A DNA stretch of 64,000 nt from Ancylobacter oerskovii. Its GTDB lineage: Bacteria > Pseudomonadota > Alphaproteobacteria > Rhizobiales > Xanthobacteraceae. The translations under genes and the position numbers were made by a program. Below, one piece after another: positions 1 through 64,000 of the stretch (positions are counted from its first letter, which is position 1; the number at the start of each line of letters is the position of its first letter). The notes beneath the pieces were generated by a model. That model had not been told where the DNA came from and did no database searches. It saw nothing but the letters and a program-made list of their open reading frames with translations. The stretch is from positions 186,001-250,000 of the forward strand of contig NZ_JAHBGB010000041.1 of assembly GCF_018390555.1 (NCBI RefSeq), given 5' to 3'.

Positions 1-517
1 GGTTGTCGGAGCTGACTTCCTCGATGATCGCCTTGGCCTGCTTGGTGTAGTTCAGGAAGAAGCCGGGAATGTCGCGGGTGTTGATCGGCTCGATCAGCAG
101 CTTGAGCCCGGCGTCCTTGATGCGCGGCGCGGCATATTTCAGGTTGTTCACGAAGGTGTTGTGCAGGATCTCGCGATCGGCCCCGGCGGGCACGATGCCG
201 GCGAGGATGTTCACCTGCGGGCAGCCCAGCGCGGTGGCGTAGGCGATCGCCTTGTCGACGCCGTCGCGGAACTCGTCGACGCGCTCCGGCAGGATGGCGA
301 TGCCGCGCTCGCCGGCGCCCCAATTGCCGGCCGGCAGATTGTGCAGCACCTGGCTGAGATTGTTGGCCTTCAGCTTCGCGACCAGTTCCTCCACCGGGAA
401 ATCATAGGGGAACAGGTATTCGACGCCGGTGAAGCCGGCCGCGGCGGCCTTCTCGAAGCGATCGAGAAAGGGCACCTCGTTGAAGAGCATGGTGAGATTG
501 GCGGCAAAACGGGGCAT
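1..517 (-). CDS. hyi: Hydroxypyruvate isomerase, C-terminus cut by the window edge
   Basis: This enzyme interconverts tartronate semialdehyde and hydroxypyruvate in the cytoplasm and is the usual partner of glyoxylate carboligase. The first 172 residues are visible and the rest runs off the window; the family is about 258 residues. The opening MPRFAANLTMLFNEVPFLDR, then GVEYLFPYD and LLIEPINTRD with the metal-binding Glu near residue 143, fit the TIM-barrel Hyi family. The ATG at 517 follows an AGGAG box. It lies 187 bases downstream of gcl on the same strand, so the two probably form one glyoxylate-to-glycerate operon. The function call is strong from motifs and context. Confidence 0.93.
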   Translation of the reverse strand, partial: MPRFAANLTMLFNEVPFLDRFEKAAAAGFTGVEYLFPYDFPVEELVAKLKANNLSQVLHNLPAGNWGAGERGIAILPERVDEFRDGVDKAIAYATALGCPQVNILAGIVPAGADREILHNTFVNNLKYAAPRIKDAGLKLLIEPINTRDIPGFFLNYTKQAKAIIEEVSSDN

Positions 518-642
518 GGACCGCTCCTAGGCAGGGACAGGATTTTTTGGGCTCTTGTCGATCGGTGGATCGTCCGGTCGATAAGAAAGCGTTTTCGTTT
601 CAGATATTTGACGCGCCTCATCGAAGAGACGCCGCCGGGGCG

Positions 643-666
643 GGTGGAGGCGCGACGGCCTCCACC
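643..666 (-). other. Hairpin between gcl and hyi
   Basis: GGTGGAGGC (643-651) and GCCTCCACC (658-666) form a perfect 9-base stem with a 6-base loop, 39 bases past the gcl stop codon in the direction of transcription. No T-run follows on the minus strand, so it is not a standard terminator. It could stabilise gcl mRNA or set the gcl:hyi ratio. Confidence 0.5.
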
Positions 667-704
667 GGAGCTTCACGGGACGACATACGCCCCAAGGCGA
701 AGGC

Positions 705-2471
705 TCACGCGTTTTCCTTGGCGCTTTCCAGCGGCAGGTCGAGCACTTCCTCGAACTCGTTGACCGCGTCGATCTCCAGGCCCATGGCGATGTTGGTGAC
801 GCGCTCGAGGATGAACTCCATCACCACCGGCACCTGGTGCTCCTTCATCAGCGCCTTGGCGCGGGTGAAGGCGTCCTTGAACTCGTTGGGCGAGGAGACG
901 CGCACCGCCTTGCAGCCGAGACCTTCCGCCACCGCGACGTGATCGACGCCGTAGCCGGCATTTTCCTCGGCATTGATGTTGTCGAAGGCCAGCGAGACCT
1001 CGAAATCCATGTTGAAGCCGCGCTGGGCCTGACGGATCAGGCCCAGATAGGAGTTGTTCACGACGACATGGATGTAGGGCAGCTTGTGCTGGGCGCCGAC
1101 CGCGAGCTCCTCGATGAGGAACTGAAAGTCGTAGTCGCCCGACAGCGCCACGATCTCGGCATCCGGGTCGGCCGCGCGCACGCCGAGCGCCGCCGGCAGC
1201 GTCCAGCCGAGCGGGCCGGCCTGGCCGCAATTGATCCAGTTGCGCGGCTTGTAGACGTGCAGCATCTGCGCGCCGGCGATCTGGCTGAGGCCGATGGTGG
1301 AGACGTAGCGGGTATCGCGCCCGAACGCCTCGTTCATCTCCTCATAGACGCGCTGCGGCTTGAGCGGCACGTTGTCGAAATGCGTCTTGCGCAGCATGGT
1401 CTTCTTGCGGTCGAGGCATTCCTTGGCCCAGGCCGAACGGTCCTTCAGCTTGCCGGCGGCCTTGTACTCCTTGGCCACCTCGATGAAGAGCTCCAGCGCC
1501 GCCTTGGCGTCCGACACGATGCCGAGATCCGGGCCGAAGACGCGGCCGATCTGGGTCGGCTCGATGTCGACATGGATGAAGGTGCGGCCCTTGGTGTAGA
1601 CGTCGACCGAGCCGGTGTGGCGGTTCGCCCAGCGATTGCCGATGCCGAACACGAAGTCCGAGGCCAGCATGTTGGCATTACCGTAGCGGTGCGAGGTCTG
1701 CAGGCCGCACATGCCGGCCATCAGGTCGTGATCGTCGGCGATGGTGCCCCAGCCCATCAGGGTGGGGATGACCGGCACGCCGGTGAGCTCGGCGAACTCG
1801 ACCAGCAGGTCGGAGGCATCGGCATTGATGACGCCGCCGCCGGAGATGATGAGCGGCTTCTCGGCCGCGTTCAGCATCTCGATGGCCTTCTCGGCCTGCT
1901 TGCGCGTGGCCTTCGGCTTGTAGACCTCCAGCGGCGCGTAGGTGTCCTCGTCGAACTCGATCTCGGCCAGCTGGACGTCGATCGGCAGGTCGATGAGCAC
2001 CGGGCCGGGACGGCCGGAGCGCATGATGTGGAAGGCCTGCTGGAACACCATCGGCACCAGCGCCGGCTCGCGGACCATGACCGCCCACTTGGCGACCGGC
2101 TTGGCGATGGATTCGATGTCGACCGCCTGGAAGTCCTCCTTGTAGAGGCGCGCGCGGGGGGCCTGGCCGGTGATGCACAGGATCGGGATCGAATCCGCGG
2201 CGGCCGAATAGAGGCCGGTGATCATGTCGGTGCCGGCCGGGCCGGAGGTGCCGATGCACACGCCGATATTGCCGGCCTTGGCGCGGGTGTAGCCCTCGGC
2301 CATGTGCGAGGCGGCCTCGACGTGGCGGGCGAGGACGTGGCGCATCTTCCCGTGGGCGCGCATGGCGGAATAGAGCGGATTGATCGCCGCCCCCGGCACG
2401 CCGAAAGCGGTGGTCACGCCTTCCTTCTCGAGAACCCGGATCGCAGCATCGACGGCACGCATCTTGGCCAT
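705..2471 (-). CDS. gcl: Glyoxylate carboligase (tartronate-semialdehyde synthase)
   Basis: This ThDP- and FAD-dependent enzyme condenses two glyoxylate molecules to tartronate semialdehyde and CO2. It is 588 residues, against about 593 in E. coli. The ThDP-enzyme N-domain has [14 protein letters not shown] then [15 protein letters not shown]. The residue at the usual catalytic Glu position is Val51, the known hallmark of Gcl within its superfamily. The C-domain has the ThDP/Mg motif starting at [12 protein letters not shown] and ending with NN. The start at 2471 follows a GAGGAGG box; the open frame extends upstream but that part is promoter sequence. hyi lies downstream and a divergent IclR regulator upstream, with IclR-like dyads between them. 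Confidence 0.97.
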
Positions 2472-2625
2472 GGCATTTCCTCCTCGCCGCCTTCTGGCGG
2501 CATGACAGGCGACCCGTCCGGCGCGCCTCGCCCTGCCGATGCAGGGCAGGCAGCGGAGCGCCGACGGGTCGGTTGGTGTCGGTCCCTTTTCAACCCCGTC
2601 GCGGATGATGCTGCAGGGCAGCATT

Positions 2626-2642
2626 ATTCCGCGCTGCGGAAT
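2626..2642. promoter_or_regulatory. IclR-type operator dyad 1
   Basis: ATTCCGC-GCT-GCGGAAT is a perfect 7-3-7 inverted repeat. It is the best match in the gcl/iclR gap and is centred at 2634. It sits nearer gcl than the other three sites. Assignment to the adjacent IclR protein is inferred from position and symmetry. Confidence 0.72.
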
Positions 2643-2645
2643 GAA

Positions 2646-2663
2646 TTTCCGAAATCGCGGAAA
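2646..2663. promoter_or_regulatory. IclR-type operator dyad 2
   Basis: TTTCCG-N6-CGGAAA is a perfect inverted repeat centred about 20.5 bases (two helical turns) from dyad 1. The half-sites are the same TTCCG/CGGAA with one extra spacer base. Confidence 0.62.
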
Positions 2664-2683
2664 ACATGCCATGGGTCTCCCAT

Positions 2684-2718
2684 TTCCGCAATACGGGATA
2701 TATTTCTGATTTGCGAAA
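2684..2718. promoter_or_regulatory. IclR-type operator dyads 3 and 4 (imperfect)
   Basis: TTCCGC-AAT-ACGGGA (2684-2698) and TTCTGA-TTT-GCGAAA (2704-2718) are degenerate copies of the same dyad. Their centres are 20 bases apart, repeating the spacing of dyads 1 and 2. They lie nearer iclR and could serve autoregulation. Confidence 0.5.
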
Positions 2719-2798
2719 AAAGAGAAGTTGCGCCTTTATGGTGCTGCGACCTTTGGGAAAGGCGGCTGGCGCCGCGCCGTCGCCTGCGGAGGGATGAG

Positions 2799-3617
2799 AT
2801 GACCGAGGCCGTAACCAGCATTCGACGCCGCGGACGCCCTTCCTCCTCGGGGGCGACGGAGAGCGGCGGCGAGGTGCAGTCGCTCGACCGCGCCATCTCG
2901 CTTCTGGAGGTGCTGGCGCTCTCCGACGGCATGACGCTGAGCGAACTCGCCCGCCGCGCCGAGCTGCCGACCTCCACCGTGCATCGCCTGCTCGCCACGC
3001 TGGACCGTCGCGGCCTGGTGGGCAACGACCCGGCGACCGGGCAGTGGATGGTGGGGCTCGGCCTGTTCCGCATCGGCTCGGCCTATCTGCGCATCCGCAA
3101 GCTGCCGGAAATCTCCCGCCTGCTGCTGCGCGAACTGTCCGGCGGGGTGGGGGAGACGGTCAATCTCTCGATGATCGACGGGCCGCATCTGATCTGCGTC
3201 GCGCAGGTGGAAAGCCATGCCGCCGTGCGGGCGTTCTTCCGCATCGGCGGCGCGCTGCCGATCCATGCTTCCGGCGGCGGCAAGGCGATCCTCGCGGCGA
3301 TGAACCCGGAGGCCCGGCGGGCCTGGCTCGGGGGCGACCAGTTGCAGCGCTTCACCGAGCACACCCATGTGAGCCGGCGCGCCTTGCAGGGCGATCTCGC
3401 CGAGATCGCCGAGCGCGGCTTCTCCATCGACGACGAGGAGCATACGCCGGGCATGCGCTGCGTTGCCGCCGCGGTGCTCGACGAATGGCAGGAGCCGGTG
3501 GGGGCGATCTCGATCTCCGCGCCGACGGTGCGCATGCCGCCCGAGCGGATTCTCGACCTCGGCGCCCGCGTGCGCGAGGCCGCCCGGCGGCTGACGCAGC
3601 GCTATTCGGGATCCTGA
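2799..3617 (+). CDS. IclR-family transcriptional regulator of the glyoxylate genes
   Basis: This is a 272-residue DNA-binding protein. An N-terminal winged helix-turn-helix covers about residues 25-90 (SLDRAISLLEVLALSD, TLSELARRAELPTSTVHRLL) and a C-terminal IclR effector domain about 95-265 (IGGALPIHASGGGKAIL, DDEEHTPGMRCVAAAV). The ATG at 2799 follows GGAGGGATGAG; the much longer open frame upstream is antisense to gcl and is not real. It is divergent from gcl-hyi, so it probably responds to glyoxylate, allantoin-type or related small acids, as AllR-like proteins do. The effector itself cannot be read from the sequence. Confidence 0.93.
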   Translation: MTEAVTSIRRRGRPSSSGATESGGEVQSLDRAISLLEVLALSDGMTLSELARRAELPTSTVHRLLATLDRRGLVGNDPATGQWMVGLGLFRIGSAYLRIRKLPEISRLLLRELSGGVGETVNLSMIDGPHLICVAQVESHAAVRAFFRIGGALPIHASGGGKAILAAMNPEARRAWLGGDQLQRFTEHTHVSRRALQGDLAEIAERGFSIDDEEHTPGMRCVAAAVLDEWQEPVGAISISAPTVRMPPERILDLGARVREAARRLTQRYSGS

Positions 3618-3732
3618 TGAAATTTTGCCGATATCGGCGTGAAATTTTATCGATTCGCGTCACACGTTGAGGTTGTCTTTGCGGCAACCATAGGTATGTT
3701 CGTGCTGTCATCACTCAGCAAAGTATTGCCTG

Positions 3733-4500
3733 ATGCAGCTCTGGCGCGTGCCCGATCCCCAAATCTTCGATGAGGTACCCGAGTGGCGGATGGACCTGCA
3801 TCTCGCCCGTGGAGGAGCGGGAGGCGAGGTCTATCTGGTGATCGGCGGGCTGGTGGCGGTGAAGGCCGAGGAACTCGGCACGCCCGTCGAGCCGGTCGAG
3901 GGCATGGCCTATTTCCGCTCGCCCTGGTTGCACTCCGATTGCCCGCGGCGGCTGGAGCTCTTCGAGGAGTGGCTGGACTATCTCTGGCCGGTCCCGAAGC
4001 TGGCGCCGGTCCGGTCCATGGGCTCCCTGCCGATGCTGGAATTGCAGGGCGCCGCGGCGCCGGCATCGAGGCTTCCCGAGGCGCTGTCGGCGCCGGCGGT
4101 GCTCGCGGGCGCGCTGCTGCCGTCGCAGGAATCGGTCGCGACCTTGCCCTTCGCCACCCGCAGCGGTGCGACGACCATCGTGCATCGCTGGGAGGCGTTC
4201 CCCGCAAGCCGGCGCTGCCGGGCCGGCGGATCGCTCATCGCGCCCAACAGTTTCGCGGCGCCGGAACTGGAAAGGCCGTTCGTGCCCAGCGGATTCGCCG
4301 CCGTCGCGCGGCAGCGCTCGCCGTCGCCGCTGCCGGCCTGCTTCCTCTACACGCTGGAGCCGTCTGCGGCGTCGGTGATGGAATGCGGCGTCCCGGTGCT
4401 GGCTTCCGCCCCGGCCGGCGGCGGGGTCGAACTGCGCTTTCCCCATAGGACGCCGACGCGTGCGCCGATCGCGGAACCTGCGGTGCTGCCGCCGCTGTAG
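3733..4500 (+). CDS. Hypothetical protein, 255 residues
   Basis: I do not recognise a family. The N-terminus (MQLWRVPDPQIFDEVPEWRM, then LHLARGGAGGEVYLVIGGLVAVKAEELGTPVEP) looks like ordinary soluble protein. The middle is Ala/Pro-rich and the C-terminus is Pro-rich and probably disordered. No signal peptide, membrane helix or catalytic motif is evident. The ribosome binding site before 3733 is weak. Competing frames overlap it on both strands, but this frame has the most protein-like composition and ends cleanly. It stands alone between iclR and the frc terminator region. Confidence 0.55.
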   Translation: MQLWRVPDPQIFDEVPEWRMDLHLARGGAGGEVYLVIGGLVAVKAEELGTPVEPVEGMAYFRSPWLHSDCPRRLELFEEWLDYLWPVPKLAPVRSMGSLPMLELQGAAAPASRLPEALSAPAVLAGALLPSQESVATLPFATRSGATTIVHRWEAFPASRRCRAGGSLIAPNSFAAPELERPFVPSGFAAVARQRSPSPLPACFLYTLEPSAASVMECGVPVLASAPAGGGVELRFPHRTPTRAPIAEPAVLPPL

Positions 4501-4550
4501 GCGGGCATCGGCAGTTGCCGCCGGGTGGCCTGCACGAAAAAGCCGGGAAG

Positions 4551-4591
4551 AAAAAAGTTGGCCGGCGCCCCGCTCTCCGGGTGCGCCGGCC
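4551..4591 (-). terminator. Rho-independent terminator of the oxc-frc transcription unit
   Basis: GGCCGGCGC (4560-4568) pairs with GCGCCGGCC (4583-4591), with further CCCG/CGGG pairing inside. On the minus strand the stem is followed by AACTTTTTTC. It lies about 205 bases past the frc stop codon. Confidence 0.8.
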
Positions 4592-4759
4592 TCAGTCGCC
4601 TAGGAGGAACCGAACGTCAGGTGGCTGTCCCGCCCGGATTGATCATCCGGCCGATGCAGTCGCCAGAGCGTTCCGCTCCGGGAGGCTCGTGGGCCGCGGG
4701 GCGTCGAATGCGCCGCCGGGCCAATCCTCATATCGAACCGGGGCAAGCGCCCCGACCGG

Positions 4760-4782
4760 GACCCGCGGCGTGGCCGCGGGTC
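4760..4782 (-). other. GC-rich hairpin directly after frc
   Basis: GACCCGCGGC and GCCGCGGGTC form a perfect 10-base stem with a 3-base loop, 13 bases past the frc stop codon. It has no T-run, so it may protect the 3' end of the mRNA ahead of the true terminator at 4551-4591. Confidence 0.5.
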
Positions 4783-4795
4783 GTGACGCGACGGA

Positions 4796-6046
4796 TCAGA
4801 CCGCCTTGGCGTCGTGCAGGGCGGAAATCTCTTCCTGCGAGTAGCCGAGGTCGGCGAGCACTTCGTTGGTGTGCTGGCCGAGCAGCGGCGAGGCGGTCAC
4901 TTCGACCTCGACGTCCGAGAATTTGATCGGCGAGCCGACGGTCAGGTACTTGCCGAGCTTCGGGTGCTCCACCTCGACCACGGTGCCGCTCTTGCGCAGC
5001 GACGGGTCGTTGGCGATCTCCTTCATCGACAGCACCGGCGCGCAGGGAATGTCGAACTTGCGCAGGATGTCGATGGCCTCGAACTTGGTCTTGTCGGCGA
5101 GCCAGCCCTCGATGAAGGCGAAGATGTCGAAGATCTTGTCCTGGCGGGCCTCGGCGGTGTTGTAGGCCGGATCATCGATCCACTCGGGCTTGTTCAGCGC
5201 CTTGCAGATCGGCGCCCAGGCGTGACCCTGCACCGTGAAGTAGATGTAGGCGTTCGGGTCGGTCTCCCAGCCCTTGCACTTCAGCACCCAGCCCGGCTGG
5301 CCGCCGCCGCCGGCATTGCCGCCGCGCGGAACCACGTCCGAGAACTCGCCATGCGGGTACTGGGGATACTCTTCCAGGTAGCCGAGGGCGTCGAGGCGCT
5401 GCTGGTCGCGCAGCTTCACGCGGCAGAGGTTCAGCACCGAATCCTGCATGGAGACGGCGACCTTCTGGCCCTTGCCGGTCTTGTTCTTCCCATGCAGCGC
5501 CGTGAGGATGCCGATGGCGAGATGCATGCCGGTGTTCGAATCGCCGAGCGCGGCGGCCGACACGGTCGGCGGGCCATCCCAGAAGCCGGTGGTGGAGGCG
5601 GCGCCGCCGGCGCACTGCGCGACGTTCTCGTACACCTTCAGGTCTTCATAGGCGTGGCCTTCCGAGAAGCCCTTCACCGAGGCGAGGATCATGCCCGGGT
5701 TGAGCTCCTGGATGTGCGCCCAGGTGAAGCCCATGCGATCGAGCGCGCCGGGGCCGAAATTCTCGACCATGACGTCCGATTCTTTGATGAGCTTGGTCAG
5801 CACTTCCTTGCCCTGCTGGGTCTTGGTGTCCAGCGTCAGGGAGCGCTTGTTGGAGTTCAGCATGGTGAAGTACAGCGCGTCGGCGTCCTTCACATGGCGA
5901 AGCTGGCTGCGCGTGACGTCGCCCGCACCGGGGCGCTCAACCTTGATCACGTCGGCGCCGAACCAGGCGAGAAGCTGGGTGCAGGCGGGACCCGCCTGGA
6001 CGTGGGTGAAATCGATGATCTTAATACCTTCAAGCGGCTTAGACAT
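4796..6046 (-). CDS. frc: Formyl-CoA:oxalate CoA-transferase, copy 1
   Basis: This class III CoA-transferase moves CoA from formyl-CoA to oxalate, giving oxalyl-CoA and formate. It is 416 residues, the length of E. coli YfdW. The family signature residues are present: His15 and Gln17 (FTHVQAGP), catalytic Asp169 ([10 protein letters not shown]) and the mobile glycine loop GGGGQ at 246-250. Position 48 is Gln, as in E. coli YfdW, rather than the Trp of Oxalobacter. The ATG at 6046 follows AAAGGGAAG; the frame continues upstream without coding character. It is last in the oxc-frc-frc unit and has a tandem paralogue upstream. Confidence 0.96.
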
Positions 6047-6310
6047 CGTTGTCGACTTCCCTTTATTCGGTTTCGTTCGGCACGACGGCTCTCCCGAGCG
6101 TGCCGTAGAATAGGCTCCTACCCGCGCAGGTATCAGGAGCTTCCGTCTCCCCGTCTTCCGCCGGCAGGACCGGCGAAACACGTCCCAGGTGGTGCTTCGA
6201 CATCGAACGGGCGGATGGCCGACCATTCACGACTTCTTCTCGCCACCTTAGGTCTTGCCGCGCGGGCCGCGGCATTGCCGCCGCAACCCGCGCAATTCCT
6301 TCGTGCGCGC

Positions 6311-7588
6311 CTATTCGGCTGCCTGCCGCACCGGCTCGCCCACCGCGCCGGAGGACTTGACGCTGTCGATGCGGTCGGCATCGAAGCCGAGCACCTGCGC
6401 CAGAATCTCCTCGGTGTGCTCGCCGAGCAGCGGCGAACGCTCCACCGGCACGTCGTTGTCCGACAGCTTGATCGGGTTGCCGACGGTCAGGTAGGCGCCG
6501 CGCGTGGGGTGATCGACCTCCACCAGCGTGCCGGTCTCGTAGAGCGAGCGATCCTCGGCGATCTCCTTCATGGAGAGCACCGGCCCGCAGGGGATGTCGT
6601 ACTGGTTGAGGATCTCCATCGCCTCGAACTTGGTGTGGGCCATGGTCCACGCCTCGATGCGGGTGAAGATCTCGTTCAGATGCGGCAGCCGGGCCGCCGG
6701 CGTCGCGTAGTTCGGGTCGGTCTTCCAGTCGGGCTCGTGGATGACGTCGCAGATCTTGGCCCAGACCGGCGCCTGGGTGATGAAGTAGATATAGGCGTTG
6801 GGATCGGTCTCCCAGCCCTTGCAGCGCAGGATGCGCCCGGGCTGGCCGCCGCCGGAATCGTTGCCCGCGCGCGGCGTGGCATCGCCGAACGGGATGCCTT
6901 CGCCGAACTGGCTGTATTCGCGCAGCGGGCCGCGATCGAGGCGCTGCTGGTCGCGCAGCTTCACGCGGCAGAAATTCAGCACCGCGTCCTGCATGGCGCA
7001 CAGCACCTTCTGGCCGCGGCCGGTCAGGGTGCGCTGGTAGAGCGCGGTGACGATGCCGAGCGCGAGATGCAGGCCGGTGCCGGAATCGCCGATCTGCGCC
7101 GCGGTGACGAGGGGAAGGCCGTCGCGGAAACCGGTGGTCGAGGCCGAGCCGCCGGTGCACTGGGCGACGTTTTCATAGACCTTGCAGTCCTCGAACGGGC
7201 CGGGGCCGAAGCCCTTCACCGAGGCGAGGATGATGCGGGGATTGAGTTCCTGGATGCGCTCCCAGGTGAAGCCCATGCGGTCGAGCGCGCCGGGAGCGAA
7301 ATTCTCCACCATCACGTCGCAGATCTTCACCAGTTCCTCAAGGACCTTCTTGCCCTCGGGATTCTTGGTGTCGAGCGTGATCGAACGCTTGTTCGAATTC
7401 AGCATGGTGAAATAGAGGCTGTCAGCATTCGGGACATCGCGCAGCTGCGCGCGCGTCACGTCGCCTTCGCCGGGACGCTCCACCTTGATGACGTCGGCGC
7501 CGAACCAGGCCAGCAGCTGCGTGCAGGTCGGGCCGGATTGAACATGGGTGAAATCGAGGATTCGGACGCCGTCCAGTGCCTTGCCCAT
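6311..7588 (-). CDS. frc: Formyl-CoA:oxalate CoA-transferase, copy 2
   Basis: A second class III CoA-transferase, 425 residues and clearly paralogous to the copy at 4796-6046 (long shared blocks such as [18 protein letters not shown] and TMLNSNKRS). It keeps His15, Gln17 and the catalytic Asp (Asp168, IGDSGTG). The glycine loop reads NDSGGGQ, so its first glycine is replaced by serine. Gln48 is again YfdW-like. The ATG at 7588 follows GGAGAGGGAAC. It sits between oxc and copy 1, with hairpins in both gaps. Whether the copies differ in substrate (oxalate against another acyl donor or acceptor) cannot be told from sequence. Confidence 0.94.
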
Positions 7589-7659
7589 GAGGTTCCCTCT
7601 CCAAATATGGTGCCCGGCTTTTGCGCCGATGCTGTCGTTTTTTGGGGGAGGCGAAGGGC

Positions 7660-7742
7660 GGCCGAAGGGTGAAATCCCTCGGCCGCCCATCGTCCAACTC
7701 GTGTCGTCACCCTTCGAGCCAGGGCCCGCTTGGCTCGAAGGG
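7660..7742 (-). other. Two strong hairpins in the oxc-frc gap
   Basis: TGGCTCGAAGGG (7731-7742) pairs perfectly with CCCTTCGAGCCA (7710-7721), 12 bases past the oxc stop codon. A second stem around 7660-7687 pairs GGCGGCCGAAGGG with CCCTCGGCCGCC, with one bulged base. Neither is followed by a T-run on the minus strand. They may act as mRNA processing or stability elements that set oxc and frc levels separately. Confidence 0.55.
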
Positions 7743-7753
7743 CGTTGGTCGTG

Positions 7754-9496
7754 TCAGCTCTTCTTCTTGACGACGCTCTGCGGGTTGAGGCTGCCGATGT
7801 TGCCGCTCTCGCTGCCCGCCGCCGGGTCGATGACGGCGTTGATCAGGGTCGGACGACCGGAATTCATCGCCTCGTCGACGAAACGCTTCAGCTCGTCCGG
7901 CGTGGTGGCGTTGTAGCCGACGCCGCCGAAGGCCTCCATCATCTTGTCGTAGCGCGAGTCCTTGACGAAGACGGTGGTGCCGGGATCGCGGCCGGTCGGG
8001 TCGGTGTCGAGGCCGCGATAGATGCCGTTATTGTTGAACACCACGATGCAGACCGGCAGGTTGTAGCGGCAGATCGTCTCCACCTCCATGCCGGAGAAGC
8101 CGAAGGCCGAGTCGCCCTCGACCGCCAGCACCGGCTTGCCGGTTTCCACCGCCGCCGCGACGGCGAAGCCCATGCCGATGCCCATCACGCCCCAGGTGCC
8201 GACGTCCAGGCGCTTGCGCGGCTGGTACATGTCGATGACGCCGCGGGCGAGGTCGAGCGTGTTGGCGCCTTCGTTGACCAGGATGGCGTCGGGACGCTCC
8301 TTGATCACCTGCTTCAGCGCGCCGAGCGCCGAGTGGAAGTCCATCGGGGTGGAGTTCTTGAGCAGGCGCTGGGACATCTTGGCGATGTTGACTTCCTTGC
8401 GCGCCTTGATGTCGCCGAGCCACGCGTCGGACGGGGCGGTCCAGCCGGACTTGATGCCCTCGTTCAGCGCGCCGATCACCGAGCCGATGTCGCCGACCAG
8501 CGGAGCGACGATCTCGACGTTGGAGTCCATCTCCTTCGGCTCGATGTCGATCTGGATGAACTTCTTCGGGGCGTCGCCCCAGGTCTTGCCCTTGCCGTGC
8601 GACAGCAGCCAGTTCAGGCGGGCGCCGACGAGCAGGACGACGTCCGAATCCTTCAGGACGGTGGAGCGCGCCGCGCCGGCATTGAGCGGATGGGTGTCGG
8701 GCAGCAGGCCCTTGGCCATCGACATCGGCAGGAAGGGGATGCCGGTGGTCTCGATGAAGGAGCGGATCTCCTCGTCGGCCTGGGCATAGGCGGCGCCCTT
8801 GCCGAGGATGATCAGCGGCTTCTTGGCCGACTTCAGCACCTCGAGCGCACGCTCGATGGCCGACGGGGCGGGCAGCTGCTCGGGAGCGGCGTCGATGACC
8901 TTCACCAGCGACTTGGCGCCGGCTTCGGCGTCCATGACCTGAGAGAACAGCTTGGCCGGCAGGTCGAGATAGACGCCGCCCGGACGGCCGGACACCGCGG
9001 CGCGGATCGCGCGGGCGACACCGATGCCGATGTCGGCGGCGTGCAGCACGCGGAAGGCGGCCTTGCAGAGCGGCTTGGCGATGGCGAGCTGGTCCATCTC
9101 CTCGTAGTCGCCCTGCTGCAGGTCGACGATCTCACGCTCGGACGAGCCGGAGATGAGGATCATCGGGAAGCAGTTGGTGGTGGCGTTGGCCAGGGCGGTC
9201 AGGCCGTTGAGGAAGCCGGGAGCCGAGACGGTGAGGCAGATGCCGGGCTTCTTGGTGAGGAAGCCGGCGATGGCGGCGGCGTTGCCGGCGTTCTGCTCGT
9301 GGCGGAACGACACCACCCGGATGCCTTCGGCCTGCGCCATGCGGCCGAGATCGGTGATCGGGATGCCCGGGACGCCGTAGATGGTCTCGATGCCGTTGAG
9401 TTTGAGCGCATCGATGACGAGGTGGAAGCCGTCGGTCAGCTCCACTTCGGTCTCGGCGGCGGAATTCGTGTCAATCACTTGTGCTACTGCGGACAT
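7754..9496 (-). CDS. oxc: Oxalyl-CoA decarboxylase
   Basis: This ThDP-dependent enzyme decarboxylates oxalyl-CoA to formyl-CoA and CO2, regenerating the CoA donor used by Frc. It is 580 residues. The N-domain has [13 protein letters not shown] and the activating Glu67 ([15 protein letters not shown]). YEEMDQ and the C-terminal ThDP/Mg motif (from [15 protein letters not shown] to [13 protein letters not shown]) are typical of oxalyl-CoA decarboxylase. The ATG at 9496 follows GGGAGGAAG. It is the first enzyme gene of oxc-frc-frc and lies 252 bases downstream of a GntR regulator on the same strand. Confidence 0.97.
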
Positions 9497-9748
9497 CCTG
9501 CTTCCTCCCGGAATCTTGTCTGCACCGTTTTTGAAGATCATCGCCAGAGTGTCAGGCCCGCCGGACCCGGAGCCGGCCGGGGCATGACGGAAACGCAGGC
9601 CGCGCCATCCCGGCGGCCGCTCCGCAGGCGGTTCGCCGCCGGCGCATCCGCCGACATGCTTTCCGCTCGCTTTCCATCCATACCCATGCCTTCACGTCCC
9701 AGATCGTCGACATGTCCCGTCGGCGAACCGCCGAGGCGGTCCGCCGCT

Positions 9749-10471
9749 CTAGTCAAGGTTCACGTGGCTCTCGACATGCCTCGCCAGCCGGAGCGTGTGG
9801 TCTCGGACCAAACGCTCGGCGCGGTCTGCGTCCCGCGCCTCGATTGCCTGGATGATTTCGAGATGATCGGACGCCGAACGTTGCGCCCGGTCCATCTCGA
9901 AGATCGTGCGGTGACGGATGGCCCGAACGTGGAAGAACAGGTTGTCCGTCATCGCCGCGAGTAGAGAGGAGCCGCTCAGCCGGATCAGCGCCTGGTGGAA
10001 CGCGATATTCGCGGTCGAATATTCGTCGCACCGCTCGCGCTCGATCCGGTTCAGGTCGAACTCCTTGAAAAAGGCCCTCAATTCGGCGATCGCCTCGTCG
10101 CTCGCGCGGGAGGTTGCGAGGCGAGCCGCCATGCTCTCCAGCGCCGCCCAGGCCTCGATCATCTCGATGATCTCGGCCTTGGTGCGGCGCACCACCAGAA
10201 TGCCTCGCCTCGGCACGGCCCTGAGCAGGCCTTCCTGCTCCAGCATCGCCACCGCCTCGCGGATCGGCGTGCGGCTTGCGCCAAGGCGCTCGGAAATGTC
10301 TCGCTCGTCGAGCAGCATCGGCTCGTCCGAGCCGTAGATGTTCATGTTGGTGATGGCTTCCTTCAGAGCGGCATAGGCCCTGCTCTTGAAGCTCTCCTTC
10401 GCCGGCAGACGCTCAATGGCGAGGCCATTGTCGCCGTTCTGCCACCTCTTGTTCAAAGCTGCCTTACTCAC
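9749..10471 (-). CDS. GntR-family regulator (FCD subfamily), copy 1
   Basis: A 240-residue regulator with an N-terminal winged helix (about 30-100; LDERDISERLGASRTPIREAV) and a C-terminal all-helical FCD ligand domain whose metal-site residues lie in the region containing ANIAFHQALIRLS and HLEIIQAIEARDADRAERLVRDH. FCD proteins commonly bind small carboxylates. It lies directly upstream of oxc on the same strand and is paralogous to the GntR gene at 10955-11770. A perfect ATTTGG-N4-CCAAAT dyad lies about 45 bases before its start, suggesting autoregulation. Oxalate, formate or a CoA ester is a plausible effector (inference). Confidence 0.93.
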   Translation of the reverse strand: MSKAALNKRWQNGDNGLAIERLPAKESFKSRAYAALKEAITNMNIYGSDEPMLLDERDISERLGASRTPIREAVAMLEQEGLLRAVPRRGILVVRRTKAEIIEMIEAWAALESMAARLATSRASDEAIAELRAFFKEFDLNRIERERCDEYSTANIAFHQALIRLSGSSLLAAMTDNLFFHVRAIRHRTIFEMDRAQRSASDHLEIIQAIEARDADRAERLVRDHTLRLARHVESHVNLD

Positions 10472-10954
10472 GAAAAAATCCTCACCGGGACGAGCCCGCC
10501 GCGGATTTCTTCGAAATTTGGCATACCAAATACCAGCATGTCAATCGGCGATCCCGGTGTCCGCGGAGACCGCGGCGTTTCTCGTCCCAAAGCCATTATC
10601 GTTGATGGATCAGCCTTCTATGAGGCTTTGGCATCCAGCGTTCCATCATTGCGTATGCAATATACCACGACGGAAGTCGCATGGCGAGAGCGGCTGAACA
10701 CTTTGCCGTCCCGAGGGGCAAAATGTTCCTCCCGACACGGGCGGCAGGCCGGAAACGATGCGGTTGCTGGATTTTCGGATCGTCGAGGTGCCCGGCGCGC
10801 GGGCCGGGGCGGCCGGGGCGGCGGCTTCACGAAGCCGAGAGCGTACCCGGCGTAAGCTCCTGTCCCAGCGGCAGATTCGCCTCCGCGGACGCGTCCTGGC
10901 GGGCCGGCGGCGGTGTGGCGATCCGGCCGGCAGGGGAGGGGCGGTGGCGACGGG
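10472..10954. promoter_or_regulatory. Gap between the two gntR genes with GntR-type half-sites
   Basis: This 483-base gap has no convincing gene. Near copy 1 it holds the ATTTGG-CATA-CCAAAT dyad, and at 10651-10668 the irregular GCGTATGCAATATACCAC. The remainder, toward copy 2, is GC-rich and I see nothing specific in it. Confidence 0.6.
10516..10531. promoter_or_regulatory. FCD-GntR-type operator upstream of gntR copy 1
   Basis: ATTTGG-CATA-CCAAAT is a perfect 6-4-6 dyad. It contains the TGGTATGCCA-like core (read on the minus strand) typical of FCD/VanR-type GntR proteins. It lies 45-60 bases upstream of the ATG at 10471. Which of the two GntR proteins binds it is unknown. Confidence 0.65.
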
Positions 10955-11770
10955 TCAGGTCAGGAACTTGCCGTGCTTTTCCACATGGGCCGCCAGCCCG
11001 AGGGTGTGCTCGCGCACCAGCCGTTCCGCCAGGTCGGCGTCGCGGGCGACCAGCGCGGCGATGATCGCCTGGTGCTCCTGCAGCGAGCGCTCGGCCCGAT
11101 TCTCCTGGCGCATCGACACCGCGCGGATGCCGCGGATGTGGATGAACAGATTCGCTGTCATCTCGCCGATCATCTCGCAGCCCGACAGCCGGATGACGGT
11201 CTGGTGGAAGCGGATATTGGCGTCGGAATACTCGTTCATATGGTCGGCCGGCGCCTCGGCTTCGAAGTCGTGGAACACGTCGCGCAGCTCGGCGAGGTCG
11301 CGGTCGCTCGCGCGGACCGCCGCCAGCCGCGCCGCCATGCTCTCCAGCGCCGCCCAGACGATGATCATGTCGATGATCTCGCGCTTGGACTTGCGCACCA
11401 CGAAGATGCCCCGGCGCGGCACCGAGCGCACGAAGCCCTCCTGCTCCAGCACGGTGAGCGCCTCGCGGATGGGCGTGCGACTGACCCCGAGGTCCTGCGA
11501 CAGCTGCCGCTCGTCGAGCCGGATCTCGTTGTCCTGCCCGTACAGGTCCATCTCGGTGATCGCCTTCTTGATGGCGTCATAGGCGAGGGCGCGCAGGCTG
11601 GTATTGGCGGCGAGGGGCGCGATGTTCAGGCGTGCTTGTGTCTCGGCGGCTTCCACGGCGGCTTCCTCGTCCTCGTTTATGCGTCCGCCCCTGACAGGGC
11701 GGGGCGGCATCGGTGTCGAGACCGCTGCCGGGCGCGCGAATCCTCCAGAAAGGCGGTCGCGCTGGATCAT
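10955..11770 (-). CDS. GntR-family regulator (FCD subfamily), copy 2
   Basis: A 271-residue frame with winged helix (LDERQLSQDLGVSRTPIREAL) and C-terminal FCD domain (ANIRFHQTVIRLS, HQAIIAALVARDADLAERLVREH), clearly paralogous to the copy at 9749-10471. The first about 45 residues are low-complexity and poorly conserved. A GGTATAC core (11772-11778) sits two bases before the first ATG, leaving no room for a ribosome binding site, so the ATG at 11710 (251 residues) may be the real start. It is divergent from oxlT copy 1, so it probably controls that transporter and itself. Confidence 0.9.
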   Translation of the reverse strand: MIQRDRLSGGFARPAAVSTPMPPRPVRGGRINEDEEAAVEAAETQARLNIAPLAANTSLRALAYDAIKKAITEMDLYGQDNEIRLDERQLSQDLGVSRTPIREALTVLEQEGFVRSVPRRGIFVVRKSKREIIDMIIVWAALESMAARLAAVRASDRDLAELRDVFHDFEAEAPADHMNEYSDANIRFHQTVIRLSGCEMIGEMTANLFIHIRGIRAVSMRQENRAERSLQEHQAIIAALVARDADLAERLVREHTLGLAAHVEKHGKFLT

Positions 11771-11884
11771 CGTATACCACAGACCAGGGATGCAATCCTC
11801 ACTTCGGCCGTGCGCAGGGAAGGAGAGGGCGGCCGCGCGTTCAGCGGCCCTAAAGTTGACGTTAAGTAATTACGTTAGGGAAAG

Positions 11885-11897
11885 TGACGTTGCGTCA
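11885..11897. promoter_or_regulatory. TGACG-N3-CGTCA dyad, distal copy
   Basis: TGACG-TTG-CGTCA is a perfect 5-3-5 inverted repeat upstream of oxlT copy 1. The identical dyad with a different spacer recurs exactly 100 bases downstream. The binding protein is unknown. Confidence 0.55.
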
Positions 11898-11924
11898 TTC
11901 CCCAGAGAATTTTTTCTGCATTGC

Positions 11925-11949
11925 TGGTATGCAAAATTTTGCATAACCA
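11925..11949. promoter_or_regulatory. GntR-type palindrome upstream of oxlT copy 1
   Basis: ATGCAAAATTTTGCAT (11929-11944) is a perfect 16-base palindrome. It is flanked by TGGT on the left and by AACCA on the right, with one extra base, giving outer TGGTATGC half-sites. This matches the style of the operator upstream of gntR copy 1, so it is a likely control site for oxalate-responsive GntR repression or activation. Confidence 0.65.
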
Positions 11950-11984
11950 AAAATTCGTAGTATACGTGCTTCCGATCCGTCATC

Positions 11985-11997
11985 TGACGTGGCGTCA
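11985..11997. promoter_or_regulatory. TGACG-N3-CGTCA dyad, proximal copy
   Basis: TGACG-TGG-CGTCA is the second copy of the dyad, 82-94 bases upstream of the oxlT start codon. A further half-site (ACGTCAT) occurs just inside the gene. Confidence 0.55.
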
Positions 11998-12078
11998 AAC
12001 GCCCTGACAATACGGAAGCAACCAATAACAAGACGGTGTTCAGCCGAGGCATTACGTTTGGAAACGTTCGAGGAAGCC

Positions 12079-13377
12079 ATGACAACTCCCGTTACGTCAT
12101 CTTTGAGTAAGACGCGCTGGCTGCAGCTCGTGTTCGGCGTGATCTGCATGTGCATGATCGCCAACATGCAGTACGGCTGGACGTTCTTCGTGAACCCGAT
12201 CCAGGAGCGTCACGGCTGGGATCGGGCCGCCATCCAGGTGGCCTTCTCCATCTTCATCGTCACCGAGACCTGGCTGGTGCCGGTCGAAGGCTGGTTCGTG
12301 GACAAGTACGGCCCGCGCGTCGTGGTGCTGTTCGGCGGCATCATGTGCGGCCTCGCCTGGGTCATTAACGCCTATGCGGTCACGCTGACCATGCTCTATC
12401 TCGGTGCGGCCGTGGGCGGCATCGGCGCCGGCGCGGTCTACGGCACCTGCGTCGGCAACTCGCTGAAGTGGTTCCCGGATCGTCGCGGCCTCGCCGCCGG
12501 CATCACCGCCGCCGGCTTCGGCGCCGGCTCGGCGCTGACCGTCATCCCGATCCAGAACATGATCAAGAATCAGGGCTATGAGGCGGCGTTCCTCTATTTC
12601 GGCATCGGCCAGGGCATCGTCATCACCGTGCTCGCCCTGTTCCTGATGGCGCCGAAGAAGGAGCAGATCGCTGCCTTCGCCGTGAACGTCGCCTCCAAGG
12701 TCGCCCAGACCGCCCGCGACTTCTCGCCCAAGGAGATGCTCTCCACCCCGCTGTTCTGGGTGATGTACGCAATGTTCGTCATGATGGCCGCCGGCGGCCT
12801 GATGGCGACCGCCCAGCTCGGCCCGATCGCCAAGGACTTCGGCATCGCTGACATCCCGGTCAGCCTGATCGGCATCACCCTGCCGGCGCTCACCTTCGCC
12901 GCCGCCATCGACCGCGTGCTGAACGGCCTGACCCGTCCGTTCTTCGGCTGGGTGTCGGACCATATCGGCCGCGAGAACACCATGTTCCTCGCCTTCGCCA
13001 TCGAGGGCGTCGGCATCTACGCTCTGTCGGTGTTCGGCTCCAACCCGGTGCTGTTCGTGATCCTGACCGGCCTCGTCTTCTTCGCCTGGGGCGAGATCTA
13101 CTCGCTGTTCCCGGCGATGTGCGGCGACGCCTTCGGCACCAAGTTCGCCACCACCAATGCCGGCCTGCTCTACACCGCCAAGGGTACCGCCGCGCTGATC
13201 GTGCCGTTCACCAGCATCCTGACCACGGTGACCGGCAGCTGGCACGCGGTGTTCGTGACCGCCGCCGCGCTGAACATCATCGCCGCCATCATGGCGCTGG
13301 TGATCCTCAAGCCGCTGCGCCGCTCGCATGCCGAGGCGGCCAAGGCCGCCAAGCTGGGGGCCGTCGCCGCGGAGTGA
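12079..13377 (+). CDS. oxlT: Oxalate/formate antiporter (MFS, OxlT family), copy 1
   Basis: A 432-residue inner-membrane transporter with about 12 helices. The MFS loop motif appears as VDKYGPRVVV and again as VSDHIGRENTM. The family exchanges oxalate for formate across the membrane, so it would supply Oxc and Frc. Arg279 (AIDRVLNGLTRPFFGW) and Lys368 (YTAKGTAA) in the later helices are candidates for the two basic substrate-site residues known in Oxalobacter OxlT. The ATG at 12079 follows GAGGAAG; the upstream frame extension runs through operator sequence. A strong terminator follows at 13411. A paralogue lies next on the same strand. Confidence 0.94.
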   Translation: MTTPVTSSLSKTRWLQLVFGVICMCMIANMQYGWTFFVNPIQERHGWDRAAIQVAFSIFIVTETWLVPVEGWFVDKYGPRVVVLFGGIMCGLAWVINAYAVTLTMLYLGAAVGGIGAGAVYGTCVGNSLKWFPDRRGLAAGITAAGFGAGSALTVIPIQNMIKNQGYEAAFLYFGIGQGIVITVLALFLMAPKKEQIAAFAVNVASKVAQTARDFSPKEMLSTPLFWVMYAMFVMMAAGGLMATAQLGPIAKDFGIADIPVSLIGITLPALTFAAAIDRVLNGLTRPFFGWVSDHIGRENTMFLAFAIEGVGIYALSVFGSNPVLFVILTGLVFFAWGEIYSLFPAMCGDAFGTKFATTNAGLLYTAKGTAALIVPFTSILTTVTGSWHAVFVTAAALNIIAAIMALVILKPLRRSHAEAAKAAKLGAVAAE

Positions 13378-13410
13378 TCCGCTGCCGCCGATCCTTTCTC
13401 CTTCCTGCCA

Positions 13411-13441
13411 GGGCGCACCGCGAGGTGCGCCCTTTTTGTTT
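13411..13441 (+). terminator. Rho-independent terminator of oxlT copy 1
   Basis: GGGCGCACC (13411-13419) and GGTGCGCCC (13424-13432) form a perfect 9-base stem with a 4-base loop, followed by TTTTTGTTT. It lies 34 bases after the stop codon. Confidence 0.93.
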
Positions 13442-14252
13442 GTGCTGTCGACGTCGCTCTCGGGAATGATTCCAAGTTGACGATAGGGAAATTTTCGAAC
13501 GCCTCGCCGTCAGATATGGATTTCCTATAAGGATAATTACGTTGAGTTTAGGTTCTTGTTTGATATCTATAAATCTATCTGACCTAAAGTGAGCGACATT
13601 AATTGTAATTATATTTGAGTACAATTCGCATATATCAAAATTTATGTCATGACATTTGAATCTAATATCAAGTGTATATGAAGATATACATACATTATCG
13701 TCTGGTTCATACGTGCGACATAAGTGTGAAAAGGAGATTGGCATACATAATATTGTGGATTAGGATATGCCTCCAATCGGGCGTGTCCGATACCTTGCGT
13801 AAGCCCGTGGCGAGTGCGCCCGGCTGCCCTGGCAGGGGCGCGATCGAAGATCATTCGCCGCGAGGCGATGCCGCGGGAGGAGCGAAGAGCCCGCTCGCGG
13901 CCAAGCAGAAGAGCCGGCGCCCGTTGTCGAGACGGAGCGACCGCAAAAGCCGGTCAACGGCGAGTTGGTTTGGGAGAGGAGAACGTCCGATGGGCATGTT
14001 CACGGCAATGGAGCCCCACGGTTCGGTGCCGACCGCGCGTCGTCGCTCGTCGCGCAGGTAAGGCAGGCTTCTCTCCGACATCTCGTCTCATCCTGAAATG
14101 CATCGGTGCCCGACGGTCGCCGCCCTTTCCCGGGCGTGCGTGCCCGGCGGACAGAGGTTCAGCTCGTCGTCCCGGCCGTCCGGGGCGTCCAAAAACACAA
14201 AGCCGGCGCCTGCCGGCACCCGAAGCGGAAGAAATCGTTCAAGGAGAATTTG
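13442..14252. other. Long AT-rich leader/intergenic region before oxlT copy 2
   Basis: These 811 bases contain no gene I can support. About 13460-13780 is strikingly AT-rich in a GC-rich genome. It repeats GTTGACG (13476) and the exact 10-mer TAATTACGTT (13535-13544) found upstream of oxlT copy 1. It also holds the dyads ATGTCATGACAT (13644-13655) and TGTATAT-GAAG-ATATACA (13673-13690). The rest is GC-rich and open in several frames without coding character. It could be an extended control region, an unannotated small RNA, or a decayed insertion. Confidence 0.6.
13644..13690. promoter_or_regulatory. Two dyads in the AT-rich region upstream of oxlT copy 2
   Basis: ATGTCATGACAT is a perfect 12-base palindrome, and TGTATAT-GAAG-ATATACA is a perfect 7-4-7 inverted repeat. 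The second could be a GntR-type site by its TATAC half-sites, but it lies over 550 bases from the oxlT start. Confidence 0.4.
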
Positions 14253-15569
14253 ATGGCTACCCCAACCACTGCGGCCCTCGGGCCGGGTCAGGATTTTTCC
14301 GAAGGCAGGCGCTGGCTCCAGCTGATCGTCGGCATCGTCTGCATGGTGGCGACCGCCAACATCCAGTACGCCTGGACCCTGTTCGTTCCCGAAATCCAGA
14401 AGACCTTCGGCTGGGAACGCGCCTCGATCCAGATCGCCTTCACCATCTTCGTGCTGGTGCAGACCTGGCTGGCGCCGATCGAAGGCTACTTCATCGACAA
14501 GTTCGGCCCGCGCGTGATGGTCGCCTTCGGCGCGATCATGATCGGCACCGCCTGGGTGCTCAACTCGCAGGCGGTTAGCCTGACCGGCTTCTATGTCGGC
14601 GCGGCGGTCGGCGGCATCGGTGTGGGCTGCATCTACGCCACCTGCATCAACAACGCGCTGAAGTGGTTCCCGGATCGCCGCGGTCTCGCGGTCGGCCTCA
14701 CGGCGGGCGGCTTCGGCGCCGGCTCGGCCGCCACCATCCTGCCGATCGCCTCGATGATCGAGAGCGCCGGCTTCCAGGAAACCTTCTTCTTCTTCGGCCT
14801 GCTGCAGGGCGGTCTCGCCTTCGTCGCGGCCTGGTTCCTCCAGTCGCCGAAGGCCGGCCAGGTCAAGGCGTCCGAGAAGCTGTCCCAGAGCCGTCGCGAC
14901 TACACGCTGAAGGAAGCGCTGAACACCAAGCTGTTCTGGCTGATGCTCCTCATGTTCACCTGCGTCGTCACCGGCGGCATGATGGCGGTGGCCCAGCTCG
15001 GCGTCATCGCGCAGGACCTCGGCGTGAAGGAGTTCAAGGTCAACCTGTACTTCTTCACCATGGCCGCCCTGCCGCTCGCCCTGATGCTCGACCGCATCAT
15101 GAACGGCATCTCGCGTCCGCTGTTCGGCTGGATCTCCGACCATATCGGCCGTGAGAAGACCATGGTGATCGCCTTCTCCCTCGAAGGCATCGGCATCATC
15201 GCGCTCGGCTATTTCGGCCACAATCCGTGGGCGTTCCTGATCCTGTCCGGCGTGGTGTTCCTGGCCTGGGGCGAAGTCTACTCCCTGTTCTCGGCGCTGG
15301 CCGGCGACGCCTTCGGCACCAAGCACATCGGCAAGATCTACGGCGTGCTCTATTGCGCCAAGGGCATCGGCGCCCTGTTCGTGCCGATCGGCAACATCCT
15401 GATGGAAGCCACCGGCACCTGGTCGAGCGTGCTCTACACCGTGGCCGCCATGGACCTGTTCGCCGCCTTCCTCGCGGTGACCCTGCTGCCGAAGACGCTG
15501 GCGAACCACGTCGCCAAGTCCACCACCGGTCCGGTGGTGACCTCGGGCACCGCGTCGGCGCACGCCTGA
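14253..15569 (+). CDS. oxlT: Oxalate/formate antiporter (MFS, OxlT family), copy 2
   Basis: A 438-residue, about 12-helix MFS carrier paralogous to the copy at 12079-13377 (shared LKWFPDRRGLA, FGAGSA, RPLFGWISDHIGRE, FAWGE/LAWGE, GDAFGTK). Arg281 and Lys370 match the basic pair of copy 1. The ATG at 14253 follows AAGGAGAA. The pair may differ in affinity or direction (oxalate uptake against formate exchange), or in when they are expressed, because their upstream regions differ. A terminator follows at 15628. Confidence 0.94.
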   Translation: MATPTTAALGPGQDFSEGRRWLQLIVGIVCMVATANIQYAWTLFVPEIQKTFGWERASIQIAFTIFVLVQTWLAPIEGYFIDKFGPRVMVAFGAIMIGTAWVLNSQAVSLTGFYVGAAVGGIGVGCIYATCINNALKWFPDRRGLAVGLTAGGFGAGSAATILPIASMIESAGFQETFFFFGLLQGGLAFVAAWFLQSPKAGQVKASEKLSQSRRDYTLKEALNTKLFWLMLLMFTCVVTGGMMAVAQLGVIAQDLGVKEFKVNLYFFTMAALPLALMLDRIMNGISRPLFGWISDHIGREKTMVIAFSLEGIGIIALGYFGHNPWAFLILSGVVFLAWGEVYSLFSALAGDAFGTKHIGKIYGVLYCAKGIGALFVPIGNILMEATGTWSSVLYTVAAMDLFAAFLAVTLLPKTLANHVAKSTTGPVVTSGTASAHA

Positions 15570-15627
15570 TCCTAACTCCGGCGCGGGAGCGCCTCGGCAA
15601 TCCCGCGCCGCCTACCACGCGACGGCA

Positions 15628-15656
15628 GGGCCTCCTTCGGGAGGCCCTTTTCGTTT
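15628..15656 (+). terminator. Rho-independent terminator of oxlT copy 2
   Basis: GGGCCTCC (15628-15635) and GGAGGCCC (15640-15647) enclose a TTCG loop and are followed by TTTTCGTTT. It lies in the convergent gap with the NUDIX gene and closes the oxalate island. Confidence 0.92.
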
Positions 15657-15665
15657 GCGGGCGTC

Positions 15666-16097
15666 TCAGCCCGCCGGCGGCAGGCGGAGGGCACGCCGGG
15701 CGATGACCTCGACCTTGTCGCTGGCGGCGCGACCCATCGCCATCACGTCGGCAAGGCTGAACCAGCCGGTCTCCAGCGCGTCGTCGGCGGCTTCGCCTTC
15801 GCCGGACTGCCAGCGACAGCCGACCGCGATCATCGCGAAATGGTGCGCGAGGGCACCCGCTGCGTCGTCCTCGATGAAATCGAGCACGTCGATGAGTTCC
15901 GGCGAATCGGCCGCGATGCCGGTTTCCTCCATGAGCTCGCGCAGCGCCGCCTCGCGGAACGGCTCGCCCCATTCGATACGCCCGCCCGGATAGCCCCAGC
16001 GGCCCTGGTCGGGCGGATTGGCGCGGCGCACAAGGAGGATTTTCTCGTCGCGGACGACGACGGCGAGCACGGCGGCCACGGGGCGGACGGTCGTCAC
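15666..16097 (-). CDS. NUDIX hydrolase
   Basis: A 143-residue pyrophosphohydrolase. The full NUDIX box is present at about residues 39-61: GGRIEWGEPFREAALREL followed by MEETGI, with the REUXEEXGU core that binds Mg2+. The N-terminus (AAVLAVVVRDEKILLVRRAN) is typical of ADP-ribose/NADH pyrophosphatase-like and housecleaning members. Substrate cannot be deduced. It is convergent with oxlT copy 2 and divergent from the transglycosylase. Confidence 0.92.
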   Translation of the reverse strand: MTTVRPVAAVLAVVVRDEKILLVRRANPPDQGRWGYPGGRIEWGEPFREAALRELMEETGIAADSPELIDVLDFIEDDAAGALAHHFAMIAVGCRWQSGEGEAADDALETGWFSLADVMAMGRAASDKVEVIARRALRLPPAG

Positions 16098-16340
16098 GAT
16101 GAAGCCTCACCTCCGGTGGGAGCGGTCCATCCCTTCTCCGACGGCGTCCCTGCCGGGTCAACCGCCGTGCCGGCTCCGCATGCCTGCCCGTGCCATGCCT
16201 CGGATGCGGCTCGGTCGGGGGAAGGCGAGGGATGCTGTCAATGACGGGGCGCGCATGTATGTTGCCTCGCCGCGCCGCCGCTGCCCCCTGCTGATTTCCG
16301 ATTCGTCCTTGCACCGTCCGCCCGCACCGAAGAGGCTTCC

Positions 16341-17585
16341 ATGCGTCGCTCCGCCCATCCGCGCCGTCCGTCGAACCGTCTTTCCGCCGCCCTGCTCGCG
16401 ACGGCACTCGCGGCGTTTCCCGGCGCGGCCTTCGCGCAGGCCAGTTGCGGCAATAACGGCGCGGGTTTCGACCAGTGGCTGGCCGGCTTCAGGCAGCAGG
16501 CGGTGGCGCAAGGCGTCTCGCCGCGTACGGTGGCGGCGGCGCTGAACGGCATCACCTACGACGCCAACATCGTCGGCACCGATCGTGGGCAGAAGGTGTT
16601 CGCGCAGAGCTTCTTCCAGTTCTCCGATCGCATGGTCGCCAATTATCGCATCCAGCAGGGGCGGGCGCTGATCCAGAAGAATCAGGCGCTGTTCAACCGC
16701 ATCGAGCAGCAATTCGGGGTGCCGGGCGCGGTGCTGGTGGCGTTCTGGGGGCTGGAGACCGATTTCGGCGCCTTCATGGGAGACAAGCCGAGCCTGCGCT
16801 CCATCGCGACGCTGGCCTGGGACTGCCGGCGCGCCGACATGTTCCGCACCCAGCTGCTCTCGGCGCTCAAGATCATCGACCGTGGCGATCTGACGCCGCA
16901 GACCATGCGCGGCCCCTGGGCGGGCGAGCTCGGGCAGTTCCAGTTCCTGCCCGACCATTATTTCAACTATGGCGTGGATTTCGACGGCGACGGCCGGGTC
17001 GACCTGATCCGCTCGACGCCGGACGCGCTGGCTTCGGCGGCGAACTACATCAAGTCGCTGGGCTGGCAGCGTGGCCAGCCCTGGCTGGAGGAGGTGCGCG
17101 TGCCCTCCAACCTGCCGTGGGAGCAGACCGACCTGTCGACCAAGCTGTCGCGGGCGCAATGGGCGCGCTTCGGCGTCACGCGGGCGAATGGCTCGGCGCT
17201 GCCGTCGGACAACCTTCAGGCCTCGGTGCTGCTGCCGATGGGGCGGCTGGGGCCGGCCTTCCTCGCCTATCCCAATTTCGACGTCTTCACCGAGTGGAAC
17301 AACTCGCTCACCTACGCCACCTCGGCCGCCTATCTCGCCACCCGCGTCGCCGGCGCGCCGGCCTTCAATCGCGGGCAGGGCAAGGCTATACCGGTGCTGT
17401 CGCAGGGCCAGATTGTGGAGCTGCAGCGGCTGCTCAATGCGCGCGGCCATCATGTCGGACGGGTCGACGGCATCGTCGGCGCCTCGACGCGGCAGGCGGT
17501 GAAGGTGGAGCAGCAGCGGCTCGGCCTGCCGGCCGATGCCTATCCGACGCCGGAACTGCTCGGGGCGCTGAAGGCGGGGCGCTGA
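16341..17585 (+). CDS. Lytic murein transglycosylase (MltB/SLT-2 type) with peptidoglycan-binding domain
   Basis: This 414-residue enzyme cleaves the glycan strand of peptidoglycan to 1,6-anhydro products. A signal peptide ends near residue 34 (AAFPGAAFAQA); it has no lipobox, so it is soluble periplasmic. The catalytic domain carries Glu139 in WGLETDFG, and GPWAGELGQFQFLPDHY, typical of MltB. A C-terminal PG_binding_1 domain (about 350-410) contains IVELQRLLNARGHHVGRVDG. It stands alone between a NUDIX gene and a convergent cation exporter. Confidence 0.94.
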   Translation: MRRSAHPRRPSNRLSAALLATALAAFPGAAFAQASCGNNGAGFDQWLAGFRQQAVAQGVSPRTVAAALNGITYDANIVGTDRGQKVFAQSFFQFSDRMVANYRIQQGRALIQKNQALFNRIEQQFGVPGAVLVAFWGLETDFGAFMGDKPSLRSIATLAWDCRRADMFRTQLLSALKIIDRGDLTPQTMRGPWAGELGQFQFLPDHYFNYGVDFDGDGRVDLIRSTPDALASAANYIKSLGWQRGQPWLEEVRVPSNLPWEQTDLSTKLSRAQWARFGVTRANGSALPSDNLQASVLLPMGRLGPAFLAYPNFDVFTEWNNSLTYATSAAYLATRVAGAPAFNRGQGKAIPVLSQGQIVELQRLLNARGHHVGRVDGIVGASTRQAVKVEQQRLGLPADAYPTPELLGALKAGR

Positions 17586-17606
17586 GCAGGGGCAGGGGAG
17601 GCCGGG

Positions 17607-18494
17607 TCAAAGCACCGGGATGCCGGCATGCTTGGCCTTGGCCTCCGGCTCGACATGGATGTTGACGAAGAGGTCGTGCACGTCGCGGCGCAACGCCTCC
17701 TCGATGCGGTCGCAGATGGCGTGCGCCTCGCTCACCGGCATCTCGCCGGGCACCACCAGATGGAAATCGACGAAGGTCAGCCGGCCGGCCTGGCGGGTGC
17801 GCAGGTCATGCGCCTCGATGGCGCCGACCGCCTCCTCGGCGATGCGCATGCGGATGCGCGCCAGGATGTCGCTCGGCACCGCCTGGTCCATCAGCCCGCC
17901 GATGCTCTCCTTCAGCACGCCGTAGCCGGACCACAGGATGTTCACCGCCACCAGGGCGGCGAGCACGAGGTCGGCCTTCTCATAGCCGCTGACCATGGCC
18001 AGCGCGATGCCGGCCAGCACGGCCCCGGAGGACACCACGTCGGTCAGCAGGTGCTTGCCGTCGGCCACCAGCGCCGGCGAACGCAGTCGGCGCCCCTGCC
18101 GGATCAGCACCCAGCACCATGCCGCGTTGAGGACGCCGGCAAGGGCGTTGGCGCCGAGGCCGCTCGGCGACGGATCCAGCGCATGCGGTTCCTGCCAGGC
18201 GAAATAGACCTCGCGGAAGATCGACAGCGCAGCGACCACGATGAGCACGCCGACGATGACGGCCGAGAAATACTCGGCCTTGGCATAGCCATAGGGATGC
18301 GCGGCATCGGCCGGCCGGGCGCTGACCTTCAGCGCGATCAGCGCGGCGATGGCGGTGCTGACATTGACCAGGCTTTCCAGCGCGTCGGAGTAGAGCGCGA
18401 TGCTGCCGGTCAGCCGATAGGCGAGATATTTCAGGCCGAGCACCACGACGCTGACGACCACGCTGCCGGCCGCCAGCCGCAAGGACTGTTCCAT
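17607..18494 (-). CDS. Cation diffusion facilitator transporter
   Basis: A 295-residue, about six-helix metal/proton antiporter with a cytoplasmic C-terminal dimerisation domain (DVHDLFVNIHVEPEAKAKHAG). The helix 5 half of the metal site is HLLTD (His-xxx-Asp). The helix 2 half reads SDALESLVN, giving Glu-xxx-Asn instead of the His/Asp-xxx-Asp of zinc exporters, so the metal may be Fe2+, Mn2+ or another ion rather than Zn2+. It is distinct from the CzcD-like gene at 50617-51579. An intergenic hairpin lies upstream. Confidence 0.9.
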   Translation of the reverse strand: MEQSLRLAAGSVVVSVVVLGLKYLAYRLTGSIALYSDALESLVNVSTAIAALIALKVSARPADAAHPYGYAKAEYFSAVIVGVLIVVAALSIFREVYFAWQEPHALDPSPSGLGANALAGVLNAAWCWVLIRQGRRLRSPALVADGKHLLTDVVSSGAVLAGIALAMVSGYEKADLVLAALVAVNILWSGYGVLKESIGGLMDQAVPSDILARIRMRIAEEAVGAIEAHDLRTRQAGRLTFVDFHLVVPGEMPVSEAHAICDRIEEALRRDVHDLFVNIHVEPEAKAKHAGIPVL

Positions 18495-18603
18495 CCGCCC
18501 ATTCCACTCCGATGACGCCTGCGCGCCGGGGTCGTCCGATTAGACAGTCAGCAAGCGAAAATCAAGCCATGACAAGGGTTTGCAACTGGTTCGCAGGAGC
18601 AGT

Positions 18604-18637
18604 CGCAAGCCTGGCGCCGTCATGTGACGGGCTTGCG
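18604..18637. other. Intergenic hairpin between the sugar kinase and CDF genes
   Basis: CGCAAGC...GCTTGCG forms the outer stem and CCGTCA-TG-TGACGG the inner stem, separated by an asymmetric internal loop. No T-run follows on the minus strand. It may be a weak terminator of the sugar kinase transcript or a stability element. Confidence 0.45.
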
Positions 18638-18676
18638 CCCTGAACCGTCTCGGATCGTCGCGTCACATGCCGGGCG

Positions 18677-19585
18677 TCAGGCGTGGGCGGTGCGCGGCAG
18701 GATGGCGCCGCGATGCTGGATCACGCGGCCGGCAAGCGCATGGCCGGCTTCGGCCGCGACGGTCGGCGGCTTGCCCTCGAGGCGGGCGGCGAGATAGGCG
18801 GCGTTGAAGCTGTCGCCGGCGGCCGTGGTGTCGACGGGAGTGACCGGCTCGGGAATGGCAACCAGCTGGGAATTGCCGCCGGACACCACCAGCGCTCCCT
18901 CGGCACCGTTCTTCACCACGATCTCGCCGACGCCGAAGGTGGCGAGCCGCTCGGCGGTGGCGGCCGGCGAGCCGTCGTTCCACAGCATCGCCTCGTCCTC
19001 GAAGGTGGGAAGGGCGAGGGTGGAACGCTTCAGCGCCTGGGCATAGACCGTGCGGGCGCGGGCGACGTCGCCGCGCCAGTTGCGCGGGCGGTAATTGCCG
19101 TCGAACACCACCTTGGCGCCGCGCTCGCGGGCGAATTCCAGCGTCGCCAGCAGCCGCCCGAGCCCGGTATTGGAGTAGATGGAGAGGGTGATGCCGGAAA
19201 GATACACCACCTGCGCCTCCATGATGGCCTCGGCGACGCGCTCCCAGCCGGGCAGCTCGAACAGCTCGCGCGCCGGGGCGTTGTCGCGCCAGTAGCTGAA
19301 GGTGCGCTCGCCGAAGGTGTCGGTGTCGATCACATAGAGGCCCGGCATGCGGCCGGGCGCGCGCAGGATCTGGCCGGTGTCGATATTCTCCGCCTCGGCG
19401 GCGGCGACGATCTGCTCGGAATAGCGATCGTCGCCGAGCGCGGTGGCATAGGCCACCTCGACGCCGGCACGGGCGAGGTAGACGGCGGTGTTGAACGTGT
19501 CGCCGCCGATGCCGAGGCCATAGCGGGCATCCGCGCCGCGCGAGAACTCGACCATCACCTCGCCGATCGACACAACCTTCGCCAT
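18677..19585 (-). CDS. kdgK: PfkB-family sugar kinase, probably 2-keto-3-deoxygluconate kinase
   Basis: A 302-residue ribokinase-fold enzyme. It has the N-terminal signature IGGDTFNTAVYLARAG and the C-terminal active-site motif DTTAAGDSFNAAYLAARL, with the catalytic Asp in AAGD (the first Gly of the usual GAGD is Ala). MAKVVSIGEVMVEFS and YSNTGLGRLLATLEFAR are typical of KdgK, which phosphorylates 2-keto-3-deoxygluconate for the Entner-Doudoroff route. The ATG at 19585 follows AGGAGGAGCC. Neighbours give no further clue, so the exact sugar is moderately sure. Confidence 0.86.
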   Translation of the reverse strand: MAKVVSIGEVMVEFSRGADARYGLGIGGDTFNTAVYLARAGVEVAYATALGDDRYSEQIVAAAEAENIDTGQILRAPGRMPGLYVIDTDTFGERTFSYWRDNAPARELFELPGWERVAEAIMEAQVVYLSGITLSIYSNTGLGRLLATLEFARERGAKVVFDGNYRPRNWRGDVARARTVYAQALKRSTLALPTFEDEAMLWNDGSPAATAERLATFGVGEIVVKNGAEGALVVSGGNSQLVAIPEPVTPVDTTAAGDSFNAAYLAARLEGKPPTVAAEAGHALAGRVIQHRGAILPRTAHA

Positions 19586-19723
19586 CAGGCTCCTCCTGCT
19601 GCTGCGGGCGCCATGCCGGCCCCTTCGATTCGCGCGCAGGTTCGCCTCATTCGGCGGCCGCGGCAACCCGCGGCGCCGGATGAAAGGCGCATGGAGGCCC
19701 GGGAAGCGCCGGCAGCCCGCGCG

Positions 19724-20926
19724 TCAGCCGGGGCGGGCCGAGGCGAGGAAATCGCCCATGCGCTCCAGCGCCCGGCGGATATTCTCCGCCGAGTTGGCGT
19801 AGGAAAGACGGATATAGCCCTCGCCATGCACGCCGAAATCTGGCCCGCCAATGGTGGCGACGCCGGCGGTTTCCAGCAGGGCGTTGGCCAGCGCCTTTGC
19901 CGAGGCCCAGCCGGTGCCGGAGACGTTGGGGAAGGCATAGAAGGCGCCCTTGGGCGTGGCGCAGGAGACGCCCGGCAGGGCGTTCAGCCCGTCGACCACC
20001 AGCCGGCGGCGGGCGTCGAACTCGGCGACCATCGCGCTCACGCAGTCCTGCGGGCCGGTCAGTGCCGCGAGCGCGCCGAACTGCGCCGGGGCATTGACGC
20101 AGGACCAGGCATTGACGCTGAGCTTGCGCACCGCCTCGAACAGGGCCGGCGGCCACAGCGCCCAGCCCATGCGCCAGCCGGTCATCGCATAGGTCTTCGA
20201 CCAGCCGTTGAGCAGGATCAGCCGGTCGCGGATCTCGGGATAGGCGAGCAGGGTGGTGTGCTCCTCGCCATCGAACAGGAACTGGTCGTAGATCTCGTCG
20301 GAGAGGATGGCGACATGCGGGTGGCGCGCCAGACCTTCGACCAGCGCGTCGATCTCCGCCTTCGGGGTGACGCCGCCGGTGGGGTTGGCCGGCGAGTTGA
20401 GAATGAGCAGGCGGGTGCGCGGCGTGATCAGCGCCAGCGTCTCCTCCGCCGAGAAGGCGAAGCCGTTCTCCTCGCGGATCGGCACCGGCACCGGGGTGGC
20501 GCCGGTGAACTCGATCATGGAGCGGTAGATCGGGAAGCCGGGATCGGGATAGAGGATTTCCGCCCCCGGCTCGCCCAGCATCAATATGGCGGCGAACATC
20601 GTCACCTTGCCGCCGGGCACGATGACCACCCGGCCGGGATCGATCTGCGTCCCGTGGCGGCGATGGATGTCGGCGGCCACCGCCTCGCGCAGCGGCGCGA
20701 TGCCGATGGAGGGCGTGTAGCCGTGCTCGCCGTCGCGCAACGCCTTGATCGCCGCTTCCACGATATGGTCGGGCGTACGGAAATCCGGCTGGCCGATGCC
20801 GAGATTGACGATGTCGCGGCCCTGCGCGGCGAGCGCGGCGGCGCGGGCGAGCACCGCGAAGGCGTTCTCCTCGCCGATGCGATCGAAGGCCGACACGGGG
20901 CGGATGGATGAGAAGGGGGATGTCAC
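19724..20926 (-). CDS. Class I/II PLP-dependent aminotransferase
   Basis: A 400-residue fold-type I aminotransferase of the aspartate aminotransferase group. LNSPANPTGG, SDEIYDQFLFDG and the PLP-lysine motif GWSKTYAMTGWRMGW are all present, as is the C-terminal substrate-carboxylate Arg in GYIRLSYANS. The amino donor and acceptor cannot be fixed from sequence. It is about 140 bases upstream of the sugar kinase on the same strand, with no obvious pathway link. Confidence 0.92.
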   Translation of the reverse strand: MTSPFSSIRPVSAFDRIGEENAFAVLARAAALAAQGRDIVNLGIGQPDFRTPDHIVEAAIKALRDGEHGYTPSIGIAPLREAVAADIHRRHGTQIDPGRVVIVPGGKVTMFAAILMLGEPGAEILYPDPGFPIYRSMIEFTGATPVPVPIREENGFAFSAEETLALITPRTRLLILNSPANPTGGVTPKAEIDALVEGLARHPHVAILSDEIYDQFLFDGEEHTTLLAYPEIRDRLILLNGWSKTYAMTGWRMGWALWPPALFEAVRKLSVNAWSCVNAPAQFGALAALTGPQDCVSAMVAEFDARRRLVVDGLNALPGVSCATPKGAFYAFPNVSGTGWASAKALANALLETAGVATIGGPDFGVHGEGYIRLSYANSAENIRRALERMGDFLASARPG

Positions 20927-21074
20927 GGGATCAATCTGCGTTGGTGGCGTTTTCGAGCGTCTCGGCTGTAAAGTTCTTGTTGTTTCGGCATTGGTGTCAC
21001 ATGAACGATGGGTCGTTCAAGTGCGCCCTCCGCAGCTCTCTTGCCGCGCCATGGCGTCGGCCGCAGGAACTCCG

Positions 21075-22238
21075 ATGAGCCGTGAAGCCTCCGACCTGCC
21101 GCTCGGCGGGTTTGTCGATGTGAAGCCAGCGCCGCGGCCGGAGCGGGTAACGCTCACCGGCCGGCATGTTGATGTCGTGCCGTTCGACGTCGCCCGCCAT
21201 GCCCGCTCGCTCTACGAGCGCTCGCACGGGCCGGAGAAGGAGGTGCTGTGGGCCTATCTCTTCCCGCCGCCCTTCGAGAGCTTCGAAAGCTTCGAGGCCT
21301 ACTACGCCGCGGCGGCGCAGAAGGACGATCCGCTGCTCTACGCCATCATCGACAAGGCGAGCGGCGAGGCGGTGGGGCACGCCACCCTGATGCGCATCGA
21401 TCCCGCCAACCGGGTGATCGAGGTCGGCAACATCCTCTACACGCCGGCGCTGATGCGTACCCCGGGCGGCACCGAGGCGATGGCGCTGATGGCGCGCTAT
21501 GTCTTCGACGAGCTCGGCTATCGCCGCTACGAGTGGAAGTGCAACGCGCTGAACGCACCCTCGCGCCGCGCGGCGCTGCGCTACGGCTTTTCGTTCGAGG
21601 GCATCTTCCACCAGCATATGATCGTGAAGGGCCGCAACCGCGACACCGCCTGGTTCGCCATGCTGGACGCGTCATGGCCGCAGCGCGCCCATGCCTTCGA
21701 CCATTGGCTGGCGCCGGAGAATTTCAACGCCGCCGGCCGGCAGCGCGTCCCGCTCGGGGTCCTCAATCGCGAGGCCCTGGAGGCGGGCGGCACGGTGCTG
21801 CGCCGCGCCGGCCTCGCCGACATCGAGGCGGTGGAGGAGGTGCAGCGGCGCGCCTATGCCAAGAACCGCATCCTGCTCGGCGTCGAGCCGGTGCCGCTGC
21901 TGTGGGATTACCGTCAGGTGTTCCGCGAGCGCGAAGTGTGGGTGGTCGACGGCGACGACGCCCTGGCCGCCGTGCTGATTCTCGAACCGCGGACGGATGA
22001 TTTCCTCATCGACAGCCTCGCCATCGCGCCGATGACGCAGGGGAGCGGGCTCGGCAACAGGCTGCTCGCCGCCGCCGAGGCGCGGGCGCGGGCGCTGGGG
22101 CACGGCGTCGTGCGCCTCTATACCGGCGAGCCGCTCGCCGCCAACATCAACTGGTATCGTCGCAAGGGCTACTCGATCGAGCGGGTGGAGCAGATGCCCG
22201 ACCGGCGTCTGGTCCATATGGCGAAGACGCTCGGCTGA
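21075..22238 (+). CDS. Tandem GNAT acetyltransferase
   Basis: A 387-residue fusion of two GNAT domains. Residues about 25-200 are RimJ/RimL-like (EVGNILYTPALMRTPGGTEA, YRRYEWKCNALNAPSRRAAL, GFSFEGIFHQHM). Residues about 235-387 form a second GNAT unit (IDSLAIAPMTQGSGLGNRLL, with the acetyl-CoA-binding Q/RxxGxG-type loop, and NINWYRRKGY). The ATG at 21075 follows GCAGGAA. The first half may modify a small molecule or peptide N-terminus; the pairing may be catalytic plus regulatory. Substrate unknown. Confidence 0.88.
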   Translation: MSREASDLPLGGFVDVKPAPRPERVTLTGRHVDVVPFDVARHARSLYERSHGPEKEVLWAYLFPPPFESFESFEAYYAAAAQKDDPLLYAIIDKASGEAVGHATLMRIDPANRVIEVGNILYTPALMRTPGGTEAMALMARYVFDELGYRRYEWKCNALNAPSRRAALRYGFSFEGIFHQHMIVKGRNRDTAWFAMLDASWPQRAHAFDHWLAPENFNAAGRQRVPLGVLNREALEAGGTVLRRAGLADIEAVEEVQRRAYAKNRILLGVEPVPLLWDYRQVFREREVWVVDGDDALAAVLILEPRTDDFLIDSLAIAPMTQGSGLGNRLLAAAEARARALGHGVVRLYTGEPLAANINWYRRKGYSIERVEQMPDRRLVHMAKTLG

Positions 22239-22281
22239 GCTATTCCTCGCCGGATCGAGCCTGCCTCACCTCCTTGTTTCC

Positions 22282-22309
22282 TTGCACGCGGCGCCGGATC
22301 GCTTACATT
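22282..22309 (+). promoter_or_regulatory. Candidate sigma-70 promoter of map
   Basis: TTGCAC (22282-22287) and TACATT (22304-22309) are separated by 16 bases. Transcription would start near 22316. This favours the map start codon at 22363 over the upstream ATGs at 22318 and 22330, unless the mRNA is leaderless. Confidence 0.35.
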
Positions 22310-22362
22310 CGCCGGTGATGGACAGCCGTATGAAAACGGCGACGAATCTGGACTTGCCTGCG

Positions 22363-23187
22363 ATGAGCTATGTGGAAGCGGCCGCCGCGCCGTTGAGGAA
22401 GACCGGCCAGATCCGCCTGCATGGGCCGGAAGGCTTCGAGGGCATGCGCCGGGCCGGGCGGCTGGCCGCCGAGGCGCTCGACCTCGTGCACGAGATGGTC
22501 GCACCGGGGGTGAGCACCGAGGCGATCGACAATCTCGTCTTCGAATTCGCCATGGACAATGGCGCCATGCCGGCGACGCTGATGTATCGCGGCTATCGCA
22601 AGTCGACCTGCACCTCGATCAACCATGTCGTCTGCCACGGCATTCCCAACGAGAAGCCGCTGCGCGAGGGCGACATCGTCAATGTCGACGTCACGCTGAT
22701 CTATGACGGCTGGTACGGCGATTCCAGCCGCATGTACCCGGTCGGCGAAATTCCCCGCCGGGCTGAGCGATTGCTCGAAGTGACCTATGAATCGATGATG
22801 CGCGGTATCGAGGCCATCAAGCCGGGCGGGCATGTCGGTGACATCGGCGCGGCGATCCAGGACTATGTCGAACCGCTGCATATGAGCGTGGTGCGCGACT
22901 TCTGCGGCCATGGCGTCGGCCAGCTTTTCCATGACGAGCCGAACATCGTGCATGTCGGTCGCCGGGGAGAGGGGCCGGAACTGCTGCCGGGCATGATCTT
23001 CACCGTCGAGCCGATGATCAATCTCGGCCGGCCGCATGTGAAGGTGCTCTCGGATGGCTGGACGGCGGTGACGCGCGACCGCGCGCTGTCGGCCCAGTTC
23101 GAGCATTCGGTGGGTGTCACCGAGACCGGGGTGGAAATCTTCACCCTGTCGCCGAAGGGCTATCACAAGCCGATCTTCGGCGGCTGA
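22363..23187 (+). CDS. map: Methionine aminopeptidase, type I
   Basis: This 274-residue enzyme removes the initiator Met from nascent proteins. Dinuclear metal ligands are visible in [14 protein letters not shown] (two Asp), [14 protein letters not shown] (His), TVEPM (Glu) and the C-terminal QFEHSV (Glu). [10 protein letters not shown] is the substrate-pocket loop. [15 protein letters not shown] resembles the N-terminus of alphaproteobacterial relatives, so I chose 22363. In-frame ATGs at 22318 and 22330 are alternatives and none has a strong ribosome binding site. radC follows after 17 bases. Confidence 0.92.
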
Positions 23188-23204
23188 CCGGGCCGGGGCG
23201 GCGG

Positions 23205-23969
23205 ATGAATCCGAAGCCGGGGCTTCAGGAGATGCCGACGACCGAGCCCCTGTTGCCGGACAATCCCCACGGGGAACGGGCCGGGCTGGCGGAGGCGGCC
23301 CCTCACTTCACCGGCCATCGCGAACGGCTGCGCGAACGCTTTCGCACCGGCGGGGCCGCGGCGCTGCCGGACTATGAGCTCCTCGAGCTGGTCCTGTTCC
23401 GCGCCGTGCCGCGTGCCGACGTGAAGCCGCTCGCCAAGAAGCTGGTGGAGCGCTTCGGCTCCTTCGCCGAGGCGATCGCCGCGCCCCCCGCAAGGCTGCG
23501 CGAGGTGAAGGGCGTCGGCGAGGCGATCATCACCGAGTTCAAGCTGATCGGCGCCGCGGTGGAGCGGGTGACTGCGGCGCAGATGCGCGCCCGCCCGGTG
23601 CTTTCCTCCTGGAGCGCGGTGATCGCCCATTGTCGCGCCTCGATGGCCTATGTCGATCGCGAGCAGTTCCGGGTGCTGTTTCTCGACAAGCGCAACCAGC
23701 TGATCCTCGACGAAGTGCAGCAGAGCGGCACGGTGGACCATACGCCGGTCTATCCGCGCGAGGTGGTGAAGCGGGCGCTGGAAGTGTCGGCGAGCGCCAT
23801 CATCCTCGTGCACAACCACCCGAGCGGGGATCCCACCCCATCGAGCGCCGACATCCAGATGACGCGCACCATCATCGATGTCGCCAAGCCGATGGGCATC
23901 GAGGTGCACGATCACATCATCGTCGGCAAGGACGGCCATGCCAGCCTCAAGGGCCTGCGGCTGATCTAG
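23205..23969 (+). CDS. radC: RadC-family JAMM/MPN domain protein
   Basis: A 254-residue protein with an N-terminal helix-hairpin-helix-like region (about 40-125; [20 protein letters not shown]) and a C-terminal JAB/MPN domain. The complete zinc site is [15 protein letters not shown] (HxHx7SxxD). The family was once linked to DNA repair, but its role is unclear and the motif suggests a metallohydrolase. It is 17 bases after map, so probably cotranscribed. Confidence 0.93.
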
Positions 23970-23976
23970 CTCCGCC

Positions 23977-24165
23977 TCAGAAACCGGTCAGCGGCAGCGC
24001 CAGGGGAAGCAGCGCCAGCCCGGTGCCGATGAGCGCGACGTCGAGCAGGAGGCAGGCGCCGATCACCAGAGGGGCCGGGGTTGGGCGCTGGGCGAAGAGG
24101 GTGGCGCCGACGAACAGTACGATCAGTCCAGCGAGGATGGGGACGAGCGCGAGAGCGGGATTCAT
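23977..24165 (-). CDS. Small two-helix membrane protein coupled to cydB
   Basis: A 62-residue protein, MNPALALVPILAGLIVLFVG onward, made of two hydrophobic helices (about 4-22 and 34-56) joined by QRPTPAP. Its ATG overlaps the cydB stop codon (ATGA), so its translation is almost certainly coupled to cydB. Known small bd-oxidase subunits (CydX, CydH, the DUF2474/CioX type) are single-helix and usually shorter, so this is not an evident member. I infer an accessory or assembly subunit of this CioAB-type oxidase. Confidence 0.72.
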   Translation of the reverse strand: MNPALALVPILAGLIVLFVGATLFAQRPTPAPLVIGACLLLDVALIGTGLALLPLALPLTGF

Positions 24166-25298
24166 GGATGTGCACTCCCGGCGGCCTCGCCGCCATAGCC
24201 GCCGTGAGGAACGGCCTTGCCGCCATGGCCGCCGTGAGGAGCGGCCCTGCCGCCATAGCCGCCGTGAGGGGCGGTCTCGCCGCCATAGCCGGCATGAGGA
24301 GCGGCCTTGCCGCGGAACACCCAATAGGCATGGGCCTGATAGGCGAGCACCACCGGAAGGATGATCGCCAGCCCGACGGCAATGAACGCAAGGGTTTGCG
24401 GATCGGCCGCGCCGTCCCAGACAGTGACGTGGCGCGGTACCACGTAAGGCCAGAGGCTCACGACCAGGCCGACGAGGCCGAGGGCGAATACAACCAGCGA
24501 CAGCACGAAGGTGCGCGGCTCGGCGCCGTCCCAGATGCCGCGCCAGATGGCCGCGAGGATCGCCAGCGTGGCGAGCGGCACCGGCGCCAGCATGAGCAGG
24601 TTCGGCAAGGCGAACCAGCGGGCCGCCACCTCGGGCACCGTGATCGCGCTCCACAGGCTGACCAGCGCCATCATGACGGCGGTGAGGATCAGCGCGGCAT
24701 GGGCGATCTCGCGGGCGAAAACCTGAGTGGCGCCAACGGTTTTCCAGATGAGCCAGCCGGCGCCGATCAGCGCGTAGCCGCCGACGAGGCCGACGCCGCA
24801 CAACAGGCCGAGAAGCGAGAAGAAGCTGAACGGACCGCCGGAGAACATGCCGTCCTGCATCGGGACGCCACCGATCAGGCCGCCGAGAATCAGGCCCTGG
24901 CAAAGGGTGGCGAGGAGGGAGCCGGCGAAGAAGGCGATGTCCCACAGGAAGCGGAATCGCGTCGCCTGCAGGCGGAACTCGAAGGCGATGCCGCGGAAGA
25001 TCAGCGCGAACAGCATGAACATGATCGGCAGATAAAACGCAGGCAGAAGAACGTAGTAGCCGGCGGGGAAGGCGGCGATGAGTAGCGTGCCGCCCATCAC
25101 CAGCCAGGTTTCGTTGGCGTCCCACACCGGCTCGATGGAGGCCATCATCGCGTCGCGGTCGGCGTCGCGGGGGGCGGCGAGGAAGAGGATGCCGACCCCG
25201 AGATCGAGGCCGTCGGCCAGCACGTAGACGGTGACGCAGAAGGCGGCGACGGCGGCGAAGACGAGCGGGACGTGGGGGCCCTGCATGAGCTCGATCAT
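24162..25298 (-). CDS. cydB: Cytochrome bd-type (cyanide-insensitive) quinol oxidase subunit II
   Basis: A 378-residue, about eight-helix subunit of a CioAB/bd-type terminal oxidase. ADGLDLGVGILF and EPVWDANETWLVMGG are diagnostic. The family is about 335 residues; the excess is a C-terminal tail of four 10-residue Gly/His repeats (KAAPHAGYGG, ETAPHGGYGG, RAAPHGGHGG, KAVPHGGYGG) followed by EAAGSAHP. It starts 3 bases after the cydA stop codon and its stop overlaps the start of the small membrane gene. Confidence 0.95.
   Translation of the reverse strand: MIELMQGPHVPLVFAAVAAFCVTVYVLADGLDLGVGILFLAAPRDADRDAMMASIEPVWDANETWLVMGGTLLIAAFPAGYYVLLPAFYLPIMFMLFALIFRGIAFEFRLQATRFRFLWDIAFFAGSLLATLCQGLILGGLIGGVPMQDGMFSGGPFSFFSLLGLLCGVGLVGGYALIGAGWLIWKTVGATQVFAREIAHAALILTAVMMALVSLWSAITVPEVAARWFALPNLLMLAPVPLATLAILAAIWRGIWDGAEPRTFVLSLVVFALGLVGLVVSLWPYVVPRHVTVWDGAADPQTLAFIAVGLAIILPVVLAYQAHAYWVFRGKAAPHAGYGGETAPHGGYGGRAAPHGGHGGKAVPHGGYGGEAAGSAHP
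24181..24300. repeat. Four 30-bp tandem repeats in cydB
   Basis: Four consecutive 30-base units, each with the form NCGGNCNNGCCGCCAT followed by a GCC-rich end and TGAGG, fill exactly 120 bases. A partial fifth copy begins at 24301. They encode the 10-residue repeats at the CydB C-terminus. Copies differ at few positions, consistent with recent expansion by slippage or unequal crossing-over while keeping frame. Confidence 0.93.
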
Positions 25299-25301
25299 GG
25301 G

Positions 25302-26741
25302 TCAGGCTCCCGCCTGCTCGAGGGTGCCGGCGGCCGGCGACGAGGATGAAAAGGAGGCCGATGCGGTGGCCGATGCGGCCGACAGGCCGACATTGGTGCG
25401 ATCGAGGCCGGGACGCTCGCGGGTGGGCAGCGAGGTATCGGCCGGTCCCTTCAGCGCGGTGCGGCCGGCGAACCAGAGGAAGCTCAGCAGCAGCAGGTTG
25501 TAGACGGCGAAGAAGATGAGGAGGCTGGTGGTCACCGCCCCGGCGGTGACGGGGGCCACCGCCTCGGCGGTGCGCAGGTGGCCATAGATGATCCAGGGCT
25601 GGCGGCCCGCTTCCGTCACCGTCCAGCCGGCGAGCACGCCGAGGAAGCCGAGCGGGGTGGTGCCCATGGCGAGGAGATGGAACCAGCGGGCGTGGAAGAG
25701 GCGCCCACGCAGCCGCAGCACCAGGCCGGTGACGGCGGTGGCCAGCAAGGCGAGGCCGATGCCCACCATGATGCGGAAGGCGAAGAACACCACCGGCACG
25801 TTCGGCTGGTCGGCCGGCGGCACCGTCTTCAGGCCCGCGACCTCGCCGTCCCAGCTATGGGTGAGGTAGAGGCTGGCGAGGTGGGGGATGTCGAGGGCGT
25901 AGAGGTTCTTCTGCTCGGCCATGTCCGGCCAGGCGATGACGGTCATCGCCGGACCCCTGGTGGTGTCCCACAGGCCCTCCATGGCGGCGAGCTTCACCGG
26001 CTGGTGCTCCAGCGTGTTGCGGCCGTGCAGGTCCCCCAGCGCGATCTGGGTGGGCGCGAGGACGAGTGCCAGCCACATCGCCATCGAGAAGGCGGCGCGC
26101 GAGGCGACGAGGTGCTGGCGCCGCCAGATGTGGAAGGCCGAGACGCCCGCCACCACGAAGGCGCCGGTGAGGAAGCTGGCGCAGACCATATGGGCGAGGC
26201 GATAGGGGAAGGAGGCGGTGAAGATCGCCTGCCACCAATCGGTGACATGGAAGATGCCGTCGGCATCCGCCACCGCCCCGGCCGGGGTCTGCATCCAGCT
26301 ATTGGCGGCGATGATCCAGGTGGCGCTGAACAGCGCGCCGGAGGAGACCATCAGGCAGGAAAACAGGTGCATGCCCTTCGACACCCGCCCTTCGCCGAAC
26401 AGCATGATGCCGATGAAGCCCGCCTCCAGGAAGAAGGCGGTGAGCGTCTCGTACATGAACATCGGGCCGAGCACGTTCGACACCGAGCGGGAGAAGCCGG
26501 CCCAGTTGGTGCCGATCTCGTAGCTGAGCACGATGCCGGTGATGACGCCCATGCCGAAGCTGAGGGCGAAGAGGCGCATCCAGAAGCGCAGCAGGTCGTG
26601 ATAGACGGGCTTGCCGGTGCGCCACCACAGGAAGCTGAGCAGGGTGCAGAACCAGGCGAGGCCGATGGACAGCGTCGGCCACAGGATGTGGAAGCCGATG
26701 GTGAAGGCGAATTGCGCCCGGGCGAGCTCGACGGCGTCCAT
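25302..26741 (-). CDS. cydA: Cytochrome bd-type (cyanide-insensitive) quinol oxidase subunit I
   Basis: A 479-residue heme-bearing subunit that oxidises quinol and reduces O2 to water in the inner membrane. His18 (GFHILWP) is the high-spin heme b595 ligand, and GRQPW in helix 8-9 is the quinol oxidase signature. The Q-loop is short, as in the CioA/cyanide-insensitive group. The C-terminal tail is Ser/Ala-rich. The start at 26741 lies 2 bases after the ydeP stop codon, so the genes are one transcription unit. Confidence 0.95.
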   Translation of the reverse strand: MDAVELARAQFAFTIGFHILWPTLSIGLAWFCTLLSFLWWRTGKPVYHDLLRFWMRLFALSFGMGVITGIVLSYEIGTNWAGFSRSVSNVLGPMFMYETLTAFFLEAGFIGIMLFGEGRVSKGMHLFSCLMVSSGALFSATWIIAANSWMQTPAGAVADADGIFHVTDWWQAIFTASFPYRLAHMVCASFLTGAFVVAGVSAFHIWRRQHLVASRAAFSMAMWLALVLAPTQIALGDLHGRNTLEHQPVKLAAMEGLWDTTRGPAMTVIAWPDMAEQKNLYALDIPHLASLYLTHSWDGEVAGLKTVPPADQPNVPVVFFAFRIMVGIGLALLATAVTGLVLRLRGRLFHARWFHLLAMGTTPLGFLGVLAGWTVTEAGRQPWIIYGHLRTAEAVAPVTAGAVTTSLLIFFAVYNLLLLSFLWFAGRTALKGPADTSLPTRERPGLDRTNVGLSAASATASASFSSSSPAAGTLEQAGA

Positions 26742-26743
26742 CC

Positions 26744-29041
26744 TCAGCGCGCTCCCTGCAGGGCGGACTTCACCAGGCGGACCGGCACGCCCTTGTAGGA
26801 CGGGGTGAAGCTCTGCGGATCATGCGCATAGAGCGGCACCAGGGGATTCATCTCCGGGTAGTAGGCGGCGCAGCCGCCATCCGGGAACGCATAGGGCACC
26901 ACGCGGAAGCCGCGCACGGCACGCTCCACGCCATCGGTCGCCACGGTGACGATGTCGACGCGGTCGTCGGCCTTCAGGCCGCGCTTCGCGATCTCCCCTT
27001 CATTGAGGAAGATCACGTCGCGCTGGTTGTAGACGCCGCGATAGCGATCCGAATTCGAATAGAGCGTGGTGTTGTACTGGTCGTGGCTGCGCACCGAGGT
27101 GAGCCACAGCGCCGCCTCGTCATGGATGGTGAGGTCCTCGCAGAGGCCGTCGACGACGAGGAAATTCGCCTTGCCGGAGGCCGTCGCCCAGATGCGCTCG
27201 CGGGCCAGCGAGGTGAGGTGGAAGCCGCCCGGCTCCCTGATGCGGGCATTGTAGCCGGCGAAGATCGGGAACACCGCCTCGATGTCCTCGCGGATCAGCG
27301 CGTAGTCGCCGGCGAGCTTTTCCCACGCCACCTTCGAACGGGCGCCGAGCGTGGCGCGGGCCATGCCGGCGATGATGGCCGGCTCGCTGCGCAGATGCTC
27401 GGAGGCCGGCGGGCGCACGCCGGCGGAGGCGTGCACCATCGACATGGAATCCTCCACCGTGACCGATTGCGGGCCGGTGGCCTGGAGATCGATCTCGGTG
27501 CGGCCGAGGCAGGGCAGGATCAGCGCGTCCTTGCCGTGCACGAGATGGCTGCGGTTGAGCTTGGTGGCGATGTGGACGGTGAGGTCGAGCCGGCGCATCG
27601 CCGCCTGCGTCGCCTCCCAATCCGGGATGGCGGCGGCGAAATTGCCGCCGAGGCCGATGAACACCTTGGATTCGCCGCGTAGCATGGCTTCCAGCGCGGT
27701 GACGACGTTGTGGCCGTGCTTGCGCGGCGGCGCGAAGCCGAAGCGGGCCTCGATGCGGTCCAGCAACTCGTCGCCGGGGATCTCGGTGATGCCGACCGTG
27801 CGGTCGCCCTGCACGTTGGAATGGCCGCGCACCGGGCACATGCCGCTGCCCTCGCGGCCGATATTGCCCTTGAGCAGGGCGAGATTGGTGAGCTGCTGGA
27901 CGTTGTGCGCGCCGTGGCGGTGCTGGGTGATGCCCATGCCGTAGACGAAGATGGTGCGCTCGGCGCTCATATAGGCGCGGGCTGCCGCTTCGATATCACC
28001 GCGGGACAGCCCCGATTTGCGCTCGATATCCTCCCATTGCGTCGCCACGAGATCGGCGATGAGCGCCTCGACGCCGACCGTGTGGCCGCGGATGAAGTCC
28101 CAGTCGAGCACCGGGGCGGCCTCGGCGCGCCGGGCGGCGGCATCGGCCTCGACCAGGCATTTCATCATGCCCTTGATCACCGCGACGTCGCCGCCGACCT
28201 TCACCTGGAACAGGCGGGAGGAGATCGGCGTCGAGGTGAGCGTCGCCATCTCGATCGGGTTCTGCGGCGCCTGGAAGCGCTGCAGCGCCCGCTCCGGCAG
28301 CGGGTTGAACGACATGATGGTGGCGCCGCGCCGCGAGGCGTTGCGCAGGTCGGTCATCATGCGCGGCGAATTGGTGCCGGGGTTCTGGCCGAAGATGAAG
28401 ATGCAGTCGGCCTTCTCGAAATCCTCCAGCAGCACCGTGCCCTTGCCGACGCCGATCGACTGCGGCAGGCCGACGCTGGTGGCCTCGTGGCACATGTTGG
28501 AGCAATCGGGGAAATTGTTGGTGCCGAACTCGCGGGCGAACAGCTGGTAGAGGAAGGCGGCCTCGTTGGAGGCACGGCCGGAGGTGTAGAACTCCGCCAT
28601 GTTCGGATCGGGCAGGGCGTCGAGATGGCGGGCGACGAGGGCGAAGGCCTCCTCCCAGCTCACCGGCTCGTATTTGTCGCCGACGGAATCGTAGCGCATC
28701 GGGTGGGTGAGGCGCCCTTCCATCTCGAGCTCGAAATCGGACATCTGCTCGAGTTCGCTCACGGTGTGGGCGGCGAAGAAGTCCGGCGTGCAGCGCTTCG
28801 CCGTGGCCTCCCAGGCGACCGCCTTGCCGCCGTTCTCGCAATATTCGAAGGGCGAGGTGTGCTTGGGGTCGGCCCAGCCGCAGCCCGGGCAATCGAAGCC
28901 GCCCGGCTGGTTCATGTGCGACAGCAGTTCCATGCCCGATAGCGGGATGTCCTGTTCCACGAGCGCGGTGCCCATGGCCTTGAGCGCTCCCCAGCCGCCG
29001 GCGGGGCTGTGATAGGGGCGAATGGATTTCGCGATACCCAT
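26744..29041 (-). CDS. ydeP: YdeP/FdhF-type molybdopterin oxidoreductase
   Basis: A 765-residue bis-MGD enzyme of the DMSO-reductase superfamily, close in length to E. coli YdeP (759). CPGCGWADPK at 51-60 supplies a CxxC motif. GQNPGTNSPRMM, YGMGITQHRHGAHNVQQLTN, MCPVRGHSNVQGDRT and the C-terminal YNTTLYSNSDRYRGVYNQRD are characteristic of this branch. The reaction is unknown; E. coli YdeP contributes to acid resistance. It is fused by a 2-base gap to cydA, which suggests that its electrons reach quinol or the oxidase, or that both genes serve one stress response. Confidence 0.9.
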   Translation of the reverse strand: MGIAKSIRPYHSPAGGWGALKAMGTALVEQDIPLSGMELLSHMNQPGGFDCPGCGWADPKHTSPFEYCENGGKAVAWEATAKRCTPDFFAAHTVSELEQMSDFELEMEGRLTHPMRYDSVGDKYEPVSWEEAFALVARHLDALPDPNMAEFYTSGRASNEAAFLYQLFAREFGTNNFPDCSNMCHEATSVGLPQSIGVGKGTVLLEDFEKADCIFIFGQNPGTNSPRMMTDLRNASRRGATIMSFNPLPERALQRFQAPQNPIEMATLTSTPISSRLFQVKVGGDVAVIKGMMKCLVEADAAARRAEAAPVLDWDFIRGHTVGVEALIADLVATQWEDIERKSGLSRGDIEAAARAYMSAERTIFVYGMGITQHRHGAHNVQQLTNLALLKGNIGREGSGMCPVRGHSNVQGDRTVGITEIPGDELLDRIEARFGFAPPRKHGHNVVTALEAMLRGESKVFIGLGGNFAAAIPDWEATQAAMRRLDLTVHIATKLNRSHLVHGKDALILPCLGRTEIDLQATGPQSVTVEDSMSMVHASAGVRPPASEHLRSEPAIIAGMARATLGARSKVAWEKLAGDYALIREDIEAVFPIFAGYNARIREPGGFHLTSLARERIWATASGKANFLVVDGLCEDLTIHDEAALWLTSVRSHDQYNTTLYSNSDRYRGVYNQRDVIFLNEGEIAKRGLKADDRVDIVTVATDGVERAVRGFRVVPYAFPDGGCAAYYPEMNPLVPLYAHDPQSFTPSYKGVPVRLVKSALQGAR

Positions 29042-29076
29042 GGCGGGCTCCCGTCAGACGGCGGAGGGGAAGGGGT

Positions 29077-29919
29077 TCAGTTGCGGCCGCGCTGGGCGCT
29101 GCGCCACTGGTGCGGGGTGTCGCCGACGAAGCGGCGGAACACGGTGGTGAAGTGTGCCTGGGTCTGGAAGCCGACATCGAGCGCGATGGCGACCAGCGAG
29201 TCGCGGGTCTCCAGCATCAGCGCCTGCGCCTTCTCGATGCGCCGGCGCAGCAGGAATTCGTGCGGGCGCAGGCCGGTGGCGATGCGGAACTGGGCGGCGA
29301 AATGCATGCGGCTGAGGCCGGCGGCATCGGCCATGCCGGCGAGGGTGACGCTCTCGGCGAGATTGTCGTCGATATAGGCGAGGGCCTTCTTCAGCCGCCA
29401 CTTCGGCAGGCCGGACCGGGGACGGCGCGGGGACGGCGCGGTTTCGGGATCTCTCTCGCGGGGCTCCGGCGCATCGCCGGGGCGGACGCTGAGGGCGCGG
29501 GTGACGATGGCGAGGCGCAGCGCATCGGCATAGACGCCGCCGAATTCGTCGGCGCCGTGCTCGGCGGCTTCCAGCGCCTGCGACAGGCGGCGGATGACCG
29601 GATCGTCAGTGCCGGCGACCGCCGGGCCGGCGAGGCCCAGCGCGGCGGGCAGGTGGCTGCCGGCGACGCGCAGATGCAGGGTGCCGTCGCGGGCGGCGGC
29701 GGGCTCGACCACCGGGGCCAGGGTGCCGGGGAAGGCGCTCGCGGCGGAGATGGCGAGGACGAGGTCGATATGGCCGAGACGGACGGACAGGCTGTCGGGA
29801 GCCGCCGGCGGCGCGACCGGCGCGACCGGGCGGGGGGCGTCGAAGGGCACGGACAGGATCTCGACGGCGCGGGCAGGAGAGACGCTGCCTTCGGCAGGCG
29901 GGGAAACGTGGAACGACAT
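29077..29919 (-). CDS. AraC-family transcriptional regulator
   Basis: A 280-residue regulator. The C-terminal AraC double helix-turn-helix (about 175-275) reads LKKALAYIDDNLAESVTLAG, GLSRMHFAAQFRIATGLRPH and VAIALDVGFQTQAHFTTVFRRFVGDTPHQWR. The N-terminal 160 residues are Ala/Pro-rich and match no domain I recognise. The ATG at 29919 follows GAGGGAG; the long upstream frame is antisense to the RND operon. It is 35 bases upstream of ydeP on the same strand and divergent from the RND genes, so it may control either or both. Confidence 0.9.
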   Translation of the reverse strand: MSFHVSPPAEGSVSPARAVEILSVPFDAPRPVAPVAPPAAPDSLSVRLGHIDLVLAISAASAFPGTLAPVVEPAAARDGTLHLRVAGSHLPAALGLAGPAVAGTDDPVIRRLSQALEAAEHGADEFGGVYADALRLAIVTRALSVRPGDAPEPRERDPETAPSPRRPRSGLPKWRLKKALAYIDDNLAESVTLAGMADAAGLSRMHFAAQFRIATGLRPHEFLLRRRIEKAQALMLETRDSLVAIALDVGFQTQAHFTTVFRRFVGDTPHQWRSAQRGRN

Positions 29920-30279
29920 GGCCGGAACTCCCTCTGGAATAGGGCGGAGCGTCAGCCCGGCGTCCCCGCGATGGGATCCCGTTGAGGAAGGAGCCTGAGA
30001 TTGCCCGACCGCACGAAGATGTCCCATCGCCGTTTCTGGATGCGTCCAGGCATCGGCTGGCGATGGGAAGAGAATAGGCGCGGGGCGAATTCGCTCCATT
30101 CTACGTGGGTTTGGCCGGCTATATGAAGAGTTTGCCGCCCCCATACCTTGGTATGGGCCGCACTCGCCCGGGGCGGTGGACCGGGCGGTGGAACGGCAAG
30201 CCGGCGGCGTTCCCGAAAGAATTCGCCTCCGGGCGGGCGCAGGCAGGCAGCTGGTTTCGCTGTCGAGGGAGGACCGGAC
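29920..30279. promoter_or_regulatory. Divergent araC / RND operon control region
   Basis: This 360-base gap holds a perfect 18-base palindrome at 30140-30157 and some AT-richer sequence near 30085-30130. I see no gene in it. Confidence 0.6.
30140..30157. promoter_or_regulatory. Perfect palindrome upstream of the RND operon
   Basis: CCCATACC-TT-GGTATGGG is an 8-2-8 perfect dyad, 123 bases before the membrane-fusion gene start. AraC proteins usually bind direct repeats, so a TetR-, MarR- or MerR-type protein encoded elsewhere may bind it instead. Confidence 0.6.
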
Positions 30280-31434
30280 ATGCCGGGCTCGCGCCACCGC
30301 CGCGGATGGGTGCTGTCGTCGCTGCTTCTGGCCGGCCTCGCGGCCGGCTACGGGATATTCCGCTTCGAGGCCCGCCCGCCCGCCGCCGCGCCGGCCGCGG
30401 CGCCGGTGCCGGTGGAGACGGCGCGGGCCGGGCGGCGCGACGTGCCGGTGTTCCTCACCGGCATCGGCACGGTGGAGCCGTTCAACACCGTGACCGTGCG
30501 CTCGCGCGTCGACGGCGAGCTGCAGCAGGTGCTGTTCAGGGAAGGCCAGGACGTCCGAAAAGGCGACCTCCTGGCGGTGATCGACCCGCGCACCTTCGAG
30601 GCGGCGCTGCAGGAGGCGCAGGCGAAGCTGCAGCAGGACGAGGCCTCGCTCGCCAATGCCCGGCTGATCCTCGACCGCGACGCGCAGCTCGGCAAGGACG
30701 CCTTCGCCAGCACGCAGGCGGTGGACAACCAGCGGAGCGCGGTGCAGCAGCTCGAAGCGCAGATCGCCCAGGACCAGGCGGCGATCTCCACCGCGCAGAC
30801 GCAGCTCTCCTATACGCGCATCGCCGCGCCCATCGACGGGCGCGCCGGGCTGCGGCTGGTGGACGAGGGCAACATCGTGCATGCGAGCGACGTGGGCGGC
30901 CTCGTCGTGCTCAACCAGCTGCACCCGATCTCGGTGATCTCGACGCTGCCGCAGGCCGACGTGCCGGCGATCCGCGCCGCGCTGGACAAGGGGGCGACGC
31001 CGGCGCAGGCGATGTCGCGGGAGGGCGGGCAGGAGGCGGGCGGGCAATGGCTCGCCACCGGCACGGTGGAGCTGATCGACAACAAGATCGACCCGCAGAG
31101 CGGCACGCTGCAGGTGAAATCGGTGTTCGCCAATGCCGACGATGCGCTGTGGCCGGGCCAGTTCGTCGAACTGCGGCTGCAGGTGAAGACGCTGCCCGGG
31201 GTCGTCACCGTGCCGGCGGATGCGGTGCAGCGCGGGCCCGCGGGCGCGTTCGTCTTCGTGGTCGGGGCCGATGGCCGCGTAACGACGGCACCGGTGACGG
31301 TGGGGCCGATCGCCGACGGCATCGCGGTGATCGAAAAGGGGATCGAGCCCGGCCAGACGGTAGTGGTGCATGGCCAGTACCGCCTCGCGCCCGGCACCGC
31401 GGTGACGGAAGCGGCCGCCGGGACGGGAGGCTGA
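30280..31434 (+). CDS. RND efflux periplasmic adaptor (MdtA/AcrA family)
   Basis: A 384-residue membrane-fusion protein. It has an N-terminal anchor (VLSSLLLAGLAAGYGIFRF), a biotinyl-lipoyl-like half (VRSRVDGELQQVLFREGQDV), an alpha-helical hairpin of about 70 residues, the second lipoyl half (YTRIAAPIDGRAGLRLVDEG) and beta-barrel domains. The ATG at 30280 follows GAGGGAGG. It partners the pump encoded 3 bases downstream; no outer-membrane factor gene is linked. Confidence 0.93.
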   Translation: MPGSRHRRGWVLSSLLLAGLAAGYGIFRFEARPPAAAPAAAPVPVETARAGRRDVPVFLTGIGTVEPFNTVTVRSRVDGELQQVLFREGQDVRKGDLLAVIDPRTFEAALQEAQAKLQQDEASLANARLILDRDAQLGKDAFASTQAVDNQRSAVQQLEAQIAQDQAAISTAQTQLSYTRIAAPIDGRAGLRLVDEGNIVHASDVGGLVVLNQLHPISVISTLPQADVPAIRAALDKGATPAQAMSREGGQEAGGQWLATGTVELIDNKIDPQSGTLQVKSVFANADDALWPGQFVELRLQVKTLPGVVTVPADAVQRGPAGAFVFVVGADGRVTTAPVTVGPIADGIAVIEKGIEPGQTVVVHGQYRLAPGTAVTEAAAGTGG

Positions 31435-31436
31435 TC

Positions 31437-34400
31437 ATGGCGTCCTCCCCGGTCTCGCTCTCCTCCTGGTTCGTCCGCCATCCCATCGGCACCTCGCTGC
31501 TGATGGCGGGGCTGCTGATGCTCGGCGCGGTGGCCTTTCCGCGCCTGCCGGTGGCGCCGCTGCCGGAGGTGGACTTCCCGACGCTGTCGGTCTCCACCCA
31601 ATTGCCCGGCGCCAGCCCGGAGATCATCGCCTCCTCCGTGACGCAGCCGCTGGAGCGGCAATTCGGCGAGATTCCGGGCCTGGCGCAGATGACCTCGATC
31701 TCGACGCTGGGCAATTCCTCGATCACGCTGCAATTCGATCTCGACGTCGACATCAACGCGGCGGCGCAGGACGTGCAGACGGCGATCAACGCCGCCGGCG
31801 GGCAATTGCCGACCGACCTGCCGGCACCGCCGACCTATCGCAAGGTGAACCCGGCCGACCCGCCAATCCTGGTGCTGGCGCTGACCTCCGGGACGCTGCC
31901 GATCACGCAGGTGGACGACTTCGCCGAGAACGTGCTGGAGCAGCATGTCAGCCAGATCGGCGGCGTCGGGCAGGTGCTGATCTACGGCCAGCAGAAGCCT
32001 TCGGTGCGTATCCAGGTCGATCCGGCGAAGCTGGCCAATCTCGGCCTGTCGCTGGAGGACATCAGGCAGGCCATCGTCTCGCTGACGGTGAACGATCCCA
32101 AGGGCACGGTGCAGGGGCGACAGCGCACCTTCACCCTGTTCGACAACGACCAATTGACCTCGGCCGGGCCATGGCGCGACGCCATCCTCGCCTGGCGCGA
32201 CGGCGCGCCGGTGCGGGTGCGCGACATCGGCACCGCCGTCGACGCGCCGGAGAACGACCAGCTGGCCGCTTGGTCGAACGGTGAGCCGGCTATCATCATT
32301 CCCGTGTTCAAACTGCCGGGCGCCAACGTCATCGACACGGTGGAGGCGATCAAGGCACAGCTGCCGGGGCTGATGGCCACCGCGCCCGCCGGAATCACGC
32401 TGTCGATCGTCAGCGACCGCACCGGCACCATCCGCGCCTCGGTGGAGGATGTGGAGAAGACGCTGATCATCACCGTGGTGCTGGTGGTGGCGGTGATCTT
32501 CGTGTTCCTGCGCAACCTGTGGGCGACGGTGATCCCGTCCATCGCGGTGCCGCTCGCCATCATCGGCACCTTCGCGGCGATGTACGCGCTCGGCTACAGC
32601 CTCGACAACCTGTCGCTGATGGGGCTGTCCATCGCGGTGGGCTTCGTGGTCGACGACGCCATCGTCATGCTCGAGAACATCGAGCGGCACCTGGAGATGG
32701 GCAAGACGCCGCTCGAGGCGGCGCTCGACGGCTCGGCGGAGATCGGCTTCACCATATTGTCGATCAGCCTGTCGCTGATCGCGGTGTTCATCCCGCTCTT
32801 GCTGATGGGCGGGCTGGTGGGGCGGCTGTTCCGCGAATTCGCGGTGACGGTGACGATCACCATCGCGATCTCCGCCTTCGTGTCGCTGACGCTGACCCCG
32901 ATGCTGTGCGCGCTGTTCCTGCGGCCGAAGGGCAAGGAGCAGGCGCATGGGCGGCTCTATCTGTGGTCCGAACGCGGCTTCGACGCCTTGCTGGCGGGGT
33001 ATGCCCGCACGCTCGACCTCGCGCTCGACCATCGGCGCGCGACGCTGGCCGTGTTCGCGGCGGCGGTGGCCGCGACCGGGGTGCTGTTCTACGAAATCCC
33101 CAAGGGCTTCTTCCCGCTGCAAGACACCGGGCTGATCATCGGCGTATCGGAGGCGGCGCAGGACATCTCCTTTTCGCAGATGGTCCGGCACCAGCTGGAG
33201 CTCGGCAGGATCGTCGCCGCCGACCCGGATGTCGCCACCGTCGGCATGGGGGTCGGCGCCGGCGCCGGCCAGACGGTGAACAATGGCCGCATGTTCATCA
33301 CGCTGAAGCCGCGCGACGCGCGCACGGCCTCGGTGTTCGAGATCATCGACCGGCTCAATGCCCGGCTCGCCAAGGTGGAGGGCGCGGCGCTGTTCCTGCA
33401 GGCGGCGCAGGACCTCAATGTCGGCGGCCGGGTGTCGCGCACGCAGTTCCAGTACACGCTGCAGGACGGCAATATCGACGAGCTCAACGAATGGGCGCCG
33501 AAGATGCTGGCCAAGCTGCGGACGCTGCCGCAGCTGAACAGCCTCGCCAGCGACCAGCAGGCCGGCGGGGCGACGCTGACGCTCGCCATCGACCGCGACC
33601 AGGCGTCACGGCTCGGCATCAGCCCGGCCGATATCGACAACACCCTCTACGACGCCTTCGGCCAGCGGCAGGTGACGCAGTACTTCACCCAGCTGAATTC
33701 CTATCACGTCATATTGGAGCTGGAGCCGGCGCTGCAGAACTCGCCGCACGCGCTGGACGGGATCTACCTGACCTCGCCGCTGACCGGCGCCAGGGTGCCG
33801 CTCTCGGTGCTGGCGAAATGGACCAGCGAGCCGACGAGCTTCCTGTCGATCAACCACCAGTCGCAATTCCCCTCGGTGACGCTGTCCTTCAACCTCGCGC
33901 CCGGCGTGGCGCTGGGCGAGGCGGTGGCGGCGATCCACCAGGCGGAGGCCGAGATCGGCAAGCCGGCGACGCTGACCGGCAGCTTCCAGGGCAATGCGCA
34001 GGCCTTCCAGGCCTCGCTGGCGAGCGAGCCGGCGCTGGTGCTGGCGGCGCTCGTCGTCATCTACATCATCCTCGGCGTGCTCTATGAGAGCTATGTCCAC
34101 CCGCTGACCATCCTCTCGACGCTGCCCTCGGCGGGGCTCGGGGCGCTGGCGATGCTGTGGCTGTCCGGCTTCGACTTCTCGATCATCGCGCTGATCGGCG
34201 TCATCCTCTTGATCGGCATCGTGAAGAAGAACGGCATCATGATCGTCGACTTCGCCATTGCCCGGGAGCGGGGCGAGGGGGGCGTGCGGATGCCGGCGCA
34301 TGACGCGATCCGCGAGGCGTGCCTGCTGCGCTTCCGGCCGATCCTGATGACCACCTTCGCCGCGCTGCTGGCCGGCGTGCCGCTGGTGATCGGCCACGGC

Positions 34401-34556
34401 ACCGGCTCGGAGCTGCGCCAGCCGCTCGGCATCGCCATCGTCGGCGGGTTGGCGGTGAGCCAGCTGCTGACCCTCTACACCACCCCGGTGATCTATCTCG
34501 CGCTTGACGGGCTGCGGACACGCCTCGCCCGGCGGCGCGACGTGCCGGCGACATAG
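31437..34556 (+). CDS. RND multidrug efflux transporter (MdtB/MdtC type)
   Basis: A 1039-residue proton-driven inner-membrane pump with 12 helices and two large periplasmic loops. The proton-relay Asp pair is in helix 4 (VGFVVDDAIVMLENIERH). PEVDFPTLSVSTQLPGASPE near the N-terminus and the helix 11-12 repeat (KKNGIMIVDFAI, LRFRPILMTT) are canonical. The start at 31437 is 2 bases after the adaptor stop codon; the long upstream frame is a shadow. A monooxygenase follows after 14 bases. Confidence 0.95.
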   Translation: MASSPVSLSSWFVRHPIGTSLLMAGLLMLGAVAFPRLPVAPLPEVDFPTLSVSTQLPGASPEIIASSVTQPLERQFGEIPGLAQMTSISTLGNSSITLQFDLDVDINAAAQDVQTAINAAGGQLPTDLPAPPTYRKVNPADPPILVLALTSGTLPITQVDDFAENVLEQHVSQIGGVGQVLIYGQQKPSVRIQVDPAKLANLGLSLEDIRQAIVSLTVNDPKGTVQGRQRTFTLFDNDQLTSAGPWRDAILAWRDGAPVRVRDIGTAVDAPENDQLAAWSNGEPAIIIPVFKLPGANVIDTVEAIKAQLPGLMATAPAGITLSIVSDRTGTIRASVEDVEKTLIITVVLVVAVIFVFLRNLWATVIPSIAVPLAIIGTFAAMYALGYSLDNLSLMGLSIAVGFVVDDAIVMLENIERHLEMGKTPLEAALDGSAEIGFTILSISLSLIAVFIPLLLMGGLVGRLFREFAVTVTITIAISAFVSLTLTPMLCALFLRPKGKEQAHGRLYLWSERGFDALLAGYARTLDLALDHRRATLAVFAAAVAATGVLFYEIPKGFFPLQDTGLIIGVSEAAQDISFSQMVRHQLELGRIVAADPDVATVGMGVGAGAGQTVNNGRMFITLKPRDARTASVFEIIDRLNARLAKVEGAALFLQAAQDLNVGGRVSRTQFQYTLQDGNIDELNEWAPKMLAKLRTLPQLNSLASDQQAGGATLTLAIDRDQASRLGISPADIDNTLYDAFGQRQVTQYFTQLNSYHVILELEPALQNSPHALDGIYLTSPLTGARVPLSVLAKWTSEPTSFLSINHQSQFPSVTLSFNLAPGVALGEAVAAIHQAEAEIGKPATLTGSFQGNAQAFQASLASEPALVLAALVVIYIILGVLYESYVHPLTILSTLPSAGLGALAMLWLSGFDFSIIALIGVILLIGIVKKNGIMIVDFAIARERGEGGVRMPAHDAIREACLLRFRPILMTTFAALLAGVPLVIGHGTGSELRQPLGIAIVGGLAVSQLLTLYTTPVIYLALDGLRTRLARRRDVPAT

Positions 34557-34570
34557 CGAGGAGCCTATTC

Positions 34571-35680
34571 ATGCGCATCATCATTGCCGGCGGTTCGGTC
34601 GGCGGGCTGTTCGTTTCCGAGCTGCTGCGCCGGGACGGGCACGACGTCACCCTTCTCGAGCGCTCGGCGCTGGGGCTCGAGGGGCGCGGCGCCGGCCTCG
34701 TCGCCCAGAGCGAGGTGTTCGACATGCTGCGCGAGGCCGGGGTCGCGCATCTCGCGACCTTCGGCGTCGTGGCGCGCGAGCGCATTCATCTCGACCGCGC
34801 CGGCGCCATCGTACACCGGCAGGCGACGCCGCAGACGCAGCTTTCCTGGGACCGGCTGTTCCGCACCTTCCGCGAGCGGGTGCCGGAGGGGGGCTATGTC
34901 GGCGGCCGGGCGGTGACGGGCGTGACGCAGGAGGCGCGGCGCGCGCGGGTGCATCTCGCCGATGGCGGGGTGGAGGAGGCGGATCTCGTCATCGCCGCCG
35001 ACGGGCTGGGCTCGACCTTGCGCGAGGCGGTGGCCGGGCCGGGCGCGCAGCCCGCCTATGCCGGCTATGTCGCCTGGCGCGGGCTGGTGCCGGAGGCGGC
35101 CATGCCGCCCGAGGCGGCGGCGACGCTGTTCGAGCGCTTCGCTTTCCACGACATGCCGGGCTCGCAGGCATTGGGCTATCTGGTGCCCGGGGCGGACGGG
35201 GCGATCGAGCGCGGGCGGCGGCGCTACAACTGGGTCTGGTACCGGCGCTACACGCCGGAGGAACTGGCGGGCGTGCTCACCGACGCGGAAGGGCAGCGCC
35301 ACGACTTCTCGCTGGCGCCGGGGCAGATGGCGCCGGCGGCGGCCGACGCCCTGCGCGCCGATGCCGCCCGGCTGCTGCCGCCGGCCTTCGCGGCGGCGGT
35401 GGCGGCGGAGCCGCGCCCCTTCGTGCAGGCGATCTTCGACTACGAGGCGCCGCGCCTCGTCGCCGGCCGTCTCGCCCTGACCGGCGACGCCGCCTTCGTC
35501 GCCCGGCCGCACACCGCCATGGGCGTCGCCAAGGCGGCGGGCGACGCCTTCGCCCTGCGCGACGCGCTGGCCGGGCAGCCGGACCTCGCCGGCGCGCTGG
35601 CGGCCTATGAGCGGGCGCGCCTGCCGCATGGGCGGGCAGTGGTGGAATATGGCCGGCGGCTCGGCGCCTTCCTCGGCTGA
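34571..35680 (+). CDS. FAD-dependent aromatic monooxygenase (group A flavoprotein)
   Basis: A 369-residue NAD(P)H flavin hydroxylase. The FAD-binding GxGxxG-type loop is IIIAGGSVGGLFVSELL with the acidic LLER end. The DG motif (VIAADGLGSTLR) and the GD motif (LTGDAAFVARPHTAMGVAKA) are intact. The latter resembles 2,6-dihydroxypyridine 3-hydroxylase-like members. It lies 14 bases after the RND pump, so it may oxidise a compound the pump exports. TetX-like drug inactivation is possible but not shown. Confidence 0.88.
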   Translation: MRIIIAGGSVGGLFVSELLRRDGHDVTLLERSALGLEGRGAGLVAQSEVFDMLREAGVAHLATFGVVARERIHLDRAGAIVHRQATPQTQLSWDRLFRTFRERVPEGGYVGGRAVTGVTQEARRARVHLADGGVEEADLVIAADGLGSTLREAVAGPGAQPAYAGYVAWRGLVPEAAMPPEAAATLFERFAFHDMPGSQALGYLVPGADGAIERGRRRYNWVWYRRYTPEELAGVLTDAEGQRHDFSLAPGQMAPAAADALRADAARLLPPAFAAAVAAEPRPFVQAIFDYEAPRLVAGRLALTGDAAFVARPHTAMGVAKAAGDAFALRDALAGQPDLAGALAAYERARLPHGRAVVEYGRRLGAFLG

Positions 35681-35689
35681 GGCCGGGGC

Positions 35690-37282
35690 TCAGCCCCAGT
35701 AATGGCGCGGGCTGAGCGGCCCGCGCGGCGCCTGGCCGAGCAGGGCGACGACGAGGAGTCCGGCCAGCGCGCCCCAGTAGCAGAGCTGGAAGCCGTCAAT
35801 ATAGGCGAGCACGTTCGCCTCCCGCGCCACCACGGCGGCGAGGCTGGCGACGCCGCGCGCGCTGGCCTGCTGCGCCGAGGCGCCGGCATCGGCGAAGGGC
35901 GCGGTGAAGCCATGCAGCGCGTCCGTCACCTTCGGGCTCGCCGCGGAGACGTGCAGGCCGAGCAGATAGGAATGCAACTGCTCGCGATGGCGCAGGAAGG
36001 TCATCATGATGCTGATGCCGGTCTCGGCGCCGCCGAGGCGCAGCACCTGGATATAGGCGCCGACCGCGGTGGCCTGCTTCGGATCGGAATTGGTGAGCAG
36101 ATAGACCACCGCCGCCAGGAAGGTGAAGCCCTGGCCCACCGACTGGATGAGCAGCATCGGCAGGAAGCTCCAGGGCGACCATTCATGGGTGATCTGGGTG
36201 CCCATATGCGCGGCGATGGCGAAGGCGAGGAAGCCGATCAGGAGGCTGAGCCGCGCATCGAACAGGCGGATCATGACCACCGCGATCGGCATGATCACCA
36301 AGAGCGGCAGCGCGACGCCGACGAAGATCGGCCCGCCGATCTCCTCCGGCCGCAGGCCGATCACGTTGGACAGGAAATTGGGCACCAGCAGGCTGTTCGA
36401 CATGCTGGCGAGGTTGAAGCAGAGGATGACGAGGAAGCCGAGCAGGATGTTGCGCTTGGCGATGACCCGGTGGCTGGCCCAGGGCGCCTTCACCAGCATC
36501 TCGTTGGCGAAGAAGCCGAGATGCAGCACGATGCCGGCCAGCAGCAGGGTGAGGATCAGCCCCGATTGCAGCCAGTCCAGCCGGTTGCCCTGGTCGAGCG
36601 CCACATAGATGAGCGCCCAGCTGGAGCCGAGCAGCGCCATGCCGCCCCAGTCGGCGCGCTGCAGCAGGGCGAAGTCGACCTTCTCCACCGGCGAGCCGAG
36701 GCGCACGAGGATGCCGATGAGCGGCGCGAGGAAGACGTCCTGCCAATAGACCCACTGCCAGGACAGGTGGATCTCGTAGAAGCCGACGATGGCGACGCCG
36801 GCGCTCTGCGAGAAGGCGAGGCGGAAGGCGTAGACGGCCAGCGCCGGCACCCACCATTTCAGCGGCAGGTTGCGGAAGATGATCATGATCGTCGCCGGGA
36901 TGAACACCCCGAGCAGGAAGCCGCGCAGCCCGTGCAGCAGCGCCAGCGTCTCCCAGTTGCGCACCTCCGGGATGATCATCGACACCACCGCATAGGCGAG
37001 GCTGGGCCAGAACAGCACCCGGCCGACGCCGAAGGTGGCCGCCAGCCAGGCGACGGCCGGGGCGATGAAGATCTGCGGCGCGGTGGCGATGGTGGACAGC
37101 CAGGCGCCCTGGTCGAAGCTGAGCCCGAAGGCGCCGCGCAGATCCGGCAGGCCGATGGAGAACAGCCGCGTGTCGAAGCCGACGAGGAAGGAGCCGAGCA
37201 GTACCGCGGCGGCGGCGAGCGCCGGCCGGCCATAGGGCCGGCTCTGCGCCGGGGCGGGAGGGGCGGCGGCGAGGGCGGCCAT
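35690..37282 (-). CDS. MFS multidrug exporter, DHA2/EmrB family
   Basis: A 530-residue, about 14-helix proton antiporter. LLGSFLVGFDTRLFSIGLPDLRG and SFDQGAWLSTIATAPQI occupy helices 1-2, and the typical EmrB C-terminal segments follow (SDPKQATAVGAYIQVLRLGG). The ATG at 37282 is 5 bases past the stop codon of the adaptor gene at 37288-38505, so the two form a tripartite EmrAB-type pump. The open frame upstream is a shadow of that adaptor. It is convergent with the monooxygenase. Confidence 0.92.
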   Translation of the reverse strand: MAALAAAPPAPAQSRPYGRPALAAAAVLLGSFLVGFDTRLFSIGLPDLRGAFGLSFDQGAWLSTIATAPQIFIAPAVAWLAATFGVGRVLFWPSLAYAVVSMIIPEVRNWETLALLHGLRGFLLGVFIPATIMIIFRNLPLKWWVPALAVYAFRLAFSQSAGVAIVGFYEIHLSWQWVYWQDVFLAPLIGILVRLGSPVEKVDFALLQRADWGGMALLGSSWALIYVALDQGNRLDWLQSGLILTLLLAGIVLHLGFFANEMLVKAPWASHRVIAKRNILLGFLVILCFNLASMSNSLLVPNFLSNVIGLRPEEIGGPIFVGVALPLLVIMPIAVVMIRLFDARLSLLIGFLAFAIAAHMGTQITHEWSPWSFLPMLLIQSVGQGFTFLAAVVYLLTNSDPKQATAVGAYIQVLRLGGAETGISIMMTFLRHREQLHSYLLGLHVSAASPKVTDALHGFTAPFADAGASAQQASARGVASLAAVVAREANVLAYIDGFQLCYWGALAGLLVVALLGQAPRGPLSPRHYWG

Positions 37283-37287
37283 GGCCG

Positions 37288-38505
37288 TCACTTCGCCGCG
37301 TCGATATGGATCGCCGCCTCGACCGACATGCCGGCGCGCAGCCTGCCGGTCAGCGCCTGCCCCGGCTCGATGGCGATGCGCACCGGGATGCGCTGCACCA
37401 CCTTGGTGAAGTTGCCGGTGGCGTTGTCGGGCGGCAGCAGCGCGAACACCGAGCCGCTGGCCGGCGAGACCCGCTCCACCTCGCCGCGCAGCGTCTGGCC
37501 GGGGAAGGTGTCGACGGTGATGTCGACCTTCTGGCCCGGCGCGACATGGGTGAGCTGGGTCTCCTTGAAATTGGCGATGACGTAGACATTGGGGATCGGC
37601 ACGGCGGCGATCAGGTTGGTGCCGATGTTCACGTAATCGCCGACCTGCACGAGGCGGGTGCCGACGATGCCGTCGAAGGGGGCGCTCACCTGCGTGTAGC
37701 CGAGCTTGAGGTCGGCGGTCTTCAGATTGGCGTTGGCGGCGTCGAGATTGGCGCGCAGCGTGCCCTCCTGCCCGGTGAGCACGTCGAGCTGGCGCTTCTG
37801 TGCCTCGATGGCCGCCTGCGCCGAGCGGACGTCGGCCTGCGCCTTGGCCAGATTGGCGGTGGCCTGCTGCAGCTTCTGCTCGGTGCCGGCGATGCCGCCC
37901 TGCACCAGGGTCTGCTGGCGGGTGAACTCCTCGCTCATCTCCACCTCGGCGGCCTGGGCGGAGACGAGCTGCGCCTCGGCCTGGCTGATCACCGCCCGCT
38001 GGAGTTCCTCCTGGTTGCGCAGATTGGTGAGCGCCGCCTGCGCACCCTCCACCGCCGCCTGCGCGCCGTCGCGGGCGGCCTGGTAATCGGCGGGGTCGAT
38101 CTCGACCAGGGGCTGGCCGGCCTTCACCGCCTGATAGTCGTCGACCAGCACCTTCAGCACGTTGCCGCTGATGCGGGCGCTGAGCGTCGAGACATCGGCA
38201 TGCACATAGGCGTCGTCGGTATATTGCACCGGCCGGTCGCTGGCCCACTGGCTCCAGCGGCCATTGGCATAGACGAGCAGGCCGCCCAGCGCCAGGATCG
38301 CCACCAGCGGGATCAGCAGGCGGCGCAGGCTGGCGGCGAGCGAGAAGGGCGCCTCGTCCCCCGGCGAGGCCGGGCCGGTGGCGGCGGCAGGATCGGGGGG
38401 CGTCTTGGCGAGCATGGTCACGGGGGCCTTCCCTTCGGGCGGACGCATCGCCGCCGGCCCGACGATCCTGACGGCCCGGGCGGCGACGCGCTTCTCAAAA
38501 TCCAT
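37288..38505 (-). CDS. HlyD-family membrane-fusion protein (EmrA type)
   Basis: A 405-residue adaptor for the EmrB-like exporter. A single membrane anchor (LLIPLVAILALGGLLVYANG) precedes TDDAYVHADVSTLSARISG, the classic EmrA entry into the lipoyl domain, then a long coiled-coil hairpin (about 135-250) and the barrel domain. Starts at 38448 and 38415 are also possible, and none has a clearly better ribosome binding site. It lies 50 bases downstream of another MFS gene. Confidence 0.9.
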   Translation of the reverse strand: MDFEKRVAARAVRIVGPAAMRPPEGKAPVTMLAKTPPDPAAATGPASPGDEAPFSLAASLRRLLIPLVAILALGGLLVYANGRWSQWASDRPVQYTDDAYVHADVSTLSARISGNVLKVLVDDYQAVKAGQPLVEIDPADYQAARDGAQAAVEGAQAALTNLRNQEELQRAVISQAEAQLVSAQAAEVEMSEEFTRQQTLVQGGIAGTEQKLQQATANLAKAQADVRSAQAAIEAQKRQLDVLTGQEGTLRANLDAANANLKTADLKLGYTQVSAPFDGIVGTRLVQVGDYVNIGTNLIAAVPIPNVYVIANFKETQLTHVAPGQKVDITVDTFPGQTLRGEVERVSPASGSVFALLPPDNATGNFTKVVQRIPVRIAIEPGQALTGRLRAGMSVEAAIHIDAAK

Positions 38506-38555
38506 TCCGCGCCGTCACGGGCGTGTGGACCCGAAACGGCGCGGAACCGAGAATG

Positions 38556-39758
38556 TCACCCGGCACGGCGGCGGGCCAGAGCCGCGAGCTGCAGCGCGGT
38601 CGCCACCGCCGAGAGGCCGATGCCGAGGGCGCAGACCGCGGCCCAGCCGCCGGCGTTCCAGGCGAGGCTCGCCGTGGCGGAGCCGAGGGCGCCGCCGAGG
38701 AACATCGCCCCCATCAGCACGGTGTTCAGCCGGGCCCGCGCGGCGGGGCGCAGCGAGAACACGATGTGCTGGTTGGAGACCAGCGCGCTCTGTATGCCGA
38801 AATCGAGCAGGATCACCCCCACCACCAGCCCGGCCAGCGAGCCCCAGGCACCGAAGACGAACCACGAGACCAGCGTCACGACGGCCCCCAGCATCACCGC
38901 CTGCGAGGCGCCGCGCCTGTCGGCGAAGCGGCCGGCCAGCGGCGCGGCGAGGATGCCGACCGCGCCGACGAGGCCGAACAGGCCGGCAATATCGGCGCCG
39001 AGGCCGAAGCGGGGCTCCTCCAGCCGGAAGGCGAGCACGGTCCAGAAGACCGTGAAGGCGGCGAACAGGGCGGCCTGCGTCAGCGCCGCCAGCCGCAGCG
39101 CCGGGAACTCGTTCCACAGATGCGCGATGGAATGCAGCAGCCGGCCGTAAGGCAGGGTGGAATCCGGTCGGCTGTGCGGCAGGACGAGCGCCATCAGCCC
39201 GGCGGCGGCGAGCGCCATCGGCACGGCGAGCCAGAACATCTCGCGCCAGCCGCCATGGGTGGCGACGAAGCCGGCGAGGGTGCGGCTGAACAGGATGCCG
39301 GTGAGCAGGCCGGCCATGACGGTGCCGACCGTGGCACCCCGCTTTTCCGGCGCGGCGAGATGGGCGGCGAGCGGCACGATCTGCTGCGCCACCGTGGCGG
39401 CCAGCCCTACCGCCAGCGAGGCCAGCACGATCGTCGCGCCGGTGGGGGCGATGGCGGCGAGCACCAGCGCCGCCGCCAGCGCCACGAACTGCGCCACGAT
39501 CAGCCGGCGCCGCTCGACGAGATCGCCGAGCGGGACCAGGAGGAACAGGCCGACGGCATAGCCGAGCTGCGTCGCGGTGGGGATCGCGGCGGTGGCGGGG
39601 CCGGGCAGCTCCTGCTCGATGATCGCGAGCATGGGCTGGTTGTAGTAGATGTTGGCGACGGCGAGGCCGGCGGCCGCCGCCATGGCGAAGGTGGTGGCAT
39701 GGCCGAGGGCGGCCGGCGCGTGCACGCCTTCGCCGTGCACGCTGTCTTGCGTGGTCAT
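38556..39758 (-). CDS. MFS exporter (DHA1 / YnfM-like)
   Basis: A 400-residue, 12-helix drug:H+ antiporter type carrier. [38 protein letters not shown] and [21 protein letters not shown] are typical of the subgroup usually paired with LysR or MarR regulators. The ATG at 39758 follows AGGAGAGA. It is divergent from a LysR gene and upstream of the EmrAB-like pair, so the three efflux genes may be coordinately controlled. Confidence 0.9.
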
Positions 39759-39939
39759 GATATCTCTCCTGCGGCCGACAGGCGCGCGCATGGCGCGGAA
39801 CGGTCCGGCGTCGGTCGCCTCTGTCGGGTGTCGATCGGCCGGCATCGCGTGGCCGGTATCGGTTGCGCTGAAGATAATCCTTCGCGACATCCGTTATAGT
39901 GTCTTGCAGTGATGCACGATTGTATCGGATTCTGATGCA

Positions 39940-40851
39940 ATGGATTTCGACGCCCTGGCCCTATTGGTGGAGATCGCTTCGGCGGGGAGCCTCGCCGGCG
40001 CGGCCCGGCGGTTGCGGCTGTCGCCGATGAGCGCGACGCGGCTGCTGGCCGGGCTGGAGAAGGAGCTCGGCGTGCGGCTGGTGCATCGCACCACGCGGGC
40101 GCTGTCGCTGACCGATGACGGCCTCTCCTTCCTCCCCCATGCCGAGGCGCTGCTGGAGGAGCGCGCCGCGGCGCTCGCCAGCCTGCGCGGCCGGCAGGGC
40201 GGGGCCAGCGGCCTGCTGCGGCTCAGCGCCTCGCTCGCCTTCGGCCGGCAGGTGGTGGCGCCGCTGGTGGCGGATTTCATGGCGGCGCATCCGCAGGTGA
40301 GCGTCGACCTGCAGCTTTCCGACAGCGTGGTCGACATCGTCGCCGAGGGGCTGGACCTCGCCATCCGCATCGCGCCGATGGACGACAGCAGCCTCATCGC
40401 CCAGCGGCTGGCCGACAATCCGCGGCGGCTGGCGGCGGCGCCGGCCTATCTCGACCGGCACGGCGCGCCGGCCAGCCTCGCCGATCTGGCACGGCACGAA
40501 TGCCTGACGGTGAGCGGGGCGTCGCATTGGAGCTTCCGCGCCGGCACGGCGACGCGGCGGGTGAAGGTGGCCGGGCGGTTCTCCGCCAATTCGGTGGACG
40601 CGCTCCACGAGGCCTGCCGCGGCGGGCTGGGCATCGCCAATCTGTCGGACTGGAACCTCCACGAGGACCTGGCGCGCGGCGTGCTGCGGCCGGTGCGGCT
40701 CGCCGATGCCGAGCCGGAGCCGCTGGCCATCTGGGCGGTCTACCCGACCCGGCGGCTGGTGCCGGCCAAGGTGCGCCTGTTCATCGAGGCGCTGGGGCGC
40801 CGGCTGAAGGCCGGTGCCGCGGAACGCGGGGGAACGCCCCCGGCGCCGTGA
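39940..40851 (+). CDS. LysR-family transcriptional regulator
   Basis: A 303-residue regulator with an N-terminal winged helix (MDFDALALLVEIASAGSLAG, RRLRLSPMSATRLLAGLEKE) and a C-terminal periplasmic-binding-like effector domain. It belongs to the DsdA/AaeR-like branch common next to MFS exporters. The 181-base gap to the divergent MFS gene should hold its sites. That gap is AT-rich around 39890-39940 with repeated TGATGCA, but I cannot define an exact T-N11-A box. Confidence 0.93.
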   Translation: MDFDALALLVEIASAGSLAGAARRLRLSPMSATRLLAGLEKELGVRLVHRTTRALSLTDDGLSFLPHAEALLEERAAALASLRGRQGGASGLLRLSASLAFGRQVVAPLVADFMAAHPQVSVDLQLSDSVVDIVAEGLDLAIRIAPMDDSSLIAQRLADNPRRLAAAPAYLDRHGAPASLADLARHECLTVSGASHWSFRAGTATRRVKVAGRFSANSVDALHEACRGGLGIANLSDWNLHEDLARGVLRPVRLADAEPEPLAIWAVYPTRRLVPAKVRLFIEALGRRLKAGAAERGGTPPAP

Positions 40852-40863
40852 GCGCCCCGCCGG

Positions 40864-42777
40864 TCAGAAGCCGGGCGCGGCGCGGCCGGCGACGGGCAGC
40901 GTGATCGAGATCCGCCCGCCGGGGGCGTCGTCGCCGGGGATGTCGATGCGGATCTCGCCGTCATGGGCGTTGACGATGGTGCGGCACATGGCGAGGCCGA
41001 GGCCCATGCCGCCGGCCTTGGTGGTGAAGAAGGGCTCGAAGGCCTTCTGCGCCGCCTCGGCGCCGAAGCCCGGCCCGGAATCGCGCACCTCGATGCCGAC
41101 CCTGCCGCCGGCGCGCCAGGTGCGCAGGGCGATCCGCCGCTCGCCGGCCGGGGTGGCGTGCATGGCCTGCACGGCGTTGGTGATCAGGTTGATCAGCACC
41201 TGCTGCAGCATGATGCGGTCGCCCTCGACGGCGACGCCGTCGGCTTCCAGCACCGGAGCCAGCGCCACGCCGTGGGAGACGATCTCACCCTGGACCAGGC
41301 GCATCGCCTCCTCCACCAGCGCGTCGACGTCGAGGCGCGTGCGCTCCGGCTCGACCTTGGTCATGAAGGAGCGCACCCGGCGCACCACCTGCGAGGCATG
41401 GTGGGCGGCGGCGCCGGCGGCATCGAGCGAGGCCCGCACCTCGGCGAGGTTCGGCGGGTCGCGGTCCATCCACCGTCCGGCCGCCGCGGCATGGGCGCTG
41501 ATGGCGGCGAGCGGCTGGTTGATCTCGTGGGCGATGGAGGCGGACACCTCGCCGATGGTGGCGGCGCGCAGCGCGTGATCGAGCTGGCCGCGGGTGCGCT
41601 GCAGCGCCTCCTGCACGCGGATGCGCTCGGTGATGTTGAGGACGCTGGCCTGCACGCGGTCCAGCAGTTCCGGCGGCGGGAAGTTGAACGCCACCAGCAC
41701 CCGCAGCAGCTCGCCCTGGCGGGTGCGGATGCCGGCCTCGCTCTGGAAATGCGGCGCGCCGGCATCCAGCGCCAGCAGGAAGGCGATGAAATCCTCGTCG
41801 GGATCGGTGAGGAAACCGTCGAGATGGGTGAAGAACTCCTCCTTGGAGGACACGCCCATCAGGCGCAGGCCGGTGCTGTTCACATCGGTGATGCGGACGC
41901 TGGCGCGGATGCGGCGCAGCAGCTCCGGGCGCTGGCCGAGATGCTGGGCGAGATCCTCGACGCCCTCCGCCCGCAGCGCGTCGAGCTCGGCCTTCACCGG
42001 CCGCAGATCGTGCTCCCAGATCGCCACCGCCAGCGTCTCGAAAATGGTGCGGAAGCGCTGCTCGCTCTGGCTCAGCGCCTCGATGGCGGCCTTGCGCTGG
42101 GTGATGTCGGTATTGGTCTCGAGCGTGGTGCCTTCATAGCGGCCGGGCTCGGTGCGCCGGCGCAGCCGGCTGAAGACGTGGATGGTGCGCCCGTCGCGGG
42201 TGGTCTGGGTCACTTCGCCCTCCCACGAGCCCTCCCGCGCCAGCGCGCCGCGTATGGCGCTGCGGGAGGGGGCGGAGCGGGTGGCGAGCAGGGCGTGGGG
42301 GTCCTGGCCGTAGGCCTCGTCGAAGCTCCAGCCATAGAGCGCCTCGGCGCCATGGTTCCAGTAGATCACCCGGCCGGCGACGTCGGTGAGGAAGATGGCG
42401 TCGCTGGTGACGTCGAGCAGTTCCGCCTGCGAGGCGACGGTCTGCTGGTCGGCGAGGCGCTTGAGCACGATGAAGGCGGTGGCGAGCACCGCCGCCACGC
42501 TGAAGACGAGGCGCAGTACCGCGTCGAGCGCGACGGCGTCGTCATGCCCGTAGAAGAAGCTGAACAGCGCGAGGGCGATGCAGCCGGCCGCCGTCGCGCG
42601 GATGGTGCGCTCCGACGCGGTGTCGCCGATGAGGATCAGCACCAGCACATACAGCACCGCCACGGCGCTGCTGAGCATGGTGAAGCTGTCTATGGCGAAG
42701 ATCGCCGCGGCCAGAGCGGCAGCCCCGGCATAACGGCATTTCAATGCCAGGCTGCCCGGGGCTGCTTGTCGACGCAT
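40864..42777 (-). CDS. Membrane PAS-domain sensor histidine kinase
   Basis: A 637-residue sensor. Four N-terminal helices (about 15-105) lead into a PAS domain (ELLDVTSDAIFLTDVAGRVI, YWNHGAEALYGW), then a second, atypical PAS region (about 240-385), then HisKA with phospho-His in SASIAHEINQPLAAI and an HATPase with DSGPGFG and GMGLGLAMCR. It is paralogous to the kinase at 45927-47444 over the membrane and first PAS parts, but has an extra sensory domain. No response regulator is adjacent. Confidence 0.93.
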   Translation of the reverse strand: MRRQAAPGSLALKCRYAGAAALAAAIFAIDSFTMLSSAVAVLYVLVLILIGDTASERTIRATAAGCIALALFSFFYGHDDAVALDAVLRLVFSVAAVLATAFIVLKRLADQQTVASQAELLDVTSDAIFLTDVAGRVIYWNHGAEALYGWSFDEAYGQDPHALLATRSAPSRSAIRGALAREGSWEGEVTQTTRDGRTIHVFSRLRRRTEPGRYEGTTLETNTDITQRKAAIEALSQSEQRFRTIFETLAVAIWEHDLRPVKAELDALRAEGVEDLAQHLGQRPELLRRIRASVRITDVNSTGLRLMGVSSKEEFFTHLDGFLTDPDEDFIAFLLALDAGAPHFQSEAGIRTRQGELLRVLVAFNFPPPELLDRVQASVLNITERIRVQEALQRTRGQLDHALRAATIGEVSASIAHEINQPLAAISAHAAAAGRWMDRDPPNLAEVRASLDAAGAAAHHASQVVRRVRSFMTKVEPERTRLDVDALVEEAMRLVQGEIVSHGVALAPVLEADGVAVEGDRIMLQQVLINLITNAVQAMHATPAGERRIALRTWRAGGRVGIEVRDSGPGFGAEAAQKAFEPFFTTKAGGMGLGLAMCRTIVNAHDGEIRIDIPGDDAPGGRISITLPVAGRAAPGF

Positions 42778-42903
42778 CGCGGATGGCGGTTCTTCATGAC
42801 GTTGGGTGAGGTGGCTTCCATTATAGGGCCGTCATGCCGCGTGTCATCGGCCAAGGCGAGGGGACTTCTTGCCAGAACGCACGAATAAGCGCCGGAGGCA
42901 CGC

Positions 42904-43434
42904 TCATATCCGCTCCGCGGCGGCCGCCCGCAGCACCGTCAACAGGCTGTCGACGTCGCGCGGGCCGTCATAGCGCTCGCCATTGACGAACAGCGTCGGG
43001 GTGCCGTTGACGCCGCTGCGCAGGCCGCCGGAGAAATCGCGGCGGATCTTCTCGTCGTAGCGCCCCTCGAAGGCGGCGGCGAGATGGGCGTCGTCGAGGC
43101 CGATCATCCGCGCATAGGCGTGCAGGCTGGCCTGGTCGAGCGCGTCCTGGCGTTCATAGAGAAGGTCGTGCGCTTCCCAGAACCGGCCGATGGCGGCGGC
43201 CGCCTCGGCGAACTCCGCGGCACGGCCGGCATGGGGATGCTGCTGGGTGAGCGGGAAGTTGCGGAACACGAAGCGCAGCCGGTCGCCCATTTCCGCCTGC
43301 ACCGCCTTGAGCACCGGATAGGCTTCGCCGCAATAGGGGCATTCATAGTCGCCATATTCCACCAGGGTGACCGGCGCGTCGGCCGGCCCCTGGCCGTGAT
43401 CGTCGGGACCCACCGGGGGCTTGAGCGTGCTCAT
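42904..43434 (-). CDS. DsbA-like thioredoxin-fold protein
   Basis: A 176-residue thioredoxin-superfamily protein with active-site Cys32-Pro-Tyr-Cys35 (YECPYCGEAYP) and the cis-Pro loop GVNGTPTLFVNG. No signal peptide is present, so it is cytoplasmic. The first ATG overlaps the stop codon of the peroxiredoxin gene (ATGA), so it is likely the reductant or partner of that enzyme. The fold is also seen in formate- and NhaA-linked proteins. Confidence 0.92.
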   Translation of the reverse strand: MSTLKPPVGPDDHGQGPADAPVTLVEYGDYECPYCGEAYPVLKAVQAEMGDRLRFVFRNFPLTQQHPHAGRAAEFAEAAAAIGRFWEAHDLLYERQDALDQASLHAYARMIGLDDAHLAAAFEGRYDEKIRRDFSGGLRSGVNGTPTLFVNGERYDGPRDVDSLLTVLRAAAAERI

Positions 43435-43970
43435 GATGCGGCTCCCGCGCTGTTCTTCGCCGCGAGCGCATCCAGTGCGTCGAGGATACCGTCGGCGCCG
43501 GGATTGAGGCCGAGCGGCGAGACGTAGCTCCAGCGGATCACGCCCTCGCCGTCGATGACGAACAGCGCGCGCTCGGAGGTGCCCTCCGTCTCGCGATAGA
43601 CGCCGTAGCGGCGCGCCACCCCGCCCTTGGGCTCGAAATCGGCCAGCAGCGGAAAATGCAGCCGACGCTCGGCGGCGAAGGCGGCATGGCACCACACCCC
43701 GTCGGTGGAGATGCCGACCAGCTGGGCGCCATAGCGGTGAAACTCGGGGAGCACTTCATTGTAGAGCGCCATCTGGTCGCCGCAGACCGGGCTCCAGTCG
43801 GCGGGATAGAAGGCGAGGATCACCGGCTTGCCCCGGAGGTCGCCGAGCGACAGCGACTGGTCCGGCGTCGCCGGCAGGGTGAAGGCGGGAGCGGGCACGC
43901 CAGCCGGCAGCACGCCAGCCGGCAGCACGCCAGCCGGCAGCACGCCGGCGCGGGAGAGGGCGTCGGGCAT
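43431..43970 (-). CDS. Peroxiredoxin (AhpC/TSA-type, atypical N-terminal repeat)
   Basis: A 179-residue thiol peroxidase. Peroxidatic Cys63 lies in YPADWSPVCGDQ (PxxxSxxC). Cys94 (DGVWCHAAF) could be the resolving or a structural thiol. The N-terminus carries AGVLP repeated three times, then AGVP, before the conserved AFTLPATPDQ; this is unusual and encoded by 15-base repeats. It is coupled to the DsbA-like gene and about 60 bases downstream of dps, suggesting a peroxide defence unit. Confidence 0.9.
   Translation of the reverse strand: MPDALSRAGVLPAGVLPAGVLPAGVPAPAFTLPATPDQSLSLGDLRGKPVILAFYPADWSPVCGDQMALYNEVLPEFHRYGAQLVGISTDGVWCHAAFAAERRLHFPLLADFEPKGGVARRYGVYRETEGTSERALFVIDGEGVIRWSYVSPLGLNPGADGILDALDALAAKNSAGAAS
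43901..43945. repeat. Three perfect 15-bp tandem repeats in the peroxiredoxin gene
   Basis: CAGCCGGCAGCACGC occurs three times in a row, with a degenerate further copy beside it. It encodes AGVLP on the minus strand. The in-frame repeat could vary in copy number between strains. Confidence 0.92.
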
Positions 43971-44028
43971 CGGATATCTCCGCTGGCCGCCGCCGGCGCC
44001 ATGACGGCACCGGCGGGACGGCGCGCAT

Positions 44029-44547
44029 TCAATGGTTGGAGCGGGTGCACTCGTAGAGGAACCAACTGCGGCGCTCGGCCTCGTCGATCCACACTTCGAG
44101 GAGGCTGGTGGTGGCGACGTCGTTATATTCCTCGCAGACCACATGGGTGGCGCGCAGGAAGCCGATGAGCGCGCGATTGTCCTCGGCGAGCTCGGCGAGC
44201 ATGTCCTGCGCCGTCACATAGTCGGCATCGTTGTCGGCGAGGCGCTGCAGGCGGGAGATGTGGCCGATGGAACGCAGCGTGGTGCCGCCGACCTTGCGCG
44301 CCCGCTCGGCGATGGCGTCGGTGGTGGCGAAGATCTGGTCGCCCTGCTCGTCGAGCATCAGATGGTAGTCGCGGAAATGCGGGCCCGACAGGTGCCAGTG
44401 GAAGTTCTTGGTCTTGAGATAGAGCGCGAACATGTCGGCGAGCAGGGCGGTCAGCGCGGCGGCGATGTCGCGGGTGGCGTCGGCGCCGAGATCGGTGGGG
44501 GTGCGCAGCGGGGCGATCTGGCGCGTCTTGGCCGGGATGTCGGTCAT
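44029..44547 (-). CDS. dps: Dps-family DNA-binding ferritin
   Basis: This 172-residue protein oxidises Fe2+ with peroxide, stores iron and shields DNA. The inter-subunit ferroxidase residues are visible in KTKNFHWHLSGPHFRDYH and LMLDEQGDQIFATTD. The C-terminus RRSWFLYECTRSNH is typical of alphaproteobacterial members. The ATG at 44547 follows GGAGAGCC. It probably shares a transcript with the peroxiredoxin and DsbA-like genes downstream. Confidence 0.93.
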   Translation of the reverse strand: MTDIPAKTRQIAPLRTPTDLGADATRDIAAALTALLADMFALYLKTKNFHWHLSGPHFRDYHLMLDEQGDQIFATTDAIAERARKVGGTTLRSIGHISRLQRLADNDADYVTAQDMLAELAEDNRALIGFLRATHVVCEEYNDVATTSLLEVWIDEAERRSWFLYECTRSNH

Positions 44548-44785
44548 GTCAGGCTCTCCAATCGGGCGGGTTGAATGCGGTAGGCGAGGCTGGCCTTTCG
44601 GCGGGCGGCGCTGCACGTCCGGCGCCTGTCCGGCCGTCGCGGCCCGCCGTGCCGGGATGTCGGGAGCGAGACTAGCCGGTGGCGCGGCCGCCGGAAATCG
44701 GCTGTTGGGGTGGCGGCCTCATACTTCGGTTTGCGCGGTGGCCGCGCGGGCGCGAGGCGCCGGAGGGCGCGGGCGAAGGCGGTGG

Positions 44786-45157
44786 TCAGGCCGGGCGGCT
44801 GAGCGCCTGGTCGAGGCAGGCGATCATCTCGCCGCCGTCGAACGGCTTCGACAGGAAGCCGATGGCACCGGAGGCGGTCACCTGGCGGCGCAGCCGCTCC
44901 TCGGGAAAGGCGGTGATGAAGATGAGCGGCATGTGGTGGCCGCCCTGCCGCAGGCGGGTCTGCAGCTCGACGCCGCTCATGCCGGGCATCTGGACATCGG
45001 TGATGACGCAGTCGCTGTCGAGCAGCCGCGGGGAACGAAGGAAATCCTCGGCCGACGCAAAGGTGCTGGTCTCGAAACCCAGCGACCGAACCAGGCTTGC
45101 GGTCGCGGTCCGCACCGACTCGTCATCATCGATGATCGAGATCATCGCGGTCTGGCG
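44786..45157 (-). CDS. Single-domain response regulator (FixJ-type receiver)
   Basis: A 123-residue stand-alone receiver. The acidic pair is IIDDDES, the phospho-acceptor Asp55 is in CVITDVQMPGMSG, and Lys in FLSKPFDG completes the site. No output domain is present, so it may be a phosphate sink or shuttle for the nearby kinases. I chose the GTG at 45157 because AAGGAAACG lies just upstream; the ATG at 45145 is the alternative. Confidence 0.88.
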   Translation of the reverse strand, partial: RQTAMISIIDDDESVRTATASLVRSLGFETSTFASAEDFLRSPRLLDSDCVITDVQMPGMSGVELQTRLRQGGHHMPLIFITAFPEERLRRQVTASGAIGFLSKPFDGGEMIACLDQALSRPA

Positions 45158-45270
45158 CACAATACTCGTTTCCTTCTCGCTGATCGGGACGCGTACCGAT
45201 CGCACGCCTCCTGTCCCCTCTATATCGCGCACAAGAGACGGCTTCGGAATTATATGAAGGTTTGCGTCGT

Positions 45271-45930
45271 CTATCTCTTCGGTGCCGCGAGGCCCAGCGT
45301 CTCCGCCATCCGCACGAGATCCGCGAGGGAGCGGGCGTTCATCTTCTTCATGACATGGCCGCGATGGATCTTCACGGTGATCTCGCTGAGGCCGATCTGC
45401 GCCGCCACCTGCTTGTTCATCAGCCCGGAGGTGACGAGCGCCATCACCTCCTTCTCGCGGGCGGTCAGGGTTTCGTAGAGTTCCTGGACCCCGGCCACCG
45501 CCCTGTCGGCCTGCCGGCGCGCGCGGTCCTGCTCGATCGCCGCCGAGACGGCGTCGAGAATGTCCTGGTCGCGGAAGGGCTTGGTGAGGAAGTCCACCGC
45601 GCCCGCCTTCATCGCCCGCACCGTCATCGGGATATCGCCGTAGCCGGTCATGAAGATCACCGGCATGTTGCGCTCGCTGCGGGCGAGCTGCGACTGGAAG
45701 TCGAGCCCGCTCACCCCGGGCAGGCGGATGTCGAGCACCAGGCAGCGCGGCACGTCCGGCAGCCGGGCGGCGAGGAATTCCGCCGCCGAGCCGAACAGCT
45801 CGACGCTGAGGCCGATGGAGCGGAACAGGCTGGAAAGCGCCTCGCGCAGGGACGGATCGTCGTCGACCACGATCACCATGGGCTCGGCGGGCTCGGCGGC
45901 GGCGCGGCGCGGGGGAGGGGTCGCAATCAC
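45271..45930 (-). CDS. FixJ/NarL-type two-component response regulator
   Basis: A 219-residue transcription activator. The receiver domain has phospho-Asp67 ([16 protein letters not shown]) and Lys in FLTKPFRDQ. The C-terminal LuxR helix-turn-helix (about 150-212) reads [20 protein letters not shown] and [16 protein letters not shown]. Its GTG start overlaps the kinase stop codon (GTGA), so the upstream kinase is its cognate partner. Its targets may include the divergent poxB. Confidence 0.94.
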
Positions 45931-47444
45931 GGGGTCGGCTCCTTGAGCGCGGGCAGGATCACGCGGAAGGTCATTCCGCGATCGGCATTGGGGAGGGCTT
46001 CGATGCGGCCCATATGGGTCTCGACGATCGAGCGGCAGATCGACAGGCCGAGCCCCATACCCTGGGACTTGGTGCTGTGGAACGGCTCGAAGAGCCGCGG
46101 CATCGCCTCCGCCGCGACGCCGGCGCCGCGGTCGACGACGGCGATCTCGACGACCGGCTCGCCGGCCTCGTCGCGTCCCGGCCGCGAGCGCACCACCAGC
46201 GGCCGGCTGCCGGCGAGCCCGTCCATCGCCTGGGCGGCGTTGATGACGAGATTGGTCAGCACCTGCTGCAGCTGCACGCGGTCGCCCCTCACCAGCGGCA
46301 GGTCCGCCGCGAGGTCGAGCTGCGGCCGGGCGCGGTGATGCTGCAGCTCCCGCTCGATGATGGCCAGCGTCTCCTCGATCAACGGGTTGAGCGCCACCGG
46401 CTCGTGGCGGAGCTCGTCCCGGCGCGACAGCGCCCGCAGCCGGGCGACCACGTCGCCGGCGCGGCGGCCATTGGCGATCATCCGCTCCACCGAGGCGCTG
46501 GCCTCGGCGACGTCCGGCACCGGCCGGCGCAGCCAGCGCAGCCCCGCCTCGCCATTGGTGACCACCGCCGCGAGCGGCTGGTTCACCTCATGGGCGATCG
46601 ACGCCATCAGCTGGCCGAGCGTCGCCATCCGCGTCACCTGCGCCAGCTCGGCCTGCGCCTTCAACAGCCGTTCCTCGGCCTGCTTGCCGGCGGTGATGTC
46701 GTTGTTGGTCTCCATGGTGGCGACCGGCCGCCCCTGGGGATCGCGGTGCTGCGACCAACGGCTGGCGACGACGACATGGGTGCCGTCGCGGCGGGTGTGG
46801 CGCAGCTCGCCTTCCCAGCGGGCGTCGCGTTGCAACTGCGCGTTCGAGGCCTCGCGGCTGACCGGGAAGACGGTGCGCAGCAGCTCCGTGGTCTTGCGGC
46901 CGGTGGCCTCGCCGGCGGGCCAACCATAGAGCTCCTCCGCGCCGCGATTCCAGTAGAGGATGGTGTCGGCGGCGTCGCGCACCAGAATGGCGTCGTGGGT
47001 CAGGTCGAGCAGCGCCGCCTGGCCGTGCATCATCTCGCTGGAGCGGCTGTGGCGGAGCGAGAGCAGGGTGACGATGCCGATGGCGACGGTGGCGACCACC
47101 GCGCGCATCACCGCCTGCAGGTCGTAGCGGTCGCCATGGACGGCGAGAAAGCTGACGGCGGTGAGGGCGATGCAGATCGCCCCGGCCAGCAGGATGCCGC
47201 GCGGGGTGAGCCGGTCCGCCGCCAGCATCACCGCCGCGACATAGAGCACGGCGATGGCGATATCGAGCTGCGTCAGCGTATCGACGGCGAAGATGGCCGC
47301 GGCGAGCAGCGCCGCAAAGACGGGCGCCAGCGATCCGCCGGGCCGCAGCAGGGCGGCAAGGCGAGCGCTCACCGCGCGGCTCCGCGTCGCGGACGCCCGG
47401 GGCGCGGGCGGGAAGGGCACGGGCAGCGGGAGGCCGCCATCCAT
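45927..47444 (-). CDS. Membrane PAS-domain sensor histidine kinase, cognate to the FixJ-like regulator
   Basis: About 505 residues: membrane segments (about 40-135), one PAS domain ([32 protein letters not shown]), HisKA with phospho-His in [15 protein letters not shown], and HATPase ([28 protein letters not shown]). It resembles the kinase at 40864-42777, minus its second PAS region. ATG 47444 is preferred to an upstream start at 47486. It is divergent from poxB across 194 bases. Confidence 0.92.
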
Positions 47445-47512
47445 CCTCGGGGGGCAGGGATACACATCATGTTGCCATGCTAGCAAAATCCCTCTCCCGC
47501 AAGCCTATACAC

Positions 47513-47541
47513 TCGTATGTTTTTCATCGGCCGATCGTATG
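47513..47541. promoter_or_regulatory. TCGTATG direct repeats upstream of poxB
   Basis: TCGTATG occurs at 47513-47519 and 47535-47541, 22 bases apart (two helical turns), in the poxB/kinase divergent gap. This spacing suits a dimeric LuxR-type activator. Assignment to the adjacent FixJ-like protein is speculative. Confidence 0.35.
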
Positions 47542-47638
47542 CCGGGGAAAGCAAATGTAGAATTGAGCCCGAGGCTGGATCATCGATAGTCGCCCGGTCG
47601 TCTTGAAAATCCCACCTCCCGTTCGAAGGGCACCTGCC

Positions 47639-49372
47639 ATGAGCCGAAACATCGCCGAGCTGACCATCGCGACCCTGACCCAGATCGGGGTCAAGCGGAT
47701 CTATGGCGTTGTGGGCGACAGCCTCAACGGCCTCACCGACGCCATCCGCCGGACCGAGGCCATCGACTGGGTGCATGTGCGCCACGAGGAGGTCGCCGCC
47801 TTCGCCGCCGCCGGCGAAGCGGCGATCACCGGCGAGCTGGCGGTGTGCGCCGGTTCCTGCGGGCCGGGCAACCTGCACCTGATCAACGGCCTGTTCGACG
47901 CCCAGCGCTCGCGCGTGCCGGTGCTGGCGATCGCCGCGCAGATCCCGTCCTCGGAGATCGGCGGCGGCTATTTCCAGGAGACGCACCCGCAGAACCTGTT
48001 CCGCGAGTGCTCGGTCTATTGCGAGCTGGTTTCCGACCCGGCGCAGATGCCCTTCGTGCTGGAGAACGCCATCCGCGCCGCCATCGGCCAACGCGGCGTC
48101 GCGGTGGTGGCGATACCCGGCGACATCGCGCTGAAGCCAGCGCCTGCCCGGCCGACCTCCGCCAATGCCGGGCTCAAGCCGCCGGCGCCGGTGGTGCGGC
48201 CCGCCGAGGACGAGATCGATGCGCTCGCCGCGCTGCTCAACGGCGCCGAGCGCGTCACCCTGTTCTGCGGCCGCGGCTGCGCCGGCGCGCATGCGCCGCT
48301 GATGGCGCTGGCGGAAAAGCTCAAGAGCCCGGTCGTGCATGCGCTGGGCGGCAAGGAGCATGTCGAATACGACAACCCCTACGATGTCGGCATGACCGGC
48401 TTCATCGGCTTCGCCTCCGGCTACGAGGCGATGCATGCCTGCGACGTGCTGCTGCTGCTCGGCACCGACTTCCCCTACAAGCAGTTCCTGCCGGCCGGCA
48501 TCAAGATCGCCCAGGTCGACATCCGCCCCGAGCAGCTCGGCCGGCGCTGCGCGCTGGAGCTCGGCCTCGTCGGCGACGTGGCGGCGACGCTCGACGCGCT
48601 CATCCCCAAGCTCGCCGTGAACGAGGACCGCACCCATCTCGACGAGGCGGTGGCGCGGTATCGCACGTCGCGCAAGGGGCTGGACGACCTCGCCACCGGC
48701 ACGCCGGGCAACAAGCCGATCCACCCGCAATATCTGGCACGCCTCGTCAGCGAGGCGGCGGCGGAAGACACGGCCTTCACCTTCGACGTCGGCACCCCGA
48801 CCATCTGGGCGGCGCGCTACCTGACCATGAACGGCAAGCGTCGCCTGGTCGGCTCGCTGGTGCACGGCTCGATGGCCAATGCCATGCCGCAGGCGATCGG
48901 CATCCAGGCGTCGCAGCCGGGCCGGCAGGTGGTGTCGCTCTCCGGCGATGGCGGCTTCACCATGCTGATGGGCGACCTCATCACGCTGAAGCAGGAAAAG
49001 CTGCCGGTGAAGGTGGTGATCTTCAACAACGGCACGCTCGGCTTCGTGGCGCTGGAGATGAAGGCGAACGGCTTCGTTGAGATCGGCACCAACCTCGAAA
49101 ACCCGGACTTCGCGGCGATGGCGCGGGCCATGGGCATCCATGGCGTGCGGGTGGAGGACCCGGGCGACCTGCCGGGCGCGATCGCCGACGTGTTCGCCCA
49201 TGACGGCCCGGCGGTGCTGGACGTGGTGACGGCGCGGCAGGAACTCTCCATGCCGCCGACCATCGAGCTCGCCCAGGCCAAGGGCTTCGGCTTGTGGATG
49301 GTCCGCGCGGTGATGAGCGGGCGCGGCGACGAGGTGCTCGACCTCGCAAAGACCAATTTGCTGCGGCGCTGA
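47639..49372 (+). CDS. poxB: Pyruvate:quinone oxidoreductase (pyruvate oxidase)
   Basis: A 577-residue peripheral membrane flavoenzyme that converts pyruvate to acetate and CO2, passing electrons to ubiquinone. Catalytic Glu50 lies in [19 protein letters not shown], and the ThDP/Mg motif runs from [16 protein letters not shown] to [17 protein letters not shown]. Length and motifs match E. coli PoxB (572). The ATG at 47639 follows GAAGGG. It is divergent from a two-component pair, which suggests redox- or growth-phase control. Confidence 0.94.
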
Positions 49373-49448
49373 CACGGACGCCGCCATGCCGGGGACGGCG
49401 TGGCGGCGACCCGTTCCGGCGATCCGGCGCGGGGCGGGGGCCAAACGA

Positions 49449-49488
49449 AACGGGGCGGCAAGCCGAACGCTTGCCGCCCCGTTCTTGT
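49449..49488. terminator. Convergent terminator between poxB and the hydrolase
   Basis: AACGGGGCGGCAAG (49449-49462) and CTTGCCGCCCCGTT (49470-49483) form a perfect 14-base stem with a 7-base loop. The plus strand continues with CTTGT and the minus strand with TCGTTTGG, so it can stop transcription from both sides. Confidence 0.85.
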
Positions 49489-49502
49489 CGATGGAAGCCG
49501 GC

Positions 49503-50339
49503 TCAGCCCTTGATGAAGGCGAGCAGGTCGGCGTTCAGCACCTCGGGGTGGGTGGTGAGCATGCCGTGCGGGTAGCCCGGATAGATCTTCAGCGTGCCGT
49601 TCTTCAGCAGCTCGATCGACTTCAGCGCGGCGTCCTTGTAGGGCACGATCTGGTCGTCGTCGCCGTGCAGAACCAGCGTCGGCACCGAGATCGCCTTGAG
49701 GTCTTCGGTCTGGTCGGTCTCGGAGAAGGCCTTGATGCCTTCGTAATGCGCCTTGGCGCTGCCGATCATGCCCTGGCGCCACCAATTGTCGATCACGCCC
49801 TGCGAGACCTTCGCGCCCTCGCGGTTGAAGCCGTAGAAGGGGCCGGCGGGGACATCGACGTAGAACTGCGCGCGATTGGCGGCGAGCGCGGCGCGGAAGC
49901 CGTCGAACACTTCCAGCGGCAGACCCTCGGGATTGGCGTCGGTCTTGACCATCAGCGGCGGCACGGCGGAGACCAGCACCGCCTTGGCGACGCGGCCGGC
50001 CGGCTCGCCGTGCCTGGCGACATAGCGGGCGACCTCGCCGCCGCCGGTGGAATGGCCGATATGCACCGCGTTCTTCAGGTCGAGATGCTCGACCACCGCG
50101 AAGGCGTCGGCGGCGTAATGATCCATGTCGTGGCCGTCGGAGACCTGCGACGAGCGGCCATGGCCGCGGCGGTCATGGGCGACGACGCGGAAGCCCTTCT
50201 GCACGAAGAACAGCAGCTGGGCGTCCCAGTCGTCGGACGACAGCGGCCAGCCATGGTGGAACATGATCGGCTGGGCGTCCTTCGGACCCCAGTCCTTGAA
50301 GAAGATCTCGACGCCGTCCCTGGTGGTGACGAAAGGCAT
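49503..50339 (-). CDS. Alpha/beta hydrolase (non-heme chloroperoxidase / arylesterase type)
   Basis: A 278-residue hydrolase. Nucleophile Ser97 is in [10 protein letters not shown], the acid is in [13 protein letters not shown] and the His in [32 protein letters not shown] and [13 protein letters not shown] mark the cofactor-free haloperoxidase/perhydrolase/aryl-esterase branch. The ATG at 50339 follows GAAGGATCG. The physiological ester is unknown; peracid formation from acetate is a known side activity of the family and would be notable beside poxB. Confidence 0.92.
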
Positions 50340-50616
50340 GGTTGCGATCCTTCGAGCTGGCGATAAGGCGGCGGTGGAATGGCAAGCTGCGAAGCACCGC
50401 CGGGTGGCGCGGAAGGTAGAGCGAACGCCGCGACCGGTACGTGACGAATGCACGCCCGCTATCGTGAATGCCCGCCGGCGAGCGGGTGGGAGCCGGTGTC
50501 GCCCGCCCGTCGCAGGCAGCAAGATAGGCCGCCGCGCAGAGGGTGGCTATTGGCGTTCGCGCAATGAATGTCGTGTGATGATGCGATATCCTTTGCGTTG
50601 AAGGCGAGCGGCGACC

Positions 50617-51579
50617 CTAGAGCCGCTGCGGGGCCTCGGCGGCGCGGAGCGCGGCATCCTCGATCTGGATGGTGAGATGCGACAGGCCGAATTCGGCCTG
50701 CATCGCCGCCTGCGCCGCGGCGAGCGTCGCGCGGGCGCGGGCCATGTCCCGCACCACGACATGGCCGCTCATCGCGTCCATGCCGGAGGTGAGCGTCCAG
50801 ACATGCAGGTCGTGCACCGCCTCGACGCCCTCGATGGCCATCAGCGCCGCCTCGATCCGGGCGAGGTCGATGTCGGGCGGCGTGCCTTCCATGAGGATGT
50901 GCACGGCGCCCTTCAGCAGGATCCAGGTGCGCGGCACGATGAACAGGCCGATGCCGGCGCCGACGAGCGGATCGACCAGCGTCCAGCCGGTGAACATGAC
51001 GATGACGGCCGCCAGGATGACGCCGAGCGAGCCGAGCATGTCGGCCAGCACCTCGAAATAGGCGCCCTTGACGTTGAGGCTCTCGCTCGAACCCGCCGAC
51101 AGTAGCCGCATGCTGACGAGGTTCACCGCCAGGCCGGCGACGGCGACCGCCAGCATCGGGCCGCCGATGATCTCCGGCGGATTCAACAGCCGCTGCCAGG
51201 CCTCGTAGAGGATGAACACCGTCACCACCAGCAGCACGACAGCATTGGCGAGCGCCGCCAGCACCTCCATGCGGACATAGCCATAGCTGTTGCCCGGGGT
51301 GGCGGGGCGCTCGGCGAAGCGGATGGCGACCAGCGCCAGCACGAGGCCGCCGGCATCGGTGAGCATGTGCACGGCATCGGCGACCAGCGCCAGGCTGCCG
51401 GTCCACAGGCCGCCGACGACCTCGACCACCATGAAGGAGAAGGTCAGCGCCAGGGCGAGATAGAGCGAGCGCTTGTGCCGTCCGCCGGCCGTGACGAGGG
51501 CGGCGGCATCGCCATGCGAATGTCCGCCGCCATGCGAATGCCCGCTACCATGCGAATGTCCATGCGCATGTTCCGCCAC
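50617..51579 (-). CDS. CDF-family zinc/cation efflux transporter (CzcD/ZitB type)
   Basis: A 320-residue six-helix exporter. The cytoplasmic N-terminus is His-rich (HAHGHSHGSGHSHGGGHSHG). Helix 2 has the canonical DAVHMLTD (His-xxx-Asp), and helix 5 has FEVLADMLGS (Glu-xxx-Asp), as in CzcD-like members. The C-terminal domain carries HDLHVWTLTSGMDAMSGHV. Zinc, possibly also cobalt or cadmium, is likely exported against protons. Confidence 0.94.
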   Translation of the reverse strand: MAEHAHGHSHGSGHSHGGGHSHGDAAALVTAGGRHKRSLYLALALTFSFMVVEVVGGLWTGSLALVADAVHMLTDAGGLVLALVAIRFAERPATPGNSYGYVRMEVLAALANAVVLLVVTVFILYEAWQRLLNPPEIIGGPMLAVAVAGLAVNLVSMRLLSAGSSESLNVKGAYFEVLADMLGSLGVILAAVIVMFTGWTLVDPLVGAGIGLFIVPRTWILLKGAVHILMEGTPPDIDLARIEAALMAIEGVEAVHDLHVWTLTSGMDAMSGHVVVRDMARARATLAAAQAAMQAEFGLSHLTIQIEDAALRAAEAPQRL

Positions 51580-51693
51580 CGCGCTCTCCCCGTTGCCCTG
51601 CTTCCCCGCGCGCCGTGCGGCGCCGCCGGCGATGGTAGTCGATTTTCCGTGACACGCATGCGTGCGACGGCCCCGGGACGCCGCCGAGGCGGC

Positions 51694-52479
51694 TCAGGGG
51701 CTGCGCGAGAGCATCAGCGTGGCGCGGTCCTCCGGCACCTTCAGCCAGCTGCCATCCTCCTGCGCGGCGAAGCGCAGCGGCTCGCCCTTGTCGCCGAGCA
51801 GCAGCAGGTCGCCGGCCTCCAGCCGCCAGCGCTCGGGCGACACGGTGCCGAACAGGGCGGCGCAGGCCGCGTCGGGGGCGAGCGGGTAATCGCCGTCGCC
51901 GAAGGGCTGCTCGCCGAACATCACCGTGCAGAAAGGCGCATCGGGGGCGCGCGACAGCCGCCACAAGCCGAACAGATCGGCGGGGCGCGCCGTGGGCGCC
52001 GCCTGGGCGAGGCGCGGATTGATGAGGAAATACACGCCGTCGCGCTCGCGCAGCGCTTCCCAGGCGCCGCCGGCGCCCTCGGTGAACTCCGCCACCAGCC
52101 TGCCGGACGGGGCGTGCAGGCGGATGGCGTCGCCCGGACCCGGCGACCAGGAGGCGATGTCGGCGGCGAAGGCGATCTGCTCGGCGCAGGCGGCGCGGTC
52201 GAGGGAAAGCGCGAACAGCGGATGGCCGACGCCGGCCGGCGGACGGACGGCCTTGCCCGCCAAGGTGAGATGGCAGATGCGGTCGCCATCGGCATTGGTG
52301 AGCTGATAGGCCTCGGCAAGGCGGCGGGCGACCTGCGCCGGGGTTTCCGGCACGGCGCTTTCCGGCGACTCGCGCGTCGTCGCCTCCTGAGCGTGGAGAA
52401 GGGGAGCCGTCGCGCCCAATCCGCCCACTCCCGCGCAGAGCAGGAGGGCGGAAAGGGACAGGCCGCGACGGCATGTCAT
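51694..52479 (-). CDS. Secreted AprI/Inh-type metalloprotease inhibitor, two domains
   Basis: A 261-residue protein with a signal peptide (LSALLLCAGVGGLGATAPLL, cleavage near HA-Q). Two consecutive beta-barrel units resemble the Inh family. The first is about 45-150 (LTNADGDRICHLTLAG to GVYFLI), the second about 160-260 (GLWRLSRAPDAPFCTVMFG to DRATLML). Each has the Cys pair of the family (IC...AC; FC...AC). No serralysin-type protease gene is in the window. It begins 7 bases after the reductase gene. Confidence 0.82.
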   Translation of the reverse strand: MTCRRGLSLSALLLCAGVGGLGATAPLLHAQEATTRESPESAVPETPAQVARRLAEAYQLTNADGDRICHLTLAGKAVRPPAGVGHPLFALSLDRAACAEQIAFAADIASWSPGPGDAIRLHAPSGRLVAEFTEGAGGAWEALRERDGVYFLINPRLAQAAPTARPADLFGLWRLSRAPDAPFCTVMFGEQPFGDGDYPLAPDAACAALFGTVSPERWRLEAGDLLLLGDKGEPLRFAAQEDGSWLKVPEDRATLMLSRSP

Positions 52480-52486
52480 GGGCGTC

Positions 52487-53491
52487 TCAGCCCCGGACCG
52501 GCGGCCAGGGCGTCTCCGGCACCGGGGTGAGCGGCGGCCGGCCCGCGGCCCAGGCGAGGAGATTGTCGACCACCAGCTGACCCATGGCGTCGCGGGTGAG
52601 CTGCGTCGCCGAGGCGACATGCGGCAGCAGCACGACATTGTCGAGCGCGACCAGCGCCTCCGGCACGTTCGGCTCATGGGCGAAGACGTCGAGCCCGGCG
52701 GCGAGGATGGTGCCGTCCTGCAGCGCGGCGATCAGTGCCGGCTCGTCCACCACCGAGCCGCGCGCGACATTGATCAATACGCCGCGCGGCCCGAGCGCCT
52801 GCAGCACCTCGGCATTGATCATGCGGTCCGTCGCCGCGCCGCCGGGCACGATGACGATCAGCACGTCGACGTCGCGGGCGAGGGCGAGGAGGTCGGGATA
52901 ATGCGGGTAGGCGACGTCGGCGGCCGGCCGGCGGCTGTGATAGGCGATGGGACGGCCGAAGCCTTCGAGCCGCCGGGCGATCGCCTGGCCGATGCGGCCC
53001 ATGCCGACGATGCCGATGGAACGGTCGCGCAGCGTCGCGGTGAGAGGGAAGCCGCCGGTCGGCCATTTGCCGGCGCGCAGATAGCGCTCGGCCTGCGGCA
53101 GGCGGCGGACGGCGGCGAGGGTGAGCGCGAGGGTGAGGTCGGCCACCTCGTCGTCCAGCACGCCGGGGGTGTTGGTGACGACCACGCCGCGCGTGCCGGC
53201 GGCGGCGGCATCGACGGAATCGTAGCCGACGCCGAAATTCGAGACGATCTCCAGCTGCGGCAGCGCGTCCATCAGATCGGCGGTGACGCGGCGGCGGGCG
53301 GTGGCGCCGACCCCGGTGGCGATGGCGCGGATGCGCGGACCCGCCTGCGCCAGCACCGCATCGCCGTCCGCCCCGTCGAGCCGGTGCACGGTGAAGTGCG
53401 CGGCGAGCTGCTTCTCGATCATCGGCATCAGCGGGCCGGTCTGCAGAAGCTCGATGCGATCGGCGGGGCGGGCGGTCGGGGATTCGGACAT
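52487..53491 (-). CDS. D-2-hydroxyacid dehydrogenase (glyoxylate/hydroxypyruvate reductase type)
   Basis: A 334-residue NAD(P)H-dependent reductase. The nucleotide site is VGMGRIGQAIARRLEGFG, with YHSRRP after the second strand; the Arg residues favour NADPH. Catalytic Arg is in NVARGSVVDE, Glu in FAHEPNVPE and His in LLPHVASAT. It would reduce glyoxylate or hydroxypyruvate, which links it functionally, though not by position, to gcl and hyi. Confidence 0.92.
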   Translation of the reverse strand: MSESPTARPADRIELLQTGPLMPMIEKQLAAHFTVHRLDGADGDAVLAQAGPRIRAIATGVGATARRRVTADLMDALPQLEIVSNFGVGYDSVDAAAAGTRGVVVTNTPGVLDDEVADLTLALTLAAVRRLPQAERYLRAGKWPTGGFPLTATLRDRSIGIVGMGRIGQAIARRLEGFGRPIAYHSRRPAADVAYPHYPDLLALARDVDVLIVIVPGGAATDRMINAEVLQALGPRGVLINVARGSVVDEPALIAALQDGTILAAGLDVFAHEPNVPEALVALDNVVLLPHVASATQLTRDAMGQLVVDNLLAWAAGRPPLTPVPETPWPPVRG

Positions 53492-53754
53492 GTCAGGCTC
53501 CTTCGCGTCGCGGGCTATTCGTCACCAAAGCGCCGGCGCTGGCAATCCGTCTTCCGCAGGATCGGCAGCCTGCCGGCCGGTTCCCGGAGAGTTGCGGCGG
53601 TATCGGGAGGTGGGTCGGGGACGGGGCGGGAGCGCGGCGAACATTGCCGGGGATCGCCGGCAGCGGAGCCGCGCCGGAGCAGGGGAGACAGGCGCGCAGC
53701 GCGTGCGGCCGCGCCACAAGGGGCGGTGAACGGCCCGGTGATCGCGTGGAGGAC

Positions 53755-54243
53755 CTAAGCCGGCTCCTCGACCTCGTCGGACTGCTCGTCCAGATCGGGA
53801 TCGTCGGCGCCGAGCTTGGTGGAGAGGTTCTTCTCGATGCGGCGCAGCAGCTTGCGTAGGCGCTTGCGGTCCTTGCCGTCGATGCCGCCGATCATGGTGT
53901 CTTCGAGCGAGTCCCAGATGTCGTCGATGGCGCCGGCACGGACGCGGCCCTCATCGGTGAGATGGACGCGCACCAGCCGGGCGTCGGTATCGGAGGCCTT
54001 GCGTACCAGCAGGCCTTGCGCGGCGAGGCGTCCCACGGTCTTGGAGGCGGTGGGCGGGCGCACGCGCAGCGCGTTGGCGAGCTCCGACATGGTGCGGCCA
54101 TCCATGTCGAACAGCAGCTTGAGCACCGTCTCCTGCCCCGGAAACAGGCCGAGTTCCTGAAGCCGCCGCGCCGCGAGGGCGCGCTGGAGGCGCGCGGCAT
54201 GCTGCAGGCGAAGACCGATGCTCTTGTCGAACCCGTCCTTCAT
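53755..54243 (-). CDS. MarR-family transcriptional regulator
   Basis: A 162-residue winged-helix repressor. MSELANALRVRPPTASKTVG is the recognition region and ASDTDARLVRVHLTDEG the wing. The C-terminus is acidic and unusually long (TKLGADDPDLDEQSDEVEEP). I chose the ATG at 54243 because the ATG at 54279 lies inside a perfect operator-like palindrome. It follows the quinone reductase on the same strand and is the probable regulator of that locus. Confidence 0.9.
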   Translation of the reverse strand: MKDGFDKSIGLRLQHAARLQRALAARRLQELGLFPGQETVLKLLFDMDGRTMSELANALRVRPPTASKTVGRLAAQGLLVRKASDTDARLVRVHLTDEGRVRAGAIDDIWDSLEDTMIGGIDGKDRKRLRKLLRRIEKNLSTKLGADDPDLDEQSDEVEEPA

Positions 54244-54268
54244 GGAACGCCCCGTCGACCGCATGGCG

Positions 54269-54285
54269 GCAACAACCATTGTTGC
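54269..54285. promoter_or_regulatory. MarR-type operator palindrome
   Basis: GCAACAA-CCA-TTGTTGC is a perfect 7-3-7 inverted repeat, 26 bases upstream of the marR start codon. The length and symmetry suit a MarR dimer, so autoregulation is likely. Confidence 0.75.
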
Positions 54286-54346
54286 AGCAGAAACAGCGTG
54301 TCATGACAGGAACATGGCGGCAAACGCCGATTTCGTCAAAAACTTG

Positions 54347-54949
54347 CTATATGCCCGGATTTTTGAGCCGGGCGAAGCGTTCCTCGATCCGGCTAAGAAA
54401 GGCGGTTCGCTTTTCGAGGCTGACCGAATCCATGCCGTGCAGCGCCAGCCAGAGCTTGGGCGCCCGCGGGTGGACGATGCCGCCAATGCCGTCGAGCAGG
54501 ATCCGCCGCCCGGGCTGGCCGATCCAGCGCCACCAGAACCAGGGCGAGCCCAGCGTCGAGACCGCGGCGATGAGGCGGATATTGGTGAGGTGTCGCTCCA
54601 GCGGCCGGAAGGGCCTGGGCATGCCGAAGGTCTCGAACGGCACCAGCACGCGGTCGAGCCAGCCTTTCAGCATCGCCGGCGGGCCGTACCACCAGGTGGG
54701 GGCGACGAAGACGAGGGCGTCGGCCGCCTTCACCCGGTCGAGATGGTCGGCCACCGGCAGGCGGTTGAGGCCGGGCGTGTGGTAGTTGCGCCGCTCCTCC
54801 TCGGTGAGCGCCGGCTGGAAATTGTCGGCATAGAGATCGATCAGGTCGGCCTCGTGGCCGCCCCTGGCGAGGCCGCGCAGCACCGCGTCGCGCAGCGCCG
54901 CGCCGTAGCTGTCCGGCACCGGATGGCAGAAGACGACGAGCGCGCGCAT
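54347..54949 (-). CDS. NAD(P)H:quinone reductase, flavodoxin-fold (DT-diaphorase/MdaB type)
   Basis: A 200-residue FMN/FAD quinone reductase. MRALVVFCHPVPDSYGAAL is the phosphate-binding start, and VFVAPTWWYGPPAMLKGWLDRVLVPFE is the hallmark of the Flavodoxin_2 family. MarR-type repressors often control such genes in response to quinones or electrophiles, and a marR lies just downstream. It begins 9 bases after the FAD oxidase. Confidence 0.92.
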   Translation of the reverse strand: MRALVVFCHPVPDSYGAALRDAVLRGLARGGHEADLIDLYADNFQPALTEEERRNYHTPGLNRLPVADHLDRVKAADALVFVAPTWWYGPPAMLKGWLDRVLVPFETFGMPRPFRPLERHLTNIRLIAAVSTLGSPWFWWRWIGQPGRRILLDGIGGIVHPRAPKLWLALHGMDSVSLEKRTAFLSRIEERFARLKNPGI

Positions 54950-54958
54950 GGCCGGCTC

Positions 54959-56368
54959 CTATGCGAGGCCCTGGAACAGATAGAGGCGGCCGGAGGCGAG
55001 GTCGAAATCCGGGTTCTCCCAGCCGATCATCTTGCCGGGATTGAGCAGGCCGGCGGGATCGGCCTCGCGCTTGAAGGCCAGCTGCACGGCGTCGGTCTGC
55101 TTCATGCCGCCTTCCTCCAGCGTATAGCGGTGCGGGTTGAAGACGACGGCGCCCATTTCCTCGTGGATGGCGATGATCTCCTCCAGCCGCTCCTCGGTGG
55201 TGAATTGCACCAGCGGCAGGCCGAAGCAGGTGACCTTGCCGTCGAAGCGCACGAATTCGAGATGCGCCGGCACCTCGGCGCCGAGCCGGGCATGGAGGCG
55301 GGCGACGAGATCGAGCTGGTGCGGGAAGGGGTAGAGGGTCTGCAGATAGGTGATCGCCGGATCGACGCGCAGCGCGCGCAGCGTGGTGTGGTTCCAGGCG
55401 AGCTCGTATATCGGCGGCAGGCCGGCCCGGCGTTCCGCCGGCACAAGGTCGGAGCGGAACAGGAACTCGCCGCCATGACGGGTGGTGAAGGCGGCGAAGG
55501 CGTCGGCGGCGAGCACGTCGACCATGGCGAGCACCACATGCTTGCCATCGGGAAGGAACGGCCGGTGCCGCAGGAAATAAAGCTGCGGTACCGGGGCGGC
55601 GACGACGCTGACCAGCTTCTTCGCCAGCGCGTCCTGCTCGCCCAGCGCATTGGCATAGGAGCAGGCGCGGCCGAAATCGTCGAAGCCGATGATGGCCTCC
55701 AGCCAGCCATAGGCGGGGGCGAGCGGCATCGTCACCTCGGTGATGATGCCGTTGGTGCCATAGGCATGGGCGACCTTGCCCACCTCCTCGCCGGTGAGAC
55801 GGAGCACGCGCGGCTGCCGCTCCATGGTGACGACGGTGAGGCCGAGGATGTTGCCGAGGTCGCGCAGGCCGCCCCACATGATGGAGCCGACCCCGCCGGA
55901 GCCGCCGGCGATGAAGCCGCCGATGGACGCCGTGCGATAGGTGGACGGGGAGAGGCGCAGCTCTTGCCCGGTGGCGCGGGTGGCGGCGTCGATGTCGGCG
56001 AGGAGGGCGCCGGCCTGCGCCACCACCCGGCCGGGGGCGATGTCGAGGACACGGTCCATGCCCGACAGGTCCAGCACCACGCCGCCGGCGAGCGGCATGG
56101 CCTGGCCGTAATTGCCGGTGCCGGCGCCGCGGGGCGTGACGGGAATGGCGAGCTCGGCGCAGGCTTCGAGGACGCGCACGACATCGTCCTGCGAGGCGGG
56201 ATACGCGACGAGATCCGCGGCCACGGCATCGAGCTGGCGCTTGAGGATGGGCGAGTACCAGTAGAAGTCGCGGCTCTTCTGGCGGACCAGCGCCGGATTA
56301 TCCTCGAGGCGGATGCCGTCGAGCCGGGTCCGCAGGGCGGCGAGGTCGTAGCGAGGGCGGTCGCTCAT
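54959..56368 (-). CDS. FAD-linked oxidase (GlcD/PCMH-type)
   Basis: A 469-residue vanillyl-alcohol-oxidase-superfamily enzyme. The FAD-binding PCMH domain (about 45-220) contains VTPRGAGTGNYGQAMPLAGG and GGFIAGGSGGVGSIMWGGLR; the C-terminal cap ends with DPAGLLNPGKMIGW. It resembles glycolate/lactate-type dehydrogenases. Its ATG overlaps the amidohydrolase stop codon (TGATG), so the two are translated together. The substrate is probably a hydroxy acid or alcohol derived from the imported compound. Confidence 0.9.
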   Translation of the reverse strand: MSDRPRYDLAALRTRLDGIRLEDNPALVRQKSRDFYWYSPILKRQLDAVAADLVAYPASQDDVVRVLEACAELAIPVTPRGAGTGNYGQAMPLAGGVVLDLSGMDRVLDIAPGRVVAQAGALLADIDAATRATGQELRLSPSTYRTASIGGFIAGGSGGVGSIMWGGLRDLGNILGLTVVTMERQPRVLRLTGEEVGKVAHAYGTNGIITEVTMPLAPAYGWLEAIIGFDDFGRACSYANALGEQDALAKKLVSVVAAPVPQLYFLRHRPFLPDGKHVVLAMVDVLAADAFAAFTTRHGGEFLFRSDLVPAERRAGLPPIYELAWNHTTLRALRVDPAITYLQTLYPFPHQLDLVARLHARLGAEVPAHLEFVRFDGKVTCFGLPLVQFTTEERLEEIIAIHEEMGAVVFNPHRYTLEEGGMKQTDAVQLAFKREADPAGLLNPGKMIGWENPDFDLASGRLYLFQGLA

Positions 56369-57696
56369 CAAGGTTCACCCATCAGTTCGTCGAGTTCGGC
56401 CGGGTCCGGCGGCGTGGTGTCGATGCTGCGGCCGGCCCGCAGCACCAGGCGGTCCGATTGCGGCCGGGACAGCAGCTCGCCGAGGCTGCGCGCGCGGAAC
56501 AGCGACAGGTCGGCCGGCGCGCCGGTCGCCAGCAGGCCGGCGCCGTCGAGGCCGAGCGCGGTGGCCGGCCGGGCGGTGACGATGTCCGGCCACTCCGCGA
56601 AGGGATGGTCGAGATGGGCGATGCGGGTCGCCTCGCGATACACCTCGATCAGGTCGAAATCGCCATAGGCGTAGAAGGGGTCGCGCACATTGTCGCTCGC
56701 CACCATCACCGGAATGCCCCGCGCGCGCATCTCGTGCAGCAGGGTGACGCCGCGCTGGCGCGGGGTGCGGGCCGGCGCGCGGTCCTGCAGATAGAGATTG
56801 CACATCGGCAGGGCGGCGACGCTGATGCCGGCGCGGGCGACGAGATCGAGCGTGCGGTCGACCTCCTCCGGCGGCTGCCGGGCCAGCGAGCAGCAATGGC
56901 CGACGAGGATGCGGCCCTGGAAGCGGCGGCGCAGCGCGGTGCCGGCGATGCGGGCGAGCGCGTGGGCGCCCGGATCGAGGGTCTCGTCGACATGGAAATC
57001 GAGATCGAGGTCGTGCCGCTCGGCGGCGGCGAACAGGCGCTCGAGCCCGGCATCGAGATCCGCGGACATATAGGTGAAGGCGCCGAGGACGCCGCGCTGG
57101 CGGATGACCGACTCCAGCACCGGCTGGAAGGCGCGGTCGTCGAGCGCCTGCTCGACCGGCAGCAGCGCCACCGCCTGGAGGGCGATGCGGTCCGCCCATT
57201 GCTCGCGCAATTCGGCGAGGACCGGCCAGGAGATGGCGGTCTGCGGACCGATGCAGTCGAGATGGGTGCGCAGCGCGACGGTGCCATGCGCATGGGCGCA
57301 GCGCAGGGCGAAATCCATGCGGCGGGCGAGGTCGGCGGCGGTCCAGCGTGCCTGCCGGTCGGCATCGGCGGCGGCGAGGGCGCCGGCGAAGCTGCCGTCG
57401 GGGTTGGGCCGGCGCGCCCAGATGAACGCCTTGTCGAGATGGGTGTGGGCATCGACGAGGCCGGGCAGCACCAGCGCGCCGTCGAGATCGAGGCGCGGCA
57501 GCGGGTGATTGGTCTCGCCATGCGGCGTGAGGCCGGCAATGGCATTCTCGACGATGAAGACGTCGAGTTGCACCAGCCCCTCGCGGTCGGGCACCAGCGC
57601 GAGTTCCGGCGCCAGCGCGGCCGGGGTGCGCACGCCGGCGAGCACATAGGCGTCCGGTGGGTTGGCGAGGAAGGCGGCGCGCATGGCGGAGTTCAC
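56368..57696 (-). CDS. Cytosine-deaminase-like amidohydrolase
   Basis: A 442-residue TIM-barrel metal hydrolase. Metal and catalytic motifs are in order: DAHTHLDKAF, LDFHVDET, LVGHCCSL and MVASDNVRDPFY, matching the CodA-type group that deaminates or hydrolyses N-heterocycles. The GTG at 57696 follows GAGGGA; the ATG at 57684 is the alternative. It lies between the ABC permease and the FAD oxidase, so it likely acts on the transported substrate. Confidence 0.9.
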   Translation of the reverse strand: MNSAMRAAFLANPPDAYVLAGVRTPAALAPELALVPDREGLVQLDVFIVENAIAGLTPHGETNHPLPRLDLDGALVLPGLVDAHTHLDKAFIWARRPNPDGSFAGALAAADADRQARWTAADLARRMDFALRCAHAHGTVALRTHLDCIGPQTAISWPVLAELREQWADRIALQAVALLPVEQALDDRAFQPVLESVIRQRGVLGAFTYMSADLDAGLERLFAAAERHDLDLDFHVDETLDPGAHALARIAGTALRRRFQGRILVGHCCSLARQPPEEVDRTLDLVARAGISVAALPMCNLYLQDRAPARTPRQRGVTLLHEMRARGIPVMVASDNVRDPFYAYGDFDLIEVYREATRIAHLDHPFAEWPDIVTARPATALGLDGAGLLATGAPADLSLFRARSLGELLSRPQSDRLVLRAGRSIDTTPPDPAELDELMGEP

Positions 57697-57714
57697 GGCT
57701 CGATCCCTCGCTTC

Positions 57715-58521
57715 TCAGTTGCCCGTGCCGAGCGCGCTCTCGTGCCAGCGCCGCAGGAGCAGCCAGGAGAGGAGGCTCAATGCGGCATAGATGAGGATGC
57801 CGGCGAGAGAAATCAGCAGGAGGGCGGCGAACATGCGGGGGATATTGAGCCGGTAGCCGGATTCGACGATGCGGAAGGCGAGGCCCGAGCCCTGTCCGGC
57901 CGAGCCGGCGGCGATCTCGCCGACCACCGCGCCGACCAGAGCGAGGCCGCCGGCGATCCGCAACCCGCCGAGGAAATAGGGCAGGGCGGTGGGCAGCTGC
58001 AGCAGGCGCAGCGTCTGCAGGCGGCCGGCGCCGGACAGGCGGAACAGGTCGCGCAGGTTGGCGTCGACCGAATTCAACCCCAGCGTGGTGTTGGACAGGA
58101 TGGGGAAGAAGGCGACGATCCAGGCGCAGGTGAGCACGGCGGTGTCGGTGGACAGGTAGATCAGCATCAGCGGCGCGATGGCGATGAGCGGCGTCACCTG
58201 CAGGATGATGGCGATGGGGAACAGCGAGAACTCGACGATGCGCGCGGAGGCGAAGACCAGCGCCAGCGCGCCGCCGCCGACCGCGGCGAGGACGAGGGCG
58301 ACAAGGGTGGTGCGCAGCGTCACCATGAGCGAGCCGAGGAGCACCGTGCGGTCGGCGACCAGCGTGTCGAGGACGCGCAGGGGGCCGGGCAGGATGTAGG
58401 GCGGCAGATCGTTCAGCCGCACCACGAGGTCCCAGCCCAGCACGACGAGGCCGAGCACCGCCACCGGGAGCGCCCAGCGGAACGGCGAGTTCTCCAGGCG
58501 GTGGGTGATGCGGAGCGCCAT
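57715..58521 (-). CDS. ABC transporter permease (SsuC/ThiX-like)
   Basis: A 268-residue inner-membrane permease with about six helices. The EAA-type coupling loop is DLFRLSGAGRLQTLRLLQLP followed by TALPYFLGGLRIAGGLALVG. The family imports nitrate, sulfonates, taurine or pyrimidine precursors. It is 13 bases downstream of the ATPase gene. Confidence 0.93.
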   Translation of the reverse strand: MALRITHRLENSPFRWALPVAVLGLVVLGWDLVVRLNDLPPYILPGPLRVLDTLVADRTVLLGSLMVTLRTTLVALVLAAVGGGALALVFASARIVEFSLFPIAIILQVTPLIAIAPLMLIYLSTDTAVLTCAWIVAFFPILSNTTLGLNSVDANLRDLFRLSGAGRLQTLRLLQLPTALPYFLGGLRIAGGLALVGAVVGEIAAGSAGQGSGLAFRIVESGYRLNIPRMFAALLLISLAGILIYAALSLLSWLLLRRWHESALGTGN

Positions 58522-58534
58522 GGACGGTGCCTCG

Positions 58535-59350
58535 TCAGCCGGCGTTCATGGCGGCGGCGAGCGCGGTGGAGGCCTGCCGGCACAGGGCGACATATTCCGG
58601 CGAGGTGCGGAAGGCCTCGTCGCGCTCCAGCGAGGGATCGATGGCGAGTTCGGCGGCGACCCGGCCAGGACGGGCGCGAAACACCAGGATGCGGGTCGAC
58701 AGGTAGACCGATTCGAACACCGAATGGGTGACGAAGACGATGGTGCAGTTCAGCTGGCGCCAGACCTGCAAGAGATCGTTGTTGAGCTTGAAGCGGGTGA
58801 TCTCGTCGAGGGCGGCGAAGGGCTCGTCCATCAGCAGCAGGCGCGGCTTCGTCACCAGCGCGCGGGCGATGGAGACGCGCATCTTCATGCCGCCGGAAAG
58901 CTCGCGCGGATAGGCGTCGCGAAACGCCTCGAGCCCGACCAGCTCCAGCGCCTGCATGATCGCCGGCTCGGCCTCGCGGCGCGAGGTGCCGGCGAGCTTG
59001 AGCGGCAGGTGGACATTGCCGAACACGCTCGCCCACGGCATCAGCGTCGGCTCCTGGAAGACGAAGCCGACGGAGGGATGGGGGGAGGCGGCCTTGCCCG
59101 GGTGCTCGCCGTTGAAGTCGATGCGGCCGGAGGTCGGCTCGGCGAGGCCGGCGATCAGCCGCAGCGCCGTCGACTTGCCGCAGCCGGACGGGCCGAGCAG
59201 CGAGAGGAACTCGCCGCGGCGCACCTCCATGTCCAGCCCCTCGAGGGCGGTCACCTGGTTGCCGAAGCGCTTGCCGACGCCGGAAAGGGCGAGCAGCGGC
59301 GCGCCGGCTTCCGGCCCGGCGGGGCGGGTCTGTTGCATGACGGCGCTCAC
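58535..59350 (-). CDS. ABC transporter ATP-binding protein (SsuB/TauB-like)
   Basis: A 271-residue ATPase with Walker A GPSGCGKSTALR, signature LSGGMKMR, Walker B LLLMDEPFAALDE and the switch His in VFVTHSVFES. The GTG at 59350 is the longest start and the ATG at 59338 is the alternative. It lies between the binding-protein and permease genes. Confidence 0.94.
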   Translation of the reverse strand: MSAVMQQTRPAGPEAGAPLLALSGVGKRFGNQVTALEGLDMEVRRGEFLSLLGPSGCGKSTALRLIAGLAEPTSGRIDFNGEHPGKAASPHPSVGFVFQEPTLMPWASVFGNVHLPLKLAGTSRREAEPAIMQALELVGLEAFRDAYPRELSGGMKMRVSIARALVTKPRLLLMDEPFAALDEITRFKLNNDLLQVWRQLNCTIVFVTHSVFESVYLSTRILVFRARPGRVAAELAIDPSLERDEAFRTSPEYVALCRQASTALAAAMNAG

Positions 59351-59363
59351 GCGCGGGCGCCGC

Positions 59364-60407
59364 TCATTTCGGCGCCAGTTCCTTGCCGACGCCCTTGTTC
59401 ACGAACTGCGTCGTATAGGATTTCCTGTAGTCGATGCCGGCCTTGACCACCTTGGCGCGCACCATCTTGTCGTAGAAGCTGGTGATCTTCGCGTCGGTCA
59501 TCGCGCCGACGCCCAGGCTCCTGGCGTCGCCGGAATCGACGATGCCATACGCCTTCAGCTTCTCGATGGAGAAGGCGATCATCTCGTCGGTCATTTCCGG
59601 GTTGTCCTTCCTGATCAGCGCATTGGCCTTGGCGTTGTCGCCATATAGGTAGTTATACCAGCCGATGATCGAGGCATCGACGAAGCGCTGCACGAGGTCC
59701 GGGTTCGACTTCACCAGCTCGGTGCGGGTCTCGATGGTGGTGGAATAGGTGTCGAAGCCCTGGTCTGCCAGCAGGAACAGCTTCGGCTTGAAGCCGCCCT
59801 GCTTCTCCACCGCATAGGGCTCGGAGGTGATGTAGCCCTGCATGGCGCTGTTCTTGTCGGCGAGGAACGGCGCGGCATTGAAGGTGTAGGGCTTCACCTG
59901 GCTCTCGCTGAAGCCGAAATCCGAGACCAGCCACTGGTAGTAGCTGGCGAGGCCTTCCTTGGAGATGAACAGGGTGCGGGTCTTCAGATCCTCGAAGGTC
60001 GCGACGTCGGGATGGGCGATGAGGACCTGCGGGTCCTTCTGGAACAGCGCGGCGACGATCACCGTCGGGATGCCCTCCACCACCGAGGAGAAGGCCTGCA
60101 GCATGTTGGCGCCCATGTAGAAGTCGATCTTGCCCACCGGCAGCAGCAGCCGGTTGTTGGCCTGCGGGCCGCCGGGCAGGATGGTGACGTCGAGCCCGTA
60201 TTTCGCATAGGTGCCGTCGACCACCGCCTGGTAGAAGCCGCCATGCTCGGCCTGCGCCACCCAATTGGTGCCGAAGGTCACCTTGTCGGCGGCCTGCGCG
60301 GGAGTGGCGAGGAGGTTCGCAAGGCCCGCCGTCAGCGTGGCGACGGCGAAGGCGAGGGAACGCAGGGCAGAGCGGCGCGACACGATGTTGCGCGAAATCT
60401 GGCGCAT
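59364..60407 (-). CDS. ABC transporter substrate-binding protein (NMT1/THI5-like)
   Basis: A 347-residue periplasmic protein. The signal sequence has twin Arg (SRRSALRSLAFAVATLTAGL) and cleaves near TPAQA-ADK, so Tat export is possible. VTFGTNWVAQAEHGGFYQAV and TSEPYAVEKQGGFKPKLFL are typical of the NMT1 family that binds pyrimidine-like, riboflavin or sulfonate ligands. It is the first gene of the ABC-amidohydrolase-oxidase operon. Confidence 0.93.
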   Translation of the reverse strand: MRQISRNIVSRRSALRSLAFAVATLTAGLANLLATPAQAADKVTFGTNWVAQAEHGGFYQAVVDGTYAKYGLDVTILPGGPQANNRLLLPVGKIDFYMGANMLQAFSSVVEGIPTVIVAALFQKDPQVLIAHPDVATFEDLKTRTLFISKEGLASYYQWLVSDFGFSESQVKPYTFNAAPFLADKNSAMQGYITSEPYAVEKQGGFKPKLFLLADQGFDTYSTTIETRTELVKSNPDLVQRFVDASIIGWYNYLYGDNAKANALIRKDNPEMTDEMIAFSIEKLKAYGIVDSGDARSLGVGAMTDAKITSFYDKMVRAKVVKAGIDYRKSYTTQFVNKGVGKELAPK

Positions 60408-60819
60408 GGACGGGATCTCCCAACAGGCAATGCCGCCATACTAGGCGAGCTTAAAGCCGATGCACATATGCCCCGCACGGCCTTGTCCGCACAAATTTGC
60501 GGGCTTAAGAGTCGGGGATGGAACGACCCTTCCATCCGATGAACCTCATCCCGAGGTGCCCGGCGTTCGGCCGGGCCTCGAAGGATGCGCGTCCGGGTGC
60601 GCGAGGCGAGCATCCTTCGAGGCTCGCTGCGCTCGCACCTCAGGATGAAGGCGTGCCGGGGAGGGGTTTTTTGACGTCGCGCCTTGTAGCTCGTGCGTCG
60701 GGTGCGCCCGGAGGAGCGTCCTTCGAGGCTCGCTGCGCTCGCGCCTCAGGGTGAGGGCGCGCGGGTGGAACGGATCTAACGGGGGCACGGCTGTGCGGCG
60801 GGCCCTTCAAGGACATAGC
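60408..60819. other. Intergenic region with palindromic repeat units
   Basis: This 412-base gap separates the divergent ABC and rid operons. It contains three palindromic repeat units between 60546 and 60756 (annotated separately). The part next to the binding-protein gene (about 60440-60510) is less GC-rich and should hold its promoter. I see no gene. Confidence 0.65.
60546..60756. repeat. REP-like CCTTCGAGG palindromic repeat cluster
   Basis: CCTCGAAGGATG (60576-60587) is inverted at 60611-60622 (CATCCTTCGAGG), forming a potential hairpin. The unit CCTTCGAGGCTCGCTGCGCT continues to CAGGATGA at 60648 and recurs, slightly changed, at 60720-60756. This dispersed element is widespread in intergenic regions of Hyphomicrobiales genomes. 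It marks a site of past insertion rather than a gene. Confidence 0.8.
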
Positions 60820-61215
60820 ATGCTGCGCCATCTTCTCCCTTCCGCGGTCCGCCGCCCCTTCGCGCGCTACAGCCACGCCGTCGAGGTGACGGCCGGGGCG
60901 CGGCTGCTGCTCACCTCCGGCCAGCTCGGCATCTCCCCGGACGACGCCATTCCCGACAGCGCCGAGGAGCAGGCGGAGCTGTGCTTCCGCGCCATCGCCG
61001 CCTGCCTCGCCGAGGCGGGAATGGCCCCCGCCGACATCGTGCGGCTGAACGCCTATGTCACCGATCGGGCGCATATGGCGGGCTACATGGCGGCCCGCGA
61101 CCGGTTCGTCGCCGATCCGCCGCCCGCCTCGACGCTGATGATCGTTTCCGGCTTCACCCGGCCGGAATTCAAGGTCGAGGTCGAGGCGCTGGCGGCGCGG
61201 CGCGATCGGGACTAG
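60820..61215 (+). CDS. Rid-family (YjgF/YER057c/UK114) protein, non-canonical
   Basis: A 131-residue Rid-fold protein (LLLTSGQLGISPDDAIPD, AGMAPADIVRLNAYVTDRAH, FKVEVEALAA). The imine-deaminase Arg that follows Pro-Ala in true RidA is replaced: the segment reads PPASTLMIVSGFTRPEFKVE. It probably belongs to another Rid subfamily tied to catabolic operons. The ATG at 60820 follows AAGGA. It starts a unit with the creatininase- and Ldh2-family genes. Confidence 0.88.
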   Translation: MLRHLLPSAVRRPFARYSHAVEVTAGARLLLTSGQLGISPDDAIPDSAEEQAELCFRAIAACLAEAGMAPADIVRLNAYVTDRAHMAGYMAARDRFVADPPPASTLMIVSGFTRPEFKVEVEALAARRDRD

Positions 61216-61246
61216 AACCCGCTCCTCCTTCCCCGGACATCGAGAC

Positions 61247-62065
61247 ATGCCGCCCAAACGCTTCTGGACCGAAATGAGCTGGACCGACTTCGCCGCGGGC
61301 GATGTCGGCAACTGGATCGCCGTGCTGCCGGTGGCAGCGGTGGAGCAGCACGGGCCGCATCTGCCGGTCGGTGTCGACCAGATGATCGGGCAGGGCTATC
61401 TCGATGCGGTGATGACGCTGCTTCCCGACGACCTGCCGGCGGTGTTCCTGCCGATGCAGGCGATCGGCAAGTCCAACGAGCACATCTTCTTCCCGGGCAC
61501 GCTGACGCTTTCCGCCGAGACGCTGGCCCGCGCGTGGATCGAGATCGGCGAGAGCGTGCATCGCGCCGGGGTGCGGAAGATCGTGCTGGTGAACTCGCAT
61601 GGCGGCAACGTCTCCACCCTCGACACCGTGGCGCGCGAGCTGCGCGCCCGGCTGGGCATGCTGGCGGTGACGGTGTCCTGGCATCGCTTCGGCTATCCCG
61701 AGGGGCTGTTCTCTGCCACCGAACGCCAGCACGGCATCCATGCCGGCGGCATCGAGACGTCGCTGATGCTGGAGTTCCGCCCGGACATGGTGCGGGAAGA
61801 CAAGATCGACAATTTCGTGCCGGCGACGCTCGCCATGGAGCAGGAATTCGATTTCCTGCGCGCCGGCACGCCGGCCGGCTTCGGCTGGATGTCGCAGGAC
61901 ATCAACCCGACCGGCGCCATGGGCGACGCCACCGAGGCGGATGCCGAGAAGGGCCGGGCCTGCGCGGCCTATGGTGCGCGCGCCTTCGTGGCGCTGCTCG
62001 CCGACGTGCACCGCTTCGACCTCTCGCGCCTGCCGGCCGGGCCGCTCGGCGGCGCCGCGACATGA
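61247..62065 (+). CDS. Creatininase-family amidohydrolase
   Basis: A 272-residue metal-dependent amidase. The metal-site segments AVEQHGPHLPVGVDQMIG, LVNSHGGNVSTLD and IHAGGIETSLMLEF are complete. The family opens cyclic amides (creatinine) or hydrolyses formamides. Its stop codon overlaps the Ldh2 start (ATGA). With the deaminase-like and Rid genes nearby, it suggests breakdown of an N-heterocycle. Confidence 0.92.
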   Translation: MPPKRFWTEMSWTDFAAGDVGNWIAVLPVAAVEQHGPHLPVGVDQMIGQGYLDAVMTLLPDDLPAVFLPMQAIGKSNEHIFFPGTLTLSAETLARAWIEIGESVHRAGVRKIVLVNSHGGNVSTLDTVARELRARLGMLAVTVSWHRFGYPEGLFSATERQHGIHAGGIETSLMLEFRPDMVREDKIDNFVPATLAMEQEFDFLRAGTPAGFGWMSQDINPTGAMGDATEADAEKGRACAAYGARAFVALLADVHRFDLSRLPAGPLGGAAT

Positions 62066-63105
62066 ATGCTCCCGTGAACGCGATGGATATGACCGCCATG
62101 CCGCTGCGCCTGACGCTGGACGAGGCTCGCGCCTATGCGGGCCGGGTGCTGGAAACCTTCGGCGCCGCGCCGGCCAATGCCGCGATCACGGCGCAGGCGC
62201 TGGTGGCGGCGGAGGCCGACGGGCTCGGCAGTCATGGTCTCGCCCGCCTGCCGAGCTATTCGGCGATGGTGGCGGCCGGCAAGATCGACGGCCACGCCGT
62301 GCCGACCAGCCGGCGGGTGGCGGCGAGCGTGCTCAGCGTCGATGCCGGCAACGGCTTCGCCTACCCCGCCATCGAGCATGCGCTGCCGCTGGCCGAGGAG
62401 ATCGCCCGCGAGACCGGCATCGCGCTGGTCTCAATGCGGCGGTCCAGCCATTTCGGCGTCGCCGGCCAGCCGGTGGAGAAGCTGGCCGAGCGCGGGCTGG
62501 TGGCGCTGGCCTTCTCCAATGCCTCGGCCTCCATCGCCCCGTGGGGCGGGAAGAAGGCGGTGTTCGGCACCAACCCGCTCGCCTTCGCCACGCCGCTGCG
62601 CGACCGGCCGCCGGCGGTGGTCGACCTCTCGGTCGCCAAGGTCGCGCGGGGGAATGTCCTTGCCGCCGCCCAGCGCGGCGAGCCGATCCCCGAAGGGTGG
62701 GCGCTCGACAAGGACGGACGGCCGACCACCGATTCCAAGGCGGGGCTGGCGGGAACCATGGTGCCGATGGGCGAGGCCAAGGGCACGGCGCTCGCCTTCC
62801 TCATCGAGGTGATGGCGGCGGGGCTGACGGCCTCCACCTTCGCCTTCGACACGCCGAGCTTCTTCGACGGCGAGGGCCCGCCGGCGGCGGTGGGGCATGT
62901 GATCATGGCCATCGATCCCGGCCGCACCGCGGGAGCGGCCTATCTCGACCATATGGAGCGGCTGGCGGCGACCATCGAGGGCGAGCCCGGCGCGCGGCTG
63001 CCCGGCCAGCGCCGCCTCGCCAATCGCGAAAAGGCGGCGCGGGACGGGGTGAGCGTGCCGCCGGCCCTGCGCACGGCGCTGGCGGGGATGGGGTTCAAGG
63101 GCTGA
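62062..63105 (+). CDS. Ldh2-family NAD(P)-dependent 2-hydroxyacid dehydrogenase
   Basis: A 347-residue member of the malate/L-lactate/ureidoglycolate dehydrogenase superfamily, structurally unrelated to the classical dehydrogenases. The catalytic His is in MRRSSHFGVAG, GLGSHGLARLPSY is the N-terminal signature, and FGTNPLAFATP and GTALAFLIEVMAAGL are typical. It oxidises a 2-hydroxy acid (malate, ureidoglycolate, sulfolactate or similar). Its ATG overlaps the creatininase stop codon. Confidence 0.9.
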   Translation: MNAPVNAMDMTAMPLRLTLDEARAYAGRVLETFGAAPANAAITAQALVAAEADGLGSHGLARLPSYSAMVAAGKIDGHAVPTSRRVAASVLSVDAGNGFAYPAIEHALPLAEEIARETGIALVSMRRSSHFGVAGQPVEKLAERGLVALAFSNASASIAPWGGKKAVFGTNPLAFATPLRDRPPAVVDLSVAKVARGNVLAAAQRGEPIPEGWALDKDGRPTTDSKAGLAGTMVPMGEAKGTALAFLIEVMAAGLTASTFAFDTPSFFDGEGPPAAVGHVIMAIDPGRTAGAAYLDHMERLAATIEGEPGARLPGQRRLANREKAARDGVSVPPALRTALAGMGFKG

Positions 63106-63145
63106 GCCCCGCACGCCGCGGCCGCATCTCCGCGCCGGCATGACG

Positions 63146-63177
63146 AAGGGCCGCCCGCTGACGGCGGACGGCCCCTT
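63146..63177. terminator. Probable convergent terminator between the Ldh2 gene and ppa
   Basis: AAGGGCCGCCCGC pairs imperfectly (one bulge, one mismatch) with GCGGACGGCCCCTT. It is centred in the 103-base convergent gap. No long T-run follows on the plus strand, so its efficiency is uncertain. Confidence 0.5.
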
Positions 63178-63208
63178 GATCACGGATATCGATGCCGCCG
63201 GCGGCAGC

Positions 63209-63736
63209 TCACTTCTTGGCGGCTTCGATCGCCTTGAGGATCAGCTCGTGGGCGCGCTCGGGACCGTGCCAATCGTCGATATTGACGGTCTTGCCCTTCT
63301 CCAGATCCTTGTAGTGGGTGAAGAAGTGGCCGATCTGCTCGACGATGAGCGGCGGCAGGTCCTTATAGGTCTTCACGCCCGAATGGTACGGGTAGACGCT
63401 GTTGGCGGGCACGGCGAGGATCTTCTCGTCCTTGCCCTTCTCGTCGCTCATCAGCAGCACGCCGACCGGGCGGCAGGGGATGACGCAGCCGGCCATCAGC
63501 GCCACCGGCGAGAGCACGATCACGTCGAGCGGATCGCCATCGTCGCCGAGCGTCTGCGGGATGAAGCCGTAATTGCCCGGATAGAACATCGGCGTGTGCA
63601 GGAAGCGGTCGACGAAGATCGCGCCGGATTCCTTGTCGAGCTCGTACTTCACCGGCGCGCCGCCGGCCGGGATCTCGATGACGGCGTGGATCTCCTCCGG
63701 CGGATTGGGTCCGGTCGAAATGCGTGAGATGTCCAT
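63209..63736 (-). CDS. ppa: Inorganic pyrophosphatase (family I)
   Basis: A 175-residue enzyme hydrolysing pyrophosphate to phosphate, essential for driving biosynthesis. ESGAIFVDRF, YPGNYGFIPQTLGDDGDPLDV and KDEKILAVP carry the Asp/Glu metal ligands and the Lys/Tyr active-site residues. Length matches the bacterial hexameric enzyme. Confidence 0.96.
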   Translation of the reverse strand: MDISRISTGPNPPEEIHAVIEIPAGGAPVKYELDKESGAIFVDRFLHTPMFYPGNYGFIPQTLGDDGDPLDVIVLSPVALMAGCVIPCRPVGVLLMSDEKGKDEKILAVPANSVYPYHSGVKTYKDLPPLIVEQIGHFFTHYKDLEKGKTVNIDDWHGPERAHELILKAIEAAKK

Positions 63737-63914
63737 GAACGGGCTCCAGATCGAAAATGCCGGGCACTCCGGCGGAGAAAGCGCCTTCTAATAGGTCGGA
63801 GCAAGCCTGCCGTCGAGAGCGGCCGCGCGGGCAATTCGGCTGATATGCCGCAGTGCGATGAAAATTCCGCATTTGCGATGAGATAAAGTATCGAATGGCT
63901 GGACGCGGTCGGTC

Positions 63915-63929
63915 GATATGTTGTATCAC
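63915..63929. promoter_or_regulatory. Zur-box-like site before the His-rich gene
   Basis: GATATGTTGTATCAC contains GATA-N5-TATC symmetry, and TGTTGTATCA resembles the TGTTATAACA core of alphaproteobacterial Zur boxes at 8 of 10 positions. It lies 24 bases upstream of the ATG at 63953. Confidence 0.35.
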
Positions 63930-63952
63930 TTCGATCGTCATCGAGGTTCCGC

Positions 63953-64000
63953 ATGTCCGTGCATCACCCTTCACACGATCATTCGCACCCGCATCACGCG
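63953..64000 (+). CDS. N-terminus of a His-rich protein, cut by the window edge
   Basis: Only 16 codons are present (MSVHHPSHDHSHPHHA), seven of them His. GAGG lies 7 bases before the ATG. Such N-termini occur in CDF exporters, metal chaperones and some zinc GTPases. The family cannot be decided from this fragment. Confidence 0.6.
   Translation, partial: MSVHHPSHDHSHPHHA

Follow-up and report, generated by a model that had tools for sequence, protein, structure and literature searches.

Small membrane proteins of several kinds are held in cyd operons, and such proteins are easily missed. Short membrane proteins such as AcrZ and KdpF are also known to tune larger machines, namely pumps and transporters. 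Among the small subunits of bd oxidases, CydX, CydS and CydH are single-helix proteins according to the relevant passages of PMC8951039. CydX homologues with a second helix are reported in a section of PMC4325964, which also places a Trp at the helix start of CydX, CydY and CydZ, and describes CydZ (DUF2474) and the small protein termed CydY there as a helix with a conserved Trp. Two-segment CydX-like proteins of acetic acid bacteria, Acidiphilium and Salinisphaera are described in part of PMC5322542. Here we analysed a stretch of 64,000 nucleotides from Ancylobacter oerskovii (the window), in which a preliminary description had picked out a small gene behind cydB as a candidate new subunit of a bd-type oxidase, on the premise that the known small subunits are all single-helix. 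This premise does not hold in view of the passages on two-helix CydX-like proteins in PMC5322542 and PMC4325964; two helices alone are not new, because two-segment proteins of this kind had already been described in the former.

The small gene occupies 23977..24165 on the minus strand and its ATG overlaps the stop codon of cydB (24162-25298, minus strand) by 4 nt, as ATGA; the length of 62 residues, the coordinates, the strand and the overlap had all been described correctly. In genomes G000, G004 (A. sonchi) and G027 (A. defluvii), a ribosome-site-like GGGAG motif precedes the start codon by 9 nt. By itself, a 62-codon open reading frame would mean little in the G+C-rich DNA of the window. 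This one is more than chance, because a family-profile search of 30 Ancylobacter genomes found homologues in 12 (E 3.5e-30 to 1.1e-17, with a profile that included sequences, or identical copies, of 10 of these 12 carriers and left out G003), because dN/dS was 0.12-0.57 over 14 genome pairs, and because synonymous changes outnumbered nonsynonymous ones in Fisher tests made with rounded counts on three genome pairs (p = 6e-7 for G004 and G024 [Ancylobacter sp. Lp-2], 3e-5 for G000 and G004, 1e-4 for G009 and G007). The small gene is a real gene under purifying selection. It is short, hydrophobic and seen in a single genus, as a spurious frame or a decaying remnant might be, but the homologues and the conserved residues described below speak against this reading and the dN/dS values contradict it, making it very improbable.

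Sequence searches found no described family for the protein and point to a new small family. There was no significant Pfam match for it or for 10 members (best 0.016, DUF2157, two members) and no significant NCBIfam match; the best there (0.0021, from one member) was to an MFS efflux model and was taken as chance hydrophobic similarity, although the gene does follow an MFS gene in two genomes. Searching PHROGs with the members gave nothing convincing (best 0.0018, two members, an unnamed family), a plasmid search gave no match, and solved structures offered no convincing match by sequence (best 0.2) or by fold (best E 2.7). No paper in the open-access literature searched was recognised as describing the gene. 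A single-sequence search of 61 genomes returned weaker matches down to 0.097, and among the weak ones within the genus that in G003 alone (0.0018) was upheld by the profile, those in G029, G017 and G001 being dropped. Scanning genome contigs for a single short peptide pattern, which fits window-like members only, yielded four Ancylobacter loci (A. sonchi, A. defluvii, A. gelatini [G025] and Ancylobacter sp. Lp-2). A denser search of 119 genomes of the bacterial family, with at most 53 candidates scored per genome, gave three matches, all in Ancylobacter, one of 47 genera. When the profile was run over 397 genomes of the order, scoring the best 15 or fewer first-look candidates per genome, only weak matches appeared beyond the window's genome; they came from 18 genomes (8.6e-7 to 9.3e-4), lay inside open frames of 186-604 aa, and were taken as chance similarity to larger membrane proteins. 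In these searches the family is known from Ancylobacter only; a diverged relative elsewhere is possible, since few candidates were scored per genome in the order-wide search and the peptide pattern was narrow.

The two helices claimed for the protein are borne out by hydropathy, which is high at both ends, and by an AlphaFold2 model, which predicts a hairpin of helices 4-26 and 32-56 (mean pLDDT 80.4, pTM 0.51). R27, the sole basic residue of the window protein, sits in the loop. Basic residues of the other family sequences likewise fall within or at the loop, apart from one each close to the C terminus in G022 and G021. This concentration of basic residues suggests that the loop is cytoplasmic and that both termini lie outside. 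Near the middle of helix 2, all 11 distinct sequences have an acidic residue (D42 in 10 of them and E in that of G022). As G005 and G016 share one sequence, this accounts for all 12 carriers. These core residues, namely AG at 12-13, the mid-helix acid and L53-P54, are kept in every gene context, including that of G003. A Trp stands at the start of helix 2 in 8 of the 12 carriers (7 of the 11 distinct sequences); the window protein, which has no Trp at all, and its three nearest relatives (the radC-linked group) are without it.

In the window, the small gene comes last in the row AraC-fdhF-cydA-cydB-small, all on the minus strand, an arrangement suggestive of an operon under AraC control. The row is headed by an AraC-family regulator at about 29077..30081, whose AraC-type HTH matches all fall below the NCBIfam cut-offs and whose A. 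gelatini homologue has matches to PF12833 and PF00165. An FdhF/YdeP family molybdopterin oxidoreductase (26744..29041; TIGR01701, 973.3 bits, cut-off 582.15) lies just upstream of cydA, the gene for bd oxidase subunit I (25302..26741; PF01654, 519.3 bits), which lies upstream of cydB, the gene for subunit II (PF02322, 272.5 bits). A radC-like gene converges on the small gene from the other side. Beyond the regulator, a divergent RND-type pump on the plus strand (30148..34556) consists of an adaptor (30148-31434) and an MdtB/MuxB-like permease (31431-34556; 1240 bits, below the model's cut-off), and is followed on the same strand by a FAD-dependent monooxygenase-like protein (34571..35680; NF005566, a model titled 'hypothetical protein', 474.7 bits). 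An EmrAB-like pump on the minus strand (35690..38505; best specific matches below cut-offs) comprises a DHA2-type MFS protein (35690-37288) and an HlyD/EmrA-like adaptor (37288-38505), and its homologues precede the small gene in G005 and G016. The names radC, MAP, GNAT, RND adaptor (from homology) and pyruvate-oxidase-like enzyme were given by eye, from reading the sequences. The region 26744-39890, with the regulator, FdhF/YdeP, CydAB, RND pump, monooxygenase and EmrAB-like pump, forms an island that is rearranged among Ancylobacter genomes.

FdhF/YdeP-family genes of P. putida are formate-induced, and cioAB overexpression on formate addition is discussed, in the relevant part of PMC10308882. 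The Ancylobacter island may likewise respond to formate or a related stress. It brings an FdhF/YdeP enzyme together with efflux pumps and a bd oxidase in the neighbourhood of one AraC regulator, and looks like a tractable stress-respiration unit of environmental bacteria.

The preliminary description had also suggested that the small protein and a repeat tail of CydB may form an unusual oxidase module. The His/Gly-rich tail is encoded by a real array, a 30-bp tandem repeat of 4.4 copies (24181..24313, minus strand), but no tie between the two was found. The array is not shared by the closest relatives, A. sonchi and A. defluvii, whose CydB tail holds about one repeat unit.

The gene contexts of the 12 carriers differed widely. 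The order seen in the window, with the 4-nt cydB overlap, is found in G000, A. sonchi, A. defluvii and G022. In A. gelatini the small gene overlaps, again by 4 nt, a CydB-like gene that follows AraC. This gene (L079:5964-6974, minus strand; PF02322, 184.5 bits) is placed between the two without a CydA beside it, and its product is 48% identical to the window CydB. In Lp-2, at the radC site as in the window, the small gene follows AraC directly; the order in G005 and G016 is AraC-HlyD-MFS-small-hydrolase; in G021, G009 and G007 a gap of 115, 184 and 188 nt, respectively, separates cydB from the small gene, which a hydrolase follows; and in G003 the small gene and the hydrolase are the only island pair left in the 10 kb examined. 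Thus 8 of 12 carriers have a cydB-family gene just before the small gene, in one case the CydB-like gene lacking CydA and in five with the 4-nt overlap, and the small gene lies away from any cydB in the other four (G024, G005, G016 and G003). The cluster begins with an AraC homologue in 8 carriers and is without one in G021, G009, G007 and G003, and an HlyD-MFS pair lies within it in 7. A PF00561 hydrolase is next downstream in 6 carriers, and none was found adjoining in the other 6, which include all five with an overlap. AraC-hydrolase clusters without the small gene occur in G018, G014, G013, G029 and G011. The case of Lp-2 is instructive. Its fdhF-cydAB locus, sister to that of A. sonchi, lies elsewhere, next to the RND pump, and lacks the small gene; the latter remains beside AraC and is still intact and under constraint (dN/dS 0.13 in comparison with A. 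sonchi). G003, a 97% complete genome, has one cydB genome-wide, of another type, and the oxidase type of the window is missing.

There are 25 loci of the window's type with cydA and cydB in the genus (cydB assigned by score), and the small gene is next after cydB at 7 of them (G000, G004, G027, G022, G021, G009 and G007); at the other 18, a scan of the 1500 nt downstream turned up no same-strand open reading frame for a hydrophobic protein of 30-130 aa. In G008 and G002 (loci L074 and L075), a large enzyme resembling a thiamine-pyrophosphate pyruvate oxidase lies closely 3' of cydB in the place of the small gene. Among oxidases outside the genus, drawn from the best 30 loci of one search and three of another, all six of the window's type from two other genera of the bacterial family (75-81% CydB identity) were without the small gene, as were nine further ones at 46-50% CydB identity. 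In a tree of CydA and CydB, all 7 loci linked to the small gene fell into one subclade of 14 rows (support 87/96), together with loci that lack the gene. This tree has 31 rows, of which X607, X499 (a long branch) and G024b are weakly placed, and the named outgroup does not form one side of a branch; it replaced an earlier CydB tree of 33 rows, in which the A. gelatini CydB-like protein and another oxidase type, now left out, formed very long branches. The small-gene label is clustered on the tree (4 changes, where shuffling gave 6.4 on average and so low a count in 8 of 500 trials), and 10 of the 14 subclade genomes carry the small gene somewhere, as do 2 of the 16 genomes outside the subclade (Fisher p = 0.002, uncorrected for relatedness), but a single clade of the 7 linked loci plus the Lp-2 orthologue was rejected (AU p = 0.0036). 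From the clustering, this rejection and the genome counts, we conclude that the small gene and the oxidase are associated, but that the gene is often missing or lies apart. The tree would also allow the gene to have been gained once beside cydAB and then lost and moved.

The proposal of a new bd-oxidase subunit is therefore upheld in part: the gene is real and follows a cydB-family gene in most carriers, in five of them with an overlap, but most oxidase loci of this type lack it and a third of the carriers have it away from cydB. Conservation next to cydB, for which the preliminary description had suggested a search in other genomes, was likewise half borne out: it holds for most carriers but for a minority of the oxidase loci, with an association limited to one clade. 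Because the same protein changes neighbours across the 30 genomes, adjacency to cydB and translational coupling in one genome are insufficient to define a subunit.

Since the parts of the island recombine and the neighbours of the small gene shuffle, the most economical account is that the small protein is an optional inner-membrane accessory of a stress/respiration island, usually one with an AraC regulator, and we tentatively prefer this reading while placing it a little short of probable. Its two helices, joined by a short basic and presumably cytoplasmic loop and with an acidic residue in the middle of helix 2, would most likely pack against or tune the large membrane proteins of the island, perhaps CydAB in the window, where the ATGA overlap probably couples its translation to that of CydB, and the EmrB-like pump or another partner elsewhere; it would not be an obligate, defining subunit of the oxidase. 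The constraint on the Lp-2 gene, which has no adjoining cydAB, and the retention of the core residues in all contexts support such an accessory. On the other side, cydB-family genes accompany the small gene as often as AraC does and are the sole neighbours with a 4-nt overlap; since these overlaps are confined to cydB-family genes and recur with two CydB proteins that are only 48% identical, they favour a link to CydB. AraC is also missing from the cluster in four carriers, and the five AraC-hydrolase clusters do without the small gene. The main rival is a facultative, lineage-specific structural subunit of the one FdhF-linked CydAB subclade, which would stabilise the complex or shield hemes as CydX and CydH do. 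Its position after cydB-family genes, the five overlaps and the concentration of carriers in the subclade argue for it, as does the Trp at the start of helix 2 in 8 carriers, which recalls the helix start of CydX, CydY and CydZ in the section of PMC4325964 cited above. The Trp is, however, missing from the window protein and its three nearest relatives; 18 of 25 loci in the genus and all six in the two other genera lack the gene, G003 carries it without the oxidase type, and neither the tree test nor profile comparison with known subunits (below) sides with it. We regard this subunit as possible but the weaker candidate.

It is also conceivable, with a lower likelihood again, that the small protein is a portable hairpin serving several membrane machines that replace one another within one AraC regulon. 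Eight genomes hold AraC and the small gene in one cluster, and there the two enclose varied cargo (the FdhF-CydA-CydB set, an HlyD-MFS pump, a CydB-like protein lacking CydA, or nothing), and the invariant mid-membrane acid might belong to a shared modulator of oxidase and pump, for example in proton or quinone handling. A partnership with the adjoining alpha/beta hydrolase, as its membrane anchor or as an exporter of its substrate or product, would make cydAB an accidental neighbour. It draws on the six carriers with the hydrolase next downstream, including G003, but the other six lack it there, including every one with a cydB-family overlap, and AraC-adjoining hydrolase homologues occur without the small gene in the five genomes named above; we consider it rather unlikely, and less likely than the facultative subunit. 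Should the optional accessory that we prefer turn out to tune CydAB, Ancylobacter would offer natural pairs of close oxidases with and without it, for example those of A. sonchi and Lp-2.

How the protein compares with the known small subunits was examined by aligning profiles. With CydX (seven sequences from Ancylobacter), two-helix CydX (three) and DUF2474 (one) as partners, hhalign gave 0.2-0.4%, within the 0.1-0.7% obtained with the reversed profile, while a positive control, Ancylobacter two-helix CydX against CydX, gave 95.1%. By this comparison the protein resembles none of these three groups. CydX/YbgT (PF08173) is, like the small protein, hydrophobic and short, and it is encoded just after cydB, where the small gene stands in 8 of 12 carriers, counting the CydB-like gene without CydA, and not in 4. 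It has a W-Y-x-x-W helix start that is absent from the small protein, which has no match to its profile (hhalign 0.2%). The small gene is absent from most related operons. To the three two-helix CydX of Ancylobacter the hhalign value was 0.4%, and the second helix did not align with CydX. These three proteins, of 60-81 aa, are encoded 12-20 nt after the divergent cydB of another bd oxidase in G010, G012 and G025 (L086, L087 and L088); their second helix is CydX-like and an additional helix precedes it, a variant of a kind already in print, and that of L086 scores 22.7 bits against PF08173, below the cut-off of 26.2. DUF2474/CydZ/CioX (PF10617) resembles the small protein in being small and encoded after cydB, in CIO-type operons, but has a single helix with a conserved Trp according to PMC4325964, against two predicted helices, no Trp in the window protein and no profile match (hhalign 0.2%) for the small protein. 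A DUF2474 protein (53.8 bits) is encoded after the cydB of another oxidase type in G022 (L040), its start lying 1 nt ahead of the end of that gene's stop codon. A search of the window's own genome for DUF2474 was negative, as were its controls, so that a copy there is possible. CydH/CydY (YnhF) of E. coli bd-I differs in having a single helix, according to the passages of PMC8951039, where the small protein has two predicted, and the small protein has no match in Pfam or NCBIfam, libraries that may or may not include a YnhF model. CydH/CydY is encoded away from cydAB, as is the small gene in 4 of its 12 carriers.
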